Positions 1 to 64,000 of a stretch of 64,000 nucleotides of DNA are shown in pieces; position 1 is the stretch's first letter, and each line of letters begins with the position of its first letter. The stretch lies in the NCBI RefSeq assembly GCF_022829585.1, contig NZ_JAKSYC010000069.1:1-64000 (forward strand), read 5' to 3'. The notes beneath the pieces are model-generated. The model was not told the origin of the DNA and made no database searches. It was given only the letters and a program-made list of their open reading frames with translations. The translations under genes and the position numbers were made by a program. The stretch is from Methylobacterium sp. J-026 (GTDB taxonomy: Bacteria > Pseudomonadota > Alphaproteobacteria > Rhizobiales > Beijerinckiaceae).

Positions 1-1605
1 CTTCTGGCCGCCCGCGGGTTCCACGTCGCGCTCGGCCTCGCGCTCCGGGCCGGACAGGACGAAGCGGCGGTAATCGTCCATGTCGCCGTCGAAGGTCTTC
101 ACGGTGCCGTCCGCCACCAGCCACAGCCGGTCGGCGCAGGCCTCGACCAGGAACCGGTCGTGGGAGACCAGGATCACCGCGCCCTCGTAGTCGTTGATCG
201 CCTCGACCAGGGCCTGGCGGCTCTCGATGTCGAGGTGGTTGGTCGGCTCGTCGAGGATCAGCAGGTGCGGGCCGTGGAAGGCCGCGAGCCCCATCAGCAG
301 CCGCGCCTTCTCGCCGCCGGAGAGTTTCTCCACCGGGGTATCGGCCTTGTTGGCCCCGAAGCCGAGCCGGGCGGTGGCCGAGCGCACCTTCGCCTCCGGC
401 ACGTCGGGCATCAGGGTGCGGACATGCGCGTAGGCGCTCTCGGCGGGGCGCAGCTCGTCGAGCTGGTGCTGGGCGAAGTAGGCGACCTCCATCTTCGAGG
501 AGCGCTTGACCTCGCCGGCGAGCGGCCCAAGCCGGCCGCCGATCAGCTTGCAGAAGGTCGATTTGCCGTTGCCGTTGGCGCCGAGCAGCGCCACGCGGTC
601 GTCGGGGGCGAGGCTGAGATCGAGGCCGGTGAGCACGATCCGGTCGCCGTAGCCGGCCTTGACCCGCTCCATGGCGACGATCGGCGGCGACAGGGGCTTC
701 TCCGGGCTCGGCAGGTGGATCACCGGCACGTCGTCCTCGAGCAGCGCCGCGATCGGCTCCATCTTGGCCAGCCGCTTGACCCGGGACTGGGCCTGGCGCG
801 CCTTGGTGGCCTTCGCCTTGAACCGGTCGATGAAGCTCTGGAGATGCGCCCGTTCGGCATCCTGCTTCACCTTGGCCTTGGCGAGCAGCGTGCGCTTCTC
901 GGAGAGCTGCTTGGCGAAGCTCGTATAGCCGCCGCGGTAGATGGTGAGCTTGCCGCGGTCGAGGTGAAGGATGTGGTCGACGCTGGTGTCGAGCAGATCC
1001 CGGTCGTGACTGATGACGATCGCGGTGCGCGGGTAGCGCTCCAGGTAATCGTAGAGCCAGAGCGTGCCCTCGATGTCGAGGTAGTTGGTCGGCTCGTCCA
1101 GCAGCAGCAGGTCGGGCTCCGAGAACAGCACGGCGGCCAGCGCCACCCGCATCCGCCAGCCGCCGGAGAAATCCGAGCAGGGCCGCGCCTGCGCGGCCGC
1201 GTCGAAGCCGAGCCCGTGCAGGATCGCGGCGGCGCGGGCCGGGGCCGAGTGGGCGCCGATATCGACCAGCCGCGTCTCGATCTCGGCCCGGCGCAGCCCG
1301 TCGGCGTGTTCGGCCTCCGCCATCAGCCGGGCCCGCTCGGTATCGGCGGCGAGCACCACCGCATGCAGGGTCTCCGGGCCGGCCGGGGCTTCCTGGGCGA
1401 CCGCGCCGATGCGCATGCCTCTCGGCAGCGACACCGATTTCGCGTCGACCGGCAGGTCGCCGAGGATCGCCTTGAACAGCGTGGTCTTGCCGGCACCGTT
1501 GCGCCCCACGAGGCCGACGCGGGCGCCCTCCGGGATCGTGAAGGTCGCGGAATCCAGGATCAGACGGTCGCCGATGCGGTAGGTGAGGTCGTTGACGCTT
1601 AGCAT
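1..1605 (-). CDS. ABC-F family ATPase (Uup/YheS-like), C-terminus cut by window edge
   Basis: Soluble duplicated ATP-binding cassette protein of the ABC-F class, which acts on ribosomes or translation rather than in membrane transport. The visible 535 codons hold two cassettes. The first has Walker A GRNGAGKTT near residue 34, signature FSGGW and Walker B LLLLDEPTNYLD. The second has GANGNGKST, signature LSGGEKARL and LLILDEPTNHLD. A charged linker rich in K, R and A separates them, and no membrane segments are seen. Translation starts at ATG 1605 (MLSVNDLTYRIGD), the usual start of the first cassette. The reading frame is still open at base 1, so the C-terminal tail lies outside the window. 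The family is certain; which ABC-F subgroup it belongs to is not. Confidence 0.93.
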   Translation of the reverse strand, partial: MLSVNDLTYRIGDRLILDSATFTIPEGARVGLVGRNGAGKTTLFKAILGDLPVDAKSVSLPRGMRIGAVAQEAPAGPETLHAVVLAADTERARLMAEAEHADGLRRAEIETRLVDIGAHSAPARAAAILHGLGFDAAAQARPCSDFSGGWRMRVALAAVLFSEPDLLLLDEPTNYLDIEGTLWLYDYLERYPRTAIVISHDRDLLDTSVDHILHLDRGKLTIYRGGYTSFAKQLSEKRTLLAKAKVKQDAERAHLQSFIDRFKAKATKARQAQSRVKRLAKMEPIAALLEDDVPVIHLPSPEKPLSPPIVAMERVKAGYGDRIVLTGLDLSLAPDDRVALLGANGNGKSTFCKLIGGRLGPLAGEVKRSSKMEVAYFAQHQLDELRPAESAYAHVRTLMPDVPEAKVRSATARLGFGANKADTPVEKLSGGEKARLLMGLAAFHGPHLLILDEPTNHLDIESRQALVEAINDYEGAVILVSHDRFLVEACADRLWLVADGTVKTFDGDMDDYRRFVLSGPEREAERDVEPAGGQK

Positions 1606-1917
1606 GGCGGCGTTCTGGCCGTCCGGAAGCGGCGAGGCAAGCGCCGGCTGCCGTGCGGTGTCGGCGGGGCCCACCGCGCCACCGACCCCGGGCAGTTTCC
1701 TGAAGCGGCTGCGAAAAACTGCATTGCCAGCAGGGCGTTTAACGAATTTGCAGCATTCGCGCGGCATTTTTGGCCGTCGCGCAGTAGTGCAGCCGACGAA
1801 ACGTCTGATACGGACGCTGGCTGACATGGCTGGAGAGCATCGCGTCGGACCATGCCATCGATCGTCGCGCCATGATCTCCGAGACTTTGCGCCGGCCTAC
1901 GGTATGACAGGAGGCAC
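1606..1917. other. Intergenic region between divergent genes
   Basis: These 312 bases separate the leftward ABC-F gene from the rightward HD-GYP gene, so both promoters should lie here. The stretch around 1720-1780 is less GC-rich than its surroundings. I see no convincing -35/-10 pair, operator or RNA gene. Short open frames through it look like GC-driven shadows. Confidence 0.5.
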
Positions 1918-2988
1918 GTGTTGGGCCGGACCCTGATCCTCACCGACGACGTCAGCCGCGCCGGCCGTCTGGCGCGCAATCTCGGCGGCGATGGAGACGT
2001 GTCGCTGCACGATCTCTACGGGGACGCTGCGCCACCCTCCGGAGCCGCGCTGATCATCAGCGACGTGAGCGCGCTGACATCCGAATCCCTGCGGCGCCTG
2101 CGCCAAGCCCTCGCGGTGGTGCGCGGCCCCGAGACGCCATTCCTCGCCCTCATCCACGGCAATCTCGGCCGCGGCGAGATCCAGGCGTCCGCCCTCGGAG
2201 CCACCAAGGTGCTGCAGGCCTCGGCGGCGAGCGCGCTGCTGCTCAACACGGTCACCGCCCTGGCGGCGGGTGCCACGGCGCGACCTCCGGGGGGCGGCGA
2301 CCTTCGGCATCAAGCCACGGCATCCCGGGACGCCTTCGTGGCCATCTTCCGTGCGGATGGCGCCCCGGCGCTGGCGACCGTCGAATCCGGTGCCGTCCTG
2401 GTCAATCGGGCGATCCGCGACGCCAAGGTCCGGGACTGGCTCGACGTCGTCGCGAGCTTCGACGACGCCACGCACCGGCACTGCCTCAGCGTGGCCGGCC
2501 TCGCGGCGGATTTCGCCCGGACGCTCGGCCTCAACGATGTCGATTCGCGCTACCTGATCAAGGGCGCCCTGCTCCACGACATCGGGAAGGCCAAGATCCC
2601 GCGGGCCATCCTGAACAAGCCGGGACCACTGACGCCCGAGGAGCGGTGCGAGATGGATCGCCACCCAGCCATCGGCCACGCGATGCTGCTGAACGGGCAT
2701 TACGACGCGCTCACCCTCTCGGTCGTCCGCTCGCACCATGAATATCTCGACGGTTCGGGCTACCCGGATGGCCTGCGCGGCCAGGAGATCCCGGACCTCG
2801 TGCGGCTGATCACGATCTCCGACATCTTCGCGGCCCTCATCGAGGCGCGGCCCTACAAGGCGCCGAAGCCGGCCCACGAAGCCTACGCGATCCTGAAGGC
2901 CATGGGCGCGAAGCTCGACACCGATCTGGTGCGCGCCTTCGGAGCCGTCGCCACGGCCTGCGAGATGCCCTACCGCGCATCCGCCTGA
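1918..2988 (+). CDS. HD-GYP domain protein, probable cyclic-di-GMP phosphodiesterase
   Basis: A 356-residue protein. Residues 1-115 resemble a degenerate response-regulator receiver fold (LILTDDVSRAG start). Residues about 170-330 form an HD-GYP domain: the metal-binding HD pair is at 220-221 in LLHDIGKAKIP, followed by HHE and LDGSGYPDGL with GYP at 281-283. HD-GYP enzymes hydrolyse cyclic di-GMP; activity here is inferred from the intact motifs. The start is ambiguous: AGGAGG at 1909-1914 lies 3 bases before GTG 1918 and 6 bases before TTG 1921, and the spacing favours TTG. The gene ends 26 bases before the convergent lpxC stop. Confidence 0.88.
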   Translation: MLGRTLILTDDVSRAGRLARNLGGDGDVSLHDLYGDAAPPSGAALIISDVSALTSESLRRLRQALAVVRGPETPFLALIHGNLGRGEIQASALGATKVLQASAASALLLNTVTALAAGATARPPGGGDLRHQATASRDAFVAIFRADGAPALATVESGAVLVNRAIRDAKVRDWLDVVASFDDATHRHCLSVAGLAADFARTLGLNDVDSRYLIKGALLHDIGKAKIPRAILNKPGPLTPEERCEMDRHPAIGHAMLLNGHYDALTLSVVRSHHEYLDGSGYPDGLRGQEIPDLVRLITISDIFAALIEARPYKAPKPAHEAYAILKAMGAKLDTDLVRAFGAVATACEMPYRASA

Positions 2989-3014
2989 GCGCGGCCGGGC
3001 GATCGGTCCGGACC

Positions 3015-3926
3015 TCAGTCCAGTTCCCAGGCGGTCTCGTCCTGCATCAGCGCCGCCACCAGGGCGTGATTCAGCTCGTGCCCGGTGTGGAAGGCGGTGA
3101 CCCATCCCTCGACCGGATGACCCACGAGGGCCAGGTCGCCGATCAGGTCGAGCACGCGGTGCCGCACCGGCTCACCCGGGACGCGCATCCCGCCGAGCAC
3201 GTGGCCGCGCACCAGGAGCGCCGCCGAGTGCCGAGAGACGCCCTGCAGGAAATCCTTCCGTGCCACATACCCGAAAGCGCGTCCGGCCATCGCGCGCGCG
3301 AACCGGCCGAAGCTGCGCGACGGCGCGATCTCGGTCACGAACGTCTCGGGGGTGATGGCCCCCGACCAGTCGACCGATCCGAAATGCGAGAGCGCGATAT
3401 GACCGGTCACGTGAAGACCCGTACCGGGTTCGATGCGGATGTGCCGCCGCCCATTCGTCACCGAAACAGTGCGGCGCACCCGGATCTGACGGCAGGGCTG
3501 CGCCTGCTCGCTCCGGCCCGATGCCCGGATCGCCTCGCACCAAGGCGTGGCGCTCCCGTCGAAGATCGGTAGCTCGTCCGCATCGATCTCGACCACCGCA
3601 TTGTCGATCTCCAGGGCGCTCAGAGACGCCATCAGGTGCTCGATGGTGCGGACGAGAATGCCCTCGCGCCGCAGCGCCGAGGAGAGCGGCTGCGATTCCC
3701 GATGGTACCAGCGCGCCGGGATATCGATGACGCGCCCGTCCCTCAGCCGGCGGCGGAAGACGATGCCGTGATCGGCCGGCGCCGGGCAGACGCGCACGGT
3801 GGCATGCCGGCCCGAATGCAGGCTCTGCCCGGACCGCTCGAACGGGCGGGTCAGCGTGGCCTGGAGGCGCGGGACCGGCACGGACGTCCGGGAATCGAAA
3901 CGCGTGATCGTCACATCATGGTGCAT
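3015..3926 (-). CDS. lpxC: UDP-3-O-acyl-N-acetylglucosamine deacetylase
   Basis: LpxC is the cytoplasmic zinc enzyme for the committed step of lipid A synthesis, removing the N-acetyl group from UDP-3-O-acyl-GlcNAc. The 303-residue length is normal for the family. Visible motifs are LHSGRHA (residues 36-42), EHLMAS with E96 and H97, EIDADELPIFDGSA (113-126), PSRSFG (202-207), RHRVLDLIGDLALVG with H256 and D260, and GHELNHAL with H283. The zinc ligands and the general acid/base are therefore all present. ATG 3926 is chosen because the longer frame upstream lacks family features. It is divergent from a Crp/Fnr regulator and not next to ftsZ-type cell-division genes, the usual lpxC setting, so it could be a second copy. 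Confidence 0.88.
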   Translation of the reverse strand: MHHDVTITRFDSRTSVPVPRLQATLTRPFERSGQSLHSGRHATVRVCPAPADHGIVFRRRLRDGRVIDIPARWYHRESQPLSSALRREGILVRTIEHLMASLSALEIDNAVVEIDADELPIFDGSATPWCEAIRASGRSEQAQPCRQIRVRRTVSVTNGRRHIRIEPGTGLHVTGHIALSHFGSVDWSGAITPETFVTEIAPSRSFGRFARAMAGRAFGYVARKDFLQGVSRHSAALLVRGHVLGGMRVPGEPVRHRVLDLIGDLALVGHPVEGWVTAFHTGHELNHALVAALMQDETAWELD

Positions 3927-4190
3927 CGGAATCGCCCGCTGCGGCAAGCTTGGCAGGGAGGCCGGGCATGTAGCCCGGATATCCTGATCCACGCTAATAA
4001 ACTCCTGTTCACCCGGGCCCGGCTTGACCGGCCGGCAAGTGACGGTCACGATCATCTCCGCCCCGTGGATGGAGCGCTGCAGTCGCGGCGTCCAGCTAAA
4101 CCGTGCGGGCCGCTCCCGTCCCGAGATCTGCTGGCCGGCACCCGTTTGGGCAGGGACGGAGGCCGGACTGGAGTTGAGGGAACAGCATCG

Positions 4191-4877
4191 ATGGCGCGGC
4201 TGGGGACCATACCCTTCTTCAAGGACCCGGGCATCGAGCTCAACACCTACGAATCCCGGTGCCACTGGCGGCGCTTCGACGAGAACGAGGTGCTGGTCGA
4301 CTTCGACGACATCTCCACCGACGTCTACTTCATCGCCTCCGGCGAGGTTCGCATCCTTAACCGGACCCAGTCCGGCAAGGAGGTGATTCTCGGCGAGATG
4401 CGCGGCGGCGCGTTCTTCGGCGAGCTGGCTGCGATCGACGGGATCGGGCGCTCGGCCAACGTCACGGCGCTGACCCGCGGCGAAGTCTGCGTGGTGCCGG
4501 CGGCGGTGTTCCGGCAGATGGTCTTCGCCTCGGAGGCGATCGCCGACCGGCTGTTCCGTCTCCTCGCCAAGCGCGTGCGCGAATTGAACACGCGGCTGAT
4601 GGAGCACGCCCTCCTCGATCTGAAGCATCGCCTCTACGCCGAATTGCTGCGCCTCTCGGTGCCGCGGACCGGCGCCTCCGGCGAGCGCGTGGTCTCGCCG
4701 CCGCCCTACCACCACGTCCTCGCCGCGCGGATCGGGTGCCGACGGGAGCAGGTCACCCGGGAATTCACCGCCATGGCCGCGGAGGGCCTGGTCGACCGGA
4801 CCCGCGGCGCCCTGGTCCTGCGCCGGCCGGATCTCCTCGAAGCACGCGTCGCCGAGGCCCTGCGCGAGGATTCCTGA
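4191..4877 (+). CDS. Crp/Fnr family transcriptional regulator
   Basis: A 228-residue regulator. Residues 15-125 form a cyclic-nucleotide-binding-type beta-barrel (FIASGEVRIL, GGAFFGELAAIDG). A dimer helix follows, and a C-terminal winged helix-turn-helix lies at about 165-215 (AARIGCRREQVTREF). It lacks the N-terminal cysteine cluster of oxygen-sensing FNR, so a CRP-like or ligand-free sensor is more likely. The ATG at 4191 is preceded by a weak GAGGG. It is divergent from lpxC across a 264-base region and is followed 4 bases later by a polyamine-type ABC operon that it could control; that link is inference. Confidence 0.88.
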   Translation: MARLGTIPFFKDPGIELNTYESRCHWRRFDENEVLVDFDDISTDVYFIASGEVRILNRTQSGKEVILGEMRGGAFFGELAAIDGIGRSANVTALTRGEVCVVPAAVFRQMVFASEAIADRLFRLLAKRVRELNTRLMEHALLDLKHRLYAELLRLSVPRTGASGERVVSPPPYHHVLAARIGCRREQVTREFTAMAAEGLVDRTRGALVLRRPDLLEARVAEALREDS

Positions 4878-4881
4878 TCCC

Positions 4882-5937
4882 GTGTCGGGCACGCCGCCGC
4901 GCCTGGAATTGGACGCGCTGACCAAGCGCTTCGGCGCGCATCCGGCCGTCGATTCGGTGACGCTCGCCCTCGAACCCGGGGAGTTCTTCTGCCTGCTCGG
5001 CCCGTCCGGCTGCGGTAAGAGCACCCTGTTGCGCATGATCGCGGGGTTCGAACGGCCGAGTTCCGGCCGGATTCGCCTCGGCGGCCGGGACATCACCGGG
5101 CTGCCGCCGCACAGGCGCCCGGTCAACATGATGTTCCAGTCCTACGCGCTGTTCCCGCACATGCGTGTGGCCGGCAATATCGCCTACGGCCTCAAGGGGA
5201 TGGGCCGGAGCGAGGCTGCCGCGCGGGTCGCCGAGCTGCTGCGGCTCGTCCGCCTCGAAGGCTTCGGCGACCGCCGTCCCGAGACGCTCTCGGGGGGCCA
5301 GCGGCAGCGGGTGGCCCTGGCCCGGGCGCTCGCCCGGGAGCCGGAGCTGCTCCTGCTCGACGAGCCCCTCGGCGCCCTCGACCGGGGCCTGCGGGAGGAG
5401 ACCCAGGGCGAATTGCGCGCCGTGCAGCGCCGCCTGGGCACCGCCTTCGTGGTCGTGACCCACGATCCGGAGGAGGCGATGATGCTCGCCGATCGGATCG
5501 GCGTCATGGAGGCCGGCCGGCTGGTTCAGGTCGGACCGCCGGCCGAACTCTACCGGCGGCCGGCGAACCGGTTCGTGGCGGGGCTGCTCGGCGACGTGAA
5601 TCTCCTCCCCGGGCGCCTCGGACCGGACGCGGCGGGCGGTGCGCGCACCGTGCAGACCGCGCACGGGCAAGTCCGGGGGATCGCCGCCGCGGCGCTGGCT
5701 GAAGGCGCGGCGGTGGTGGTGGCGGTGCGTCCGGAGGATCTGGTCTTCGGCGGGACAGGACTGCCGGTCACGGTGGCGGAGGCGACCTTCCTGGGGGATC
5801 GCCTGCGCCGAACCCTGCGCCTGCCGGACGGCGGAATCCTTCGGGCCAGTGGCCGCCCGGCCGATGCCGACCTGCCGCCGGGGTCGCAGACCTGCGCCGG
5901 GTTCGCGGCCGAGGCCGCGGTGATCCTCCCGGCATGA
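4882..5937 (+). CDS. potA: Spermidine/putrescine-type ABC transporter ATP-binding protein
   Basis: ATPase subunit of a PotABCD-type importer, 351 residues, starting at GTG 4882. Walker A is GPSGCGKST near residue 40, the Q-loop is in MMFQSYALFPHM, the signature is LSGGQRQR, Walker B is LLLLDEPLGALD, and the switch histidine is in VVTHDPEEA. A C-terminal TOBE-like domain spans about 245-350. It overlaps the next gene by ATGA, so the three genes are translationally coupled. Substrate could be a polyamine, another cation or a small organic acid. No periplasmic binding protein is encoded beside it. Confidence 0.9.
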   Translation: MSGTPPRLELDALTKRFGAHPAVDSVTLALEPGEFFCLLGPSGCGKSTLLRMIAGFERPSSGRIRLGGRDITGLPPHRRPVNMMFQSYALFPHMRVAGNIAYGLKGMGRSEAAARVAELLRLVRLEGFGDRRPETLSGGQRQRVALARALAREPELLLLDEPLGALDRGLREETQGELRAVQRRLGTAFVVVTHDPEEAMMLADRIGVMEAGRLVQVGPPAELYRRPANRFVAGLLGDVNLLPGRLGPDAAGGARTVQTAHGQVRGIAAAALAEGAAVVVAVRPEDLVFGGTGLPVTVAEATFLGDRLRRTLRLPDGGILRASGRPADADLPPGSQTCAGFAAEAAVILPA

Positions 5938-6845
5938 GCGAAAAGCCGCGGACCCTGTTCGATCGGCTGGTCCGTCTGCCGCCCTTCGTCTGGCTGGCGG
6001 CCTTCTTCCTTCTGCCCTTCGCCATCACCCTCAAGATCAGCCTGTCGGAACCGGCGACGGCGATACCGCCCTACCTTCCGGTGCTCGATTGGCGGGGCGG
6101 CCTCGATGGCTGGTCCAGCTTCCTCGAAGCCCTCAACTTCGACAATTACGCCACGCTCTCAGCCGACCCGCTCTACCGCGACGCCGCGCTGGGTTCGCTG
6201 GGCTACGCCGCCCTGGCCAGCCTGATCCTGGTCGCCCTCGGCACGCCCCTGGCCTATGCCCTGGCGCGGGCGCCGTCCCGCTGGCAGCCGCTCCTCGTCG
6301 CGCTGGTGGTCGTGCCGTTCTGGACGAGCTTCCTGATCCGGGTCTACGCCTGGATCGCGATCCTGAAGCCGGAGGGTCTGCTCAACCTCGTGCTGCTCCG
6401 GCTCGGACTGATCGCCGAGCCGCTGACGATCCTCAACACCGACGCCGCGGTGATCATCGGTCTCGTCTACGCCTACCTGCCGTTCATGGTGCTCCCGCTC
6501 TACGCGGTAATGAACCGCCTGGACCCCGCCCTGCGGGAGGCCGCGGCGGATCTCGGTGCCACGCCGACCCGGGTGTTCTGGAGCGTGACGCTGCCGCTCA
6601 GCCTGCCCGGCATCGCGGCCGGCGCAGCCCTGTGCTTCATCCCGATGGTGGGCGAATTCGTCATTCCGGACCTGCTCGGGGGCTCGGAGACCCTGATGCT
6701 GGGCCGGGTGCTGTGGACGGAGTTCTTCTCGAACCGGGACTGGCCCCTGGCCTCCGCGGTCGCCGTCCTGATCCTCGCCATCGTCATCGGCCCGGTGGTG
6801 CTGTTCCGCGACAGTCTGCGCTCGGGCGAGGGGGATGCGCCGTGA
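5934..6845 (+). CDS. potB: Polyamine-type ABC transporter permease, PotB family
   Basis: Inner-membrane permease of 303 residues with about six transmembrane segments. The first is near residues 18-38 (VWLAAFFLLPFAI). A cytoplasmic EAA loop (EAAADLGATPTRVFW) at about 201-215 docks on the ATPase. The large periplasmic loop after the first helix is typical of PotB/PotH. The start overlaps the potA stop and the end overlaps the potC start, both by 4 bases. Confidence 0.9.
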   Translation: MSEKPRTLFDRLVRLPPFVWLAAFFLLPFAITLKISLSEPATAIPPYLPVLDWRGGLDGWSSFLEALNFDNYATLSADPLYRDAALGSLGYAALASLILVALGTPLAYALARAPSRWQPLLVALVVVPFWTSFLIRVYAWIAILKPEGLLNLVLLRLGLIAEPLTILNTDAAVIIGLVYAYLPFMVLPLYAVMNRLDPALREAAADLGATPTRVFWSVTLPLSLPGIAAGAALCFIPMVGEFVIPDLLGGSETLMLGRVLWTEFFSNRDWPLASAVAVLILAIVIGPVVLFRDSLRSGEGDAP

Positions 6846-7615
6846 CCTGGGTCACCCGTACCGCCCTCGTCGCCGGGCTTGGCTTCCTCTACCTGCCGAT
6901 CCTGGTGCTGATCGCCTACTCGTTCAACGCCTCGCCCCTGGTCACCGTCTGGGGCGGAGTCTCGACCCGGTGGTACGGGGCCCTGCTGGCCGATGCGCCC
7001 CTGCTGGCCGCGGCCTGGGTCTCGCTCAAGGTGGCGATCCTGGCGAGCCTCATCGCCACGATCCTCGGGACGCTGGCGGCGCTCGTTCTGGAGCGGCAGC
7101 GCCGCTTCCGCGGACGGGCGCTGTTCACCGGCCTCGTCTTCGGGCCGATCGTGATGCCGGAGGTGATGATCGGCCTGTCGCTGCTGCTGATGTTCATCGG
7201 CATCGGACTCGACCGCGGACTCGGCACCATCGTGATCGCGCACGCCACCTTCTGCACCGGGTTCGTGGCCGTGGTGGTCGCCGCGCGCCTGCGCGGCCTC
7301 GACCGGACCCTGGAGGACGCCGCCGCCGATCTCGGCGCCCCGCCGATGAGGGTGCTGACGACCATCACCCTGCCGCTGCTGGCGCCGGCCGTGGCGGCCG
7401 GAGGGCTCCTCGCCTTCACCCTGTCGCTCGACGATCTGGTCATCGCGAGCTTCGTCTCGGGTCCGGGCTCGACGACGCTGCCGATGCGCCTCTACAGTCA
7501 GGTCCGGCTTGGGGTGAACCCGGAGATCAACGCCGCCTCGACCCTGCTGGTCGGCCTCGTGAGCGCGGCGGTGCTCCTGGCCTCCTGGCTGACGGCGCGC
7601 CGGGGGCGGCCCTGA
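6842..7615 (+). CDS. potC: Polyamine-type ABC transporter permease, PotC family
   Basis: Second permease of the importer, 257 residues, GTG start at 6842 overlapping the potB stop (GTGA). Six predicted membrane segments begin with ALVAGLGFLYLPILVLIAYSF, and the EAA loop is EDAAADLGAPPMRVL (about 158-172). The operon ends here without a PotD-like binding protein, which must be encoded elsewhere or replaced by a distant homologue. Confidence 0.9.
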   Translation: MTWVTRTALVAGLGFLYLPILVLIAYSFNASPLVTVWGGVSTRWYGALLADAPLLAAAWVSLKVAILASLIATILGTLAALVLERQRRFRGRALFTGLVFGPIVMPEVMIGLSLLLMFIGIGLDRGLGTIVIAHATFCTGFVAVVVAARLRGLDRTLEDAAADLGAPPMRVLTTITLPLLAPAVAAGGLLAFTLSLDDLVIASFVSGPGSTTLPMRLYSQVRLGVNPEINAASTLLVGLVSAAVLLASWLTARRGRP

Positions 7616-7624
7616 GCGATCCGG

Positions 7625-7642
7625 CGGTCCAAGACAGGACCG
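7625..7642. terminator. Possible bidirectional hairpin between convergent genes
   Basis: CGGTCC and GGACCG form a 6-bp perfect stem with a 6-base loop in the gap between the ends of potC and the symporter gene. There is no T-run on either side, so intrinsic termination is only a possibility. Confidence 0.3.
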
Positions 7643-7678
7643 TGCCCCGGGTCGCGGGACGCCCGTCCGGACGCGGCC

Positions 7679-9139
7679 TCAGGCCACCTGGGCCTGGGAC
7701 GCCGTGTCGGCGCGGGTCAGGCGCGCCACCGCGGCCGTCACCGCGAGGTTCACCACCAGGGCGGCGACGCCGACATTCACGTCCTGGAGCGGCCCCAGGA
7801 TCGGGAGCTTCGACAGGCTGAACCCGCTCAGCACCGTGGCCGCCACGGTGGCGACGCCGGCCACGATCCCCGCCGCCGCCGCCGGCCGGCTCACGGGATT
7901 GCGGGGCAGCAGGCTGGCGATGAAGCAGGGGAACAGCTGCGTCACGAAATTGTAGCCCATCAGCAGGAGCTGCACGATCGTATCGCCGCCGCTGAGGGTG
8001 AACCCGACGCAGACCAGGGCCAGGACCGGCACTAGGATCTTGCACAGCCGCGCGGTCGCCGCGTCATCCATGCCGGGCCGCATCGGCCGGACGAGGTTGT
8101 TGGCCACCAGGGTGACGCCGGCGATCAGGATCATCGAACCGGGCACCAGCGCGGTGAGCACGCCGGTGGCGCCGATCAGGCCGATGAACCAGGGCGGGAA
8201 GCTCGCCAGCGAGAGCTTGAACAGCGACAGGTCGACCTCGGATCCGGCGAGGCCGGGCACCTGCAGCACGGCCGTGAAGCCGATCATGAACACGAACAGG
8301 TTGATCAGCTGGTAGACCGGCAGGAGAACCGCGTTGCGCCGGAAGGCGCCGGGCTCGCGCGCCGTGTAGAGCGACGCGAAGGTATGCGGCCACATGTAGC
8401 CGCCGAGCGCCGTGAGCAGGACCGTGGTGGAGAACCAGACCGGGCTCTGGCCGCGCTCGGGCAGGGCCAGGAATCCCGGCTTGGCGGCCTCGATCGCCCG
8501 GAACAAGCCGTCGTAGCTGCCGTAATAATGCAGGGGCAGGTAGATCCCGAGGAAGATCACCAGCGCCAGGATGGTCGTATCCTTGATCACCGCCGTCCAG
8601 GCCGAGCCGTGCACCCCCGACACGACCACGTAGGCCGTGAGCGCGGCGGCGCCGATCCAGACCGCAGCCGTGGACGAGATGGCGCCGTAGGACGCCGTGG
8701 AGACGATGATCCCGAGGCCCTTGAGCTGGAGCACGAGGTAGGGGACGAGCGCGACGAGCCCCACCGACGCCACCAGCATGCCCAGGGCCGGGCTCCCGTA
8801 TTTCCGCGCGAAGAAGTCCGGCTGCGTGTAGAGGCCGTGCTGCTTGGCGTAGCGCCAGACCGGCGGCAGCAGCCAGTACGAGGTCACATAGGCGAGCGTC
8901 AGGTAGCAGAGGATGTAGTAGGCCGGGCCGCCCTTCCCGTAGGCGATGCCGGACCCGCCGAGGAACGTGAAGGTCGTATAGATCTCCCCGGCCATCAGCA
9001 GGAAGACCAGGGCGGTGCCGAAGCCGCGCCCGCCGACGGTCCATTGCTCCAGGCCCATCTCGCGGCCCAGCCGGGCGTAGAGCCCGAGGCCGATCGCCAG
9101 CGCGAAGCCGGCCGCGACGATGGCGAGGGCGACGCTCAT
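7679..9139 (-). CDS. Sodium:solute symporter family permease
   Basis: A 486-residue integral membrane protein of the SSS (SLC5) family with about 12-13 hydrophobic segments and the early signature MAGEIYTTFTFLGGSG (about residues 49-64), where the family shows its conserved G and A rich first helices. The substrate is unknown. It starts at ATG 9139, overlapping the stop of a small DUF3311 protein by 4 bases. DUF3311 proteins are commonly encoded beside SSS transporters, so the two probably act as one unit. Confidence 0.9.
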   Translation of the reverse strand: MSVALAIVAAGFALAIGLGLYARLGREMGLEQWTVGGRGFGTALVFLLMAGEIYTTFTFLGGSGIAYGKGGPAYYILCYLTLAYVTSYWLLPPVWRYAKQHGLYTQPDFFARKYGSPALGMLVASVGLVALVPYLVLQLKGLGIIVSTASYGAISSTAAVWIGAAALTAYVVVSGVHGSAWTAVIKDTTILALVIFLGIYLPLHYYGSYDGLFRAIEAAKPGFLALPERGQSPVWFSTTVLLTALGGYMWPHTFASLYTAREPGAFRRNAVLLPVYQLINLFVFMIGFTAVLQVPGLAGSEVDLSLFKLSLASFPPWFIGLIGATGVLTALVPGSMILIAGVTLVANNLVRPMRPGMDDAATARLCKILVPVLALVCVGFTLSGGDTIVQLLLMGYNFVTQLFPCFIASLLPRNPVSRPAAAAGIVAGVATVAATVLSGFSLSKLPILGPLQDVNVGVAALVVNLAVTAAVARLTRADTASQAQVA

Positions 9140-9339
9140 CGGGGATCCCCGGACGCGCGATTCTCGGGATCCGCCCTGTAGATCAGCGCCATCACCACCG
9201 ACGTTCCGATCACGCAGAACACGAGCCAGGCGAGGAGCAGCGGCAGCCCGAGGACGAACGGTTCGACCCGATTCAAGAAGAAGGGCCCGATCAGGATGCC
9301 GATGAACGGCAGGGCGGCGAGCCATCGCAGGTTTCGCAT
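9136..9339 (-). CDS. DUF3311 small membrane protein, symporter partner
   Basis: A 67-residue protein with two hydrophobic segments (about residues 6-22 and 27-52) and a short polar tail. The length, the two-helix layout and the position directly upstream of an SSS symporter match the DUF3311 family. Its biochemical role is not known; assembly or regulation of the symporter is inferred from the conserved neighbourhood. Confidence 0.8.
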   Translation of the reverse strand: MRNLRWLAALPFIGILIGPFFLNRVEPFVLGLPLLLAWLVFCVIGTSVVMALIYRADPENRASGDPR

Positions 9340-9527
9340 GCGCGATACCGTCCAGAAGCCATCAATCCTTTGGGTTGAATCAGTCCCGGGCGGCTGTCAA
9401 TCGCGGATCTCGAGAAGGCCTGCCCGCGCGGGGGGTGCGCCGACGCACACGGCTACGCTTCGGGCGATCCTATCCTTGTCCCGTCCGCGACCGCGACCGC
9501 CGCGGTTGATCGTGAGGGACGCCGTCG

Positions 9528-9752
9528 ATGACCCGCACCCTGACCTTTCTCTCCCTGGCCGCGTTCCTCGCGGCCCCCGTCGCCGAAGCGCACCCGGCTC
9601 GGAATCCGGCAAAGCCCGGGCTCAGCGCCGCCATCAAGGCGCGCCAGAGCGCGATGAACGATTTCAGCGCCCGGATGAGCCGCCTGGATGGTCTGATGGG
9701 CGTACGGCCCGCCACGCCGGTCCGTACGCGATCGGCCGAGGCCGGGCGATAA
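9528..9752 (+). CDS. Small secreted hypothetical protein
   Basis: A 74-residue protein with a clear Sec signal peptide (MTRTLTFLSLAAFLAAP, cleavage probably after VAEA at about 20) and a polar, basic mature part with no cysteines. No family is recognised. It is convergent with ureG and may be exported to the periplasm. Confidence 0.55.
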   Translation: MTRTLTFLSLAAFLAAPVAEAHPARNPAKPGLSAAIKARQSAMNDFSARMSRLDGLMGVRPATPVRTRSAEAGR

Positions 9753-9779
9753 CGGGCCGTCCGGCTCCGTCGGCCCGGG

Positions 9780-10409
9780 TCACCGGCCCAGCCCGCCCGC
9801 CTCCTCGACGAAGCGCGCCACGGCGTCGGCGCCCGCGCCATCGCGCAGGGACGCGAACACGTAGGGACGGGTCCCGCGCATCCGCCGCGTATCGGCCTCC
9901 ATCACCGACAGGTCCGCGCCGACGAGCGGCGCCAGATCGGTCTTGTTGACGATCAGCAGGTCCGACCGGGTGATGCCGGGGCCGCCCTTGCGCGGGATCT
10001 TCTCGCCCCCGGCCACGTCGATCACGTAGAGGGTGAGGTCGGCCAGTTCCGGCGAGAAGGTCGCCGCGAGGTTGTCGCCGCCGGATTCGATCAGAACCAG
10101 ATCGAGCTTCGGGAAACGCCGGCTCATCTCGGCGACGGCCGCGAGGTTGATCGAGGCGTCCTCGCGGATCGCGGTGTGCGGGCAGCCGCCGGTCTCGACC
10201 CCGAGGATACGCTCCTCCGGCAGCGCCCCGGCCACCGTCAGGATGCGCGCATCCTCCTTGGTGTAGATGTCGTTGGTGATCGCGCAGATCTCGTAGCGGT
10301 CGCGGAAGCGCTTGCAGAGCTGCTCCATCAGGGCGGTCTTGCCGGACCCGACGGGGCCGCCGATGCCGACGCGGAGGGGGCCGTTCGCGGAACCAGTCAC
10401 GGGGGTCAT
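9780..10409 (-). CDS. ureG: Urease accessory GTPase UreG
   Basis: A 209-residue SIMIBI-class GTPase that delivers nickel to apo-urease with UreE, UreF and UreD. The P-loop [11 protein letters not shown] is at about residues 17-27. The metal-binding [15 protein letters not shown] (CPH motif) is at about 72-86, the Walker B/ESGGDN motif at about 103-108, and the guanine-specificity NKTD at about 154-157. It is the last gene of the urease operon, 9 bases after ureF. Confidence 0.95.
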
Positions 10410-10418
10410 GCAGCGCCC

Positions 10419-11108
10419 TCAGGAGCGGAAGATGCGGGAATACTGAGTCTCGTGCCGGAACGAGCCGAGGTCCAGGCGGAACGTGGCGGAGCCGAGGGCG
10501 TCGAGATCCGCGCTGCCGGCATCGGCCGCCAGCGCCACGAGGCGGGGCGCCAGGGCGGCGACGATCCGCGTCCCGGCCGCTTGGCCCACCGGCGCCGCCC
10601 GCAGCGCCGCCGAGACGAGGTTCTGGACGAAGGCGAGGCCGTAGGCGGCCAGCACGGGACCGGCCGCCATGGCGTGCGCCCCGGCGGCGGCCCCGACCGC
10701 GACCGGATAGGCGAGTGGGCCGGGCAGGCGTTCGGCCAGTGCCGCCAGCGGCCCGCAGGGCCAGGCCCCGAGGGTCGCGTCGAGGAAGCTGCGCCCCTGC
10801 TGGCTGGTCTCCAGGTGCAGCTCGCGTGACGGGGCGAGCGCCAGGGCGAGGTCGTTGAGGTCGGCGAGGGCGTCCCCGTCGCCGGCCCGCCCGGCGCGGT
10901 GGGCGTGGGCTGCGAGGATCAGGTCGTTGCGCAGGGAGCCGCAGGCGCAGACATCGCCGAGCCAGGCCGTCAGGCTCGCCTCGTCGCGCACATCGCCCGC
11001 CTCCACGGCCCATTCCAGCCCGTGCGAGTACGCGTAGGCGCCCACCGGGTAGCCCGGCGACAGCCACGCCGTCAGCCGGAGCGCCTCCAGGGTCTCAACC
11101 ATGGGCAT
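10419..11108 (-). CDS. ureF: Urease accessory protein UreF
   Basis: Helical accessory protein that, with UreD and UreG, forms the urease activation complex. The conserved N-terminal stretch [18 protein letters not shown] (about residues 14-31) identifies it. The C-terminal [12 protein letters not shown] matches the family end that contacts UreG. I place the start at ATG 11108 ([12 protein letters not shown]), overlapping the ureE end. An upstream ATG at 11162 would add 18 residues that overlap the histidine-rich ureE tail and look non-native. ATG 11102 is also possible. Confidence 0.9.
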
Positions 11109-11586
11109 CGTGATGATGATGGTCCCCGCCATGCGGATGGTCGTGCCCATGGCCTCCGGCATAGGCCCCGCCCTCGGGGCGGAACGGGCGCACCACCGGC
11201 TCGGCGCTGCCGCCGAGTCCCCGCACCATGTCGGCGAGCACGTGATCGTCGGCGATCCAGACGGCGTCGGTGCCGATCTCGGCCGGGATGTGGCGGTTGC
11301 CGATATGCCAGATCAGGCGCTTGAGGGCGCGGTCGCTCGGCGCGCGGATCTCCAGCAGCCGCTCCGGCGCGGCCTCGACCCAGACGAGGCGCCCGTCCTG
11401 CAGCACCAGGGCGTCGCCGTCCTCCAGTACGGTCGGTTCCGGGAGGTCGAGCAGGAATCCCAAGCCGCCGGCCCCGCGCATGGCGACGCGGCGGCGGTGC
11501 CGGTCGCCGTGGTCGAGGATCACGCGGTCGACGATCTCGCCGCCGGACAGGGCGTCCCGGCGCAGGATGCGGGTGGCGCGGATCAT
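11095..11586 (-). CDS. ureE: Urease accessory nickel chaperone UreE
   Basis: A 163-residue metallochaperone. Residues 1-75 form the peptide-binding-like N-domain and 76-145 the metal-binding domain ([11 protein letters not shown] contains the conserved histidine). The C-terminal tail is histidine-rich ([19 protein letters not shown]), a nickel-storage feature found in many UreE proteins. Start ATG 11586 ([11 protein letters not shown]) has TGAGG just upstream. A 135-base gap separates it from ureC. Confidence 0.92.
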
Positions 11587-11721
11587 GGCCTCAGGACGGG
11601 TCAATGAGGTCGGGCTCCTTCGGCAGAAAGCCGTCGGCCAGCGTCTGTTCGATGCCGAAGGGGGGCTGATCGGGCAAGAGCGTGCAATCGATGCCCTCCT
11701 GTCCGTCGGCACCACGATAGC

Positions 11722-13449
<1,728 letters not shown>

Positions 13450-13451
13450 GG

Positions 13452-14072
<621 letters not shown>

Positions 14073-14165
14073 GGGCAACCTCGTCGTCGCGACGGCCGGA
14101 GCAAGGATCATGCGCGCGGCGCGGTCAAGGGAGCCTGATCGGGCCGCGCGACGGGCCGGCCGCCC

Positions 14166-15179
14166 TCAGGGTGTCATGCCGGTGAAGCCGGCGAACAGAT
14201 CCGGAAGCGGCTCGCCCTTGATGGCGGTGGGCAGGTCCCGGGGATGGATGAACTCGTCCCGGAACCAGGGATAGCGCTTCGGATCGAAGGCGGCCCGCAG
14301 CCAGTCGATCGTCCGGCGCACCCGCTCGATCCGCTCCGCGTCCGGATGATAGGTCAGCCAGATGTCCAGGCTGAACCGGCCCAGATTGTCCACCGGTATG
14401 ACCCGCGCCCCGATCGCGCTGGCGTAGGTCGGCAGGAGACCGATCCCCGCCCCCTTGGCGATCGCCCAGTAATACGCGCTGCTGACGTTGATCTTCAGCG
14501 CGATCGGAACCGAGGCGGGGAAACCCGGCAGCTCGCGGCTGAAATCCTCCAGGCGGATCGTCTGGCTGCTGGCCTGGACCACGATCCGGTGGCGGGCGAG
14601 ATCCTCCGGCGCGGCGGGAAGTCCGTAGGTCTGTTCGTATTCGCGCGCCGCGTAGGGAATCAGGTGGATGCGGCCCAGCTTGACCAGCCGCAGATCGGGG
14701 CTGGTCGGCCGCGACAGCTGGATCGCCACGTCGGCCTCCAGACGGAGGACATCGGCGGATTCCATCGCGCAGCGCAGATCGACCGTCAGGCGCGGGTTGG
14801 CCCGCTGAAACTCGACCAGGCGCGGCGCCAGCCAGAACGCGCCCAGCCCTTCCGTCACCGCGATCCGGACCTCGCCGGCCTCGGCGAAGGGCGCGGTCTC
14901 CCCCGCCCGCATCAGGCCGAACGCCGCGGTCTCCATGCGGGCGGCGGCCTCCAGGATCGCGTGTCCCTCCGAGGTCAGACGGATGCCGTCCACGTGGCGC
15001 GTCAGCAGCGGCGCGCCGATCAGGGTTTCGAGATCGGCGATCCGCCGGCGCACCGAATTCACCGACACGCCGAGCTTGGAGGCCGCGGCCCGGAAGCTCC
15101 CGGAGCGCTCGAGGGTCAAGAAGACGCGGATGCTCTGCCAGTCGGGCATCACGCCCCGGCCCGCCTCCGTCTGTTCCAT
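14166..15179 (-). CDS. LysR family transcriptional regulator
   Basis: A 337-residue regulator. The N-terminal winged helix-turn-helix spans about residues 14-75 (IRVFLTLERSGSFRAAASKLG, VSVNSVRRRIADLE). The remainder is a periplasmic-binding-like effector domain from about 100 (VRIAVTEGLGAFWLAP). A second in-frame ATG 10 codons in (MPDWQ) could be the true start. It is divergent from the GNAT gene at 15229 with only about 50-100 bases between, the classic LysR-target layout, so control of the GNAT/hydrolase pair is a reasonable inference. It lies next to the urease operon but that may be chance. Confidence 0.88.
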   Translation of the reverse strand: MEQTEAGRGVMPDWQSIRVFLTLERSGSFRAAASKLGVSVNSVRRRIADLETLIGAPLLTRHVDGIRLTSEGHAILEAAARMETAAFGLMRAGETAPFAEAGEVRIAVTEGLGAFWLAPRLVEFQRANPRLTVDLRCAMESADVLRLEADVAIQLSRPTSPDLRLVKLGRIHLIPYAAREYEQTYGLPAAPEDLARHRIVVQASSQTIRLEDFSRELPGFPASVPIALKINVSSAYYWAIAKGAGIGLLPTYASAIGARVIPVDNLGRFSLDIWLTYHPDAERIERVRRTIDWLRAAFDPKRYPWFRDEFIHPRDLPTAIKGEPLPDLFAGFTGMTP

Positions 15180-15276
15180 CTACGGAACGCCCCTGTTCCA
15201 AATTTTGCACATACAGGGAGTGCGCTAGATGCGAAGTGCTGAACCGTCAATCCGTACCTCAATGTCAGGTCATCCG

Positions 15277-16527
15277 ATGACGGTGCACATTGCACGCTCC
15301 CATTTCGTCGCGACGGACGTGGATCATCTTGGGTCTTCCCAAGTCTCTCCGCGGCAGCGGCACGCACTCGGCGCGCTCAAGGTCGATCGCGTCGCCCGCC
15401 ACCTCGTGATCTTCATGCCGGCGTCATGCGATCTCGAACGGCTCATCGCGGCCGCGCGGCTCGATCTGCCGGACCTTGCACCGCTGAAGACTGTCCAGCG
15501 GGTGATGTCGCGCAACCCGGATAGTGTGATGGCGATCGCCCATCGGCACAGATTCGACGCCGCCGCGCCACGGGGCGACGGCTTCGTCGCCTGCCTGATG
15601 CTGAATGCCGACGGCCTCGCCGCACTCAAGGCGGGACGTTTCGACGCGGCGGATCCGCCGGACGCGATGCTGGCCGGCCAGCACGAACGCCCCGCTTGCA
15701 TCTATGTCTGGGCCGTCCACGCGCGGCGGCGTCTGGCCGGCGGCGTCAGCCTGGTCTTCGACCGCCTCTCCAGCCCGAACTACCAGGGCGTCGACTTCTA
15801 CGCCCGGGCGGCGACGCCGGAGGGCGCGAGCCTGCTGACGGCCCTCGGCTTCGAAGCACCGAGCGCCGCACAGGGCGGACTCTACCACTTCGCCCGCGGG
15901 CCGAAGGCCGAGCCCGCACCGCCCTACGACAGCCACCGCCCCGGCGGGACCGGCACCAGCGTCGCGGTCGCGCGCAGCATGGAGGATCTCGCCCGCGTCA
16001 TCGCGCTGCGCGCCGCCGTCTACATGGCCGAACAGGCCTGCCCCTACGAGGAGGAGTTCGACGGCAACGACCTCTCGGCCACCCACCTCATCGGCTATGT
16101 CGGCGATGAGCCCGCCGGCTGCCTGCGCATCCGCTTCTTCGCGGACTTCGCCAAGATCGAACGCCTGGCGGTGCGGGCCGAGTACCGCAACACCCGCATG
16201 GCCTTCGCCCTCGTCCGCGCGGGAATCGAACTGGCCCGGGTGAAGGGCTACCGCCGCCTCTACGGGCATGCGCAGAAGCGCCTCGTCGGGTTCTGGAGCC
16301 GCTTCGGCTTCGCGGTCTTCGAGGGGGCGCAGGAACTGGTCTTCTCGGATTTCGACTATGTCGAGATGCTGCTGGAAACCGAGCTCCATCCCCAGGCCAT
16401 CGGGCTCGGCGTCGATCCCTACGTGATCATCCGGCCCGAGGGCCGCTGGCATCGCGCGGGGGCCCTCGACCGCTCCCGTGCCCGCGCCGTCACCCGGCCC
16501 TCCGTCGATCGGAAGGTCGCGGTGTGA
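15277..16527 (+). CDS. Two-part GNAT family N-acetyltransferase
   Basis: About 416 residues from ATG 15277 (MTVHIARSHFV); an ATG at 15229 is also in frame. The first half (to about residue 200) reads as a divergent acyltransferase-like domain. The second half carries a recognisable GNAT core: ALRAAVYMAEQ, then YVGDEPAGCLRIRFF, KIERLAVRAEYRNTRMA where acetyl-CoA binds, and YGHAQKRLVGFWSRFGF. The acceptor is unknown. Its stop overlaps the start of a cysteine hydrolase (GTGA), so the two are co-translated. It is divergent from a LysR regulator. Confidence 0.75.
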   Translation: MTVHIARSHFVATDVDHLGSSQVSPRQRHALGALKVDRVARHLVIFMPASCDLERLIAAARLDLPDLAPLKTVQRVMSRNPDSVMAIAHRHRFDAAAPRGDGFVACLMLNADGLAALKAGRFDAADPPDAMLAGQHERPACIYVWAVHARRRLAGGVSLVFDRLSSPNYQGVDFYARAATPEGASLLTALGFEAPSAAQGGLYHFARGPKAEPAPPYDSHRPGGTGTSVAVARSMEDLARVIALRAAVYMAEQACPYEEEFDGNDLSATHLIGYVGDEPAGCLRIRFFADFAKIERLAVRAEYRNTRMAFALVRAGIELARVKGYRRLYGHAQKRLVGFWSRFGFAVFEGAQELVFSDFDYVEMLLETELHPQAIGLGVDPYVIIRPEGRWHRAGALDRSRARAVTRPSVDRKVAV

Positions 16528-17138
16528 TGCGCCAGACGAATCCGATCCTCTACCGTCGGCCGCGCAGCGTCCCCGTGCTGGTGCTGGTGGACATGCAGCA
16601 GGAATATGAGATCGCCGGCCGGCCGCTGGCGCTCCCGCGCATCGGCCCGGCCCTGGAAAATTGCCGCCGCGCCCTCGGCCATGCCCGGGACAGCGGCATC
16701 CAGGTCGCCTATGTGCGCTGGATCGGCGCGCCCCTGTTTCAGGCCGGCACCCGATTCGCCCGCTGGATCGAGGGTTTCGAGCCGCTGGGCTGCGACATGA
16801 TCTTCGATCGGGATCGACCGTCCTGCTACGCCAGCCCGGCCTTCGCCGACGTGATGGAGCGGGGCAGCCCGCCCCTCGTCGTCGCGGGCTTTGCCGGCGA
16901 GGCGGCCTGCCTGGCCACCGCGATCGACGGCTATCACCGCGGGCAGGACGTGACCTTTCTGTGCGACGCCTCCGCCAGCCACGCCCTCGACGGGATCGCG
17001 GCCGAGGACATCCATCGCTCGGTGAGCGCCGTGCTGCGCGCCTTCGCGGATGTCACGGACACGCAGGCCTGGATCGACGCCTCGGCGCCCTTCCGGACGA
17101 CGGCCTCCATCTCAAGACCGACGCATGCCCATGATTGA
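16524..17138 (+). CDS. Isochorismatase-like cysteine hydrolase
   Basis: A 204-residue alpha/beta protein of the isochorismatase superfamily (nicotinamidase, ureidoacrylate or N-carbamoylsarcosine hydrolase type). The catalytic aspartate is in VLVLVDMQ near residue 23 and the nucleophilic cysteine in AGFAGEAACLATA near 133. The usual catalytic lysine after the second strand is not evident: the segment reads FDRDRPSCYASPAF, with arginine nearby. GTG 16524 overlaps the previous stop; ATG 16527 is an alternative. Substrate unknown. Confidence 0.78.
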   Translation: MMRQTNPILYRRPRSVPVLVLVDMQQEYEIAGRPLALPRIGPALENCRRALGHARDSGIQVAYVRWIGAPLFQAGTRFARWIEGFEPLGCDMIFDRDRPSCYASPAFADVMERGSPPLVVAGFAGEAACLATAIDGYHRGQDVTFLCDASASHALDGIAAEDIHRSVSAVLRAFADVTDTQAWIDASAPFRTTASISRPTHAHD

Positions 17139-17346
17139 CCGAAGCCACGACAATGCCGCCGGCGGCGCCGTGTTCGCCCGGGACGCGGATATCGATCAGC
17201 GCCTCGGACGCCACGCGATCGCGCTCCTCCAGGCCGCGCGGGACGCCGGGGATCCGACGCTGATCGCCCATGCCGAGGCCGCGGCGATGGCGGTCGGCTT
17301 CGCGCTGGCGGCCCGCCAGCCGGACGGGGGCCCGGGCGACGACTGA
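17125..17346 (+). CDS. Small hypothetical protein
   Basis: A 73-residue acidic, alanine-rich, probably helical protein from ATG 17125 (MPMIDRSHDN), overlapping the end of the hydrolase by 14 bases. The first half includes FARDADIDQRLGRHAI. No family recognised. Its TGA abuts the stop of the convergent small gene with no spacer (TGATCA). Confidence 0.5.
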   Translation: MPMIDRSHDNAAGGAVFARDADIDQRLGRHAIALLQAARDAGDPTLIAHAEAAAMAVGFALAARQPDGGPGDD

Positions 17347-17526
17347 TCAGCTCGCGTCGTCTTCGCCGCCGATGAGGCGCATGGCGCGCAGCCGCGCCGT
17401 CCGCTCGTCGCGGGCCCGCCGCTCCGCGTCGAGGGCGAGCCAGAGGGCGATCGTTTCGGCCTTGGGCTGCGGCGCGACGCGTGCGTCGGCATCGCGGGCC
17501 GCTGCGGTGTGATCGAAGGCGTCCAT
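17347..17526 (-). CDS. Small hypothetical protein
   Basis: A 59-residue charged protein (MDAFDHTAAARDAD start) with a central helix rich in E, R and A and an acidic tail. No family recognised and no signal peptide. Length and charge pattern resemble the many short soluble proteins of Methylobacterium-type genomes; the call rests on a plausible frame only. Confidence 0.4.
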   Translation of the reverse strand: MDAFDHTAAARDADARVAPQPKAETIALWLALDAERRARDERTARLRAMRLIGGEDDAS

Positions 17527-17944
17527 CGTACGGGTTCCGTGCGCTGATTTGTCGTCCGCTACCGCCCAGGGATCGAGCGGTCCAGCCGAATGGCAGGCTG
17601 GGCGTCGACAATGCGCCGCCATCGTCACATCCATCCGCCCCAGTTTCCGCCACACCGGACTGAAGGCCTGTCGCGGACCGGCATCGGCACCGTGCTCCGA
17701 ACATGTCCGGCCTATGGACCTCGATGACAGAACCGTAATGGACTCGAGCCAGTCTCTGACCATTTACGAGATTGAAATCATTCGTTTCGTCCGTGACGTG
17801 TGATTAATATTTTGTCATTACAAAATTGCATGGGGCACGACACGGCGTAGATCTCAGAAACAAGATGGACATCAAGATGGCCTAGACCATCGCGATATCC
17901 GCCGAGGGAACTCGGCGTGCCGGGCGCTCTGCGAGCCGAGCGTG
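17527..17944. other. Intergenic region with an AT-rich patch
   Basis: 418 bases without a supported gene. Most is GC-rich, but 17760-17830 is strikingly AT-rich for this genome and contains the inverted repeat listed separately. No RNA gene is recognisable. Confidence 0.5.
17809..17826. promoter_or_regulatory. AT-rich inverted repeat, possible operator
   Basis: ATTTTGT and ACAAAAT form perfect 7-base arms around a 4-base centre (CATT), inside the most AT-rich stretch of the window. The symmetry suits a dimeric DNA-binding protein. A weak hairpin is the alternative. No target gene is obvious. Confidence 0.35.
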
Positions 17945-18172
17945 TCAGGTCTGGGATTCCATCAGCGTGGCGATAACGGACTCGACCACCTCGATCTGCT
18001 GCTGCAGCGCCACGAGCCGCGGCCCGGCCTCCGAGCCGTCGCCCAGGACGAACGTGCCCTTCTGCCGCCGGGTCTCGCGCAGCTTTCGCACCGACGCCAC
18101 AAGGATCTGCCGCTCCTCGATGAGCGCGGCGCGAAGTTCCTGCAATCCGTCCAGTTCCAGCGTGGAGATCAT
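17945..18172 (-). CDS. Small coiled-coil hypothetical protein
   Basis: A 75-residue soluble protein (MISTLELDGLQELRAAL start) with two heptad-rich helices, about residues 7-35 and 50-72, joined by a GDGSEAG turn. This suggests a helical hairpin or oligomerising protein. No family name can be given. It is divergent from the RND efflux operon across 287 bases. Confidence 0.5.
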   Translation of the reverse strand: MISTLELDGLQELRAALIEERQILVASVRKLRETRRQKGTFVLGDGSEAGPRLVALQQQIEVVESVIATLMESQT

Positions 18173-18459
18173 GCAGCGTCCTGGTCTCTTCGGCCGGGTG
18201 CGGCAACGCCGGCCTGTCGGTGATGGGCGATGCCGCTCAGCGCCGGTTGGGCCACGCGACGCCGGGACGGGCGATCGCTGGCCGCTGCGGAGCGGCGGCC
18301 GCGAAGCTACCCTGCGACACCCGGATTTGCACGCCCTGTCCCGGCCACGATTCCCCGGCTCGGTGTATCGCATCGGTGTCGGCGGTGGGGATTGTATGCT
18401 ATTGAATGCAAAATACTCAGGTTCGACCGAGGGCCGGACCGGGAGGCGGACGTGAGCGC

Positions 18460-19743
18460 ATGCTGAGCGGGGACGAGGATGATCGCGCCGCATCGCGATC
18501 GCGTGAGATCGATGCGGCGCCAGGCGGGGTCGACCGGCGGCGCGATCCGGTCGCGCGCGGGTCGCGGCGCGGCCGCTCCTTCGCGGCGATCCTGGTCCTG
18601 CTCGCCCTCGCGGGCGGGTGTGCCTATGGCTATACGCGGCTCGGCCAGCCCGCCGAGAAGCCGAAGGCCGCCGCCCCGCGTCCCGTGCCCGTGACCCTCG
18701 GAACCGTCGAGCAGGGGCCGTTCGCGCTCGTGTCGAACGGTCTCGGCACCGTCCAGGCCTACAACACCGTTCAGGCACGCACGCGCGTCGACGGCGAGAT
18801 CCAGCAGGTCGCCTTCCGCGAAGGCCAGGCCGTCCACAAGGGCGACATCCTCGTTCAGGTCGACCCGCGCCCCTATCAGGCGGCGATGGACCAGGCCAAA
18901 GCCAAGAAGGAGCAGGACACCGCCAACCTCAACAACGCCAAAGCGGATCTCGTCCGGTACACCGGCCTCGGCGCCTACGCGTCGCGGCAGCAGACCGAGA
19001 CGCAGACCGCCCTGGTCGCACAGCTCACGGCGCAGGTCGCCTCCGATCAGGCCGCGATCGACAATGCGTCGACCCAGCTCGGCTACGCCACCATCCGCGC
19101 GCCGATCGACGGCGTGACCGGCTTCCGGCAGGTCGATATCGGCAACATCGTCAACGCCGCCGGCCAGACCCCGATCGTCACGATCACCCAGGTGGAGCCG
19201 ATCTTCGTGGTCTTCACCGCGCCGGAGGATCAGCTGCCCGCCATCACCGCGGCCCTGCGGAAGGGCGACGTGCCGGTGGAAGCCTGGAGTTCGGACGGGC
19301 TCACCAAGCTCGCCGACGGCAAGCTCGCCCTGTTCAACAACCAGGTGGACACGGCGACCGGCACGATCCGCCTCAAGGCCGTGTACGAGAACCGGAACCA
19401 CGCCCTCTGGCCCGGCCTGTCGGTCTCCACCAAGATGCGGGTCGGCATCGTCGCCGTCGCCACCACGGTTCCCGACAACGCGGTCCAGCATGGACCGGAC
19501 GGCCTGTTCGCCTTCGTGGTGGACGACGGCAATCACGCCCATCAGCGCGCCCTGAAGGCCGGGCGCTCCGATTCGGGCCGGACCCAGATCCTGAGCGGCG
19601 ACCTGAAATCCGGCGAGCGGGTGATCACCGCCGGGCAGTACAAGGTCCAGGACGGGAGCCTCGTCGGTGAGCCGCCCGCATCCCGGGCGGCCCAGGCGGA
19701 GGCGCCGGACACGTCCGCGCGCCGGGTGGAGGCTCAACGCTGA
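18460..19743 (+). CDS. RND efflux periplasmic adaptor (membrane fusion protein)
   Basis: Adaptor subunit of a tripartite resistance-nodulation-division pump, MdtA-like, about 427 residues. After a charged cytoplasmic N-terminus, a single membrane anchor lies at about residues 38-57 (FAAILVLLALAGGCAYGY). Next come the lipoyl half-motifs (RVDGEIQQVAFREGQAVHKGD and the returning IRAPIDGVTGFRQVDIGNIV), a coiled-coil hairpin between them, and beta-barrel and membrane-proximal domains. ATG 18460 has GGGAGG 13 bases upstream. An in-frame ATG at 18406 is possible. It is followed 49 bases later by the pump gene. Confidence 0.9.
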   Translation: MLSGDEDDRAASRSREIDAAPGGVDRRRDPVARGSRRGRSFAAILVLLALAGGCAYGYTRLGQPAEKPKAAAPRPVPVTLGTVEQGPFALVSNGLGTVQAYNTVQARTRVDGEIQQVAFREGQAVHKGDILVQVDPRPYQAAMDQAKAKKEQDTANLNNAKADLVRYTGLGAYASRQQTETQTALVAQLTAQVASDQAAIDNASTQLGYATIRAPIDGVTGFRQVDIGNIVNAAGQTPIVTITQVEPIFVVFTAPEDQLPAITAALRKGDVPVEAWSSDGLTKLADGKLALFNNQVDTATGTIRLKAVYENRNHALWPGLSVSTKMRVGIVAVATTVPDNAVQHGPDGLFAFVVDDGNHAHQRALKAGRSDSGRTQILSGDLKSGERVITAGQYKVQDGSLVGEPPASRAAQAEAPDTSARRVEAQR

Positions 19744-19792
19744 TGGGCCTTCACGCCGCGACGGCGGTCTCACAACTCGGGCGGGCCCGGCG

Positions 19793-22700
19793 ATGAAGGG
19801 CGGCATTTCGGCGCCGTTCATCCGGTTCCCAGTGGCGACCACGCTGATCATGGTCGGCATCCTGTTCCTCGGGGTGGTGGCCTATCCGCTCTTGGGCGTC
19901 GCCCCGCTGCCGCAGGTGGATTTCCCGACGATCCAGGTGACGGCGCAGCTCCCCGGCGGCAGCCCCGAGACGATGGCGTCCTCGGTGGCGCAGCCCCTGG
20001 AGCGGCAGTTCTCGCAGATCCCGGGCGTATCGCAGATGACCTCGACGAGTTCCCTCGGGATCTCGACGGTCACCGTTCAGTTCGAGCTGAACCGCAACAT
20101 CGACGGTGCGGCGAGCGACATCCAGGCGGCGATCAACGCCGCCGGCGGCCAGCTGCCGAAGAACCTGCCGAGCCCGCCGACGTACCGGAAGGTCAACCCG
20201 GCTGATTCGCCGATCCTCCTGCTCTCGGCCACCTCCGACAGCCTGCCCCTGATCGACGTCGACGATGCCGTCGACGTGCAGCTCGCCCAGCGGATCAGCC
20301 AGATCTCCGGCGTCGCGCAGGTCTTCATCGGCGGCCAGCAGAAGCCCGCTATCCGCATCCAGGTTGATCCCGCCAAGCTCGTGGCCAAGGGTCTCTCGCT
20401 GGAGGACGTGCGCACGCAGCTCACCCTGACCACGGTCAACAACCCCAAGGGCAGTATCGACGGCGGCAGCCACAGCTACACGATCTACGCCAACGACCAG
20501 CTCACCGAGGCCAAGAACTGGGACGCCGTGATCGTGGCCTACCAGAACGGCGCGCCCCTGCGCGTGCGCGACATCGGCCACGCGGTGGCCGGCTCCGAGG
20601 ACACCAAGCAGGCCGGCTGGACCAACGGCCAGCGCGGCGTGTTCCTGGTGGTGTTCAAGCAGCCCGGTGCCAACGTGATCGACACGGTGGACAGCATCAA
20701 GGCGCAGCTGCCGCGCCTGACCTCCACCCTCCCGGCCGGGATCAAGATCGGGATCCTGAGCGACCGGACCCAGACCATCCGCGCCTCCGTGGAGGATGTG
20801 CAGTTCACCCTGCTGCTCACCATCGTGCTGGTGGTGGCGGTGATCTTCGTCTTCCTGCGCAGCTTCTGGGCGACGGTGATCCCGAGCGTGACGGTGCCGC
20901 TCGCGCTGCTCGGGGCATGCGCGCTGATGTGGATCGCGGGCTACACCCTCGACAACCTCTCGCTGATGGCGCTCACCATCTCGGTGGGCTTCGTGGTCGA
21001 CGACGCCATCGTCGTGCTGGAGAACATCAGCCGCTACGTGGAGGAGGGGATGCGGCCGATGGAGGCCGCCTTCAAGGGCGCGGGCGAGATCGGCTTCACC
21101 ATCGTGTCGATCTCGGTGTCGCTGATCGCGGTGCTGATCCCGCTCCTGCTGATGGGCGGCATCATCGGCCGACTGTTCCGCGAATTCGCCGTGGTGCTGT
21201 CGATGACGATCGCGGTGTCGGCCTTCGTGTCGCTGACGCTGACGCCGATGATGGCCGCCCGGCTGCTCAAGCCGCACGACGCCGAGCGCCACGGCCGCCT
21301 CTACCGGATGAGCGAGGCCGGGTTCGACTGGCTGCTCTCGGTCTACGAGGACGCCCTCGACGTCGCCCTGCGATTCCGCAAGGTCACGCTCTTGGTCTTC
21401 TTCGCCACCTTGGCGCTGACCGGCTACCTGTTCGTGGCGATCCCGAAGGGCTTCTTCCCGCAGCAGGACACCGGCTTCATGATCGGCGTCACCGAGGCGG
21501 GACAGGACATCTCCTTCTCGGCGATGATGACGCTCCAAGAGAAGGTCGGAGCGATCGTCCAGGCCGACCCGGCGGTGGCCACCGTCGGCATGTCGCTCGG
21601 CGGGAACGGCCAGGCGCTGAACTCGGGCCGCATGTACATCACGCTCAAGCCCCGGGAGGAGCGCGACGTCAACGCGTTCCAGGTGATCGGCCGCCTGCGC
21701 CCGAAGCTCGATCAGGTCGCGGGCATCCGCACCTTCATCCAGGCCACGCAGGACGTGCGCACGGGCGGCCGGACCTCGCGTACGCAGTTCGAATACACGC
21801 TCCAGGACCCGGACCTCGCCGAACTCAACACCTGGGCGCCGCGGATCCTCGACCGGCTGAAGACCCTATCGGAACTGCGCGATGTCGCCACCGACCAGCA
21901 GACCCGGGGCACGACCCTGACGCTGTCGATCGACCGCGACGCCGCCTCGCGCTACGGGATCACGCCCCAGCTGATCGACGACACCCTCTACGACGCCTTC
22001 GGGCAGCGGCAGATCGCGCAGTACTTCACCCAGCTCAACAGCTACCACGTGGTGCTGGAGGTGCTTCCGGCCCTGCAGGGCAGCGTCGAGAGCCTCGACA
22101 AGATCTACATCAAGGCGCCCAACGGCGGCGGCCAGGTGCCGATCGCGGCCTTCGCCCGCTGGACCACCGACCCGGTGGCGCCGCTGGCCGTGAACCACCA
22201 GGGCCAGTTCCCGGCGGTGACGATCAGCTTCAACCTCGCCCCCGACGTGGCGCTGGGCCAGGCGACAGAGGCGATCGGCCAGGCGATGCGCGACCTCCAG
22301 GTGCCGCAAACCGTGGTGAGCGGCTTCCAGGGCACCGCGCAGGCCTTCCAGCAATCGCTCTCGACGGTGCCGCTGCTGATCCTGGCGGCTCTGTTCGTCG
22401 TCTATCTGATCCTCGGCATCCTCTACGAGAGCTTCATCCACCCGATCACCATCCTGTCGACGCTGCCCTCGGCCGGCGTCGGCGCCCTCGCGGTGCTCAT
22501 GTGGGCGGGGTACGATTTCAGCCTGATCGCGCTCATCGGCATCATCCTGCTGATCGGCATCGTGAAGAAGAACGGCATCATGCTGGTCGACTTCGCCATC
22601 GTGGCCGAGCGCGAGGAGGGGCTGACCCCCGAGGAGGCGATCCGCCGGGCCGCGCTGCTGCGCTTCCGCCCGATCCTGATGACCACCATGGCGGCCCTGC

Positions 22701-22963
22701 TCGGGGGCATCCCGCTGATGTTCGCCACCGGGACCGGCTCGGAGATCCGGCAGCCGCTCGGCTACGCCATGGTCGGCGGCCTCGCGGTCAGCCAGATCCT
22801 GACGCTGTTCACGACGCCGGTGATCTACATCTACCTCGACCGGCTGGCGCACCGCTTCTCCTTCTGGGACAAGCCCGGGGCGGTGGACGCGGCCCTGGCC
22901 GATCCCGGGGCGGAGCCGGTCGAGGAAGTCCGGGGACCGCCCGCGCTCCGCGCGGCGGAGTGA
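19793..22963 (+). CDS. RND efflux inner-membrane transporter, MdtB/MdtC-like
   Basis: A 1056-residue proton-driven exporter of the HAE1 RND class. It starts MKGGISAPFIRFPVATTL with the first membrane helix at about 10-30. Two large periplasmic loops and twelve membrane helices follow, with DDAIVVLENISRYVEEG in the helix 4 region (the conserved proton-relay aspartates) and the second-half equivalent GIVKKNGIMLVDFA. PQQDTGFM marks the porter domain. Only one transporter gene and no TolC-like outer-membrane channel are adjacent, so the channel must come from elsewhere. Substrates cannot be predicted. Confidence 0.92.
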   Translation: MKGGISAPFIRFPVATTLIMVGILFLGVVAYPLLGVAPLPQVDFPTIQVTAQLPGGSPETMASSVAQPLERQFSQIPGVSQMTSTSSLGISTVTVQFELNRNIDGAASDIQAAINAAGGQLPKNLPSPPTYRKVNPADSPILLLSATSDSLPLIDVDDAVDVQLAQRISQISGVAQVFIGGQQKPAIRIQVDPAKLVAKGLSLEDVRTQLTLTTVNNPKGSIDGGSHSYTIYANDQLTEAKNWDAVIVAYQNGAPLRVRDIGHAVAGSEDTKQAGWTNGQRGVFLVVFKQPGANVIDTVDSIKAQLPRLTSTLPAGIKIGILSDRTQTIRASVEDVQFTLLLTIVLVVAVIFVFLRSFWATVIPSVTVPLALLGACALMWIAGYTLDNLSLMALTISVGFVVDDAIVVLENISRYVEEGMRPMEAAFKGAGEIGFTIVSISVSLIAVLIPLLLMGGIIGRLFREFAVVLSMTIAVSAFVSLTLTPMMAARLLKPHDAERHGRLYRMSEAGFDWLLSVYEDALDVALRFRKVTLLVFFATLALTGYLFVAIPKGFFPQQDTGFMIGVTEAGQDISFSAMMTLQEKVGAIVQADPAVATVGMSLGGNGQALNSGRMYITLKPREERDVNAFQVIGRLRPKLDQVAGIRTFIQATQDVRTGGRTSRTQFEYTLQDPDLAELNTWAPRILDRLKTLSELRDVATDQQTRGTTLTLSIDRDAASRYGITPQLIDDTLYDAFGQRQIAQYFTQLNSYHVVLEVLPALQGSVESLDKIYIKAPNGGGQVPIAAFARWTTDPVAPLAVNHQGQFPAVTISFNLAPDVALGQATEAIGQAMRDLQVPQTVVSGFQGTAQAFQQSLSTVPLLILAALFVVYLILGILYESFIHPITILSTLPSAGVGALAVLMWAGYDFSLIALIGIILLIGIVKKNGIMLVDFAIVAEREEGLTPEEAIRRAALLRFRPILMTTMAALLGGIPLMFATGTGSEIRQPLGYAMVGGLAVSQILTLFTTPVIYIYLDRLAHRFSFWDKPGAVDAALADPGAEPVEEVRGPPALRAAE

Positions 22964-23113
22964 TCCGCGTCCCCGCGCGCAGCGCGACGCGGAAGCCAGT
23001 CTGACGCTCACGGCAGCGCGGCCCTGTCACCGGACCCGGCTTGGCGCGGGCCGAGGCTGACCCAGGTGAGCCGGGTCCGGCCCCGCGGGGCAGCTTAAAA
23101 TCAAAGGACGCGC

Positions 23114-24268
23114 ATGAGCCAGACCCTGCCGCTGCGCGGGCTGACCGTCCTGGCCCTGGAGCAGGCGGTGGCCGCGCCCTACTGCACCGCGCGGCTCGCG
23201 GATGCCGGCGCCCGGGTCATCAAGATCGAGCGCCCGGAGGGGGATTTCGCCCGCGGCTACGACGATGCGGTGAACGGGCTGGCCAGCTACTTCGTCTGGC
23301 TCAACCGCGGCAAGGAGAGCTTCGTCGCCGACATCAAGGATCCGGAGGATGCGCGCCTCCTGCACGCGGTCCTCGCCCGGGCCGACGTGTTCGTCCAGAA
23401 TCTCGCCCCCGGTGCCGCCGCCCGGGCGGGCTTCGGCGCGGCGGACCTGCGCGCGCGCTACCCGCGGCTGATCACCGTGGACATCTCCGGCTACGGCACC
23501 GGCCACGCCTACAGCGCCATGAAGGCCTACGACCTGCTGGTCCAGGCCGAGAGCGGGCTTGCCGGGATCACCGGCCATCCGGCCGGGCCCGGCCGGGTCG
23601 GCGTCTCGGTCTGCGACGTGGCCTGCGGGATGGATGCCCATGCCGCCGTGCTGGAGGCGCTGATCGCCCGGGGAATCTCGGGGCAGGGCTGTGCCCTCGA
23701 CGTGAGCCTGTTCGGCGCCGCCGCCGACTGGATGACTGTGCCGCTGCTCTATTTCGAGGGCACAGGCCGGGTCCCGCAGCGGGTCGGCCTCGCCCATCCG
23801 TCGATCTGCCCCTACGGCGCCTTCCCCACGGCCGATGACAGCCTGGTGCTGATCTCGATCCAGAACGAGCGTGAATGGGCCCGCTTCTGTGCGTCGGTGC
23901 TGGAGGACCCCGACCTCGCCACCGCCGAGGGATACGCGTCGAACACGGCCCGCGTGGCCAATCGGGACGCGGTCGATCTCCGGGTCGGGGCCGCGCTGGT
24001 ACGGCTGTCCCGCGACGCGGCGGCGGCCCGGCTGAAGGCCGCCGGGACCGCCTACGGCTTCGTCAACACGCTGGCAGACTTGGCCGCCCATCCGGCCCTC
24101 GTGCGCAGTGTGGTCGAGACACAGGCCGGACCCGCCCGGATCGTGGCGCCGCCTGTGCTGATCGACGGGCAGGTGCGGGCGCTCGGTCCGGTCCCCGAAA
24201 TCGGCCAGCACACTGCGCGGATCCGGGCCGAGTTCGCGCCCCCTGGAAGCAGCGGGCGGAACGCATGA
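23114..24268 (+). CDS. CaiB/BaiF family (class III) CoA-transferase
   Basis: A 384-residue CoA-transferase that moves CoA between carboxylic acids. It carries the N-terminal LRGLTVLALEQAVAAPYCT, the LNRGKESFVADIKDPED segment, and the catalytic aspartate D140 in AYDLLVQAESG. ATG 23114 has AAAGGA upstream. It opens a four-gene operon (CoA-transferase, short-chain dehydrogenase, acyl-CoA dehydrogenase, MaoC-like hydratase) that would activate, oxidise and hydrate an organic acid. The acid is not identified. Confidence 0.9.
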   Translation: MSQTLPLRGLTVLALEQAVAAPYCTARLADAGARVIKIERPEGDFARGYDDAVNGLASYFVWLNRGKESFVADIKDPEDARLLHAVLARADVFVQNLAPGAAARAGFGAADLRARYPRLITVDISGYGTGHAYSAMKAYDLLVQAESGLAGITGHPAGPGRVGVSVCDVACGMDAHAAVLEALIARGISGQGCALDVSLFGAAADWMTVPLLYFEGTGRVPQRVGLAHPSICPYGAFPTADDSLVLISIQNEREWARFCASVLEDPDLATAEGYASNTARVANRDAVDLRVGAALVRLSRDAAAARLKAAGTAYGFVNTLADLAAHPALVRSVVETQAGPARIVAPPVLIDGQVRALGPVPEIGQHTARIRAEFAPPGSSGRNA

Positions 24269-24285
24269 CCGAACGGGAGGTGACG

Positions 24286-25035
24286 ATGAGGCTCGAGGGC
24301 AAGATCGCGATCGTGACGGGGGCCGGCGGCGGTTTCGGGGCGGGGATCGCCCAACGTTTCGCCGCCGAGGGGGCCCGGGTCGCCTGCGTCGACATTGATG
24401 CGGCGGCCGCTGGGCGGGTGGCGGGCGAGATCGGCGCGAATGCCCTCGCGGTCGGTGCGGATGTGGGCGAGGCCGCCGATGTCGAGGCCGCCGTCGCGGC
24501 GACCCGGGAGCGGTTCGGCGACCCGCACATCCTCGTCAACAATGCCGGCACCACCCACCGCAACAAGCCGCTGCTGGAGGTGACGGAGGACGAGTTCGAC
24601 CGGGTCTTTCGGGTGAACGTGAAGTCGATCTTCCATTTCGTCCGGGCGGTGGCGCCGCTCATGCGCGACGGCGGCGGCGGCGTGATCCTGACCGTCAGCT
24701 CGACGGCGGCTCTGCGGCCGCGCCCCGGGCTCACCTGGTACAACGCCTCCAAGGGGGCGGCGAGCCTGGCCTCGAAGTCGCTGGCCCTGGAGCTGGCGCC
24801 TTGGAAGATCCGGGTGAACGCCCTCTGCCCGGTCATGGGGGCGACCGGGTTGCTCGAGCAGTTCATGGGCATGCCCGATACGCAAGAGAACCGCGCGCGG
24901 TTCATCGCCTCGATCCCGCTCGGGCGGTTGTCCCAGGCGAGCGACATCGCGGCGGCGGCCCTCTTCCTCGCCTCCGACGAAGCCGCCTTCATCACCGGCG
25001 TCGACCTGCCGGTCGATGGCGGGCGCACCGCCTGA
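24286..25035 (+). CDS. Short-chain dehydrogenase/reductase
   Basis: A 249-residue classical SDR. It has the cofactor-binding TGAGGGFG at residues 11-18, NNAG near 86-89, the catalytic serine in TVSSTAAL, and Y152 and K156 in WYNASKG. An acidic residue after beta-2 (CVDIDA) suggests NAD rather than NADP. I choose ATG 24286 because GGGAGG lies 6 bases before it and the protein then begins MRLEGKIAIVTG. ATG 24265 overlaps the upstream stop but adds an odd leader. Probably oxidises a 3-hydroxyacyl-CoA or related alcohol in this pathway. Confidence 0.9.
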   Translation: MRLEGKIAIVTGAGGGFGAGIAQRFAAEGARVACVDIDAAAAGRVAGEIGANALAVGADVGEAADVEAAVAATRERFGDPHILVNNAGTTHRNKPLLEVTEDEFDRVFRVNVKSIFHFVRAVAPLMRDGGGGVILTVSSTAALRPRPGLTWYNASKGAASLASKSLALELAPWKIRVNALCPVMGATGLLEQFMGMPDTQENRARFIASIPLGRLSQASDIAAAALFLASDEAAFITGVDLPVDGGRTA

Positions 25036-25045
25036 GGAGCCTGCC

Positions 25046-26194
25046 ATGGAAGCCTATACCGAGATCCGCGAGGCCGTGGCGAAGCTCTGCGCGGGCTTCC
25101 CCGGCCCGTACTGGCGGGCGCTCGACCGGGAGATGGCCTACCCGACCGCGTTCGTGAACGGGCTGACCGAGAGCGGCTACCTGTCGGTCCTGATCCCGGA
25201 GGAGTACGGCGGCTCCGGCCTGCCGCTCTCCGCGGCGGCGGCGATCCTGGAGGAGGTGCAGCGGGCGGGCTGCAACGGCGGCGCCTGTCACGCCCAGATG
25301 TACACGATGGGTACGCTGCTGCGGCACGGATCCGACGCCCAGAAGGCGGCGTATCTGCCGGCGATCGCCGAAGGACGCCTGCGGCTCCAGGCCTTCGGGG
25401 TAACCGAGCCGACCTCCGGCACCGACACCGGCAGCCTCAAGACCACGGCACGCCGCGAGGGCGACCACTACGTGGTCAACGGCCAGAAGATCTGGACCAG
25501 CCGCGCAGAGCATTCGGACCTGATGCTGCTGCTCGCCCGCACGACGCCCCGGGCCGAGGGCATGAAGCGCACCGACGGGCTGTCGGTGCTCCTCGTCGAC
25601 ATGCGCGAGGCGCGGGACAGCGGGCTCACCATCCGCCCGATCCGGACGATGATGAACCACGCCACCACGGAGGTGTTCTTCGACAATCTCCGCGTCCCGG
25701 CGCAAAACCTGATCGGCGAGGAGGGCAGGGGCTTCCGCTACATCCTGTCCGGCATGAACGCCGAGCGCATCCTGATCGCCGCGGAATGCGTGGGCGACGC
25801 CAAGTGGTTCATCGACCGGGCAAGGGCCTATGCGGGGGAGCGCTCGGTCTTCGGCCGGCCGATCGGCGCGAACCAAGGCGTGCAGTTCCCGATCGCGAAG
25901 GCCTACGCCAACATGCGCGCGGCCGAGCTGATGGTGCGCGAAGCGCTCGCCCTCTACGAGGGCGGCGCGAATCCCGGGGCGGAGGCCAACATGGCCAAGA
26001 TGCTGGCGGCCGACGCCTCGTTCGAGGCGGCCAATGTCTGCATCCAGACCCATGGCGGCTTCGGCTTCGCGGAGGAATACGACGTGGAGCGCAAGTTCCG
26101 CGAGACCCGCCTCTACCAAGTCGCGCCGATCTCCACGAACCTCATCCTGGCCTACCTGTCCGAGCACGTGCTCGGCCTGCCGCGCTCCTACTGA
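25046..26194 (+). CDS. Acyl-CoA dehydrogenase
   Basis: A 382-residue FAD-dependent dehydrogenase that introduces an alpha-beta double bond into acyl-CoA. Recognisable are the FAD-contact stretch AFGVTEPTSGTDTGS, WTSRAEHSD, the GERSVFGRPIGANQGVQF helix, and the C-terminal THGGFGFAEEYDVERKFR with the expected catalytic glutamate region. The start at ATG 25046 is 10 bases after the SDR stop, with GAGGAG just upstream. Electrons would pass to ETF; no ETF genes are here. Confidence 0.92.
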   Translation: MEAYTEIREAVAKLCAGFPGPYWRALDREMAYPTAFVNGLTESGYLSVLIPEEYGGSGLPLSAAAAILEEVQRAGCNGGACHAQMYTMGTLLRHGSDAQKAAYLPAIAEGRLRLQAFGVTEPTSGTDTGSLKTTARREGDHYVVNGQKIWTSRAEHSDLMLLLARTTPRAEGMKRTDGLSVLLVDMREARDSGLTIRPIRTMMNHATTEVFFDNLRVPAQNLIGEEGRGFRYILSGMNAERILIAAECVGDAKWFIDRARAYAGERSVFGRPIGANQGVQFPIAKAYANMRAAELMVREALALYEGGANPGAEANMAKMLAADASFEAANVCIQTHGGFGFAEEYDVERKFRETRLYQVAPISTNLILAYLSEHVLGLPRSY

Positions 26195-26195
26195 C

Positions 26196-27029
26196 ATGAT
26201 GGACTTCGCCGCCTGGATCGGCCGGACCCGCACGCAATCGGACCTCGTCACGCCGCGGCTGCTGGCCGAGTTCCGCGCCACCTTCGCGCCGCATCTGGCG
26301 CCGGTCGCCGACGGGACGGCGCCGCCGGCCCTGCACTGGTGCCTCGCCCCGGAGACGGCGCCCGCCGAGTCCCTCGGGCCGGACGGCCATGCCGCCAAGG
26401 GTGGTTTTCTGCCGCCGGTGCCGCTGCCGCGCCGGATGTGGGCGGGCGGGCAGATCGAGACTCTATCCGCGTTGCGCGAGGGCGACCACGTCACCCGGAC
26501 CGAGACGGTGCGGGATGTGGCCTTCAAGGATGGGCGCAGCGGCCGGCTGTGCTTCGTCACGGTCGAGCACGCGGTCGCCACCGACCGCGGCGTGGCGATC
26601 CGGGAGCGGCAGGACATCGTCTATCGGGAAGCCGCCGGCGCGCAGACCGGGGCAGCGGCCGCGGCCGAGCGCGACGATCCGGGTGCCTACGATACGGTCT
26701 GGTCCGTGCCGGCGACGCCGACGCTCCTGTTCCGTTACTCGGCCATGACCTTCAACGGTCATCGGTTCCACTACGACCAGCCCTACGCCATGCAGGTGGA
26801 GGGCTATGCCGACCTCGTGGTCCACGGGCCGATGCAGGCGACGCTCCTGATGAACCTCGCCGCCACGATGCTCGGCCAGGTTCCGCGGCTGTTTCGCTAT
26901 CGCGGCCTCTCGCCGATGACCGCCAACCAGATTTTTCGCGTCTGCGGCCGGCGGACTGGGGAGCGGTTCGAGGGCGTGACGCTGGATGCAGCGCGCGGCG
27001 TCTGCATGCGGGCGCACGCAGAAGTGTGA
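26196..27029 (+). CDS. MaoC/FAS1-like acyl-CoA hydratase
   Basis: About 277 residues beginning at ATG 26196, one base after the dehydrogenase stop. It is a double hot-dog protein: the N-terminal half resembles the FAS1-like dehydratase domain, and the C-terminal half carries FNGHRFHYDQPYA, the MaoC hydratase motif with the catalytic His and Asp. The closest described relatives are mesaconyl-CoA hydratase type enzymes; mesaconyl or itaconyl substrates are possibilities, not shown. It completes the oxidation-hydration pair of the operon. Confidence 0.82.
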   Translation: MMDFAAWIGRTRTQSDLVTPRLLAEFRATFAPHLAPVADGTAPPALHWCLAPETAPAESLGPDGHAAKGGFLPPVPLPRRMWAGGQIETLSALREGDHVTRTETVRDVAFKDGRSGRLCFVTVEHAVATDRGVAIRERQDIVYREAAGAQTGAAAAAERDDPGAYDTVWSVPATPTLLFRYSAMTFNGHRFHYDQPYAMQVEGYADLVVHGPMQATLLMNLAATMLGQVPRLFRYRGLSPMTANQIFRVCGRRTGERFEGVTLDAARGVCMRAHAEV

Positions 27030-27095
27030 GCGCGGGTTCGGCCAGTCACGGCTCGCACCGAATCACGCCGTCGTCCCGCGACTGTCCAAGACGCA

Positions 27096-27144
27096 CCCTC
27101 ATCCCGAGGGCACACCGCATTGCGGGCGCAGTTCGGGATGAGGG
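27096..27144. repeat. Palindromic element between convergent genes (12-bp arms)
   Basis: CCCTCATCCCGA at 27096-27107 is perfectly complementary to TCGGGATGAGGG at 27133-27144. The 25-base centre contains a further short palindrome (CCGCA-T-TGCGG). It lies in the 133-base gap between the MaoC-like gene and ohr. The CCTCATCC ... GGATGAGG style matches dispersed palindromes common in Rhizobiales genomes. It may also act as a bidirectional terminator. Confidence 0.65.
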
Positions 27145-27162
27145 ACGGATCGATAGAGGCGC

Positions 27163-27588
27163 TCAGGCGAGCGTCAGGCCGACATTCACGTTGCCGCGGG
27201 TGGCGTTCGAGTACGGGCAGACCTGATGGGCGGCGTCCACCAACTTCTGCGCGTCGGCGCGGTCGAGGCCCGGCAGGCTGACCTTCAGATCGGCGGTGAT
27301 GCCGAAACCGCCCTCGGAGCGCGGCCCGATGCCGACATCGGCGGTGACGCTGGTCTCGGCCGGGACCTTCAGCTGCAGCGACGGGGCGACGGCCTTCATG
27401 GCGCCGAGGAAGCAGGCCGAGTAGCCGGAGGCGAAGAGCTGCTCCGGATTCGCACCCGGACCACCCGCGCCGCCCAGTTCCTTCGGGGTCGAGAGCTTGA
27501 CCTCGAAGCTGCCGTCGGCGGTCCGGGCCGCGCCGTCGCGGCCTCCGGTGGCGGTGGCGGTGGTGCGGTACTTCACGTCGACGGACAT
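27163..27588 (-). CDS. ohr: Organic hydroperoxide resistance protein (OsmC/Ohr family)
   Basis: A 141-residue thiol peroxidase of the Ohr group, which reduces organic hydroperoxides using lipoylated partners. The two redox cysteines are C59 in NPEQLFASGYSACF and C124 in QVCPYSNATRGN, both diagnostic of Ohr rather than OsmC. ATG 27588 (MSVDVKY) has GGAG at good spacing; the TTG two codons upstream is less likely. No adjacent OhrR regulator is seen. Confidence 0.92.
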   Translation of the reverse strand: MSVDVKYRTTATATGGRDGAARTADGSFEVKLSTPKELGGAGGPGANPEQLFASGYSACFLGAMKAVAPSLQLKVPAETSVTADVGIGPRSEGGFGITADLKVSLPGLDRADAQKLVDAAHQVCPYSNATRGNVNVGLTLA

Positions 27589-27676
27589 CGGCAATCTCCG
27601 GTTTCAGGGCAAGGGCGGCATCTAGGGGCCTGCCGCCGGCTGCACAGCCCCGATTTAGATTGTGCGCAATCGAAAT

Positions 27677-29398
27677 TCAAGGATCGATCAGCATGAACCG
27701 GTCGACATCCACGAGCCCGCGATCGGTGATCTTGAGGTGCGGGATGACCGGCAGCGGCAGGAACGCCACCTGCAGGAACGGCTCCGGGAGGACCACGCCG
27801 AGGCTGCGCGCGGCGGCCCTGAGCGCCACCAGGGCGTGCCGGATCGCCTCGAACGGCATCAGGCTCATCAGGCCGGCGACCGGCAGGGCGATCTCGGCGA
27901 GCACGCGGCCGCCCTCGACCACGACGAAGCCGCCCTCGATCTCGCCGAGCCGGTTCACCGCGACGGCCATGTCGGCCTCGTCGACGCCCACCACCGTGAT
28001 GTTGTGGCTGTCGTGCCCGACCGACGAGGCGATGGCGCCGCGCTTCAGGCCGAATCCCTTCACGAAGGCGACGCCGATCCCGCGCTCCCCCGGCGGCGTC
28101 CGGCCGTGGCGCTCCACGACCGCGACCTTGATGGCATCCTGATCAAGGTCGACCCGGCGCTCGCCGCCGACATAGGGCAGGCTCAGATCGTGGCGCAGGG
28201 TGATGATCTGGCCCGGGACGACGCCGATCACGGGTGTCGACGGCCCGGAGCCCGGGGCTGCGAAATCCGCGCCCGTCACGCGCCGCGCGCGGACGCTGCC
28301 GCGGCCGATCGGCGTCACGGGGGGCCGCGCGTCGAACAGCGCCGCGTCCACCGGTCGCCCGGCGGCGAAGACCTGCGAGACGGCGCAAATCTCCAGATCG
28401 TCGAGCGCCACGAGGTCGGCGCGCTGGCCGGGGGCGACGAGGCCGCGGTCGAACAGGCCGAAGGCCCGCGCGGCCGACCACGACGCCGCCCGGTAGGCGG
28501 CCAGCGGCGGGGCGCCGAGGGCGATGGCGGTGCGGATGATGTGGTCGAGATGCCCCTCCTCGGCGATGTCCAGGGGATTCCGGTCGTCGGTGCAGAAGGC
28601 CAGGAACGGCGCCGTGCGCTCGGTCAGGATCGGCGCCAGGGCGTGCAGATCCTTGCAGACCGAGCCCTCCCGGATCAGCACGGTCATGCCCTTGGACAGT
28701 TTCTCCATCGCCTCTTCGGGCGTCGTCGCCTCGTGCTCGGTGCGGATGCCGGCCGCGATGTAGCCGTTGAGCGCGGCGCCGCGCAGCAGGGGCGCGTGGC
28801 CGTCGATGTGCCGGCCCTGGAACGCCGCGAGTTTGTCCAACACGCCCGGATCGCCCGCGAGCACGCCCGGAAAATTCATGAACTCGGCGAGTCCGATCAC
28901 CTTGGGATGGCCTGCGAAGGCCAGCAGGTCCGCGGCAGAGATCCGCGCCCCCGATGTCTCCAGGTGGTCGGTGGCTGGGACGCAGGAGGAGAGCTGCACC
29001 CGCAGGTCCATGGCCAGCGTCCCGGCGGAGTCCAGGAACCAACCGAAGGCCTCGGTCCCGAGGACGTTGGCCATCTCGTGCGGGTCGCAGATCCCCGTCG
29101 TGACCCCGTGGGGCAGGACGCAGCGCTCGAATTCCTGCGGCGGCATGAGCGAGGATTCGACGTGGAAATGCGTGTCGATGAAGCCAGGCACGACGATGCG
29201 GCCGGACAGGTCAATCTCCCGCCGCCCGCGATACGTGTCGAAGGTGCCGACGATCCGGTCGCCGCAGATCGCGATGTCCGAGGCGACGATGTCGCCGGTG
29301 ACGAGATCGAGGAAGCGGCCCCCCTTCAGGACGAGGTCGGCCTCGACGCGCCCCTGGCCCTGGTCGATCGCCCGTCGCAGGAAGTCCACCTGATCCAT
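27677..29398 (-). CDS. ade: Adenine deaminase
   Basis: A 573-residue amidohydrolase that converts adenine to hypoxanthine and ammonia in purine salvage. The metal site motif DTHFHVESS and the [31 protein letters not shown] and FCTDDR segments follow the family order. The C-terminal domain contains [14 protein letters not shown], specific to adenine deaminases. I place the start at ATG 29398 ([10 protein letters not shown]) with a short GAGG-like site; ATG 29434 is also in frame. It is divergent from ilvD. Confidence 0.92.
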
Positions 29399-29522
29399 CA
29401 CGCCTCGCTCCACCCCGGCATCTGCCAGGAGCATGCCACGGATGCACGGCCCGCGGCGACGCTTGCGGCCGCGCGGCGGCGGGCGCAGAAGCCCTGCACC
29501 TTCAAACCGATCGAAGCTCGCG

Positions 29523-31352
29523 ATGCCCGCCTATCGTTCCCGCACCACCACCCACGGCCGCAACATGGCCGGCGCCCGCGGCCTGTGGCGCGCCACCGGC
29601 ATGAAGGACGGCGATTTCGGCAAGCCGATCATCGCGGTGGTGAACTCGTTCACGCAGTTCGTGCCGGGCCACGTCCACCTCAAGGATCTCGGGCAGCTCG
29701 TCGCCCGGGAGATCGAGGCCGCCGGCGGCGTCGCCAAGGAGTTCAACACCATCGCGGTCGATGACGGCATCGCCATGGGCCATGACGGCATGCTGTACTC
29801 GCTGCCGTCACGGGAGCTGATCGCGGATTCCGTCGAGTACATGGTCAACGCACACTGCGCCGACGCAATGGTGTGCATCTCGAATTGCGACAAGATTACC
29901 CCCGGCATGCTCATGGCGTGCCTGCGGCTGAACATCCCGACGGTGTTCGTCTCCGGCGGCCCGATGGAGGCCGGCAAAGTCCAGCTCCCGGGGATCTCCA
30001 GGAAGGTCGATCTGGTCGACGCCATGATCGCGGCCGCCGACGACCGGATCTCGGACGCCGATGTCGAGGTGATCGAGCGTTCGGCCTGCCCGACCTGCGG
30101 ATCGTGCTCCGGCATGTTCACGGCCAATTCCATGAATTGCCTGACCGAGGCCCTCGGGCTGGCCCTGCCGGGCAACGGCTCGGTGTTGGCGACGCATGCC
30201 GACCGCCGGCGCCTGTTCGTCGAGGCCGGACACCTGATCGTCGACCTCGCCCGCCGCCATTACGAGCAGGACGATGCCGGCGTGCTGCCGCGGGCGGTGG
30301 CGAGCTTCGAGGCGTTCGAGAACGCCATGACGCTGGACATCGCCATGGGCGGGTCGACCAACACGGTGCTGCACCTGCTGGCCGCCGCCCACGAGGGCGA
30401 GGTGCCCTTCACCATGGCCGATATCGACCGGCTGTCCCGCCGGGTGCCGGTCCTGTGCAAGGTCGCCCCGGCGGTGGCCGATGTCCACATGGAGGACGTG
30501 CATCGGGCCGGCGGGATCATGGGAATCCTGGGCGAGCTCGACCGGGCCGGGCTGATCGACACGGCGGCCGGCAACGTCTCGGCCGGGACGCTCGCCGCCG
30601 CCCTGGCGCGGTGGGACGTGCGCGTGGGCCCGAGCGCGTCGGTGCAGACCTTCTACCGGGCGGCCCCCGGCGGCGTGCCGACCCAGGTGGCCTTCAGCCA
30701 GGAATCCCGCTTCGACGACCTCGATCTCGACCGGGAGGGCGGGGTCATCCGCGACGCGGCGCATGCCTACTCGCAGGATGGCGGCCTCGCCGTGCTCTAC
30801 GGCAACCTCGCGGAGCAGGGCTGCATCGTGAAGACCGCGGGCGTCGACGCCTCGATCCTGACCTTCTCGGGGCCGGCCCGGGTGTTCGAGAGCCAGGACG
30901 CGGCGGTGGACGGGATCCTGAACGGCAAGGTCTCGGCCGGCGAGGTCGTGCTGATCCGCTACGAGGGCCCGCGCGGCGGCCCCGGCATGCAGGAGATGCT
31001 CTACCCGACGAGCTACCTGAAATCGAAGGGGCTCGGCAAAGCCTGCGCCCTGGTCACGGACGGGCGGTTCTCCGGCGGCTCCTCGGGGCTGTCGATCGGA
31101 CACGTCTCGCCGGAGGCGGCCGAGGGCGGCCTGATCGGCCTCGTGCGCGACGGCGACACCATCGCCATCGACATCCCGGCCCGGAGCATCCGCCTGGAGG
31201 TCGCGCCGGACGAGCTCGAGCGGCGGCGGGCGGCGCAGGCGGCGGCGGGCTGGCAGCCGGCAACCCCGCGCAAGCGCAAGGTCAGCGCGGCCCTGCGCGC
31301 CTACGCGATGCTGACCACCAGCGCGGCGCACGGGGCGGTGCGCCGTCTCTGA
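29523..31352 (+). CDS. ilvD: Dihydroxy-acid dehydratase
   Basis: A 609-residue Fe-S enzyme of branched-chain amino acid synthesis, converting 2,3-dihydroxy-isovalerate and its methylvalerate analogue to the 2-keto acids. Cluster cysteines lie in [12 protein letters not shown] and [23 protein letters not shown], and [11 protein letters not shown] and [10 protein letters not shown] are the conserved C-terminal motifs. ATG 29523 ([17 protein letters not shown]) matches the family N-terminus. The presence of all three cluster cysteines suggests the usual dehydratase rather than a sugar-acid paralogue. Confidence 0.95.
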
Positions 31353-32024
31353 TCAGCGGTTGCGGCGGACCCGGGCGGCGACCGCGGCGAGCACCGCCGC
31401 GAGGCCGGCGACGCGCCGCTGCGCCGCTCCGTGGGCCGGTGCGGCAGCGGCGTCGGCCCCCGCCCCGGGCGCAACGCGGCCGAGGGCCGAGAGCATCAGC
31501 GGCTCGATCGCCGCGTAGCCCGCCCGGCTCAGATGCAGCCCGTCGGTGCCGTAGGAACGGCGCAGCCCGCCGGACTTGTCCGCCAGGACGGAATGGTAGT
31601 CGATGTAGGTGGCGCCGTGCGCCTGCGCGTGCGCCCGGAGCCACGCGTTGACCGCCGCGATCATGGACGGAGCGTCGGGCACCTCCGGGTTCCACGGGAT
31701 CCGGGCGGCCGGCATGATCGAGCCGACCCAGGCCGTCACGCCCATCGCCCGCGCCTCGTCGAGCATGCCGGCGATGGTCCGGGCGATCTCGTCGGCGGGG
31801 ACGAAGAACCCCTCGTTGCGGCCGATATCGTTGACCCCGCAGAGGAGATGGACGCCCCGGGCTCCCGTCTCCTCCAGGTCGCGGCGGAACCGCATGGTGA
31901 TCCAGCGCGCCGTCTGCCCGGATCCCCCGCGGGGGATGAGATCATGGGCCGCGAAGGTCGCGGCGCGGTGGAAGCCCCATTGCTCGGTGATCGAATCCCC
32001 GATGAAGACGATCGGCCCCGTCAT
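31353..32024 (-). CDS. SGNH/GDSL-family hydrolase
   Basis: A 223-residue esterase-like protein. Block I IVFIGDSITEQWG holds the nucleophilic serine (residue 11), GGSGQTA is block II, GVNDIGRN is block III, and TDGLHLSRAGYA supplies the catalytic Asp and His. A C-terminal alanine-rich stretch ends in basic residues (ARVRRNR). There is no evident signal peptide, so it is probably cytoplasmic unless the tail anchors it. It follows a larger SGNH protein by 3 bases and is convergent with ilvD, whose stop abuts its own. Confidence 0.85.
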   Translation of the reverse strand: MTGPIVFIGDSITEQWGFHRAATFAAHDLIPRGGSGQTARWITMRFRRDLEETGARGVHLLCGVNDIGRNEGFFVPADEIARTIAGMLDEARAMGVTAWVGSIMPAARIPWNPEVPDAPSMIAAVNAWLRAHAQAHGATYIDYHSVLADKSGGLRRSYGTDGLHLSRAGYAAIEPLMLSALGRVAPGAGADAAAAPAHGAAQRRVAGLAAVLAAVAARVRRNR

Positions 32025-32027
32025 GGC

Positions 32028-33065
32028 CTAGGCCGGCGATCCGGCGCGGGCGCCGAGCACATCGGCGACCTCCGCCAGCAGCCGGTCGGCGATCATCTGC
32101 CGGCCCTCGGAGGTCACGTGCACGATGTCGGTGAACAGGAGGCGGCTCTCGCCCTCGAACAGCCGGCCGAGGTCCCGCACCGCGAAGGGCGCGTCCGCGC
32201 CGCCTCGGGCGTCGAGGCGGTCGAGAACGCCCTCGAAGCGCGTGTATTGCCGGTCGAGATACGCGAGGAACGTACCGGAGGCGGCGTGGGCCTCCTCGCC
32301 GACACGCTCCGCCTTGCGGACGACGGTCGGCTGGAGCAGGAAGCGGACCGGTGCGCCGATGCCCGGTGCGAGCCGGGCCAGCCGCTTCAACGACAGCTCG
32401 AATTGCCGCACCACCTCCCATTCCCAGATGTCCGACTGCCAGTTGGTCAGCACCCGCAGGTTCTCGAGACGGTTGAAAATCATCTCCTGCAGGCTCTCGT
32501 AGGACAGCTCCTCCGTATCGGCTTCCATCCTCCGGTGGTCGAAGAAGTACTCGTAGAGGCATTCGCTGGCGAATTGGTTGTAGGGATAGCCCGCCCGCGG
32601 ATCGAAGCTCCACGGCTGGAAGATGTCGGTGCCGCCGCCGACGATCAGGATCACGTCCGGCTGGAGATCCATCAGCCGGCTCGTGATCAGGGCGATCATC
32701 TGGTTCAGGCAGGCCGAGATCACGCCGAAATTGTAGACCCGCGCGCCCTCGCCGTGGACCCGCTTCAGGCCGGTCTCCATTCGGCCGGGTATGGTGTCGG
32801 CGAAGACCTGCCCGTCGACCAGCGTGCTGTCGCCGACGACGAACACGCGCAGGGTCTCCGAGGGCGGGCGCGGCTCCGCATGCGTGTCGTTGCGGTAGCC
32901 GAGCACGTCGTAGCGCCAGCCCTTCTCGGCCAGGACCGCCAGCGGCTTCCCGGCGAACTGCACGTAGGGCGCGGGAAATCGGGTGTTGGCATCGAAGTTC
33001 TGGAAGACCTTCAGGAACTTCTGCCGTCGCATGTGTTCGTCGGCATCGGACCGCCGCTCGGCCAT
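32028..33065 (-). CDS. SGNH-hydrolase-like protein, uncharacterised
   Basis: A 345-residue protein with VFVVGDSTLVDGQVF (SGNH block I, about residues 73-87), NFGVISACLNQM, VGGGTDIFQPW in the block III position (GTD instead of GND), and IVHVTSEGRQMIADRL carrying the catalytic histidine in block V. The pattern suits a carbohydrate or cell-surface polysaccharide esterase. It sits between a second SGNH gene and GDP-L-fucose synthase, so modification of a fucose-containing glycan is a possible role. Confidence 0.72.
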   Translation of the reverse strand: MAERRSDADEHMRRQKFLKVFQNFDANTRFPAPYVQFAGKPLAVLAEKGWRYDVLGYRNDTHAEPRPPSETLRVFVVGDSTLVDGQVFADTIPGRMETGLKRVHGEGARVYNFGVISACLNQMIALITSRLMDLQPDVILIVGGGTDIFQPWSFDPRAGYPYNQFASECLYEYFFDHRRMEADTEELSYESLQEMIFNRLENLRVLTNWQSDIWEWEVVRQFELSLKRLARLAPGIGAPVRFLLQPTVVRKAERVGEEAHAASGTFLAYLDRQYTRFEGVLDRLDARGGADAPFAVRDLGRLFEGESRLLFTDIVHVTSEGRQMIADRLLAEVADVLGARAGSPA

Positions 33066-33128
33066 GAGCCCTCTCCTCCCGATCGATACGTCAATGGCGG
33101 CGCGCCCGCGCGGGTCGCTGGCCCCCGC

Positions 33129-34112
33129 TCAGCTCCGCAGGGTGGCGTGGTTGTCGAGGAACCAGGCGTAGGTCTGGCGCAGGCCGTCCTCCAGGCCGAC
33201 CTCCGGCCGCCAGCCCATGGCTCTGAGCCGCGACACGTCCATCAGCTTGCGCGGCGTGCCGTCGGGCTTCGACGCGTCGAACTCCAGCGCGCCGTCGTAG
33301 CCGATCACCCGCGCCAGCGCCTCGGCCAGGTCCCGGATCGTGCAATCCTCCCCCGTGCCGACATTGATGTGCGACAGGTCCGGCCGGGTGTTGGCCGCGT
33401 AGACCGCGTCGTCCATCTCCATCACGAACACGCTGGCCCGCGCCATGTCGTCGACGTGCAGGAACTCGCGCATCGCCCGGCCCGTGCCCCAGACCGTGAC
33501 CGCCGGGCGGCCCTCCGCCTTGGCCGCGTGCAGCCGGCGCATCAGCGCCGGCAGGACGTGGGCGTTCTCCGGGTGGAAGTTGTCGTTGGGCCCGTACAGG
33601 TTGGTCGGCATCACGCTGCGGTAGCGCCGCCCGTACTGGCGGTTGTAGCTCTCGCACATCTTGATGCCGGCGATCTTGGCGACGGCGTAGGGCTCGTTGG
33701 TCGGCTCCAGCACCCCGGTGAGCAGCGCGTCCTCGCGCATCGGCTGGGGCGCGTGCTTCGGGTAGATGCACGAGGAGCCCAGGAACAGCAGCCGGTCGAC
33801 CCCGTGCCGATGCGCGGCGTCGATGATGTTGGCCTGGATCAGCAGGTTCTCGTGGATGAACGCGGCCGGATAGGTGTTGTTGGCGTGGATGCCGCCGACC
33901 TTGGCGGCGGCGAGGTAGACCTGATCGATCCGGTTCTCGGCGAAGAAGCGCCGGACCGCGGCCTGGTCGAGCAGGTCGAGGGCCTGCCGGTCGGCCGTCA
34001 GGATCTGCGCGCGCTCCCGCTCCCGCAGGCGGCGCACGATCGCCGAGCCCACCATGCCCCGGTGGCCCGCCACGAAGATGGTCTGATCGCGACCGTCCAT
34101 CACACGTCCCAT
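33129..34112 (-). CDS. fcl: GDP-L-fucose synthase
   Basis: A 327-residue NADP-dependent epimerase-reductase making GDP-L-fucose from GDP-4-keto-6-deoxymannose. It has the Rossmann motif [16 protein letters not shown], the SSCIYP serine, YAVAKIAG with the catalytic Tyr and Lys, [17 protein letters not shown], and [10 protein letters not shown]. The partner GDP-mannose dehydratase is not adjacent. The gene is divergent from crtI across 224 bases and leads the leftward glycan group with the two SGNH genes. Confidence 0.93.
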
Positions 34113-34300
34113 GTCCCGTTGAAAGCGCCTCTCACCACGGCCCTATAGCGCCGTTCGATCGGATAATCGCCGCGCGACCATGGAATTTCTGCCGCGCATG
34201 GCATCGTCGCAACGGCCATCGGGGCGTTCGCGCCGAGGCACCGGGCCCGGCCGTATCCGAGGCCCCATCGCCGCCATCCGTGCGCCTTCGCAATTCGCCC

Positions 34301-34328
34301 TTGCGGACCGGCGAACCGGCGCGATAGT
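34301..34328 (+). promoter_or_regulatory. Candidate sigma70-type promoter of crtI
   Basis: TTGCGG (34301-34306) and GATAGT (34323-34328) are separated by 16 bases. Transcription would begin at about 34335, within two or three bases of ATG 34337. The element is inferred from resemblance to the -35/-10 consensus and from the operator that starts at its -10 end. Confidence 0.4.
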
Positions 34329-34345
34329 GTCAAGCCATGCTGACA
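34328..34345. promoter_or_regulatory. PpsR/CrtJ-type operator at crtI
   Basis: TGT-N12-ACA with perfectly symmetric half-sites TGTCA and TGACA. This is the binding consensus of the redox/light repressor PpsR (CrtJ). It begins in the candidate -10 element and runs over the crtI start codon region (ATG at 34337-34339), so occupancy would block transcription. The assignment rests on the motif and on two further copies at crtD/crtE and bchC. Confidence 0.8.
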
Positions 34346-35860
34346 CTCGCGGTCGATCAAAGCGTGGTGCAAGAGGCCGATCGGCGACCGCATGCCGTGG
34401 TCATCGGCTCGGGCTTCGGCGGCCTCGCCGCGGCCGTGCGCCTCGGGGCCCGGGGCTATCGGGTGACCGTGCTGGAGCGGCTGGAACAGGCGGGCGGCCG
34501 GGCGCGGGTCCACCGCCAGGACGGTTTCACCTTCGATGCCGGACCGACCATCGTCACGGCGCCCCAGCTGTTCGAGGAACTCTGGACCCTCGCCGGGCGC
34601 AAATTGTCGGACGACGTGACGCTCTGTCCGGTCGATCCATTCTACCGGATCCGCTTCGCGGACGGCACGTCCTTCGCCTATAGCGGCGATCCCGAGCGCA
34701 TGCGCGCCGAGGTGGCCCGCTTCGCACCCCAGGATGTCGCCGGCTACGAGCGCTTCATGGCCCATAGCCGCGCCGTCTGCCAGATCGGCTTCGAGCAGCT
34801 CGGCCACGTCCCGTTCGGGCGGGTCGGCGCGATGCTGAAGATCGCCCCGGACCTGCTGCGCCTGTCCGGGCACCGCTCGGTCCACGACGTCGTCTCCCGC
34901 TTCGTCCGGGACGAGCGGCTGCGCACGGTGTTCAGCTTCCATCCCCTGCTCATCGGCGGGAATCCCTTCCGGGCGAGCGCGATCTACTGCCTGATCGCGG
35001 ATCTCGAGCGGCGCTGGGGCGTCCACTTCGCCATGGGCGGCACCGGCCAGCTGGTCGACGGGCTCGTGCGGCTGATCCGCGGCCAGCGCGGGCGGGTGCG
35101 CCTGGGCGTGGAGGTCGCGCGGATCCGCGTCGCGGGCGGGGCGGCCACCGGGGTCGAGCTCGACAGCGGCGAGACCATCGCGGCCGATCTCGTGGTCTCG
35201 AACGCCGATTCGGCGGTGACGCATGCGCGCCTCCTGCCGCAGGCGCAGCGCTGGAGCCCGGGCCGGTTCCGGCGCGCCCGCTCGTCCATGGGCCTGTTCG
35301 TCTGGTATTTCGGCACGCGGCGCCGTTACCCGGAGGTGGATCACCATACGATCCTGCTCGGGCCGCGCTATCGCGGATTGCTGGCCGACATCTTCGACCG
35401 CAAGGTCCTGGCCGATGATGCCAGCCTCTACCTGCACCGGCCCACCGCCACCGATCCGAGCCTCGCGCCGCCCGGCTGCGACGCCTTCTACGTGCTGGCG
35501 CCGGTGCCCAACCTCGCGGGCGGCCAGGATTGGCGGGCGCTCGCGGAGCCGTACCGGCGGCGCATCGCCGAGATGCTCGAGACGAGCGTGCTGCCGGGCC
35601 TGTCAGAGGCGATCGTCACGTCCCGGGTGACGACGCCGCAGGACTTCCAGGACGATTTCCTGAGCTATCGCGGCTCCGGCTTCGGCCTTGAGCCGGTGCT
35701 GACGCAGTCGGCGTGGTTCCGACCGCACAATCGCTCCGGCAACGTGCGCAACCTCTATCTGGTCGGCGCCGGCACGCATCCCGGCGCCGGGCTGCCCGGC
35801 GTCCTCTCCTCCGCCCGTATCCTCGACAGCGTGGTCCCCGATGCCCGCGTTACCGCCTGA
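34337..35860 (+). CDS. crtI: Phytoene desaturase
   Basis: A 507-residue FAD-dependent desaturase that introduces the double bonds converting phytoene to neurosporene or lycopene. The dinucleotide motif VVIGSGFGGLAAA is at about residues 21-33, FDAGPTIV follows, and the C-terminal LYLVGAGTHPGAGLPGVL is the CrtI signature. ATG 34337 lies inside a PpsR-type operator and has no ribosome-binding site. GTG codons at 34364 and 34367 are alternative starts that still keep the FAD motif. The end overlaps crtB by 20 bases. Confidence 0.95.
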   Translation: MLTLAVDQSVVQEADRRPHAVVIGSGFGGLAAAVRLGARGYRVTVLERLEQAGGRARVHRQDGFTFDAGPTIVTAPQLFEELWTLAGRKLSDDVTLCPVDPFYRIRFADGTSFAYSGDPERMRAEVARFAPQDVAGYERFMAHSRAVCQIGFEQLGHVPFGRVGAMLKIAPDLLRLSGHRSVHDVVSRFVRDERLRTVFSFHPLLIGGNPFRASAIYCLIADLERRWGVHFAMGGTGQLVDGLVRLIRGQRGRVRLGVEVARIRVAGGAATGVELDSGETIAADLVVSNADSAVTHARLLPQAQRWSPGRFRRARSSMGLFVWYFGTRRRYPEVDHHTILLGPRYRGLLADIFDRKVLADDASLYLHRPTATDPSLAPPGCDAFYVLAPVPNLAGGQDWRALAEPYRRRIAEMLETSVLPGLSEAIVTSRVTTPQDFQDDFLSYRGSGFGLEPVLTQSAWFRPHNRSGNVRNLYLVGAGTHPGAGLPGVLSSARILDSVVPDARVTA

Positions 35861-36911
35861 ATTCGCCGCCGCGGCCGACCGGACCGCCTGCCGCACCGCG
35901 ATCCGGCGCGGCTCGAAGAGCTTCTTCGCGGCCGGGCAGCTCCTGCCGGGGGATGTCCGCGAGGCCGCCTATGGGCTCTATGCCTTCTGCCGCCTGTCGG
36001 ACGACCTCGTCGACGAGGCGACGGACCCGGAGGCCCGCCACGCGGCGGTGGCGCGCCTCGATCGGCGGATCGGCCGCGCCTATGCCGGCCAGCCGGCCGA
36101 CACGCCCGCCGACCGGGCCTTCTCGGAGATCGTCGCCGGCTTCGCGATCCCCGAGGCGCTGCCGCGGGCGCTCATCGAGGGTTTCGCCTGGGACGCAGCG
36201 GGGCGGCGCTACGCCGATCTCGACGCCCTCCACGCCTACGCGGCCCGGGTCGCCGGCTCGGTGGGGGCGATGATGGCGCTGATCATGGGGGTGCGGACCC
36301 CGGAGGCCCTGGCCCGCGCCTGCGACCTCGGGGCCGCCATGCAGCTCACCAACATCGCCCGCGATGTCGGCGAGGACGCCCGCATGGGCCGGCTCTACCT
36401 GCCGCTCGACTGGATGCAGGAGGCCGGGCTCGACCCGGAGGCTTTCCTGGCCGATCCGCGCCCGAGCCCGGCGCTGGCCGCCATCGTAGCCCGGCTTCTG
36501 GCCGAGGCCGACCGGCTCTACGCCCGCGCCGAGGCCGGGATCGACGCGCTTCCGCCCCGCTGCCGACCGGCCATCCGCGCCGCGGGCCTGATCTACGCGG
36601 AGATCGGCCGCGTGATCGCCGCCTGCGGGCACGATTCGGTCAGCCGCCGGGCCCGCGTGGGGGGCGCCCGCAAGCTCGCCCTGATCGCCCGCGCCACCCG
36701 CATGAAGGCGGTCGCCGCGGACCTCGCCGCGCCGGTGCTGCCGCAGGCGGCGTTCCTGGTCGAGGCGGTCGCGCGCAATCCGCGCCATCCCGCCCGCCTG
36801 CGGCCCGCCCTGCGGCCCTGGTGGGATGTGGGCGGCCGCGCGGTTCATGTCCTCGACCTGATCGAGCGCCTCCGCGAACGCGAGGCCTTCGGCCGGTCCG
36901 CGCCGTCCTGA
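35841..36911 (+). CDS. crtB: Phytoene synthase
   Basis: A 356-residue prenyltransferase joining two geranylgeranyl diphosphates head to head to form phytoene. The aspartate-rich motifs are LSDDLVDEATD (about residues 52-62) and NIARDVGEDARMGRLYLP, and YAFCRLSDD is typical. The start ATG 35841 lies inside the crtI end. It is transcribed with crtI and thus under the same operator. Confidence 0.95.
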   Translation: MPALPPEFAAAADRTACRTAIRRGSKSFFAAGQLLPGDVREAAYGLYAFCRLSDDLVDEATDPEARHAAVARLDRRIGRAYAGQPADTPADRAFSEIVAGFAIPEALPRALIEGFAWDAAGRRYADLDALHAYAARVAGSVGAMMALIMGVRTPEALARACDLGAAMQLTNIARDVGEDARMGRLYLPLDWMQEAGLDPEAFLADPRPSPALAAIVARLLAEADRLYARAEAGIDALPPRCRPAIRAAGLIYAEIGRVIAACGHDSVSRRARVGGARKLALIARATRMKAVAADLAAPVLPQAAFLVEAVARNPRHPARLRPALRPWWDVGGRAVHVLDLIERLREREAFGRSAPS

Positions 36912-36920
36912 GTTCCGGAG

Positions 36921-37067
36921 ATGGGCGAGGGGCTCTTCGCCGTGCTGGATCTCGGCCTCGCCTTCGCCGTGGTGTTCGGTCTGGGCGTCTGGCAGCTGGT
37001 CGCCGTGCGCCGGAGCATCCGCCGCGATCGTGATCGACCGGGCGGCGGCCCAGATGGTACCCGGTGA
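36921..37067 (+). CDS. Small single-helix membrane protein
   Basis: A 48-residue frame beginning MGEGLFAVLDLGLAF with one predicted helix at about residues 5-29 and a basic C-terminal tail (RRSIRRDRDRPGGG). It starts 9 bases after crtB, on the same strand, and ends 12 bases before the convergent hemC stop. GGAG sits directly against the ATG, an unusually short spacing. The transmembrane and positive-inside pattern argues for a real gene. Function unknown. Confidence 0.5.
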   Translation: MGEGLFAVLDLGLAFAVVFGLGVWQLVAVRRSIRRDRDRPGGGPDGTR

Positions 37068-37079
37068 GCCGGGGCCCGG

Positions 37080-38003
37080 TTATTTCAGCTCGCACACATA
37101 GGTGTCGCCGGCCGCGGCCTTGAGGGCCGCCCCGGCCTCGCGGCCGATCCGCTCGGCCTCCGCGGCCGGTCCTTGTCGGGACACCGACCAGTGGCGGCTG
37201 CCGTCAGGCAGAAACAGCAGGCCGTCGAGCGACAGGGTCTCGCCCTCGATCCGCGCCAGGGCGGCGATCGGCGTCCGGCACGAGCCGTCGAGTTCGGCGA
37301 GCAGCGCCCGTTCGGCGGCGACGGCGGTGGTGGTGCGGGCGCAGGCGATGGGCGCCAGCAAGGCGTGGATCGGGCGATCGTCCGCCCGGCACTCGATCCC
37401 CAGGGCCCCCTGCGCCACGGCGGGCAGCATATCCTCGACCGACAGCACGCTGCGCGCCATGGCCTCGAGGCCCAGGCGCTGGAGGCCGGCCAGCGCGAGC
37501 AGCGTCGCGTCGCATTCACCGGATTCGAGCTTGCGCATCCGGGTGTTGGCGTTGCCGCGCAGCGGGACGACCCGGAGGTCCGGCCGGCGCATCAGTACCT
37601 GAGCGGCCCGGCGCAGGGACGAGGTGCCGACCCGCGCACCCGCTTGCAGGCCGGCCAGGCCGTCGGCATGCGGGGACAGGAACGCGTCCCGCGGATCGTC
37701 GCGCTCCAGGATGCAGGCGATGGTCAGGCCCTCGGGAAGCCAGGTCTCCACGTCCTTCATCGAGTGGACGGCGACATCGACCTCCCCGGCGAACAGGGCC
37801 TGCTCCAGCTCCTTGGTGAACAGGCCCTTGCCGCCGATCTCCGAGAGCGGCCGGTCCAGGATCTTGTCGGCCACCGTGGTGACGACCACGAGTTCGGTCT
37901 CGAGGCCCGGATTGGCCGCGACGATCCGGTCGCGCACCATCCCGGTCTGCGCGAGCGCCATCGGGGAGCCGCGGGTGCCGATGCGCAGGGGACGGTTCAA
38001 CAT
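37080..38003 (-). CDS. hemC: Porphobilinogen deaminase (hydroxymethylbilane synthase)
   Basis: A 307-residue cytoplasmic enzyme that polymerises four porphobilinogens into hydroxymethylbilane, on the path to haem, B12 and bacteriochlorophyll. The N-terminal IGTRGSPMALAQ, the catalytic aspartate in EVDVAVHSMKDVE, GTSSLRRAAQV, LRGNANTRMRKLE, and C242 in GSCRTPIAA, which carries the dipyrromethane cofactor, are all present. It is convergent with crtB. No PpsR-type site is seen upstream, so haem supply may be controlled separately. Confidence 0.96.
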   Translation of the reverse strand: MLNRPLRIGTRGSPMALAQTGMVRDRIVAANPGLETELVVVTTVADKILDRPLSEIGGKGLFTKELEQALFAGEVDVAVHSMKDVETWLPEGLTIACILERDDPRDAFLSPHADGLAGLQAGARVGTSSLRRAAQVLMRRPDLRVVPLRGNANTRMRKLESGECDATLLALAGLQRLGLEAMARSVLSVEDMLPAVAQGALGIECRADDRPIHALLAPIACARTTTAVAAERALLAELDGSCRTPIAALARIEGETLSLDGLLFLPDGSRHWSVSRQGPAAEAERIGREAGAALKAAAGDTYVCELK

Positions 38004-38200
38004 CTGGGTCCGGATCTTCTTCGCGGGACGGGGAGGGGCCTTATAGACCGGCCTTCACGTCAGGCCACGGTCCGGTTAGGGATTCAGAGTTGCTGAACCC
38101 GGCGCATGTCAAGCTCACGGGCGGCGCGAGTCGGCCCCGCTTTCGCCGGACTGCGCGCCTAGCCGCTCACGGCGAGATTCAGGGCCAACGGAATGGTGCG

Positions 38201-39121
38201 ATGCTGATCCTGCCGAGTCGACGGCAGTTCCTGACCGGCCTCGGCGCGGGCGTCGGGATGACGGCGGCAACGGGCGTCTACGCCCTCGATATCGAGCCGA
38301 TGCACCGGCTCGTGGTGACCTCCTACGCGCCGGCCCTGCCGCACTGGGACCCGGCGCTCCGCCTGCGCGTGGCGGTGCTGGCGGATTTCCACATCTGCGA
38401 GCCGTACATGCCCTTCGACCGGGTCGCGGAGATCGTCGACGCCACCAATGCGCTCAAGCCCGATCTCGTGCTGCTCCTCGGCGACTACCCGGCGGGGGGG
38501 ATCGCGTGGCGCAAGCTGCCTCTCGGCCAGTTCGCCCGGATGATGGAGGCGTTGAAGGCCCCCCTCGGCACCCACGCGATCCTCGGCAACCACGATTGGT
38601 GGGACGACGAGGCGGTCCAGTCGGCCCGGCGCGGGACGCCCGCGGTCAAGGGACTGCTGGAGGCGCGCGGCATCCCCGTGATGGAGAATCAGGCCGTCCG
38701 TCTGGTCAAGGACGGGCGCCCGTTCTGGCTCGCCGGCCTCGCCGACCAGCAGCCGTTCACCGGAACCTGGATGTCGCTGAGCCACGCCGACGTGCCCCAG
38801 ACCCTCGCGGCGGTCACCGATGCGGCGCCGGTGATCCTGATGGTGCACGAGCCCGATATCTTCGTGCGCGTGCCCGAGCGGGTCTCCCTCACGCTGGCCG
38901 GCCACACCCATGGCGGGCAGATCCGCCTGTTCGGGCGCTCCCCGGCGATCCGCAAGGTCCGCGGGCACGACTATTCCTACGGTCACATCGTGCAGGACGG
39001 CCGTCACATGATCGTGTCCGGCGGCTTCGGGATGAGCCGGATCCCGGTCCGCCTCGGCGTTCCGCCGGAGATCGTCCTGCTGGAACTCGGACAGGTCGAG
39101 GCGTCGCCCGCCGCCGTCTGA
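38201..39121 (+). CDS. Tat-exported metallophosphoesterase
   Basis: A 306-residue calcineurin-like phosphoesterase. The N-terminus SRRQFLTGLGAG is a twin-arginine export signal (about residues 6-17), so it acts folded in the periplasm. Metal-ligand motifs are VAVLADFHI, LLLGDYPAG, AILGNHDWW and LAGHTHGGQIRL. The family includes YkuE/YaeI-like lipid or nucleotide phosphoesterases; the substrate is unknown. ATG 38201 is preferred over upstream starts because it places the signal at the N-terminus. Confidence 0.85.
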   Translation: MLILPSRRQFLTGLGAGVGMTAATGVYALDIEPMHRLVVTSYAPALPHWDPALRLRVAVLADFHICEPYMPFDRVAEIVDATNALKPDLVLLLGDYPAGGIAWRKLPLGQFARMMEALKAPLGTHAILGNHDWWDDEAVQSARRGTPAVKGLLEARGIPVMENQAVRLVKDGRPFWLAGLADQQPFTGTWMSLSHADVPQTLAAVTDAAPVILMVHEPDIFVRVPERVSLTLAGHTHGGQIRLFGRSPAIRKVRGHDYSYGHIVQDGRHMIVSGGFGMSRIPVRLGVPPEIVLLELGQVEASPAAV

Positions 39122-39194
39122 TCGGGCAGGGCGGGGCCCGCGCCGGAACGCCGCGCCGCTCGTTTTTCCGGCATCGCCGCGCTACCTGCCCCAC

Positions 39195-39656
39195 ATGCGC
39201 GCGCTCCTGCCCCTTCTCGCCCTCACCTGCCTGACGGCCGCCCCCGGACCGGCCCGGGCCCAGTCCTGCGACACCCTCGTCGACAAGGTCACGGCCGAGA
39301 CCGCCGCCAAGGCGACCGAGCGCCGGAGCGATTACGCCAGCTTCACGGCCAGTCCGGACATGACGCTGACGCTCGCCTGCGGGGAACCGGACCTGTCCTC
39401 GGTGGGCGCCCAGTTCCGGGGCGAGAATCCGCCGGACAGCTACTACGACCTGTTCGGCCATGCCGGCCACGCGGTCACGGGCATCGACGCCGCGGTGATC
39501 ACCGAAGCCGCACGCAAGGCGCAGGCGGCGTCGGTTCGTCTGCGCCACAGCAACGTCGACCTCGGCGGCGCCCGCGTCACGTGCTCGGCGATGGTCTCCC
39601 CCGACAAGGGGCCGCTGACCCTCTGTGCGGTCATCGAGCACAGCGACCGGAGCTGA
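39195..39656 (+). CDS. Secreted hypothetical protein
   Basis: A 153-residue protein with a Sec signal peptide (MRALLPLLALTCLTAAPGPARAQ, cleavage after about 22). The mature domain contains four cysteines (SCDTL, LACGE, VTCSA, LTLCAV) that could form two disulfides. No family recognised. Periplasmic location is inferred. It starts 73 bases after the phosphoesterase, possibly in the same transcript. Confidence 0.6.
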   Translation: MRALLPLLALTCLTAAPGPARAQSCDTLVDKVTAETAAKATERRSDYASFTASPDMTLTLACGEPDLSSVGAQFRGENPPDSYYDLFGHAGHAVTGIDAAVITEAARKAQAASVRLRHSNVDLGGARVTCSAMVSPDKGPLTLCAVIEHSDRS

Positions 39657-39683
39657 ACCCAGCTTCCGGCCGCCGATCCCGCC

Positions 39684-41216
39684 TCAGAGCGGGATGTTGT
39701 CGTGCTTCTTCCAGGGCTGCTCCATCTTCTTGGTGCGCAGCATGCCGAGCGCCCGGGCGATCCGGCGCCGGGTCGAGTGCGGCATGATGACCTCGTCGAT
39801 GTAGCCGCGCTCGGCCGCCACGAAGGGCGACAGGAACCGATCCTCGTACTCGCCGGTGCGCGCCGCGATCTTCTCGGGGTCGCCCAGCTCGCTGCGGAAG
39901 ATGATCTCCACCGCGCCCTTGGCGCCCATCACGGCGATCTGCGCGGTCGGCCAGGCGTAGTTCACGTCCGCGCCGACATGCTTGGACGCCATGACGTCGT
40001 AGGCGCCGCCGAAGGCCTTGCGGGTGATGAGCGTCACGAGCGGCACGGTCGCCTGCGAGTAGGCGAAGAGCAGCTTGGCGCCGTGCTTGATCAATCCGCC
40101 ATATTCCTGAGCCGTACCGGGCAGGAAGCCCGGGACGTCGACGAAGGTCACGATCGGGATCCCGAAGGCGTCGCAGTAGCGCACGAACCGCGCCGCCTTC
40201 CGCGACGCGTCCGCGTCGAGCACGCCGGCCAGCACCATCGGCTGATTGGCCACGAACCCGACCGTGCGCCCCTCGATCCGGCCGAAGCCGGTCATGATGT
40301 TGCGGGCGTAGGCCGCCTGGATCTCGAAGAAATCGCCCTCGTCCACGACGCGGCGGATCAGCTCGCCCATGTCGTAGGGCTTGTTCGGATTGTCGGGGAT
40401 CAGGGTGTCGAGCGAAGAATCGAGGCGATCGACATCGTCGAAGCTCGTGAGTTCCGGCACGCCGTCGATGTTGTTGGCCGGGAGAAAATCGAGCAGCCGG
40501 CGGATCTGGAGGATCGCCTCCACGTCGTTCTCGAAGGCGCCGTCGGCGATCGACGACTTGGTGGTGTGGACCTTGGCGCCGCCGAGTTCCTCGGCGGTGA
40601 CGACCTCGTTGGTCACCGTCTTCACGACGTCGGGGCCGGTGACGAACATGTAGCTCGTGTCGCGGACCATGAAGATGAAGTCAGTCATGGCCGGCGAGTA
40701 GACGTCGCCGCCCGCGCACGGGCCCATGATCACCGAGATCTGCGGGATCACCCCCGAGGCCATGACGTTGCGGCGGAACACCTCGCCGTAGCCGCCCAGC
40801 GCCGCAACGCCCTCCTGGATGCGCGCGCCGCCGGCATCGAAGATGCCGATGATCGGGGCGCGCATCTTCAGCGCCATGTCCTGGACCTTCACGATCTTCT
40901 GCGCATGGGCCTCCGACAGGGAGCCGCCGAACACGGTGAAATCTTTGGAGAACAGGAAGACCGTTCGGCCGTTGATCGTGCCCCAGCCGGTCACCACGCC
41001 GTCGCCGGGGATCTTCTGGCTCTCCATGCCGAAATCCGTGGAGCGGTGCTGCACGAACATGTCGAATTCCTCGAACGACCCATGGTCGAGGAGGAGTTCG
41101 ATGCGCTCCCGCGCGGTGAGCTTGCCGCGCTTGTGCTGCGCCTCGACGCGCCGCTCACCGCCGCCGAGGCGGGCCTGCGCCCGGCGCTCTTCGAGCCTGT
41201 CGAGGATGTCCTTCAT
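39684..41216 (-). CDS. pccB: Propionyl-CoA/acyl-CoA carboxylase beta chain
   Basis: A 510-residue carboxyltransferase that moves the biotin-bound carboxyl group to propionyl-CoA (or a related acyl-CoA), giving methylmalonyl-CoA. Family motifs include [65 protein letters not shown] and the C-terminal KHDNIPL typical of PccB. In methylotrophs the enzyme belongs to the ethylmalonyl-CoA pathway. ATG 41216 ([11 protein letters not shown]) is chosen over ATG 41273. The biotin-carrying alpha chain is not in the window. Confidence 0.94.
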
Positions 41217-41367
41217 GATTGTCGCCCACCCTTCCGCCGCCCGGAACCTGCGGCCCGGATCGGGCCGGTCCAAGCTTATGCATTGACCGATGGAGCGCCC
41301 TTAGCACGGGCTTTTCGGGCGGCAAACCGACGCGGCGCATCGGGCGATCGGCCATCGGGAGGGGGGC

Positions 41368-41442
41368 TGGTGGACGGTGCAGGGATCGAACCTGCGACCT
41401 TTCCCGTGTGAAGGGAACGCACTACCGCTGTGCTAACCGTCC
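41368..41442 (-). tRNA. tRNA-Val (anticodon CAC)
   Basis: Read leftwards, GGACGGT pairs with ACCGTCC as the acceptor stem. The D arm is GCAC/GTGC, the anticodon stem TTCCC/GGGAA encloses the loop TTCACAC with anticodon CAC, and GCAGG/CCTGC encloses the T loop TTCGATC. The discriminator is A, and the 3' CCA is encoded in the DNA (41368-41370). CAC reads the valine codon GTG, frequent in this GC-rich genome. Confidence 0.95.
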
Positions 41443-41630
41443 GTACCGGGGACCCGCCAAGAGGCGGAGACGCCGCGTCGCCTGTGCGGATGTGCCACCC
41501 GGGCACCGGCGACCGGATGCCGGGCCTTCTAGGGCGTGGCGGGCCGGGGCGTCAAGCGTCACGCGGCGGCGAGGTTGACAAGCCCCGTGACACAATGCGC
41601 TGTGCCCGGATGCACGAGGGGCCAGCGGAC

Positions 41631-41951
41631 GTGAATCCCGGCAGCGACGTGACGGGTGAGGCCCCGGTTCGGGCGGAGCGGCCGCGCGTCGCGATCACCT
41701 ACTGCACGCAGTGCAATTGGCTGCTCCGATCCGCCTGGATGGCGCAGGAGCTGCTCTCGACCTTCCGCGACGATCTCGGAGAGGTGGCTCTGATCCCGGC
41801 GACGGGCGGCGCTTTCCGGATCGAGCTGAACGGTGCCCTGCTGTGGGAGCGGGTGCGGGATGGCGGTTTCCCCGACGTGAAGGCCCTGAAGCAGCGGGTG
41901 CGGGACCACCTCGACCCGGAGCGCGATCTCGGCCATATCGACCGGTCATGA
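41631..41951 (+). CDS. SelW/Rdx-family thioredoxin-like protein
   Basis: A protein of about 106 residues with the redox motif YCTQCNW near its N-terminus, then LLRSAWMAQELLSTF and GGAFRIELNGALLWER, the pattern of the SelW/SelT/SelH (Rdx) family. The usual selenocysteine is replaced by cysteine (CxxC). I prefer GTG 41631 because GAGGGG lies about 10 bases before it. ATG 41610 and ATG 41595 are in frame and possible. Role in redox homeostasis is known only broadly for the family. Confidence 0.75.
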   Translation: MNPGSDVTGEAPVRAERPRVAITYCTQCNWLLRSAWMAQELLSTFRDDLGEVALIPATGGAFRIELNGALLWERVRDGGFPDVKALKQRVRDHLDPERDLGHIDRS

Positions 41952-42006
41952 GGCGAGGGAACGGTGACGAGCCCGCGGAGCGCCGCGGGCCGGGGACGGG
42001 CCCCGC

Positions 42007-44223
42007 TTGAGTCCGGACCATCAGGCCGAGGGCGGCGGGCTCCCGGCGGTGATGCCCGCGCGCCGGTCATGGCTGGCGCGGCGGCTGCACCGCTTCGCCG
42101 GCAACGGCTTCTCCACGCAGGTCTATCTGATCGCGCTGGTGATCGCGCTGATCGGACCGGGCCTTCTGTTCACCAGCATCCTGCTGATGCGCTACGCCTC
42201 GGCCGAGCGGGCGCGGTTCGAGCAGGATGCGCGCGAGAACGTGCGCGGCATCGGCCTGTCGCTCGACCGCGATACGGCCGGTCTCGTCTCGGTGCTACAG
42301 ACCCTGGCGACCTCGCCGCGGATCCGCCAGGGCGATTTCGAGGCCTTCGACGCCCAGGCCCGGCTCGTGCGCGATTCGATCGACCTCGACGTCCTGCTCC
42401 GGCGGCCCAACGGCCAGGAGGTCGTCAACACCGGCGTGCCGCGGAGTGCGCCGATGCCGATCATGGCGGTCCCGTTCGACCAGGAACTCGCCCGGGGCAC
42501 GCAGCGCGCCATGGTCAGCGGCTTCGTCCCCGGTCCGACCCCCGGCGAGTCGACCTACGCGGTCGGCGTCCCCGTGATGATCGACGGCGAGGTCGGCTAC
42601 ATCCTGAGCTTCACCGTGCCGCTGTCCCGCCTCCAGGGGATCCTGTCCCGGGAGGTCGTCCCGGGCTGGACGACCGGCATCAGCGACCGCAACGGCGTCG
42701 TGCTGGCGCGTCTGCCCGATCCTGATTCGGTGATCGGCCGGCCGCGGCTCGCCAGCCTCCGGCAGGTCCAATCGGCGACCCCCGGGGTGTGGGAGGGCCA
42801 GGACCGCCAGCACAAGCCCGTGGTGGTGATCGAGGCGCGCTCCCGCCTGACCGGCTGGATGGTCGCCACCAGCATCCCCCAGGCCCTCGTCGACGCCCGG
42901 GTGCGGCGCTGGATCTGGGCCTTCGCGGGGTTCGGCCTGCTGGTGCTCGCCACCTCGTCGCTGCTGGCGGTCAATCTCTGGTCGCGGGTCTCCCGGCCGC
43001 TGCGTCTGCTCGCCGCCTCTGGACCCGCCCTGGCGCGGGGCGAGGCGATCCCCCGGGTGTCCTCGCCGGTCCACGAGATCGAGCGGCTCGGCCTGGTCCT
43101 GTCGGAGGCCTCGCTCCGGCTGCGCACCCGCGAGCAGGAGCGGGACCGGGCGCTGGCCGACACCAGGCGCGGCCTCTCGGCGCTCAGCGAGAGCGAGGCC
43201 CGATTCCGGCACATGGCCGATTCGGCGCCGGCCCTGATCTGGATGACCGACGAGACCGGGGAGGTGAGCTTCGCCAACCTGCATTTCGAGCACATGTTCG
43301 GGACGCCGGCGGCGGAACTCGCCAATCAGGGCTGGCACCGGATCGTCCACCCGGAGGAGCTCGAGGGGTTCCGCGCTGCCTTCACCGAGGCCTTCGAGGC
43401 CCGGGCGTCCTTCCGCATCGAGGTCCGGGTCATCGACCGGGAACGGGCGGTGCGCTGGCTGCGCTGCGAGGGCGTGCCGCGCCTCGACGACGACCACAAC
43501 TTCCTCGGCTATACCGGCTGCAACATCGACATCACCGATGCGAAGAACGCCGAGGAGCACCTGCTGCTCCTGATCCACGAACTCAATCACCGGGTGAAGA
43601 ACACCCTGGCCACGGTCCAGTCGATCGCGGCCCAGTCCCTGCGCGGCCTCGAAGGCGCCGAGGCCGACGCCGCCCGGGCGGCGTTCGAGGCGCGCCTGCT
43701 GGCGCTCGCCCGGGTCCACGACGTGCTCACCCGGGAGAGCTGGGAGGGGGCCGAACTGTCGGCGGTCGTGGCGGACGCGATCCGGCCGCTCGAATCCGGC
43801 GATGGCCGCGCCTCGCGCTTCCGGGTGGCGGGGCCGCCCCTGCGCCTGCCGCCGCGCCTGGCTTTGTCGATCGCCATGGCGCTGCACGAACTCGGCACCA
43901 ACGCGGTCAAGTACGGCGCGCTCTCCGCCGAGGGCGGGGTCGTCGAGATCGCCTGGACGGTGCGGCGCGAGACCGAGACGCGCCTCGCGCTCCGCTGGTC
44001 GGAACGGGGCGGGCCGCCGGTGAAGAAGCCGACCCGGACGGGTTTCGGATCGCGGCTGATCGAGCGCAGCCTCGCCCGGGAACTCGCCGGCGAGGTCGCC
44101 TTGACCTACGAGCCCGGGGGCGTCGTCTGCACCATCGACGCGCCGGTGCCGCCCCCGGGCCTGATCGAGCGCAAGAGCGCCGTGGCGCCCGCCCGGATCG
44201 CACCGCTGCCGTTGGCCGGATGA
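42007..44223 (+). CDS. Membrane HWE-family sensor histidine kinase with PAS domain
   Basis: A 738-residue two-component sensor. Transmembrane segments at about 39-61 and 302-324 flank a periplasmic sensing region of some 240 residues (Cache-like by size and position). A PAS domain follows at about 395-515 (RFRHMADSAPALIWMTD), then the HWE kinase core: phospho-acceptor region HELNHRVKNTLATVQS at about 524, N-box ALHELGTNAVKYGAL at about 625 and the WxE motif in RWSERGG near 665. The start shown is TTG 42007; ATG 42052 is a good alternative. No response regulator is adjacent; it is convergent with the large ABC/glycosyltransferase operon. Confidence 0.88.
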   Translation: MSPDHQAEGGGLPAVMPARRSWLARRLHRFAGNGFSTQVYLIALVIALIGPGLLFTSILLMRYASAERARFEQDARENVRGIGLSLDRDTAGLVSVLQTLATSPRIRQGDFEAFDAQARLVRDSIDLDVLLRRPNGQEVVNTGVPRSAPMPIMAVPFDQELARGTQRAMVSGFVPGPTPGESTYAVGVPVMIDGEVGYILSFTVPLSRLQGILSREVVPGWTTGISDRNGVVLARLPDPDSVIGRPRLASLRQVQSATPGVWEGQDRQHKPVVVIEARSRLTGWMVATSIPQALVDARVRRWIWAFAGFGLLVLATSSLLAVNLWSRVSRPLRLLAASGPALARGEAIPRVSSPVHEIERLGLVLSEASLRLRTREQERDRALADTRRGLSALSESEARFRHMADSAPALIWMTDETGEVSFANLHFEHMFGTPAAELANQGWHRIVHPEELEGFRAAFTEAFEARASFRIEVRVIDRERAVRWLRCEGVPRLDDDHNFLGYTGCNIDITDAKNAEEHLLLLIHELNHRVKNTLATVQSIAAQSLRGLEGAEADAARAAFEARLLALARVHDVLTRESWEGAELSAVVADAIRPLESGDGRASRFRVAGPPLRLPPRLALSIAMALHELGTNAVKYGALSAEGGVVEIAWTVRRETETRLALRWSERGGPPVKKPTRTGFGSRLIERSLARELAGEVALTYEPGGVVCTIDAPVPPPGLIERKSAVAPARIAPLPLAG

Positions 44224-44241
44224 TCCCGGATCCGCCGCCCG

Positions 44242-45390
44242 TCAATGATACGGGTCGGCGGCGTCGCGAAGGCCGTCGCCCATGAAGTTGAAGGCCAGCA
44301 CCGTCACCAGGACGGGCACGACCGGGAGCAGCAGCCACGGGTAGATCTGTACGGCGGCGAGATTCTGCGCCTCGTTGAGCAGCACGCCCCAGCTCGTCAC
44401 CGGCGGACGCAGGCCGAGGCCCAGGAAGGAGAGGGCGGTCTCGCCGAGGATCATGGTCGGGATCGACAGGGTCGCCGAGGCGATCAGGTGGCTCATGAAG
44501 TTCGGGATCAGGTGCCGGCCGATCACCCGCGCCGGGGACGCGCCCATCAGCTCGGCCGCCTGGACGAAATCCTCCTCGCGCAGCGCCAGGAGCTTGCCCC
44601 GCACCGCCCGGGCGAGACCCGGCCAGTCGAGGAGGCCCAGGATCACCGTGATGCCGAAGAAGACGAGGAGCGGGCTCCAGTTCGGCGGCAGGGCCGCCGA
44701 CAGGGCGAGCCAGAGCGGCAATTCGGGCAGGGAGCGCACGACCTCGATCAGGCGCTGCACGCCGGCATCGACCAGCCCGCCGAAATAGCCCGCGACGCCG
44801 CCGAGGAGCAGGCCCAGCGCGAAGGAGATCGCCACGCCGACGAGGCCGATCGTGAGGGAGATCCGCGCGCCGTAGATCATCCGAGAGAACAGGTCGCGCC
44901 CGAGCTTGTCGGTGCCGAACAGGAACAAGGTGCCGGTCTCCGGCGGGCAGACGAGGTGCAGGTCCCCGTGGATCAGGCCGAGCCAATCGTAGCCGTCCCC
45001 GCGGCACAGGAAGCGCAGGGGCTGCGGTGCGCCCTCATCCACCACGTAGTCCCGGCGGAACGTGTCGAGGTCGAGATGCGCCCGGTACGGGTAGACGAAC
45101 GGACCGGCGAGGCGCCCGTCGTGGACCAGGTGGACGCCCTGAGGCGGCGCGTAGAGGAAATCGCCGTTGCGCCGCGCCTGTCCATAGGGCGCCATCAGCT
45201 CCACGAACGGCACGATCGCGTAGAGCGCCAGCAGTATCAGCGCCGAGGCCACGGCAAGGCGGTGCCGCAGGAATTTGCGCAGGATCAGCCGCCAGGCCGA
45301 GGCGCTGCCCGCCATGCCCTCGGCGCGGGCATCCGGCTCGAAGGGCAGCGGGTCGACGAAATGGCCGGCGGCGGGCATCGCGTCGTTCAT
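44242..45390 (-). CDS. Opp-type ABC transporter permease (OppC/YejE-like)
   Basis: A 382-residue inner-membrane permease. After the first helix (AVASALILLALYAIVPF) comes a long periplasmic insertion of about 120 residues, then the permease core with DKLGRDLFSRMIYGARISL, the EAA loop QAAELMGASPARVIGRHLIPN and ETALSFLGLGLRPP. The insertion is typical of Opp-like importers for larger substrates such as oligosaccharides or long peptides. Start ATG 45390 overlaps the upstream permease stop. It is the last gene of the eight-gene operon. Confidence 0.88.
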   Translation of the reverse strand: MNDAMPAAGHFVDPLPFEPDARAEGMAGSASAWRLILRKFLRHRLAVASALILLALYAIVPFVELMAPYGQARRNGDFLYAPPQGVHLVHDGRLAGPFVYPYRAHLDLDTFRRDYVVDEGAPQPLRFLCRGDGYDWLGLIHGDLHLVCPPETGTLFLFGTDKLGRDLFSRMIYGARISLTIGLVGVAISFALGLLLGGVAGYFGGLVDAGVQRLIEVVRSLPELPLWLALSAALPPNWSPLLVFFGITVILGLLDWPGLARAVRGKLLALREEDFVQAAELMGASPARVIGRHLIPNFMSHLIASATLSIPTMILGETALSFLGLGLRPPVTSWGVLLNEAQNLAAVQIYPWLLLPVVPVLVTVLAFNFMGDGLRDAADPYH

Positions 45391-46403
45391 CGCAACCCCA
45401 TGCGGATGCGCGGATCGAGCCAGAGGAGGGTCAGGTCCGAGATCAGCATGCCGACGAGCGTCAGGGCGGCGACGAACATCAGGATGAAGCCGGCCATGAA
45501 CTGGTCCTGGCTGCGCAGCGCGTCGAGGAGCAGTGGCCCGACGGTCGGCAGGCTCAGCACCAGCGAGACCAGGACCGACCCTGAGACCAAGTGCGGAAGC
45601 AGGTTGCCGATATCCGCCACGAACGGGTTGAGCGACATCCGGAACGGGTATTTCACCAGCGCCCTGACGGGCGGGAGGCCCTTGGCGCGGGCGGTCACCG
45701 TGTAGGGCTTGGCGAGCTCGTCCAGCAGGTTCGCCCGCATCCGGCGGATCATCGCCGCCGTGCCGCCGAGCCCGATCACCAGGGTCGGGACGACGAGATG
45801 CGCCAGGAGCGAACGGATCTTGGCCCAGGTCCAGGGCTGGTTGGTCAGGGCCGAATCGTAGAGGCCGCCGATCGAGAGATCGAACCAGCGGTTGGCGTAG
45901 AACAGCAGGATCAGCGCCAGCAGGAACCCCGGCACCGCGAGCCCGACATAGCCCAGGAGGGTCACGACGGCGTCGCCGACGGTGTGGCGGTGCGTCGCCG
46001 AGTAGAGCGCGGCCGGGATCGCCACCAGATGGACGAAGATCACCGCGGTGAGGTTGATCAGCAGCGTGAGCCAGAGGGCGTCGCCGATGACATCCGCCAC
46101 CGGCTTGTCGTACTCGAACGACCAGCCCCAATCGCCCTGGAGCAGGCCGGAGAAGCCGGCCGGCCCCGGCATCGCCCCGATCCACATCAGGTATTGCTGC
46201 CAGACCGGCCGGTCGAGCCCGTATTGGTGGATCAGCAGCTCGGCCTTGGCCACGGAGGTCGCGTCCCCGGTGGCGCGCAGCTCCATGATGCGGTTGGTCA
46301 GATAGTCGCCCGGCGGCAGCTTGATGATGACGAAAACCAGCACCGAGATGACCAGGAGCGTGGCCGCCATGGTGGCGACGCGCCGGAGCAGCGGCGCGAT
46401 CAC
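45387..46403 (-). CDS. Opp-type ABC transporter permease (OppB-like)
   Basis: A 338-residue permease starting at GTG 46403, overlapping the binding-protein stop by 4 bases. It has the N-terminal helix MAATLLVISVLVFVIIKLPPGDY typical of OppB, about six membrane segments and the EAA loop VTARAKGLPPVRALVKYPF. It pairs with the downstream OppC-like subunit to form the channel. Confidence 0.88.
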   Translation of the reverse strand: MIAPLLRRVATMAATLLVISVLVFVIIKLPPGDYLTNRIMELRATGDATSVAKAELLIHQYGLDRPVWQQYLMWIGAMPGPAGFSGLLQGDWGWSFEYDKPVADVIGDALWLTLLINLTAVIFVHLVAIPAALYSATHRHTVGDAVVTLLGYVGLAVPGFLLALILLFYANRWFDLSIGGLYDSALTNQPWTWAKIRSLLAHLVVPTLVIGLGGTAAMIRRMRANLLDELAKPYTVTARAKGLPPVRALVKYPFRMSLNPFVADIGNLLPHLVSGSVLVSLVLSLPTVGPLLLDALRSQDQFMAGFILMFVAALTLVGMLISDLTLLWLDPRIRMGLR

Positions 46404-48388
46404 CGGACCTCCGCGCGCGGACCGGCGCCGCTATCCCAGAACATCTCGTCGAGGCGCTGGACGCCGATCATCGCGGTGGGCTCCCAGGAATACAGGGCGC
46501 GCTGCGGCAGGTTGATCAGGCGGGCCGCGCCGACCACCGGCTGGAGCGCGCCGGCGACCGTGCCGATCACCCAGGTGTTGCGGGCGTGATTCATCAGCAT
46601 CTCGCGCCAGATCGTCGCCTGCGTCCCGGCATCGGTGGTGTCGCGCCATTGCCGGTCGAGGTCGAGGAGGCGCTGGACGTCCGCGACATCGCAGGGCTCG
46701 CCGCTCTTGCCGTGACTTTCCGCGCTGAGGCTCCAGGCCGGCCAGGAATAATGCTCCGGCTGCGCCGGGCTCAATTCCGTCGGCGGCATGATCGCGGTCG
46801 GCACCGCGAGGTCGAGGCCCTGGGCGGCCACCATCACGGTGAGGCCGCCGATCGAGCGCCGATGCAGATTCGTGCGCTCCTGGGGCTTGGCGATGAGGCG
46901 GATACCGACCTCGCGCCAGAATTCCGTGATCAGCTGGAGGGCGTCGAGCACCATCTCGGCCTCGCCGTCGCTCTCCACCACGATCTCCAGGGGCCGTCCG
47001 TCGGGCAGCAGGCGGATGCCCGCGCCGTCGCGGCCGGTCAGGCCCAGCGCGTCCAGGAGACTCGCGGCCTGGGCCGGATCGTAGCCGGCGTTGAGGGTTC
47101 GAAGCTCCGGCGCGTAGAGCGGACTGTCCGCCACGATCGTGTCGTTGCCCTCGGTGCCCAGCCCGAACAGCAGCGTGTTGTTCAGCGTCCGCCGGTCGAT
47201 GGCGTGCGACAGGGCGTGGCGGTAGCGCAGATCGCGGTTGAGCCGCCGCCAGACGGGATCGGCCGTGGTCAGGTTCGGATAGAGCGCGATCTCCGAACCG
47301 CGGGCCACCGGCCAGAGGTTGGTGCGGTAGCCATGCGCTTTCTCGCCCTCCTTGAGGCTCGGGATGTCGGGCATCGCCAGGCCACGGAACATCAGGTCCG
47401 CCTCACCGGCATTGGTCTTGGCGACCAGCAGACCCTGCGAGGCCACGTCCATCACGATCGCATCGACGTAGGGCAGTTGCGTGCCCGCGGTGTCGACGCG
47501 GTGATAGCTGCGGTTGCGCTCGAACCGGAACCGGGTGGCCGGCGAGCGGGTCCGCGGCACCCAGCCCTGAAGGGTCGGGCAATCCGGGTTGTTCAATTCG
47601 TAATTGTCGTCGAGGCGGTTGTGCAGGGCTGCCCAGCTGCGCAGCTTCTGCGCCTTGGCCTTCGCCTCGGCCACCTCCTTGCCGACGTAGCGGGCGTGGA
47701 CCGGCTTCAGGTAGTGCGACGGCCGGTAGATCAGCGGATCGCGCGGCGCGGCCAGCGCCGGGAGAAAGATCGGGTTCGGCCGCTCCCAGGTATAGCGGAT
47801 CGTGAGCGGATCGGGATAGGCGACCTGCGGCGGCTTGCCGTCCACCAGGAAGAAGGCCGGCGGCCCCTCGGGGCTCAGCGCCTTCTCGTTGGCGACATCC
47901 TCCCAGTAGTAGCGGAAATCCTCGGCGGTGAACGGCTGCCCGTCCGACCAGCGGTGTCCCTTGCGGATGGTGAAGGTGAAGCGGCCGCCCTCGACATCGA
48001 CCCGCTCCAGCAGATCGGGCCGGAGGTTCAGGTCGGCATCGTAGCCGACGAGGCGGGTGTAGCCGTAGACCGAGAGGTAGCGCACGTCCCGGGCCTTGGC
48101 GATCAAGGTCCGGATCGTCCCGCCGGCGCTGCCGACCCGGCGCCCCCGGGCGGCGAGGTCGACCACCAGGGGATTTTCGGGCGGGGCGGGGGTCTCGCCC
48201 TCCGCGCGGGCGATTCGCGGACCGACAAGGGCGGCGGCGCCGAGGCCGGCGACCAGGGTGCGGCGCGAGATGCCGCGCGCGTGGGTCGGCTCACGAGACA
48301 CGGGACACACGTCGCGTTCGTCGACCCGCGAGTCCGCTTGCTCCAGGAGCGTCGCGAGGAAACCGGCGCCGGTCCCGACCTCGCTCAC
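46400..48388 (-). CDS. Family 5 extracellular solute-binding protein with Tat signal
   Basis: A 662-residue periplasmic binding protein of the OppA/DppA superfamily (SBP family 5). The twin-arginine signal GISRRTLVAGLGAAALVG lies at about residues 39-56 after an unusually long polar leader. The mature protein shows FTIRKGHRWSDGQPFTAEDF, the family signature. I place the start at GTG 48388, where GGGAGG precedes it by 6 bases and GTGA overlaps the methyltransferase-like stop. It captures substrate for the adjacent importer; the ligand is unknown but may be a glycan fragment, given the neighbours. Confidence 0.88.
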   Translation of the reverse strand: MSEVGTGAGFLATLLEQADSRVDERDVCPVSREPTHARGISRRTLVAGLGAAALVGPRIARAEGETPAPPENPLVVDLAARGRRVGSAGGTIRTLIAKARDVRYLSVYGYTRLVGYDADLNLRPDLLERVDVEGGRFTFTIRKGHRWSDGQPFTAEDFRYYWEDVANEKALSPEGPPAFFLVDGKPPQVAYPDPLTIRYTWERPNPIFLPALAAPRDPLIYRPSHYLKPVHARYVGKEVAEAKAKAQKLRSWAALHNRLDDNYELNNPDCPTLQGWVPRTRSPATRFRFERNRSYHRVDTAGTQLPYVDAIVMDVASQGLLVAKTNAGEADLMFRGLAMPDIPSLKEGEKAHGYRTNLWPVARGSEIALYPNLTTADPVWRRLNRDLRYRHALSHAIDRRTLNNTLLFGLGTEGNDTIVADSPLYAPELRTLNAGYDPAQAASLLDALGLTGRDGAGIRLLPDGRPLEIVVESDGEAEMVLDALQLITEFWREVGIRLIAKPQERTNLHRRSIGGLTVMVAAQGLDLAVPTAIMPPTELSPAQPEHYSWPAWSLSAESHGKSGEPCDVADVQRLLDLDRQWRDTTDAGTQATIWREMLMNHARNTWVIGTVAGALQPVVGAARLINLPQRALYSWEPTAMIGVQRLDEMFWDSGAGPRAEVR

Positions 48389-49262
48389 GACCCGCCTCCC
48401 GACACAGGATGCAGGCCCACATAGGTCAGCCGCGCGGGGGAATAGCCGGTGGCCCGGTGCAGGTCGTCGAAGGCGTGCGACCGCTGGATCAGCCCGGACG
48501 CCTGCCGCACCAGCGCATCGTCGGCCGGCTGCTCGAACTGGCGGCCGTTGCGGGTCCAGCGGATCGGCTCCGGGCTGTGCGCGGGACCGGTAATCATCGC
48601 GATGGTCGGATGCGCGGGTCCGCCATGGGCGTGGATGCGGTGGCCGGCCGCGTCGTCGTCGAACAGCAGACGGGTCAGGCCCCGGGCATGCGCCTCCACG
48701 ACGCGCCGGCCCTGCGCCACGTGATCGTCGAAGAACGCCACCGTGGCGGCCGGATCGAGCATCGACCAATCGGCCGTCGACCAGTCGGCGGTGCTGTAGC
48801 GGGCGCGGGCGTCGCGGTACTGGAGGCCCGACAGGTCGGGGTCGTGGCAGAAGATCGCCGCCCGCGGACAGGCCTGCCGGATCACCCACGTGGTCAGCCC
48901 GCGGAACACCCCCGATTCGATCACGCAATCCGGCTTGAGCGCCCGCATCGCCACGTAGAGCTGCAACGCGCCGTTGAAGCCGCTGCCGCCCCGCCGCTGC
49001 CGCACGGGGGCGGTCGGGATCAGCGACCAGAACGCCCGGACCTGTTCGAGCACGTCGCCGTCCGGCACGAGGCCGGCGGCCGCGAGGTCGCGTTCCAGGA
49101 TGGCCGCTGCGGACTCGAGCAGCGTCGCGACCTCGCGCGGCGAGGTCGGCCGGTGGCTCCAATCGGGGGCGGCGGGAACGAGGTCGTAGCCCAACCGGTC
49201 GAACAGCGGCGACAGCACCTTCCGGCGCAGGCGTTCCAGCAGGACGGGCGGCCGCGGCTGGA

Positions 49263-49266
<4 letters not shown>
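48385..49266 (-). CDS. Methyltransferase-like protein (class I SAM fold)
   Basis: A 293-residue soluble protein. The central segment DCVIESGVFRGLTTWVIRQ resembles motif I of class I SAM methyltransferases, followed by an acidic CHDPDLS at the motif II position. The N-terminal 90 residues are helical. A tandem pentapeptide STADWSTADW lies after the fold. Function uncertain; it may modify the glycan or peptide handled by this operon, or act as a cephalosporin-hydroxylase-like enzyme. It overlaps both neighbours by 4 bases. Confidence 0.6.
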
Positions 49267-51100
<1,834 letters not shown>

Positions 51101-51104
<4 letters not shown>

Positions 51105-53053
51105 CCAGTCCTCACGATCTGGAGGCCCGGATGATGGGGTGCCGCGCCGCCCCTGTCCATCGCGCTACGGTCGAACAGACGCCGCGGATCCGGGACACGC
51201 ACCGCCGGATGTCCGAGGAGGACGGCCAGCAGATCCTCGACGAAGCGCCAGACGGCCGCATCCTGGACGAGATGGTGGGTGAGCAGGCCGATCGGCCGGT
51301 CCGGCACCCGCGTGATGTCGTCCGCGAGCGCGCGCAGCATCGCTTCCGGCTCGCGCAGGGAGCGCGTGCCGCGCCAGTCGATCGGGTCCAAGGTGGCGTC
51401 GATCCGGCGCAGGCCGGGGATCGGCGGTCCCGGGACGGCCGACAGGCCGCGATAGCCGAGCTCCGGCAGGAGCGCGGCGAGCGCCGGGGCGAGGCGGTTC
51501 CACGGCGGCACGAAAACCGGCAGCAGGATCGATTCCGATATGCGTTCCCGGGCGATCCGCAGACCCGCGGCGGCGTCCGCACGCAGGTCGCTCAGGGGCC
51601 GGTCGGCGCCGAACTCCGCGGGCTTGGCGCCGGGCGGGGCGTGATTCCGGTGCGCGAGGCCATGGACCGCGACGCGCATCTCGGGCGCCATTTCGAGGCG
51701 TCGTGCCAGCGCGGCATCGATGCCGTCCGGGATGGCGGCGAGCAGGATCGGCGTGCCGCGGGTCTGTGCCAGCCCGATCAACCGGTCGAGCGCCGGTGTC
51801 GCCGTCACCGCGTCGTCGTCGCGCCACAGGAAAGGCACCGACAGGCCGCGCCCGGCGATCGCGTCGAGGGCTCGGCGCAGGGCCTGAAAGCCGGGGCTTG
51901 CCGGTCGGGTCTGATGGCGCGCCCCGCGTCGGCCGGCATGGAGCGTCGCCACGATCTCGACCGTGCGCCGGGCCCCGCCGAGGTCGATCCCGTGGGGTCC
52001 GGGCGGGGGTGCCGCACGCTGCGCCTCCACCGCCCGGAGCAGCGTATCGGCGCTCAGTTCCGCCTCCGGCAGGACCCGGGCGAGGCCCCGGGCGGCGAGG
52101 CGCTCGGCACGCAGCCGCTGCTCCGTCTCGCCGCCGGCCTCGAACGGCACCAGCACCGCGGGCGTCCCGGCCGCCAGCAGATCCGTGGCGGTGTTGTAGC
52201 CGCATTGGCTCACCGAGACCGCGGCCCCGGCCAGCAGGGTCCGGTAATCGGTCCGGGCGCGGCCCAGGACGCCCTCCGGCAGGCCGCGGGCGAGCGCCGA
52301 CAGGGCCGCCTCCGGCACGCCGTGTCCCGCCAGGATCCGCCAGCCGAGCTCCGGCCGCCGGCGGCCCGCCTCGGCGGCGGCGCGCAGCAGGACCAGCCCG
52401 GCCGGCCCGGACCCGGCGGCGACCAGCACGCCGGCGCGCGCGCCACCGACGGCGGAACGGGTCCCCTCATCCACGTAGCCGGTGTAGCGGAGCTTTCCCG
52501 GGGTTTCGGCATCGAGCGGCCAGGAGGCGTCGAGGGGCGCGAGCGCCGGATCGCCGTGGACCAGCACGGCATCGTAGAAGGCGGCAACCCGGGCATGGGC
52601 CTGGGCGATCCGCTCCGGCTTTGCGGAGGCGACCAGGATGTCGCGCACCGAGGCGAGCACGAGCGGGCGCGGCACGCTCGCATGCGCGGCCTCGACGAGG
52701 GCCAGGAACTCAGCCGCCAGGGCCCTGCGGCCGAAGGGGAACAGCTCGGTCACGACGGCGTCCGGCGCGAAGGTCCCGACCGTCTCGACCATCACGGCGC
52801 GGCGGCGCGCCAGCCACACCGCATCCGCCGGCGCCCCATCCGGCTTGAGCAGCGTCGAGAAATCCGTGCCGGCGATCTTGAGCGGCGGCAGCTGGACGAG
52901 ACGGACGCCGTCGAGGCGCACCATCGGGGCCGGCACCCCGCCGGAGATCAGCATCGCCTCGTGGCCGGCATCCGCGAAGGCCCGGGCGAGGGCCGCGGCG
53001 CGGGTCAGGTGCCCGGCGCCGAGCAGGTGCGTGACGGCGATCAGGACGCGCAC
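51101..53053 (-). CDS. MurG-like glycosyltransferase fused to polysaccharide-deacetylase-like domain
   Basis: A 650-residue two-domain protein. Residues 1-380 form a GT-B glycosyltransferase related to MurG (VTHLLGAGHLTRAAALARAF at the N-terminus; VSQCGYNTATDLLAAGTPAVLVPF at the donor site). Residues about 400-640 resemble a NodB-type deacetylase: FLWRDDDAVTATPALDRL, VAVHGLAHRNHAPPGA, FVPPWNRLAPAL and GLLTHHLVQDAAVW. GTG 53053 has GGAGG about 8 bases upstream. The fusion suggests glycosyl transfer and deacetylation on one substrate. Family membership is inferred from motifs only. Confidence 0.78.
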
Positions 53054-54321
53054 GCGGTGACCTCCGTCGCGGTCGGAAGCGTGGGTGTCGCGAGGCCTGC
53101 CGAAGCCCGCAGCCGCTCCGCGATCAGTGACACCGCCGCCGCCTCGGAGAAGTCTGTCACGAGCCGGGCCCGCGCCGCCGCGCCGAGGCGGCCTCTCCGA
53201 TGCGGATCCCGGGCCAGGCGGATCAGGGCCGCCCGCAGCGCCGCCGGATCGCCGGGCCGGACGAGGAGTCCCTGGACGCCGTCGGCGATGAATTCCGGCG
53301 TCCCCGCGAAGGCGGTCGCGAGGATCGGCAGGGCCTGGCTCGCGGCCTCCATCAGCACGTTCGGCAAGCCGTCGCGGTCGCCGTCGGGGCCGGGCTTGGT
53401 CGGCAGCACGAACAGGTCTGCCGCGCGCATGGCCGCGATGACGTCGGGTTGCGCCAGGGCGCCCCGGAACGTCACCCGCCCGGCGAGGCCCCGGTCGCGG
53501 ACCCGCGCCTCCAGGGATTGGCGCAACGCGCCGCCGCCGATCAGGTCGAGGGTCCAATGCAGGGTGGCGGGCAGGGAGGCGAGGGCGTCGATCAGGTCGT
53601 CGTGCCCCTTCTTGGCCACGAGCCGCCCCACGCAGAGGAACCGGAGCGGTGCGGCCGGATCGGTGCCGTCGCGCGCCTCCCGGGGCGGAGGCGGTGCCGG
53701 GAAACGGCCGAGGTCGAGCCCGTGATAGGCGAGGCGCGTCCGGCCCGGAGCGAGGCGGTCGAGCCGCCCCTGGCCGTCGCGGGTGCAGGCTACGCCCCAG
53801 CGCGCGTCATTCAGTTTCTCGGTCAGCTCCCAGTCCGGCGTCGTCCAGATGTCCTTGGCGTGGGCCGAAAAACTCCAGCCGCGTCCGGTCAGCAGGGCGG
53901 CGTAGCGGGCGACGCTGGCGGGCGTGTGCAGGAAATGCACGTGGATGTGGGCGATTTCGGCGGGCAGTTCCCGGGCGAGCACCAGGGCCTGCCCGAGGCG
54001 GCGCAGGCGCGAGAGCGTCCGGTCGCGCCGGAGATCGCGGGCAAACAGCGCGAGCAGCGCGCCGAACCGCGGCCGCCGCAACGCCGCCAGGAGGCCCCGG
54101 AGCACCCGCAGCGGCGCCGTGTGCAGGTATTCCGGCAGATAGGTGACCGGGGCGCGGATCTGCGCGTGCATCGGATGGCGCGCCCGGTCGGTCGGCCGGC
54201 GCAGGGACCAGATCTCCAGGGGCAGGCCGCGCTGCTCCAGCGCCAGGATCTCCTGGGCGATGAAGGTCTCGGACAGCCGCGGATAGCCCTTCAGCACCAC
54301 GGCGATCCGCCTGTGCGTCAC
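53041..54321 (-). CDS. Family 4 glycosyltransferase
   Basis: A 426-residue GT-B retaining glycosyltransferase. The N-terminal GYPRLSETFIAQEI is typical of GT4 colanic-acid-type enzymes, the middle has FLCVGRLVAKKGHDDLIDAL, and the donor-site E-x7-E region is GLPNVLMEAASQALPILAT. It starts at GTG 54321, overlapping the upstream gene by 4 bases, and ends 13 bases into the downstream fusion gene. The sugar transferred is unknown. Confidence 0.88.
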   Translation of the reverse strand: MTHRRIAVVLKGYPRLSETFIAQEILALEQRGLPLEIWSLRRPTDRARHPMHAQIRAPVTYLPEYLHTAPLRVLRGLLAALRRPRFGALLALFARDLRRDRTLSRLRRLGQALVLARELPAEIAHIHVHFLHTPASVARYAALLTGRGWSFSAHAKDIWTTPDWELTEKLNDARWGVACTRDGQGRLDRLAPGRTRLAYHGLDLGRFPAPPPPREARDGTDPAAPLRFLCVGRLVAKKGHDDLIDALASLPATLHWTLDLIGGGALRQSLEARVRDRGLAGRVTFRGALAQPDVIAAMRAADLFVLPTKPGPDGDRDGLPNVLMEAASQALPILATAFAGTPEFIADGVQGLLVRPGDPAALRAALIRLARDPHRRGRLGAAARARLVTDFSEAAAVSLIAERLRASAGLATPTLPTATEVTACAS

Positions 54322-55556
54322 GAGTAGGCCCGCACGCGCGGGCGGCCGATGCCGGACCCGGCGAGCGCCCGGACCCGGCGGGCGACCGCGTCGAGACCGC
54401 CGAGCAGGCCCGGGATCAGGACCCGCGACGGCTCGGTCTGGTCCGGCAGAGCCCGGAGTGCGGCGGCCATGCGGTCCGGCGCCCGGCCCTCCGCCTCCAT
54501 CAGGACCCGGACCAAGCCCAACCGCTCCGCCGCCAGAGCGCGGATCGCCTGTTCCCGGCGCGGCTCGGTGCGGGGGACCAGGATCGCCCGGCGATCGAAG
54601 GACAGGATCTCGCAGAAGGTGTTGTAGCCGCCCATCGCCACGACGCCGGCCGCCTTGCGCATCAGGAATTCGATCTCGCTGTCGAAGGTGATCGCGGCGA
54701 TCTTCCCGGACAGCGCCCGGATGCGCGCGTCGAACCCGTCGCGCGTCGCGGCGTCGAGGAACGGCCCGAAGGCGACGAGGGCGGGCAGCGGGATGCCGGG
54801 ATCAGCCTCGTAGGCGGCGATGACCCAGTCGATCAGGGAGGCGCCGTCGCCGCCGCCGCCCGCGGTGACCAGGATGAACGGGCCGCTCGCCATGGCGGGC
54901 TCCTCGCGGCCGGGGCGCCGCTCCGGGAGGTCGCGGCGCAGATAGCCCGTGAAGATCAGCCGGGCGGCGATCCGCGCGGTCAGCGCCGGGTCCATCGGCA
55001 GCGCCGCCAGGGGCTCGTGGATACGGCTGAGCCCGTAGACCCAGATCTCGTCGTAGAAGCGCGCCATGGTCTCGACGGCACCCTTGCGCTCCCACTCGGG
55101 CACGAGGCGGTCGGCCTCATCGAGCACGTCGCGCAGGCCGAGGACCAGGCGGATGCCACGGGCAGCGGCCCATGCCAGGGTCGGCAGCAGCTCGCCGTGG
55201 AACCCGGCGGGCTCCTTGTCGACGATGATCATGTCGGGATCGAAGGTCTCGCAGCTGCGGGCGATCACCTCTGAGCGAAGGGCCACGGTCCGGGCCAGGG
55301 GGACGGCCGCATCGAGGCTGCTGTATTCCCCATCCGCGGATTTGGTCACCGGGGGCAGCCGGACCGTCCGCACCCCGGGGGCGAAGGCGAAGCGGTCGAT
55401 CACCGGCGAACCCGAGACGATCATCGCCTTGGCCCGGCCGTCGCACGCGACGATGGCGTTGGCGATGGCCCGCGAGCGGCGCAGGTGCCCCAGCCCGAAC
55501 GTATCGTGGCTGTAGATGAGAACGCGCGGACCGATTGACGCCTCGTCGACTCGCAT
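54318..55556 (-). CDS. MurG-like predicted glycosyltransferase (COG4671-type)
   Basis: A 412-residue GT-B protein starting at ATG 55556 (MRVDEASIGPRVLIYSHD). YSHDTFGLGHLRRSRAIANA is characteristic of a widespread uncharacterised glycosyltransferase group. A glycine-rich loop AGGGGDGAS lies mid-protein and GGYNTFCEILSFDRRAILVPRT forms the donor-nucleotide site. It is the first gene of the eight-gene overlapping operon. A promoter is expected in the 114-base gap toward crtC, but none is clear. Confidence 0.82.
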   Translation of the reverse strand: MRVDEASIGPRVLIYSHDTFGLGHLRRSRAIANAIVACDGRAKAMIVSGSPVIDRFAFAPGVRTVRLPPVTKSADGEYSSLDAAVPLARTVALRSEVIARSCETFDPDMIIVDKEPAGFHGELLPTLAWAAARGIRLVLGLRDVLDEADRLVPEWERKGAVETMARFYDEIWVYGLSRIHEPLAALPMDPALTARIAARLIFTGYLRRDLPERRPGREEPAMASGPFILVTAGGGGDGASLIDWVIAAYEADPGIPLPALVAFGPFLDAATRDGFDARIRALSGKIAAITFDSEIEFLMRKAAGVVAMGGYNTFCEILSFDRRAILVPRTEPRREQAIRALAAERLGLVRVLMEAEGRAPDRMAAALRALPDQTEPSRVLIPGLLGGLDAVARRVRALAGSGIGRPRVRAYS

Positions 55557-55670
55557 GCCGGTGACCGCCTCGGTTGACGGCGCGAGGATCGCAGCCGCCG
55601 CCCTCTCGCACAAGCGGGGTCACCGGGTAAACACTGAGCGGCCCGCCCGGCGGCGGCACGGCAGCCCTCC

Positions 55671-56534
55671 CTACCGGACCACCGGCGGCCGCGGCATGCG
55701 GAAGGGCAGCATCAGCTGCACCAGCGGGTTCCGGAAGCGATCCAGCGACAGGCTCTCGTGCATCGCCCGGACCGGCTCGCCGCAGAGCGTCGAGGCGAGC
55801 AGCGAGCGGGCGTAGAAGGGCGTGTTCTCGTAGGTGGCGAGAACCCGCGCGCGGCCGTCGTCGCTGCGGGTCTCCCGGCCCACCCGCCAGAGGCGGGTCG
55901 CCGGCAGGGCGGCGGCGACCGGCGGGCGGATCTCACGGCGGCTGCCGTCCCGGGCGAAGCGCAGCGACAGGTTCTGGCCGCCGCCCTCCCGGTGATGCAC
56001 GTCGTAGAGGATCGCGGCGCCGTCCGGCAGGTCGGCGCGGCACCAGGTCCAGCGGGAGAACGCCGCCTCCAGCGCCTCGTCGCCGTCATTGGTGTCAAAG
56101 TAGGCGCTCCCGCTCCAGCGCAGGCCAGGCTGCGCGAAATCGACTTCGACGCGGGAGGAGGGCGCCATCGGCCACCAGCGGTGGCGTCCGGCCCGGTCCA
56201 GGTGGAACGGGCCGGCGGTGAAGCCCGGCGGCTCCAGCCGGACGGTGCCGCGCAGGGCGAAGGGCAGGGGCGCACCGCGCTCGTCGATGCGGATCGTCAG
56301 CGCCGTGCCGTCCCAGTGCATGGCGCTCGGGCCGATGGCGATATGGTCGGCGTCCCGCGACAGGCTGTGGCCCCGGCGCTCCGTCATGGCGAAGCGGCTG
56401 CGCGCGCCGTAGAGGACCACGTTCATGGCGCAATGGGCGAACGGATCCCGCTCGGCGCTCCAGGCATAGTAGGGCGAGAACACGCTGCCGATGAACGCGA
56501 TGATCGTGAGGCCCTGACGGCCGTCGTCGCTCAC
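55671..56534 (-). CDS. crtC: Acyclic carotenoid 1,2-hydratase (hydroxyneurosporene synthase)
   Basis: Adds water to the end of neurosporene or lycopene in the spirilloxanthin/spheroidene pathway. From GTG 56534 (VSDDGRQGLTIIAFIGSVFSPYYAW) it has 287 residues, close to short Rhodobacter CrtC proteins. It includes HCAMNVVLYG and a C-terminal TYENTPFYARSLL. The start overlaps the crtD stop (GTGA). The same frame upstream, inside crtD, reads FDGPVAQGGYAWWYVDA, which looks like the N-terminus of longer CrtC proteins, but no ATG, GTG or TTG lies there, so the true start is unresolved. Confidence 0.85.
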   Translation of the reverse strand: MSDDGRQGLTIIAFIGSVFSPYYAWSAERDPFAHCAMNVVLYGARSRFAMTERRGHSLSRDADHIAIGPSAMHWDGTALTIRIDERGAPLPFALRGTVRLEPPGFTAGPFHLDRAGRHRWWPMAPSSRVEVDFAQPGLRWSGSAYFDTNDGDEALEAAFSRWTWCRADLPDGAAILYDVHHREGGGQNLSLRFARDGSRREIRPPVAAALPATRLWRVGRETRSDDGRARVLATYENTPFYARSLLASTLCGEPVRAMHESLSLDRFRNPLVQLMLPFRMPRPPVVR

Positions 56535-58084
56535 CGCATCGACGTACCACCACGCGTAGCCGCCCTGGGCGACCGGGCCGTCGAAGCGAGGTCGTCCAGG
56601 ATCGCCGCCGCGGCCAGCCGGCCCGACTGCGCCGCCATCGGCACGCCGGGGCCCGGATGGACCGAGCCCCCCGCCAGGTAGAGGCCCGGCACCGCCGTCC
56701 GGGCGCCGGCCCGTTTGAACGTCGCCGCCCAGCCCTGTGCCGCCCGGCCGTAGAGCGCGCCCCCCGTCCCGGGAAACAAGGCCTCGAACGCCGCCGGCGT
56801 CGTCACCGCCGGGGCCGACGCCGCGTCCAGGCTCAGCCCGCAGGCCTCCAGCCGGCGGTACAGGGTCCGCGTGCATGTCTCGATCTCCGGCGGCGTGAGC
56901 GGGCGGTCCCGGCCATCCGCCGGGGCGTTGACGAGCAGGAGCAGCCGCTCCGGTCCGGCGGAAACGGTGCCGGACTCGGTCCTGTCCTGGGCGCAGATGT
57001 AGACGGTCGGGTCGTCGGGCAGGCGCCGGTCGCGCAGGATCGCGTCGAACTCGGCGCGGTAGTCCCGCGAGAAGAACACGGAATGGTGGGCCAGGGGGAA
57101 GCCCGTGGGCACCGCCGTGGTGCAGAGGGTCACGGCCGAGAGCGAGCGCTCGGCGGGCGCCAGCCGCGCGCCGGCCGCGGCCGCGTCCGGCCCGAGCAGC
57201 CCGGCCCCCAGGGCGGCGCAATCGGCGTTGCAGACGATGCGGTCGGTAGCGATCCGCTCGCCGCCCGCGAGCACGATCCCGGCGACCCGGCCGCGCTCGA
57301 CGACGATCCGCTCCACATGGGCGCCGTAGCGGAATGCCGCGCCCCGCGCGGCGGCGAGATCCGCCACCGCCCGCGCCAGGGCGCTCAAACCCCCCGCCAC
57401 GGTCCAGACCCCCGCCTGCTCCACATGGGCGACGAGCATCAGGGTCGCCGGCGCGCTGAACGGCGAGGCGCCGCAATAGGTGGCGTAGCGTCCGAACAGC
57501 TGCAGCAGCCGCGGATCGCGGAAGAAGCTGCCCAATGCCGACCACAGGGTGGCGAAGGGCTGGATCCGCCAGAGATCGCCGAGCCCGGACAGCCCGACCC
57601 GCTGCGCGAGGCCCGCCGGGCTGGTCCGCCCGTCGCGGATGAACGGCCCCTCCAGCGTGCGGTAGACCTCCGCCGAGCGGGCGCAGAACCGCCGGTAGCC
57701 CTCGGCCTCCCGGGGACCCGCGAAGGCGTCGACGGAGGCCGCCGAGGCCTCGATATCGGCGAACAGATCGAGCCGTTCCGTGCGGCTCCAGGCGTGCCGG
57801 GCGAGGAGATCCGCCCGCGTCAGCACAACCCGGTCTTCGAGGTGCGCGCCGCATTCGGCGAAGAGTTCCTCGAACACCCAGCGCATGGTGAAGACGGTCG
57901 GCCCGGCCTCGACCGCCCGGTCTCCGACCGGAACGCTGCGCATCTTTCCGCCGGGACGCGCGGCCCGTTCCAGGACGGTGACGTCGAGGCCGGCCTGCGC
58001 CAGCCGGAGGGCGGCGGCCAAGCCGCCGATCCCGGCCCCGATCACGACGACGCGTTCCTGCGCCACGTTCGCCCCGCTCTGCAC
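56531..58084 (-). CDS. crtD: Hydroxyneurosporene/methoxyneurosporene desaturase
   Basis: A 517-residue FAD-dependent C-3,4 desaturase, paralogous to CrtI. The dinucleotide motif VVVIGAGIGGLAAALRL is at about residues 12-28, the early VEAGPTVFTMRWVFEELF distinguishes CrtD, and LYLAGGSVHPGPGVPMAAQSGRLAA is the C-terminal FAD signature. It starts at GTG 58084; GTG 58066 would begin VAQERVVVIGAG and is also plausible. It is divergent from crtE with a shared PpsR-type operator 32 bases upstream, and is coupled to crtC. Confidence 0.94.
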   Translation of the reverse strand: MQSGANVAQERVVVIGAGIGGLAAALRLAQAGLDVTVLERAARPGGKMRSVPVGDRAVEAGPTVFTMRWVFEELFAECGAHLEDRVVLTRADLLARHAWSRTERLDLFADIEASAASVDAFAGPREAEGYRRFCARSAEVYRTLEGPFIRDGRTSPAGLAQRVGLSGLGDLWRIQPFATLWSALGSFFRDPRLLQLFGRYATYCGASPFSAPATLMLVAHVEQAGVWTVAGGLSALARAVADLAAARGAAFRYGAHVERIVVERGRVAGIVLAGGERIATDRIVCNADCAALGAGLLGPDAAAAGARLAPAERSLSAVTLCTTAVPTGFPLAHHSVFFSRDYRAEFDAILRDRRLPDDPTVYICAQDRTESGTVSAGPERLLLLVNAPADGRDRPLTPPEIETCTRTLYRRLEACGLSLDAASAPAVTTPAAFEALFPGTGGALYGRAAQGWAATFKRAGARTAVPGLYLAGGSVHPGPGVPMAAQSGRLAAAAILDDLASTARSPRAATRGGTSMR

Positions 58085-58115
58085 CCCGGGAGGGATTGAT
58101 CTCCCGCCACCGGAG

Positions 58116-58133
58116 TGTCAATAAGAAATGACA
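58116..58133. promoter_or_regulatory. PpsR/CrtJ-type operator between crtD and crtE
   Basis: TGT-N12-ACA with symmetric half-sites TGTCA and TGACA, 40 bases before the crtE start and 32 before the crtD start. On the minus strand the same bases contain TTGACA (58121-58116), a perfect -35 hexamer for crtD, so the repressor would cover it. A shared operator controlling divergent crt genes fits known photosynthesis clusters. Confidence 0.85.
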
Positions 58134-58173
58134 CCTGTCGCTGACAAGCCAACACCACACAGGAGGCAACGCG

Positions 58174-59043
58174 ATGGAGTCGGGCCGGCGGATCGAGATG
58201 GCGCTGGATCGCGCCGTAGCCTACGCGGAGGCGCCGGGCGCGCCCCCCCTGTTGGCGGAGGCGTTGCGCTACGCCGTCTTCCCGGGCGGGCACCGGATCC
58301 GCCCGCGCCTGTGCCTGTCGGTGGCCCGCGCCTGCGGCGACGACGATCCCGCCGGGTCCGAAGCGGCGGCGGCGGCGATCGAATTGCTCCACTGCGCCTC
58401 CCTGGTCCACGACGACCTGCCCTGTTTCGACGACGCGCCGATGCGGCGCCAGAAACCCTCGGTCCACGTGGCCTTCGGCGAACCGATCGCCGTGCTGACC
58501 GGCGACGCGCTGATCGTCCTCGCCTTCGAGACCCTGGCCCGGGCCGCGGGCCCCTATCAGGGACGGCTGGTCCGCCTGGTGGGGCTGCTCGGCCGGGCCG
58601 CGGGCTCGCCGTCCGGCATCGCGGCGGGACAGGCCTGGGAATCCGAGGCCCATGTGAGCCTCAGCGACTATCAGCAGGCCAAGACCGGGGCCCTGTTCGC
58701 CGCCGCCACGGCGGCCGGGGCGGCCGCGGCCGGCGCAGAGCCGGAACCGTGGCGGCGCCTCGGGGAATGCCTCGGGGAGGCCTATCAGGTCGCCGACGAC
58801 CTGCGTGACATCGCCTGCCGTCAGGAGGAGATCGGGAAGCCGGCGGGGCGCGATGCCACGCTCGGGCGCCCCAACGCGGCGGCTCTGCTCGGGACCGGCG
58901 GCGCGCTGGACCGCCTGTCGCGCCTGACCCGGGAGGCGGTGGCGGCGATCCCGGCCTGTCCCGGCGCGGCCGCACTCACCGCCGAGATCGAGGCGCAGGC
59001 GCGGCTGTTCCTGCCCGCGCGCCTGCGCGCGGTCGCGGCCTGA
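58174..59043 (+). CDS. crtE: Geranylgeranyl diphosphate synthase
   Basis: A 289-residue trans-prenyltransferase supplying the C20 precursor for carotenoids and the bacteriochlorophyll side chain. The first aspartate-rich motif DDLPCFDD begins at residue 80 and the second, VADDLRD, at about 207. PGGHRIRPRLCL binds the diphosphate. AGGAGG at 58161-58166 lies 7 bases before the ATG, a strong ribosome-binding site. It is followed by crtF on the same transcript. Confidence 0.95.
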   Translation: MESGRRIEMALDRAVAYAEAPGAPPLLAEALRYAVFPGGHRIRPRLCLSVARACGDDDPAGSEAAAAAIELLHCASLVHDDLPCFDDAPMRRQKPSVHVAFGEPIAVLTGDALIVLAFETLARAAGPYQGRLVRLVGLLGRAAGSPSGIAAGQAWESEAHVSLSDYQQAKTGALFAAATAAGAAAAGAEPEPWRRLGECLGEAYQVADDLRDIACRQEEIGKPAGRDATLGRPNAAALLGTGGALDRLSRLTREAVAAIPACPGAAALTAEIEAQARLFLPARLRAVAA

Positions 59044-59129
59044 GCGCCGGCTCGCTCCCGGGGTCCGGTGCCGCGGCGCCGGTCCCGACGGCCCTGCGCG
59101 ACCGGTGGCTCGCGTGGCGCAATCGTCTG

Positions 59130-60200
59130 GTGGCGAGCCCGCGGTTCCAGCGGTGGGCAGCGGGCTTCCCGCTGACCCGGGGCATCGCCCGCCGGAATAC
59201 CCGGGCGCTGTTCGATCTCTGCGCCGGCTTCGTCTACGCACAGGTGCTCGCCGCCTGCATCCGGCTCGACCTGTTCGCCATCCTGGCGGCGGGCCCATTG
59301 ACCGTGGACGCCCTGGCGTCGCGCCTCGACCTGCCGCCGGAGAACGCCCGGCGCCTGCTGCGGGCGGCTGAATCCCTCGCGCTGCTGCGGTCCCTCCCCG
59401 GAGACCGGTTCGGGCTCGCCGATCTGGGCGCGGCCCTGGTCGGTAACCCCGGGATCGGCGCCATGGTCGCGCATCACGCGCTGCTCTATACCGACCTCGC
59501 CGATCCGGTGGCGCTCCTGCGCGGGCAGGCGCCGCCGACGCGCCTCTCCGGCTACTGGCCCTACGCCACCGGCGCGGAGGGGGATGCGCAGACGGTCGCC
59601 CCCTATGGCGGCCTGATGGGCGCCTCGCAGGCGCTCATCTCGGAGGATGTGCTCGACGCCTGCGACCTGTCCCGGATCCGGCACCTGATGGATGTCGGCG
59701 GTGGCGAGGGGGCCTTCCTGGAGGCCGTCGCGGCCCGCCATGCCGGGCCGCGACTCACCCTGTTCGACCTGCCCGCCGTCGCCGAACGGGCCGCGGCGCG
59801 CCTGTCACGGGCGGGCCTGTCCGAGCGGATCGCCTGCCGCGGCGGCGACTTCCACGCCGATCTGCCGGCGGGCGCCGACGCCATCACGCTGGTGCGCGTG
59901 GTCCACGACCATGACGACGGCCCGGCGCAGGCCCTGCTCGCGGCGGCCCACCGCGCTCTGGCGCCCGGCGGGCTGCTGCTGCTGGCCGAGCCGATGGCCG
60001 GCACGCCCGGCGCCGAGCCGGTCGGGGACGCCTATTTCGGCTTCTACCTCCTGGCGATGGGATCCGGACGCCCGCGCCGCCGCGAGGAGCTCCACACCAT
60101 GCTGACGGCCGCCGGTTTCACCGCCGTCCGCGAGCGGCCGACGCGGCGTCCGCTGCTCACCCGCGTGCTCGTCGCCCAAAAAACGGGCCCGCTTGCGTAA
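59130..60200 (+). CDS. crtF: Hydroxyneurosporene O-methyltransferase
   Basis: A SAM-dependent family 2 O-methyltransferase that methylates the tertiary hydroxyl of 1-hydroxycarotenoids in the last steps to spirilloxanthin. HLMDVGGGEGAFLEAVA is the SAM site and VRVVHDHDDGPAQALLA and LLLLAEPMAG are conserved. The first ordinary start in frame is GTG 59130 (VASPRFQRWAAGFPLTR). Upstream, TALRDRWLAWRNRL reads as true family sequence, and a CTG at 59040 overlaps the crtE stop (CTGA), giving 386 residues. The extent of the N-terminus is therefore open. Confidence 0.9.
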   Translation: MASPRFQRWAAGFPLTRGIARRNTRALFDLCAGFVYAQVLAACIRLDLFAILAAGPLTVDALASRLDLPPENARRLLRAAESLALLRSLPGDRFGLADLGAALVGNPGIGAMVAHHALLYTDLADPVALLRGQAPPTRLSGYWPYATGAEGDAQTVAPYGGLMGASQALISEDVLDACDLSRIRHLMDVGGGEGAFLEAVAARHAGPRLTLFDLPAVAERAAARLSRAGLSERIACRGGDFHADLPAGADAITLVRVVHDHDDGPAQALLAAAHRALAPGGLLLLAEPMAGTPGAEPVGDAYFGFYLLAMGSGRPRRREELHTMLTAAGFTAVRERPTRRPLLTRVLVAQKTGPLA

Positions 60201-60207
60201 GAATGAC

Positions 60208-60235
60208 TTGACGCTTTGATGTGTCTATCTAGGAT
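60208..60235 (+). promoter_or_regulatory. Candidate sigma70-type promoter of bchCXYZ
   Basis: TTGACG (60208-60213) and TAGGAT (60230-60235) are separated by 16 bases. Transcription would begin near 60242, leaving about 50 bases of leader before bchC. The PpsR-type operator covers the -10 element. Confidence 0.6.
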
Positions 60236-60239
60236 GACA
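60222..60239. promoter_or_regulatory. PpsR/CrtJ-type operator at bchC
   Basis: TGT-N12-ACA (TGTCT...TGACA) lies between crtF and bchC, over the candidate -10 hexamer, 54 bases before ATG 60294. bchC is a classic PpsR/CrtJ target in purple bacteria. The left half-site differs by one base from the perfect TGTCA of the other two sites. Confidence 0.85.
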
Positions 60240-60293
60240 CTTAGCGGCTCCGATCGGCGAGAGTCGCGTCACACAGGGCGGAATCTCCCAGCC

Positions 60294-61232
60294 ATGGACG
60301 CTCTCGCCGTCATCCTCGAAGGACCGGAGCGCCTCGCCATCCAGCATCTTCCGCTGACCCCTCCCGGCGAGGCCGACGCGGTCGTCGCCGTGGCCTGGAG
60401 CGGGATCAGCACCGGGACCGAGCGCCTGCTCTGGTTGGGCCGGATGCCGCCGTTCCCGGGCATGGGCTATCCCCTGGTGCCGGGCTACGAGTCGGTGGGC
60501 ACAGTCGTGGAGGCCGATGCCGCCGGTGCGGTCCGGGTCGGCCAGACCGTCTACGTCCCGGGGGCGCGCTGCTTCGGCCCCGTGCGCGGCCTGTTCGGCG
60601 GCGCCGCCTCCCATCTCGTGGCGCCGGCCGCGCGTCTCGTCGCGGTCGATGCGGCGCTGGGCGACCGTGCCTGCCTGCTCGCCCTGGCGGCAACCGCCTA
60701 CCGGGCGCTGGGCGGAATCCGTCCCGGCGCGACCCCGCTGATCGTCGGGCACGGGGTGCTCGGGCGGCTGCTCGCCCGCCTGACCCTGGTGGCCGGCGCG
60801 GAGCCCACCGTGTGGGAGACGGACCTGACCCGCATCGCGGGGGACCACGGCTACCCGGTGGTGACGCCCCAGGCGGATCCGCGGCGCGACTATGCGGTCG
60901 TCACAGATGTGAGCGGCGATGCCTCCGGGCTGGACGCGCTGATCGCCCGCCTCGCCCCCGGCGGCGAGATCGTACTGGCCGGCTTCTACGAGGCGCCGCT
61001 CAGCTTCACCTTCCCCCCCGCCTTCATGCGGGAGGCCCGGATCCGGATCTCCGCCGAGTTCCGCCCCGAGGATCTCGCCGCCGTGACGGCGCTGATCGAG
61101 GGCGGCCGGCTCAATCTCGACGGGCTGATCACGCACCGCACCCCGGCCGCTCGGGCCGAGGACGCCTATCGCACAGCCTTCGCCGATCCCGCCTGCCTGA
61201 AGATGATTCTCGACTGGAGGGACGCCGCGTGA
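60294..61232 (+). CDS. bchC: 3-hydroxyethyl bacteriochlorophyllide a dehydrogenase
   Basis: A 312-residue alcohol-dehydrogenase-like enzyme that oxidises the C3 hydroxyethyl group to acetyl in bacteriochlorophyll a synthesis. Features are [31 protein letters not shown] near the start, [15 protein letters not shown], the nucleotide-binding [14 protein letters not shown] and [14 protein letters not shown]. The start ATG 60294 ([11 protein letters not shown]) matches BchC proteins; the upstream extension to 60216 lies in the promoter. It begins the bchCXYZ operon. Confidence 0.94.
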
Positions 61233-62233
61233 ACGTTCAGCTCAACAAAGCCGCCCTCAGCCAGGCCACCCAGCTCCGCGCCGAAGCGGCGATCGAGCCG
61301 GACGCGGTCCCGACCGCCCCGGTGAAGAAGGAGACGCAGATCATCGCGATCTACGGCAAGGGCGGCATCGGCAAGTCGTTCACCCTGGCCAATCTCAGCT
61401 ACATGATGGCCCAGCAGGGCAAGAAGGTCCTGCTGATCGGCTGCGACCCGAAGAGCGACACCACCTCGCTGCTGTTCGGCGGCAAGGCCTGCCCGACCAT
61501 CATCGAGACCTCGACCCGGAAGAAGCTCGCCGGCGAGGCGGTGGCGATCGGCGACGTCTGCTTCAAGCGCGACGGCGTCTACGCCATGGAACTCGGCGGC
61601 CCGGAAGTCGGACGCGGCTGCGGCGGCCGCGGCATCATCCACGGCTTCGAGCTGCTGGAGAAGCTGGGCTTCCACGATTGGGGCTTCGACTTCGTCCTGC
61701 TGGACTTCCTCGGCGACGTGGTCTGCGGCGGCTTCGGCCTGCCGATCGCCCGGGACATGTGCCAGAAGGTCATCGTCGTCGGCTCGAACGACCTGCAATC
61801 CCTTTACGTCGCCAACAACGTCTGCTCGGCGGTGGAGTATTTCCGCAAGCTCGGCGGCAATGTCGGGGTCGGCGGCCTGGTGATCAACAAGGACGACGGC
61901 ACCGGCGAGGCCCAGGCCTTCGCGGACGCCGCCGGCATCCCGGTCCTGGCCTCGATCCCGGCCGACGACGACATCCGCCGCAAGAGCGCGAATTACGAGA
62001 TCATCGGCCGGCCGGAGAGCCGCTGGGGCTCGCTGTTCTCCGACCTCGCCGCCAACGTCGCCGACGCCGCGCCGCACCGGCCAACGCCGCTGACACAGGA
62101 CGGGCTGCTCGGCCTGTTCTCCAGCGACGTGACCGGCCGCGACGTGGTGCTGGTCCCGGCGACCCACGAGGACATGTGCGGCGTCGCCCACGTGACCAAG
62201 CCGTCCCTCGAAGTCGTCTACGACGAGGTTTGA
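61229..62233 (+). CDS. bchX: Chlorophyllide a reductase iron protein subunit X
   Basis: A 334-residue nitrogenase-iron-protein homologue that passes electrons, with ATP hydrolysis, to BchYZ for reduction of ring B of chlorophyllide. The P-loop GKGGIGKS is at residues 43-50, and the [4Fe-4S]-ligand cysteines are C131 (GRGCGGRG) and C166 (DVVCGGFG). GTG 61229 overlaps the bchC stop (GTGA), with GGAGG 8 bases upstream. The length agrees with BchX rather than the shorter BchL. Confidence 0.96.
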
Positions 62234-62236
62234 GGC

Positions 62237-63781
62237 ATGGCCGTCTCCCTCGACATCGCCGATCTGCGGGCCCGCCCCCGCGCCGCCGCCCCGCCGGCCG
62301 AGGCGATCAACCTCGACGCCACGAAGGGCGACGGGCTGGGCTGCCATTCCGGCAAGGACGCGATGCGGGAAGCCGCCGAGGCGGCCGGGATGTCGGAGAC
62401 GCTGGCGCAGCTCCGCGAGGACTACCCGCAGGGGCCGCACGACCAGCCGCAGAGCATGTGCCCGGCCTTCGGCTCGCTCCGGGTCGGCCTCCGGATGCGC
62501 CGGACCGCCACGATCCTCTCGGGCTCGGCCTGCTGCGTCTACGGCCTGACCTTCACGTCGCACTTCTACGGAGCCCGCCGCAGCGTCGGCTACGTGCCGT
62601 TCAATTCGGAGACGCTGGTCACCGGCAAGCTGTTCGAGGACATCCGCGAGGCGGTCTACGCCACGGCCAAGCCCGCGGATTACGACGCCGTCGTCGTCAT
62701 CAACCTCTGCGTGCCGACCGCCTCGGGCGTCCCGCTCCGCCTGCTGCCGAAGGAGATCGACGGCGTCCGGGTGATCGGCATCGACGTCCCGGGCTTCGGT
62801 GTCCCGACCCATGCCGAGGCCAAGGACGTGCTGGCCGGCGCCATGCTCAAGGTCGCCCGCTCGGAGGCCGAGCAGGGCCCGGTGGCGGCGCCCCGCGGCG
62901 GCCGTTCGGAGCGTCCGAGCGTGGCGCTGCTGGGCGAGGTCTTTCCCGCCGACCCGGTGGTGATCGGCGCGCTGCTGGAGCCCCTCGGCCTCGCGGCCGG
63001 CCCGGTGGTGCCGACCCGGGAGTGGCGGGAGCTCTACGCGGCCCTCGATTGCGCCGCCGTGGCGGCGATCCACCCGTTCTACACGGCCTCGATCCGCGAG
63101 TTCGAGGCCGCTGGCCGGCCGATCGTCGGCTCCGCGCCGGTGGGCGTCGACGGCACCGCCGACTGGCTCGACCGGATCGGCGCGGCCTGCGGGGTCGCCC
63201 GCGGCACCGTCGAGGCGGCCAAGAACCGGATCCTGCCCGGCATCCGCGGGGCGCTCGCCGCCATGCCGATCAAGGGCCGGATCACGCTCTCGGGCTACGA
63301 GGGCTCGGAGCTGCTGGTGGCGCGCCTCCTCGTCGAGAGCGGCGCCGAGGTGCCCTATGTCGGCACCGCCTGCCCACGCACCCCCTGGTCCGAAGCCGAC
63401 CGCGACTGGCTGGAAGCCCGCGGCACGCAGGTTCAGTACCGCGCCTCCCTGGAGGACGACCTCTACGCCCTCGACTCGCTCAAGCCCGACCTCGCCATCG
63501 GCACGACGCCGGTGGTGCAGCGGGCCAAGGAGCGCGGTACCCCCGCGCTCTACTTCACCAACCTGATCTCGGCCCGCCCGCTGATGGGCGCGGCCGGCGC
63601 CGGATCCCTCGCCACGGTGATCAACGCCGCGCTCGGCAACAAGGCGCGGTTCGACGCCATGCGCGACTTCTTCGAGGGCGTCGGCACCGGCTACGCCGCC
63701 GGTGTTTGGCAGGACGTCCCGCAGAAGCGCCAGGGCCCGAAGATCGAGGGCGCAGCGAAGCCGATCGGGGAGATGGCGTGA
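62237..63781 (+). CDS. bchY: Chlorophyllide a reductase subunit Y
   Basis: A 514-residue NifD-like subunit forming the catalytic heterotetramer with Bch[19 protein letters not shown] near the N-terminus and [11 protein letters not shown] and [20 protein letters not shown] carry the cluster-binding cysteines. The C-terminal [17 protein letters not shown] is typical. The stop overlaps the bchZ start by one base. Confidence 0.95.
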
Positions 63782-64000
63782 TGCTGATCCTCGATCACGA
63801 CAGGGCGGGCGGCTACTGGGGCGCGGTCTACGTCTTCACGGCGATCAAGGGCCTTCAGGTCGTCATCGACGGACCGGTCGGCTGCGAGAACCTGCCGGTG
63901 ACCTCGGTGCTGCACTACACCGACGCGCTGCCGCCGCACGAGCTTCCGATCGTCGTCACCGGCTTGGCGGAGGAGGAACTCGGCCGCCACGGCACCGAGG
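63781..64000 (+). CDS. bchZ: Chlorophyllide a reductase subunit Z, cut by window edge
   Basis: The first 73 codons are visible, beginning [19 protein letters not shown], followed by [24 protein letters not shown], a BchZ hallmark whose cysteine is likely a cluster ligand. It starts at ATG 63781, overlapping the bchY stop (TGATG). The frame is open at the window end. Confidence 0.95.

Follow-up and report, generated by a model that had tools for sequence, protein, structure and literature searches.

A conserved ATG inside crtD as the probable start codon of crtC

Genes and features at the crtD–crtC locus

The window, i.e., the whole 64,000-nucleotide stretch of the Methylobacterium sp. J-026 contig NZ_JAKSYC010000069.1 that was analysed, carries crtD and crtC on the same strand, with the proposed start of the re-annotated crtC lying within crtD (Table 1). 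The crtD product scores 690.5 bits against the NCBIfam model NF045637 (cut-off 580), and the match covers residues 12–498, to about position 56591, the last 19 residues being read across codons of the CrtC core. The second gene is read as crtC from its catalytic residues, a predicted AttH-like fold and its neighbour: its product reaches 275.7 bits against NF045922 (model positions 1–273 of 278), with the equivalog cut-off of 400 not reached, and no Pfam family matched it at E 1e-3. The best PDB match of its AlphaFold model is 2ich (putative AttH; E 1.9e-10, TM 0.50/0.61, rmsd 6.2), and we take the CrtC fold to be this AttH-like two-barrel arrangement. Two beta-barrels are named for CrtC in PMC12402844. 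The residues H232, W234, Y259 and D261 are invariant in 17 aligned CrtC sequences, and H239, W241, Y266 and D268 are the catalytic residues given for Rubrivivax CrtC (PMC4717167); the window protein thus resembles the CrtC of Rubrivivax and Thiocapsa in family and in the catalytic His/Trp/Tyr/Asp.

Table 1. Features of the crtD–crtC locus in the window
Feature	Positions	Strand	Basis or remark
crtD	56531..58084	-	open frame and NCBIfam CrtD model NF045637
crtC, re-annotated, 401 aa	55671..56876	-	from the candidate ATG at 56876 down to a stop that ends at 55671; open frame, conserved ATG column
crtD/crtC overlap, same-strand, out-of-frame, 346 nt	56531..56876	-	
CrtC N-terminal extension, 95 codons	56592..56876	-	out of frame within crtD
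CrtC N-terminal core (PRFDGPVAQGGYAWWYVDA)	56535..56591	-	still within crtD; has most of the first beta strand
Proposed crtC start ATG	56874..56876	-	conserved column, open frame
Shine-Dalgarno-like GGAG (CCGGAGATCGAGACATG)	56885..56888	-	8 nt before ATG 56876
Trp109 codon	56550..56552	-	equivalent by numbering to the Rubrivivax active-site Trp110
GTG of the original prediction	56532..56534	-	late in the first beta strand, past the Trp pair

The crtC frame lies one base behind that of crtD (−1), and the GTG at 56534–56532 shares bases with the crtD stop TGA at 56533–56531. Upstream of this GTG the crtC frame remains open far upstream, reading ..GRPRFDGPVAQGGYAWWYVDA.., and includes the segment PRFDGPVAQGGYAWWYVDA, which the original prediction had recognised there and which is indeed conserved in CrtC proteins. 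The same prediction had found no start codon near this segment, which holds at close range: ATG, GTG and TTG are in fact absent for about 340 nt (56876 to 56534), but the frame then meets ATG 56876. Lying 342 nt before the GTG with no break in the frame, this ATG takes its A from the wobble base of a crtD Thr codon (ACA) and its TG from the first two bases of a crtD Cys codon (TGC).

The W-W-Y part of the core was present in the crtC frame in 80/80 of the first loci gathered (Methylobacteriaceae, Skermanella, Roseospira, Rhodobaculum, Acetobacteraceae and others), a sample that was found by peptide patterns, one of them within this very segment, and that is not unbiased; across these loci, much of the segment's variation falls at crtC third codon positions. 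Residues G11, Y12, W14, W15, Y16 and D18, all upstream of the GTG, are invariant in 12 diverse sequences, and W109 of the window in the 17 aligned ones. The equivalence of this Trp to the Rubrivivax active-site residue (PMC12402844) takes S132-V133-F134 of the latter protein as the SVF of GSVFSP in the window (offset 96). In the AlphaFold model of the 401-aa CrtC, residues 107–116 form the first beta strand with high confidence, and residues 1–92 have a pLDDT below 50, near 30, so that the extension is predicted to be disordered. The match to NF045922, for its part, opens at IIAFIG (model position 1), downstream of the Trp pair, and the model may therefore derive from truncated gene models.

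The start column across crtD–crtC loci

The comparison was widened from an early column count of 156 loci by 80 added stretches, namely 67/68 genomes without a locus (G1054 being omitted), G796 and 12/77 further genus places picked by hand. Merging exact duplicates left 233 loci, and nine with no crtD in the expected upstream frame were set aside: four at a contig edge or with short upstream sequence (L105, L179, L236, L285), two without such a crtD (L125, L149), one with crtD in another frame (L143) and two with a broken frame (L297, L299). The resulting 224 unique loci, the window among them, include many close relatives and are not independent of one another; 30 loci from a crtD search (L190–L219) and two that the motif did not locate (L262, L284) stand outside this set.

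An open-frame ATG 300–375 nt before the Trp codon was present in 151/156 unique loci of the early count, and on alignment to the crtD protein the ATG fell in one column in 151/156. In the enlarged set the same crtD column holds ATG in 218 of the 224 loci, with GTG in two more and TTG in one, and ATG is likewise present in L262 and L284 and in 11/11 plasmid loci, four of which (L186–L189) are also among the 224. By hand count, the ATG is found in one or more loci under 22 of the 25 family labels that have crtC loci; it is absent from families f28, f181 and f183, each seen with one crtC locus. The A of the column stands at the crtD wobble position in 219/224 loci, as against 8.2% for third positions across crtD, and the crtD residue there differs among loci (T 69, R 49, Q 37, A 29, S 12, I 7 and P 6 being the commonest). 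AGGAG or GGAG lies at −18 to −4 of the column in 173/224 loci.

The reading frame that follows is kept open. From the start to PRFD there are no stops in 221/221 loci having a start at the column, as compared with 296 stops, in 113 loci, for equal stretches just upstream; in almost every locus the open crtC frame runs to at least about 400 codons. Synonymous shuffling of 153 loci (the early set without L127, L146 and L159) gave 112 stops expected and none observed in the overlap, and 257 expected against 153 observed in the upstream stretch; since this null is too high upstream as well, some of the scarcity of stops is not specific to the overlap. The extension is 95 codons long in 47 of the 153 loci and 96 in 56, and the overlap of the two genes has a median of 358 nt across 221 loci (range 298–457), the longest being that of L231.

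Three of the 224 loci have no start at the column: L015, where the frame is broken in crtD; L127, with an ATG at −291; and L146, where the crtC ATG at −45 overlaps the crtD stop in an ATGA-type junction. The proximal ATG of L146 suggests that the extension is dispensable. A proximal crtC ATG is also seen at −36 in L143, and the arrangement in these two loci is possibly ancestral or reverted. In three Methylobacterium loci (L015, L297, L299) crtD and the crtC extension shift frame together immediately ahead of the crtD GGSxHPGPG motif, on or close to a run of G; the shift may be either a sequencing error or a real change of phase.

Four crtD genes whose neighbouring crtC does not use the column start served as controls: the first crtD of Thiodictyon in L186 and those of L211, L212 and L219. 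Their codons at the column are GTG, AGC, TCA and CTG, with ATG in 0/4. The neighbouring Cys is retained in 2/4 of these genes lacking the ATG, which marks the Cys as a trait of CrtD and the A as not one. In L212 and L219, however, the crtC frame is stop-free as well, a point against the proposed start. In L211 crtC lies apart, whereas L219 is the L143 locus and L212 the L146 locus itself, so that the controls are both few (n=4) and not wholly separate. The Thiodictyon plasmid pTs485 (L186, positions 1–2516) carries a tandem crtD pair; the overlap with crtC and the crtC-frame ATG are both confined to the second copy.

Selection in the extension and in the core

The codon positions at which relatives differ were compared in 34 pairs from 18 Methylobacteriaceae within a set range of identity. 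In the extension, 63% of the differences leave CrtD unchanged and 16% leave CrtC unchanged, close to the pattern where crtD stands alone (57% and 19%); in PRFD..DA the order is reversed, with 53% silent for crtC and 28% for crtD, on the side of crtC alone (63% and 20%). Absence of selection on the crtC frame upstream of 56534, which would have refuted the original prediction, is thus not what the alignments show, PRFD..DA being under such selection. A second group offered three pairs with 11 differences in the core segment and is anecdotal. Between the upstream stretch and the overlap, divergence at crtD fourfold sites goes from 0.431 to 0.378 among 81 Methylobacteriaceae, from 0.592 to 0.479 among 35 'Rhodobacteraceae-like' loci (a working label for the family of G362 and one plasmid relative), and from 0.553 to 0.529 among 37 others. 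At the amino-acid level the fourfold sites and the codon positions suggest, at most, a mild constraint on the extension.

As the differences follow the crtD frame through the extension and the crtC frame from PRFD onward, the extension looks like a byproduct and PRFD..DA like enzyme core. Judged by sequence, the extension is mainly crtD read in another frame: its start codon, its ribosome-binding site and its freedom from stops are preserved, its own protein sequence is under little or no selection, and PRFD marks the beginning of the enzyme proper.

The start of CrtC and its relation to known systems

The open frame, the conserved start with its ribosome-binding site, the avoidance of stops and a selection pattern that changes frame at PRFD are established at the level of sequence, and from them we infer that ATG 56876 is used in the cell. 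A conserved ATG in an open frame at this position implies a CrtC of 401 aa and an overlap of 346 nt with crtD. Thus, crtC very probably has its own start inside crtD, with about 95 out-of-frame residues ahead of a core that opens at PRFD. The original prediction had instead seen a gene without a usable start codon, and a non-standard start, a ribosomal frameshift giving a CrtD–CrtC fusion or a remnant kept by overlap had been its accounts. These lose their footing once ATG 56876, an ordinary codon preceded by GGAG, is found in the same frame and its column is occupied by ATG in nearly all loci; most likely, then, a real conserved segment had been seen and too exotic a conclusion drawn from it, the start being ordinary and its place unusual.

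A −1 frameshift near the end of crtD is in keeping with the crtC frame being −1 to crtD and with the CrtD model ending at 56591, where selection on the crtC frame begins. Such a fusion is nevertheless very unlikely, as inspection of 129 junction sequences by eye revealed no common slippery heptamer, the linker varies in both length and sequence, and the conserved ATG, the Shine-Dalgarno sequence and 95 stop-free codons would be left without explanation. The open-frame length of at least about 400 codons and the shared ATG led to its rejection; a +1 slip out of the third frame was likewise rejected, no start common to the loci being visible there by eye. The abrupt onset of crtC-frame selection near PRFD might also be read as non-canonical initiation close by, which is extremely improbable: the crtC frame of the window has no ATG, GTG, TTG, CTG, ATT, ATC or ATA between CTG 56732 and GTG 56534, and no near-cognate codon common to the relatives was seen by eye.

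Initiation at GTG 56534 itself, or at the in-frame GTG at −21 found in several loci, with the conservation upstream being irrelevant, would offer the classical coupling arrangement of a GTGA overlap with the crtD stop. It would also agree with the annotation of 8 of the 10 plasmid records with an annotated crtC, which begin after the Trp pair; the other two begin between the ATG and the Trp pair and none at the ATG, though the column ATG is present in 10/10. Against it, the upstream residues are under crtC-frame selection and supply an active-site Trp together with the greater part of the first beta strand, the codon at +18 is CTG, GTA, GTC or TTG rather than GTG in many loci, and six of the ten annotations fall back on CTG, ATC, ATA or ATT (L300, L301, L302, L303, L305, L187), non-standard starts that are apparently forced by overlap rules. 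This account is accordingly held to be highly improbable, and GTG 56534 was rejected as the main start for the loss of the Trp and most of the strand that it would entail. The GTG at −21, where present, makes a second, shorter CrtC product possible.

With initiation at ATG 56876, a ribosome would bind the GGAG inside crtD and begin crtC on an mRNA that is also under translation for CrtD, and the CrtC product would bear a disordered tail that may be tolerated or clipped. Keeping the start inside crtD might tie the synthesis of CrtC to the translation of CrtD. It is possible, as a tentative reading, that the overlap of about 350 nt, held in most of the sampled crtC-bearing genomes and across 22 families, reflects selection on the position of the start and its ribosome-binding site, which would presumably set the CrtC:CrtD output by ribosome traffic, the tail itself being disposable. 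The locus may be seen as a clean natural test of why an in-gene start site is kept. The hidden ATG would also explain the inconsistent annotation of CrtC starts, which often leaves out the active-site Trp, and a CrtC cloned from such an annotation would risk being inactive.

Long forms of CrtC are already known: those of Rubrivivax gelatinosus and Thiocapsa roseopersicina are 44 kDa, as are RrCrtC and BrCrtC (PMC4717167). By numbering, about 96 residues precede the PRFD core of the Rubrivivax enzyme, much as in the window, and as they end before the same P, the published long form would start at an equivalent place. The Rubrivivax and Thiocapsa enzymes retain activity without their first 45 and 57 residues, respectively (PMC4717167), so that the extension can be spared to that length at least; the Thiocapsa enzyme is cleaved between S57 and S58 when expressed in E. 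coli (PMC4717167). The long RrCrtC and BrCrtC are inactive on lycopene, as are the shorter ones that were expressed (PMC4717167), and activity thus does not separate long from short CrtC. The accessible parts of PMC4717167 and PMC12402844 call the N-terminus unconserved and dispensable and make no mention of an out-of-frame origin in crtD. The statement that Rubrivivax residues 1–125 contain no conserved residue (PMC4717167) clashes with the invariant Trp pair seen here and with Trp110 of PMC12402844, and we suspect that truncated database entries in the alignment of the former caused the clash. No description of the crtD/crtC overlap was found in the literature searched (titles and abstract openings, with subscription journals mostly outside), and the word 'overlap' is absent from the main text of the purple-bacteria review PMC10604819.

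What is unusual is the length of the overlap and the depth of its conservation, which spans many proteobacterial families. A survey of 338 genomes accepted no co-directional overlap of at least 60 bp as real, the longest real one being 56 bp (PMC2478687); crtD/crtC would be a real and deeply conserved same-strand overlap several times that length. The holD/rimI pair of enterobacteria is similar in being a same-strand coding overlap conserved among relatives, and differs in spanning 32–56 bp (PMC2478687) as against 298–457 nt for crtD/crtC. A parallel might also be drawn with the GTGA and ATGA stop–start couplings, which join neighbouring same-strand genes as here, the junction of L146 being one of the latter type. 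In contrast to these short junctions, the crtC start of the window and of most loci appears to precede the crtD stop by about 350 nt and to have a Shine-Dalgarno sequence of its own.
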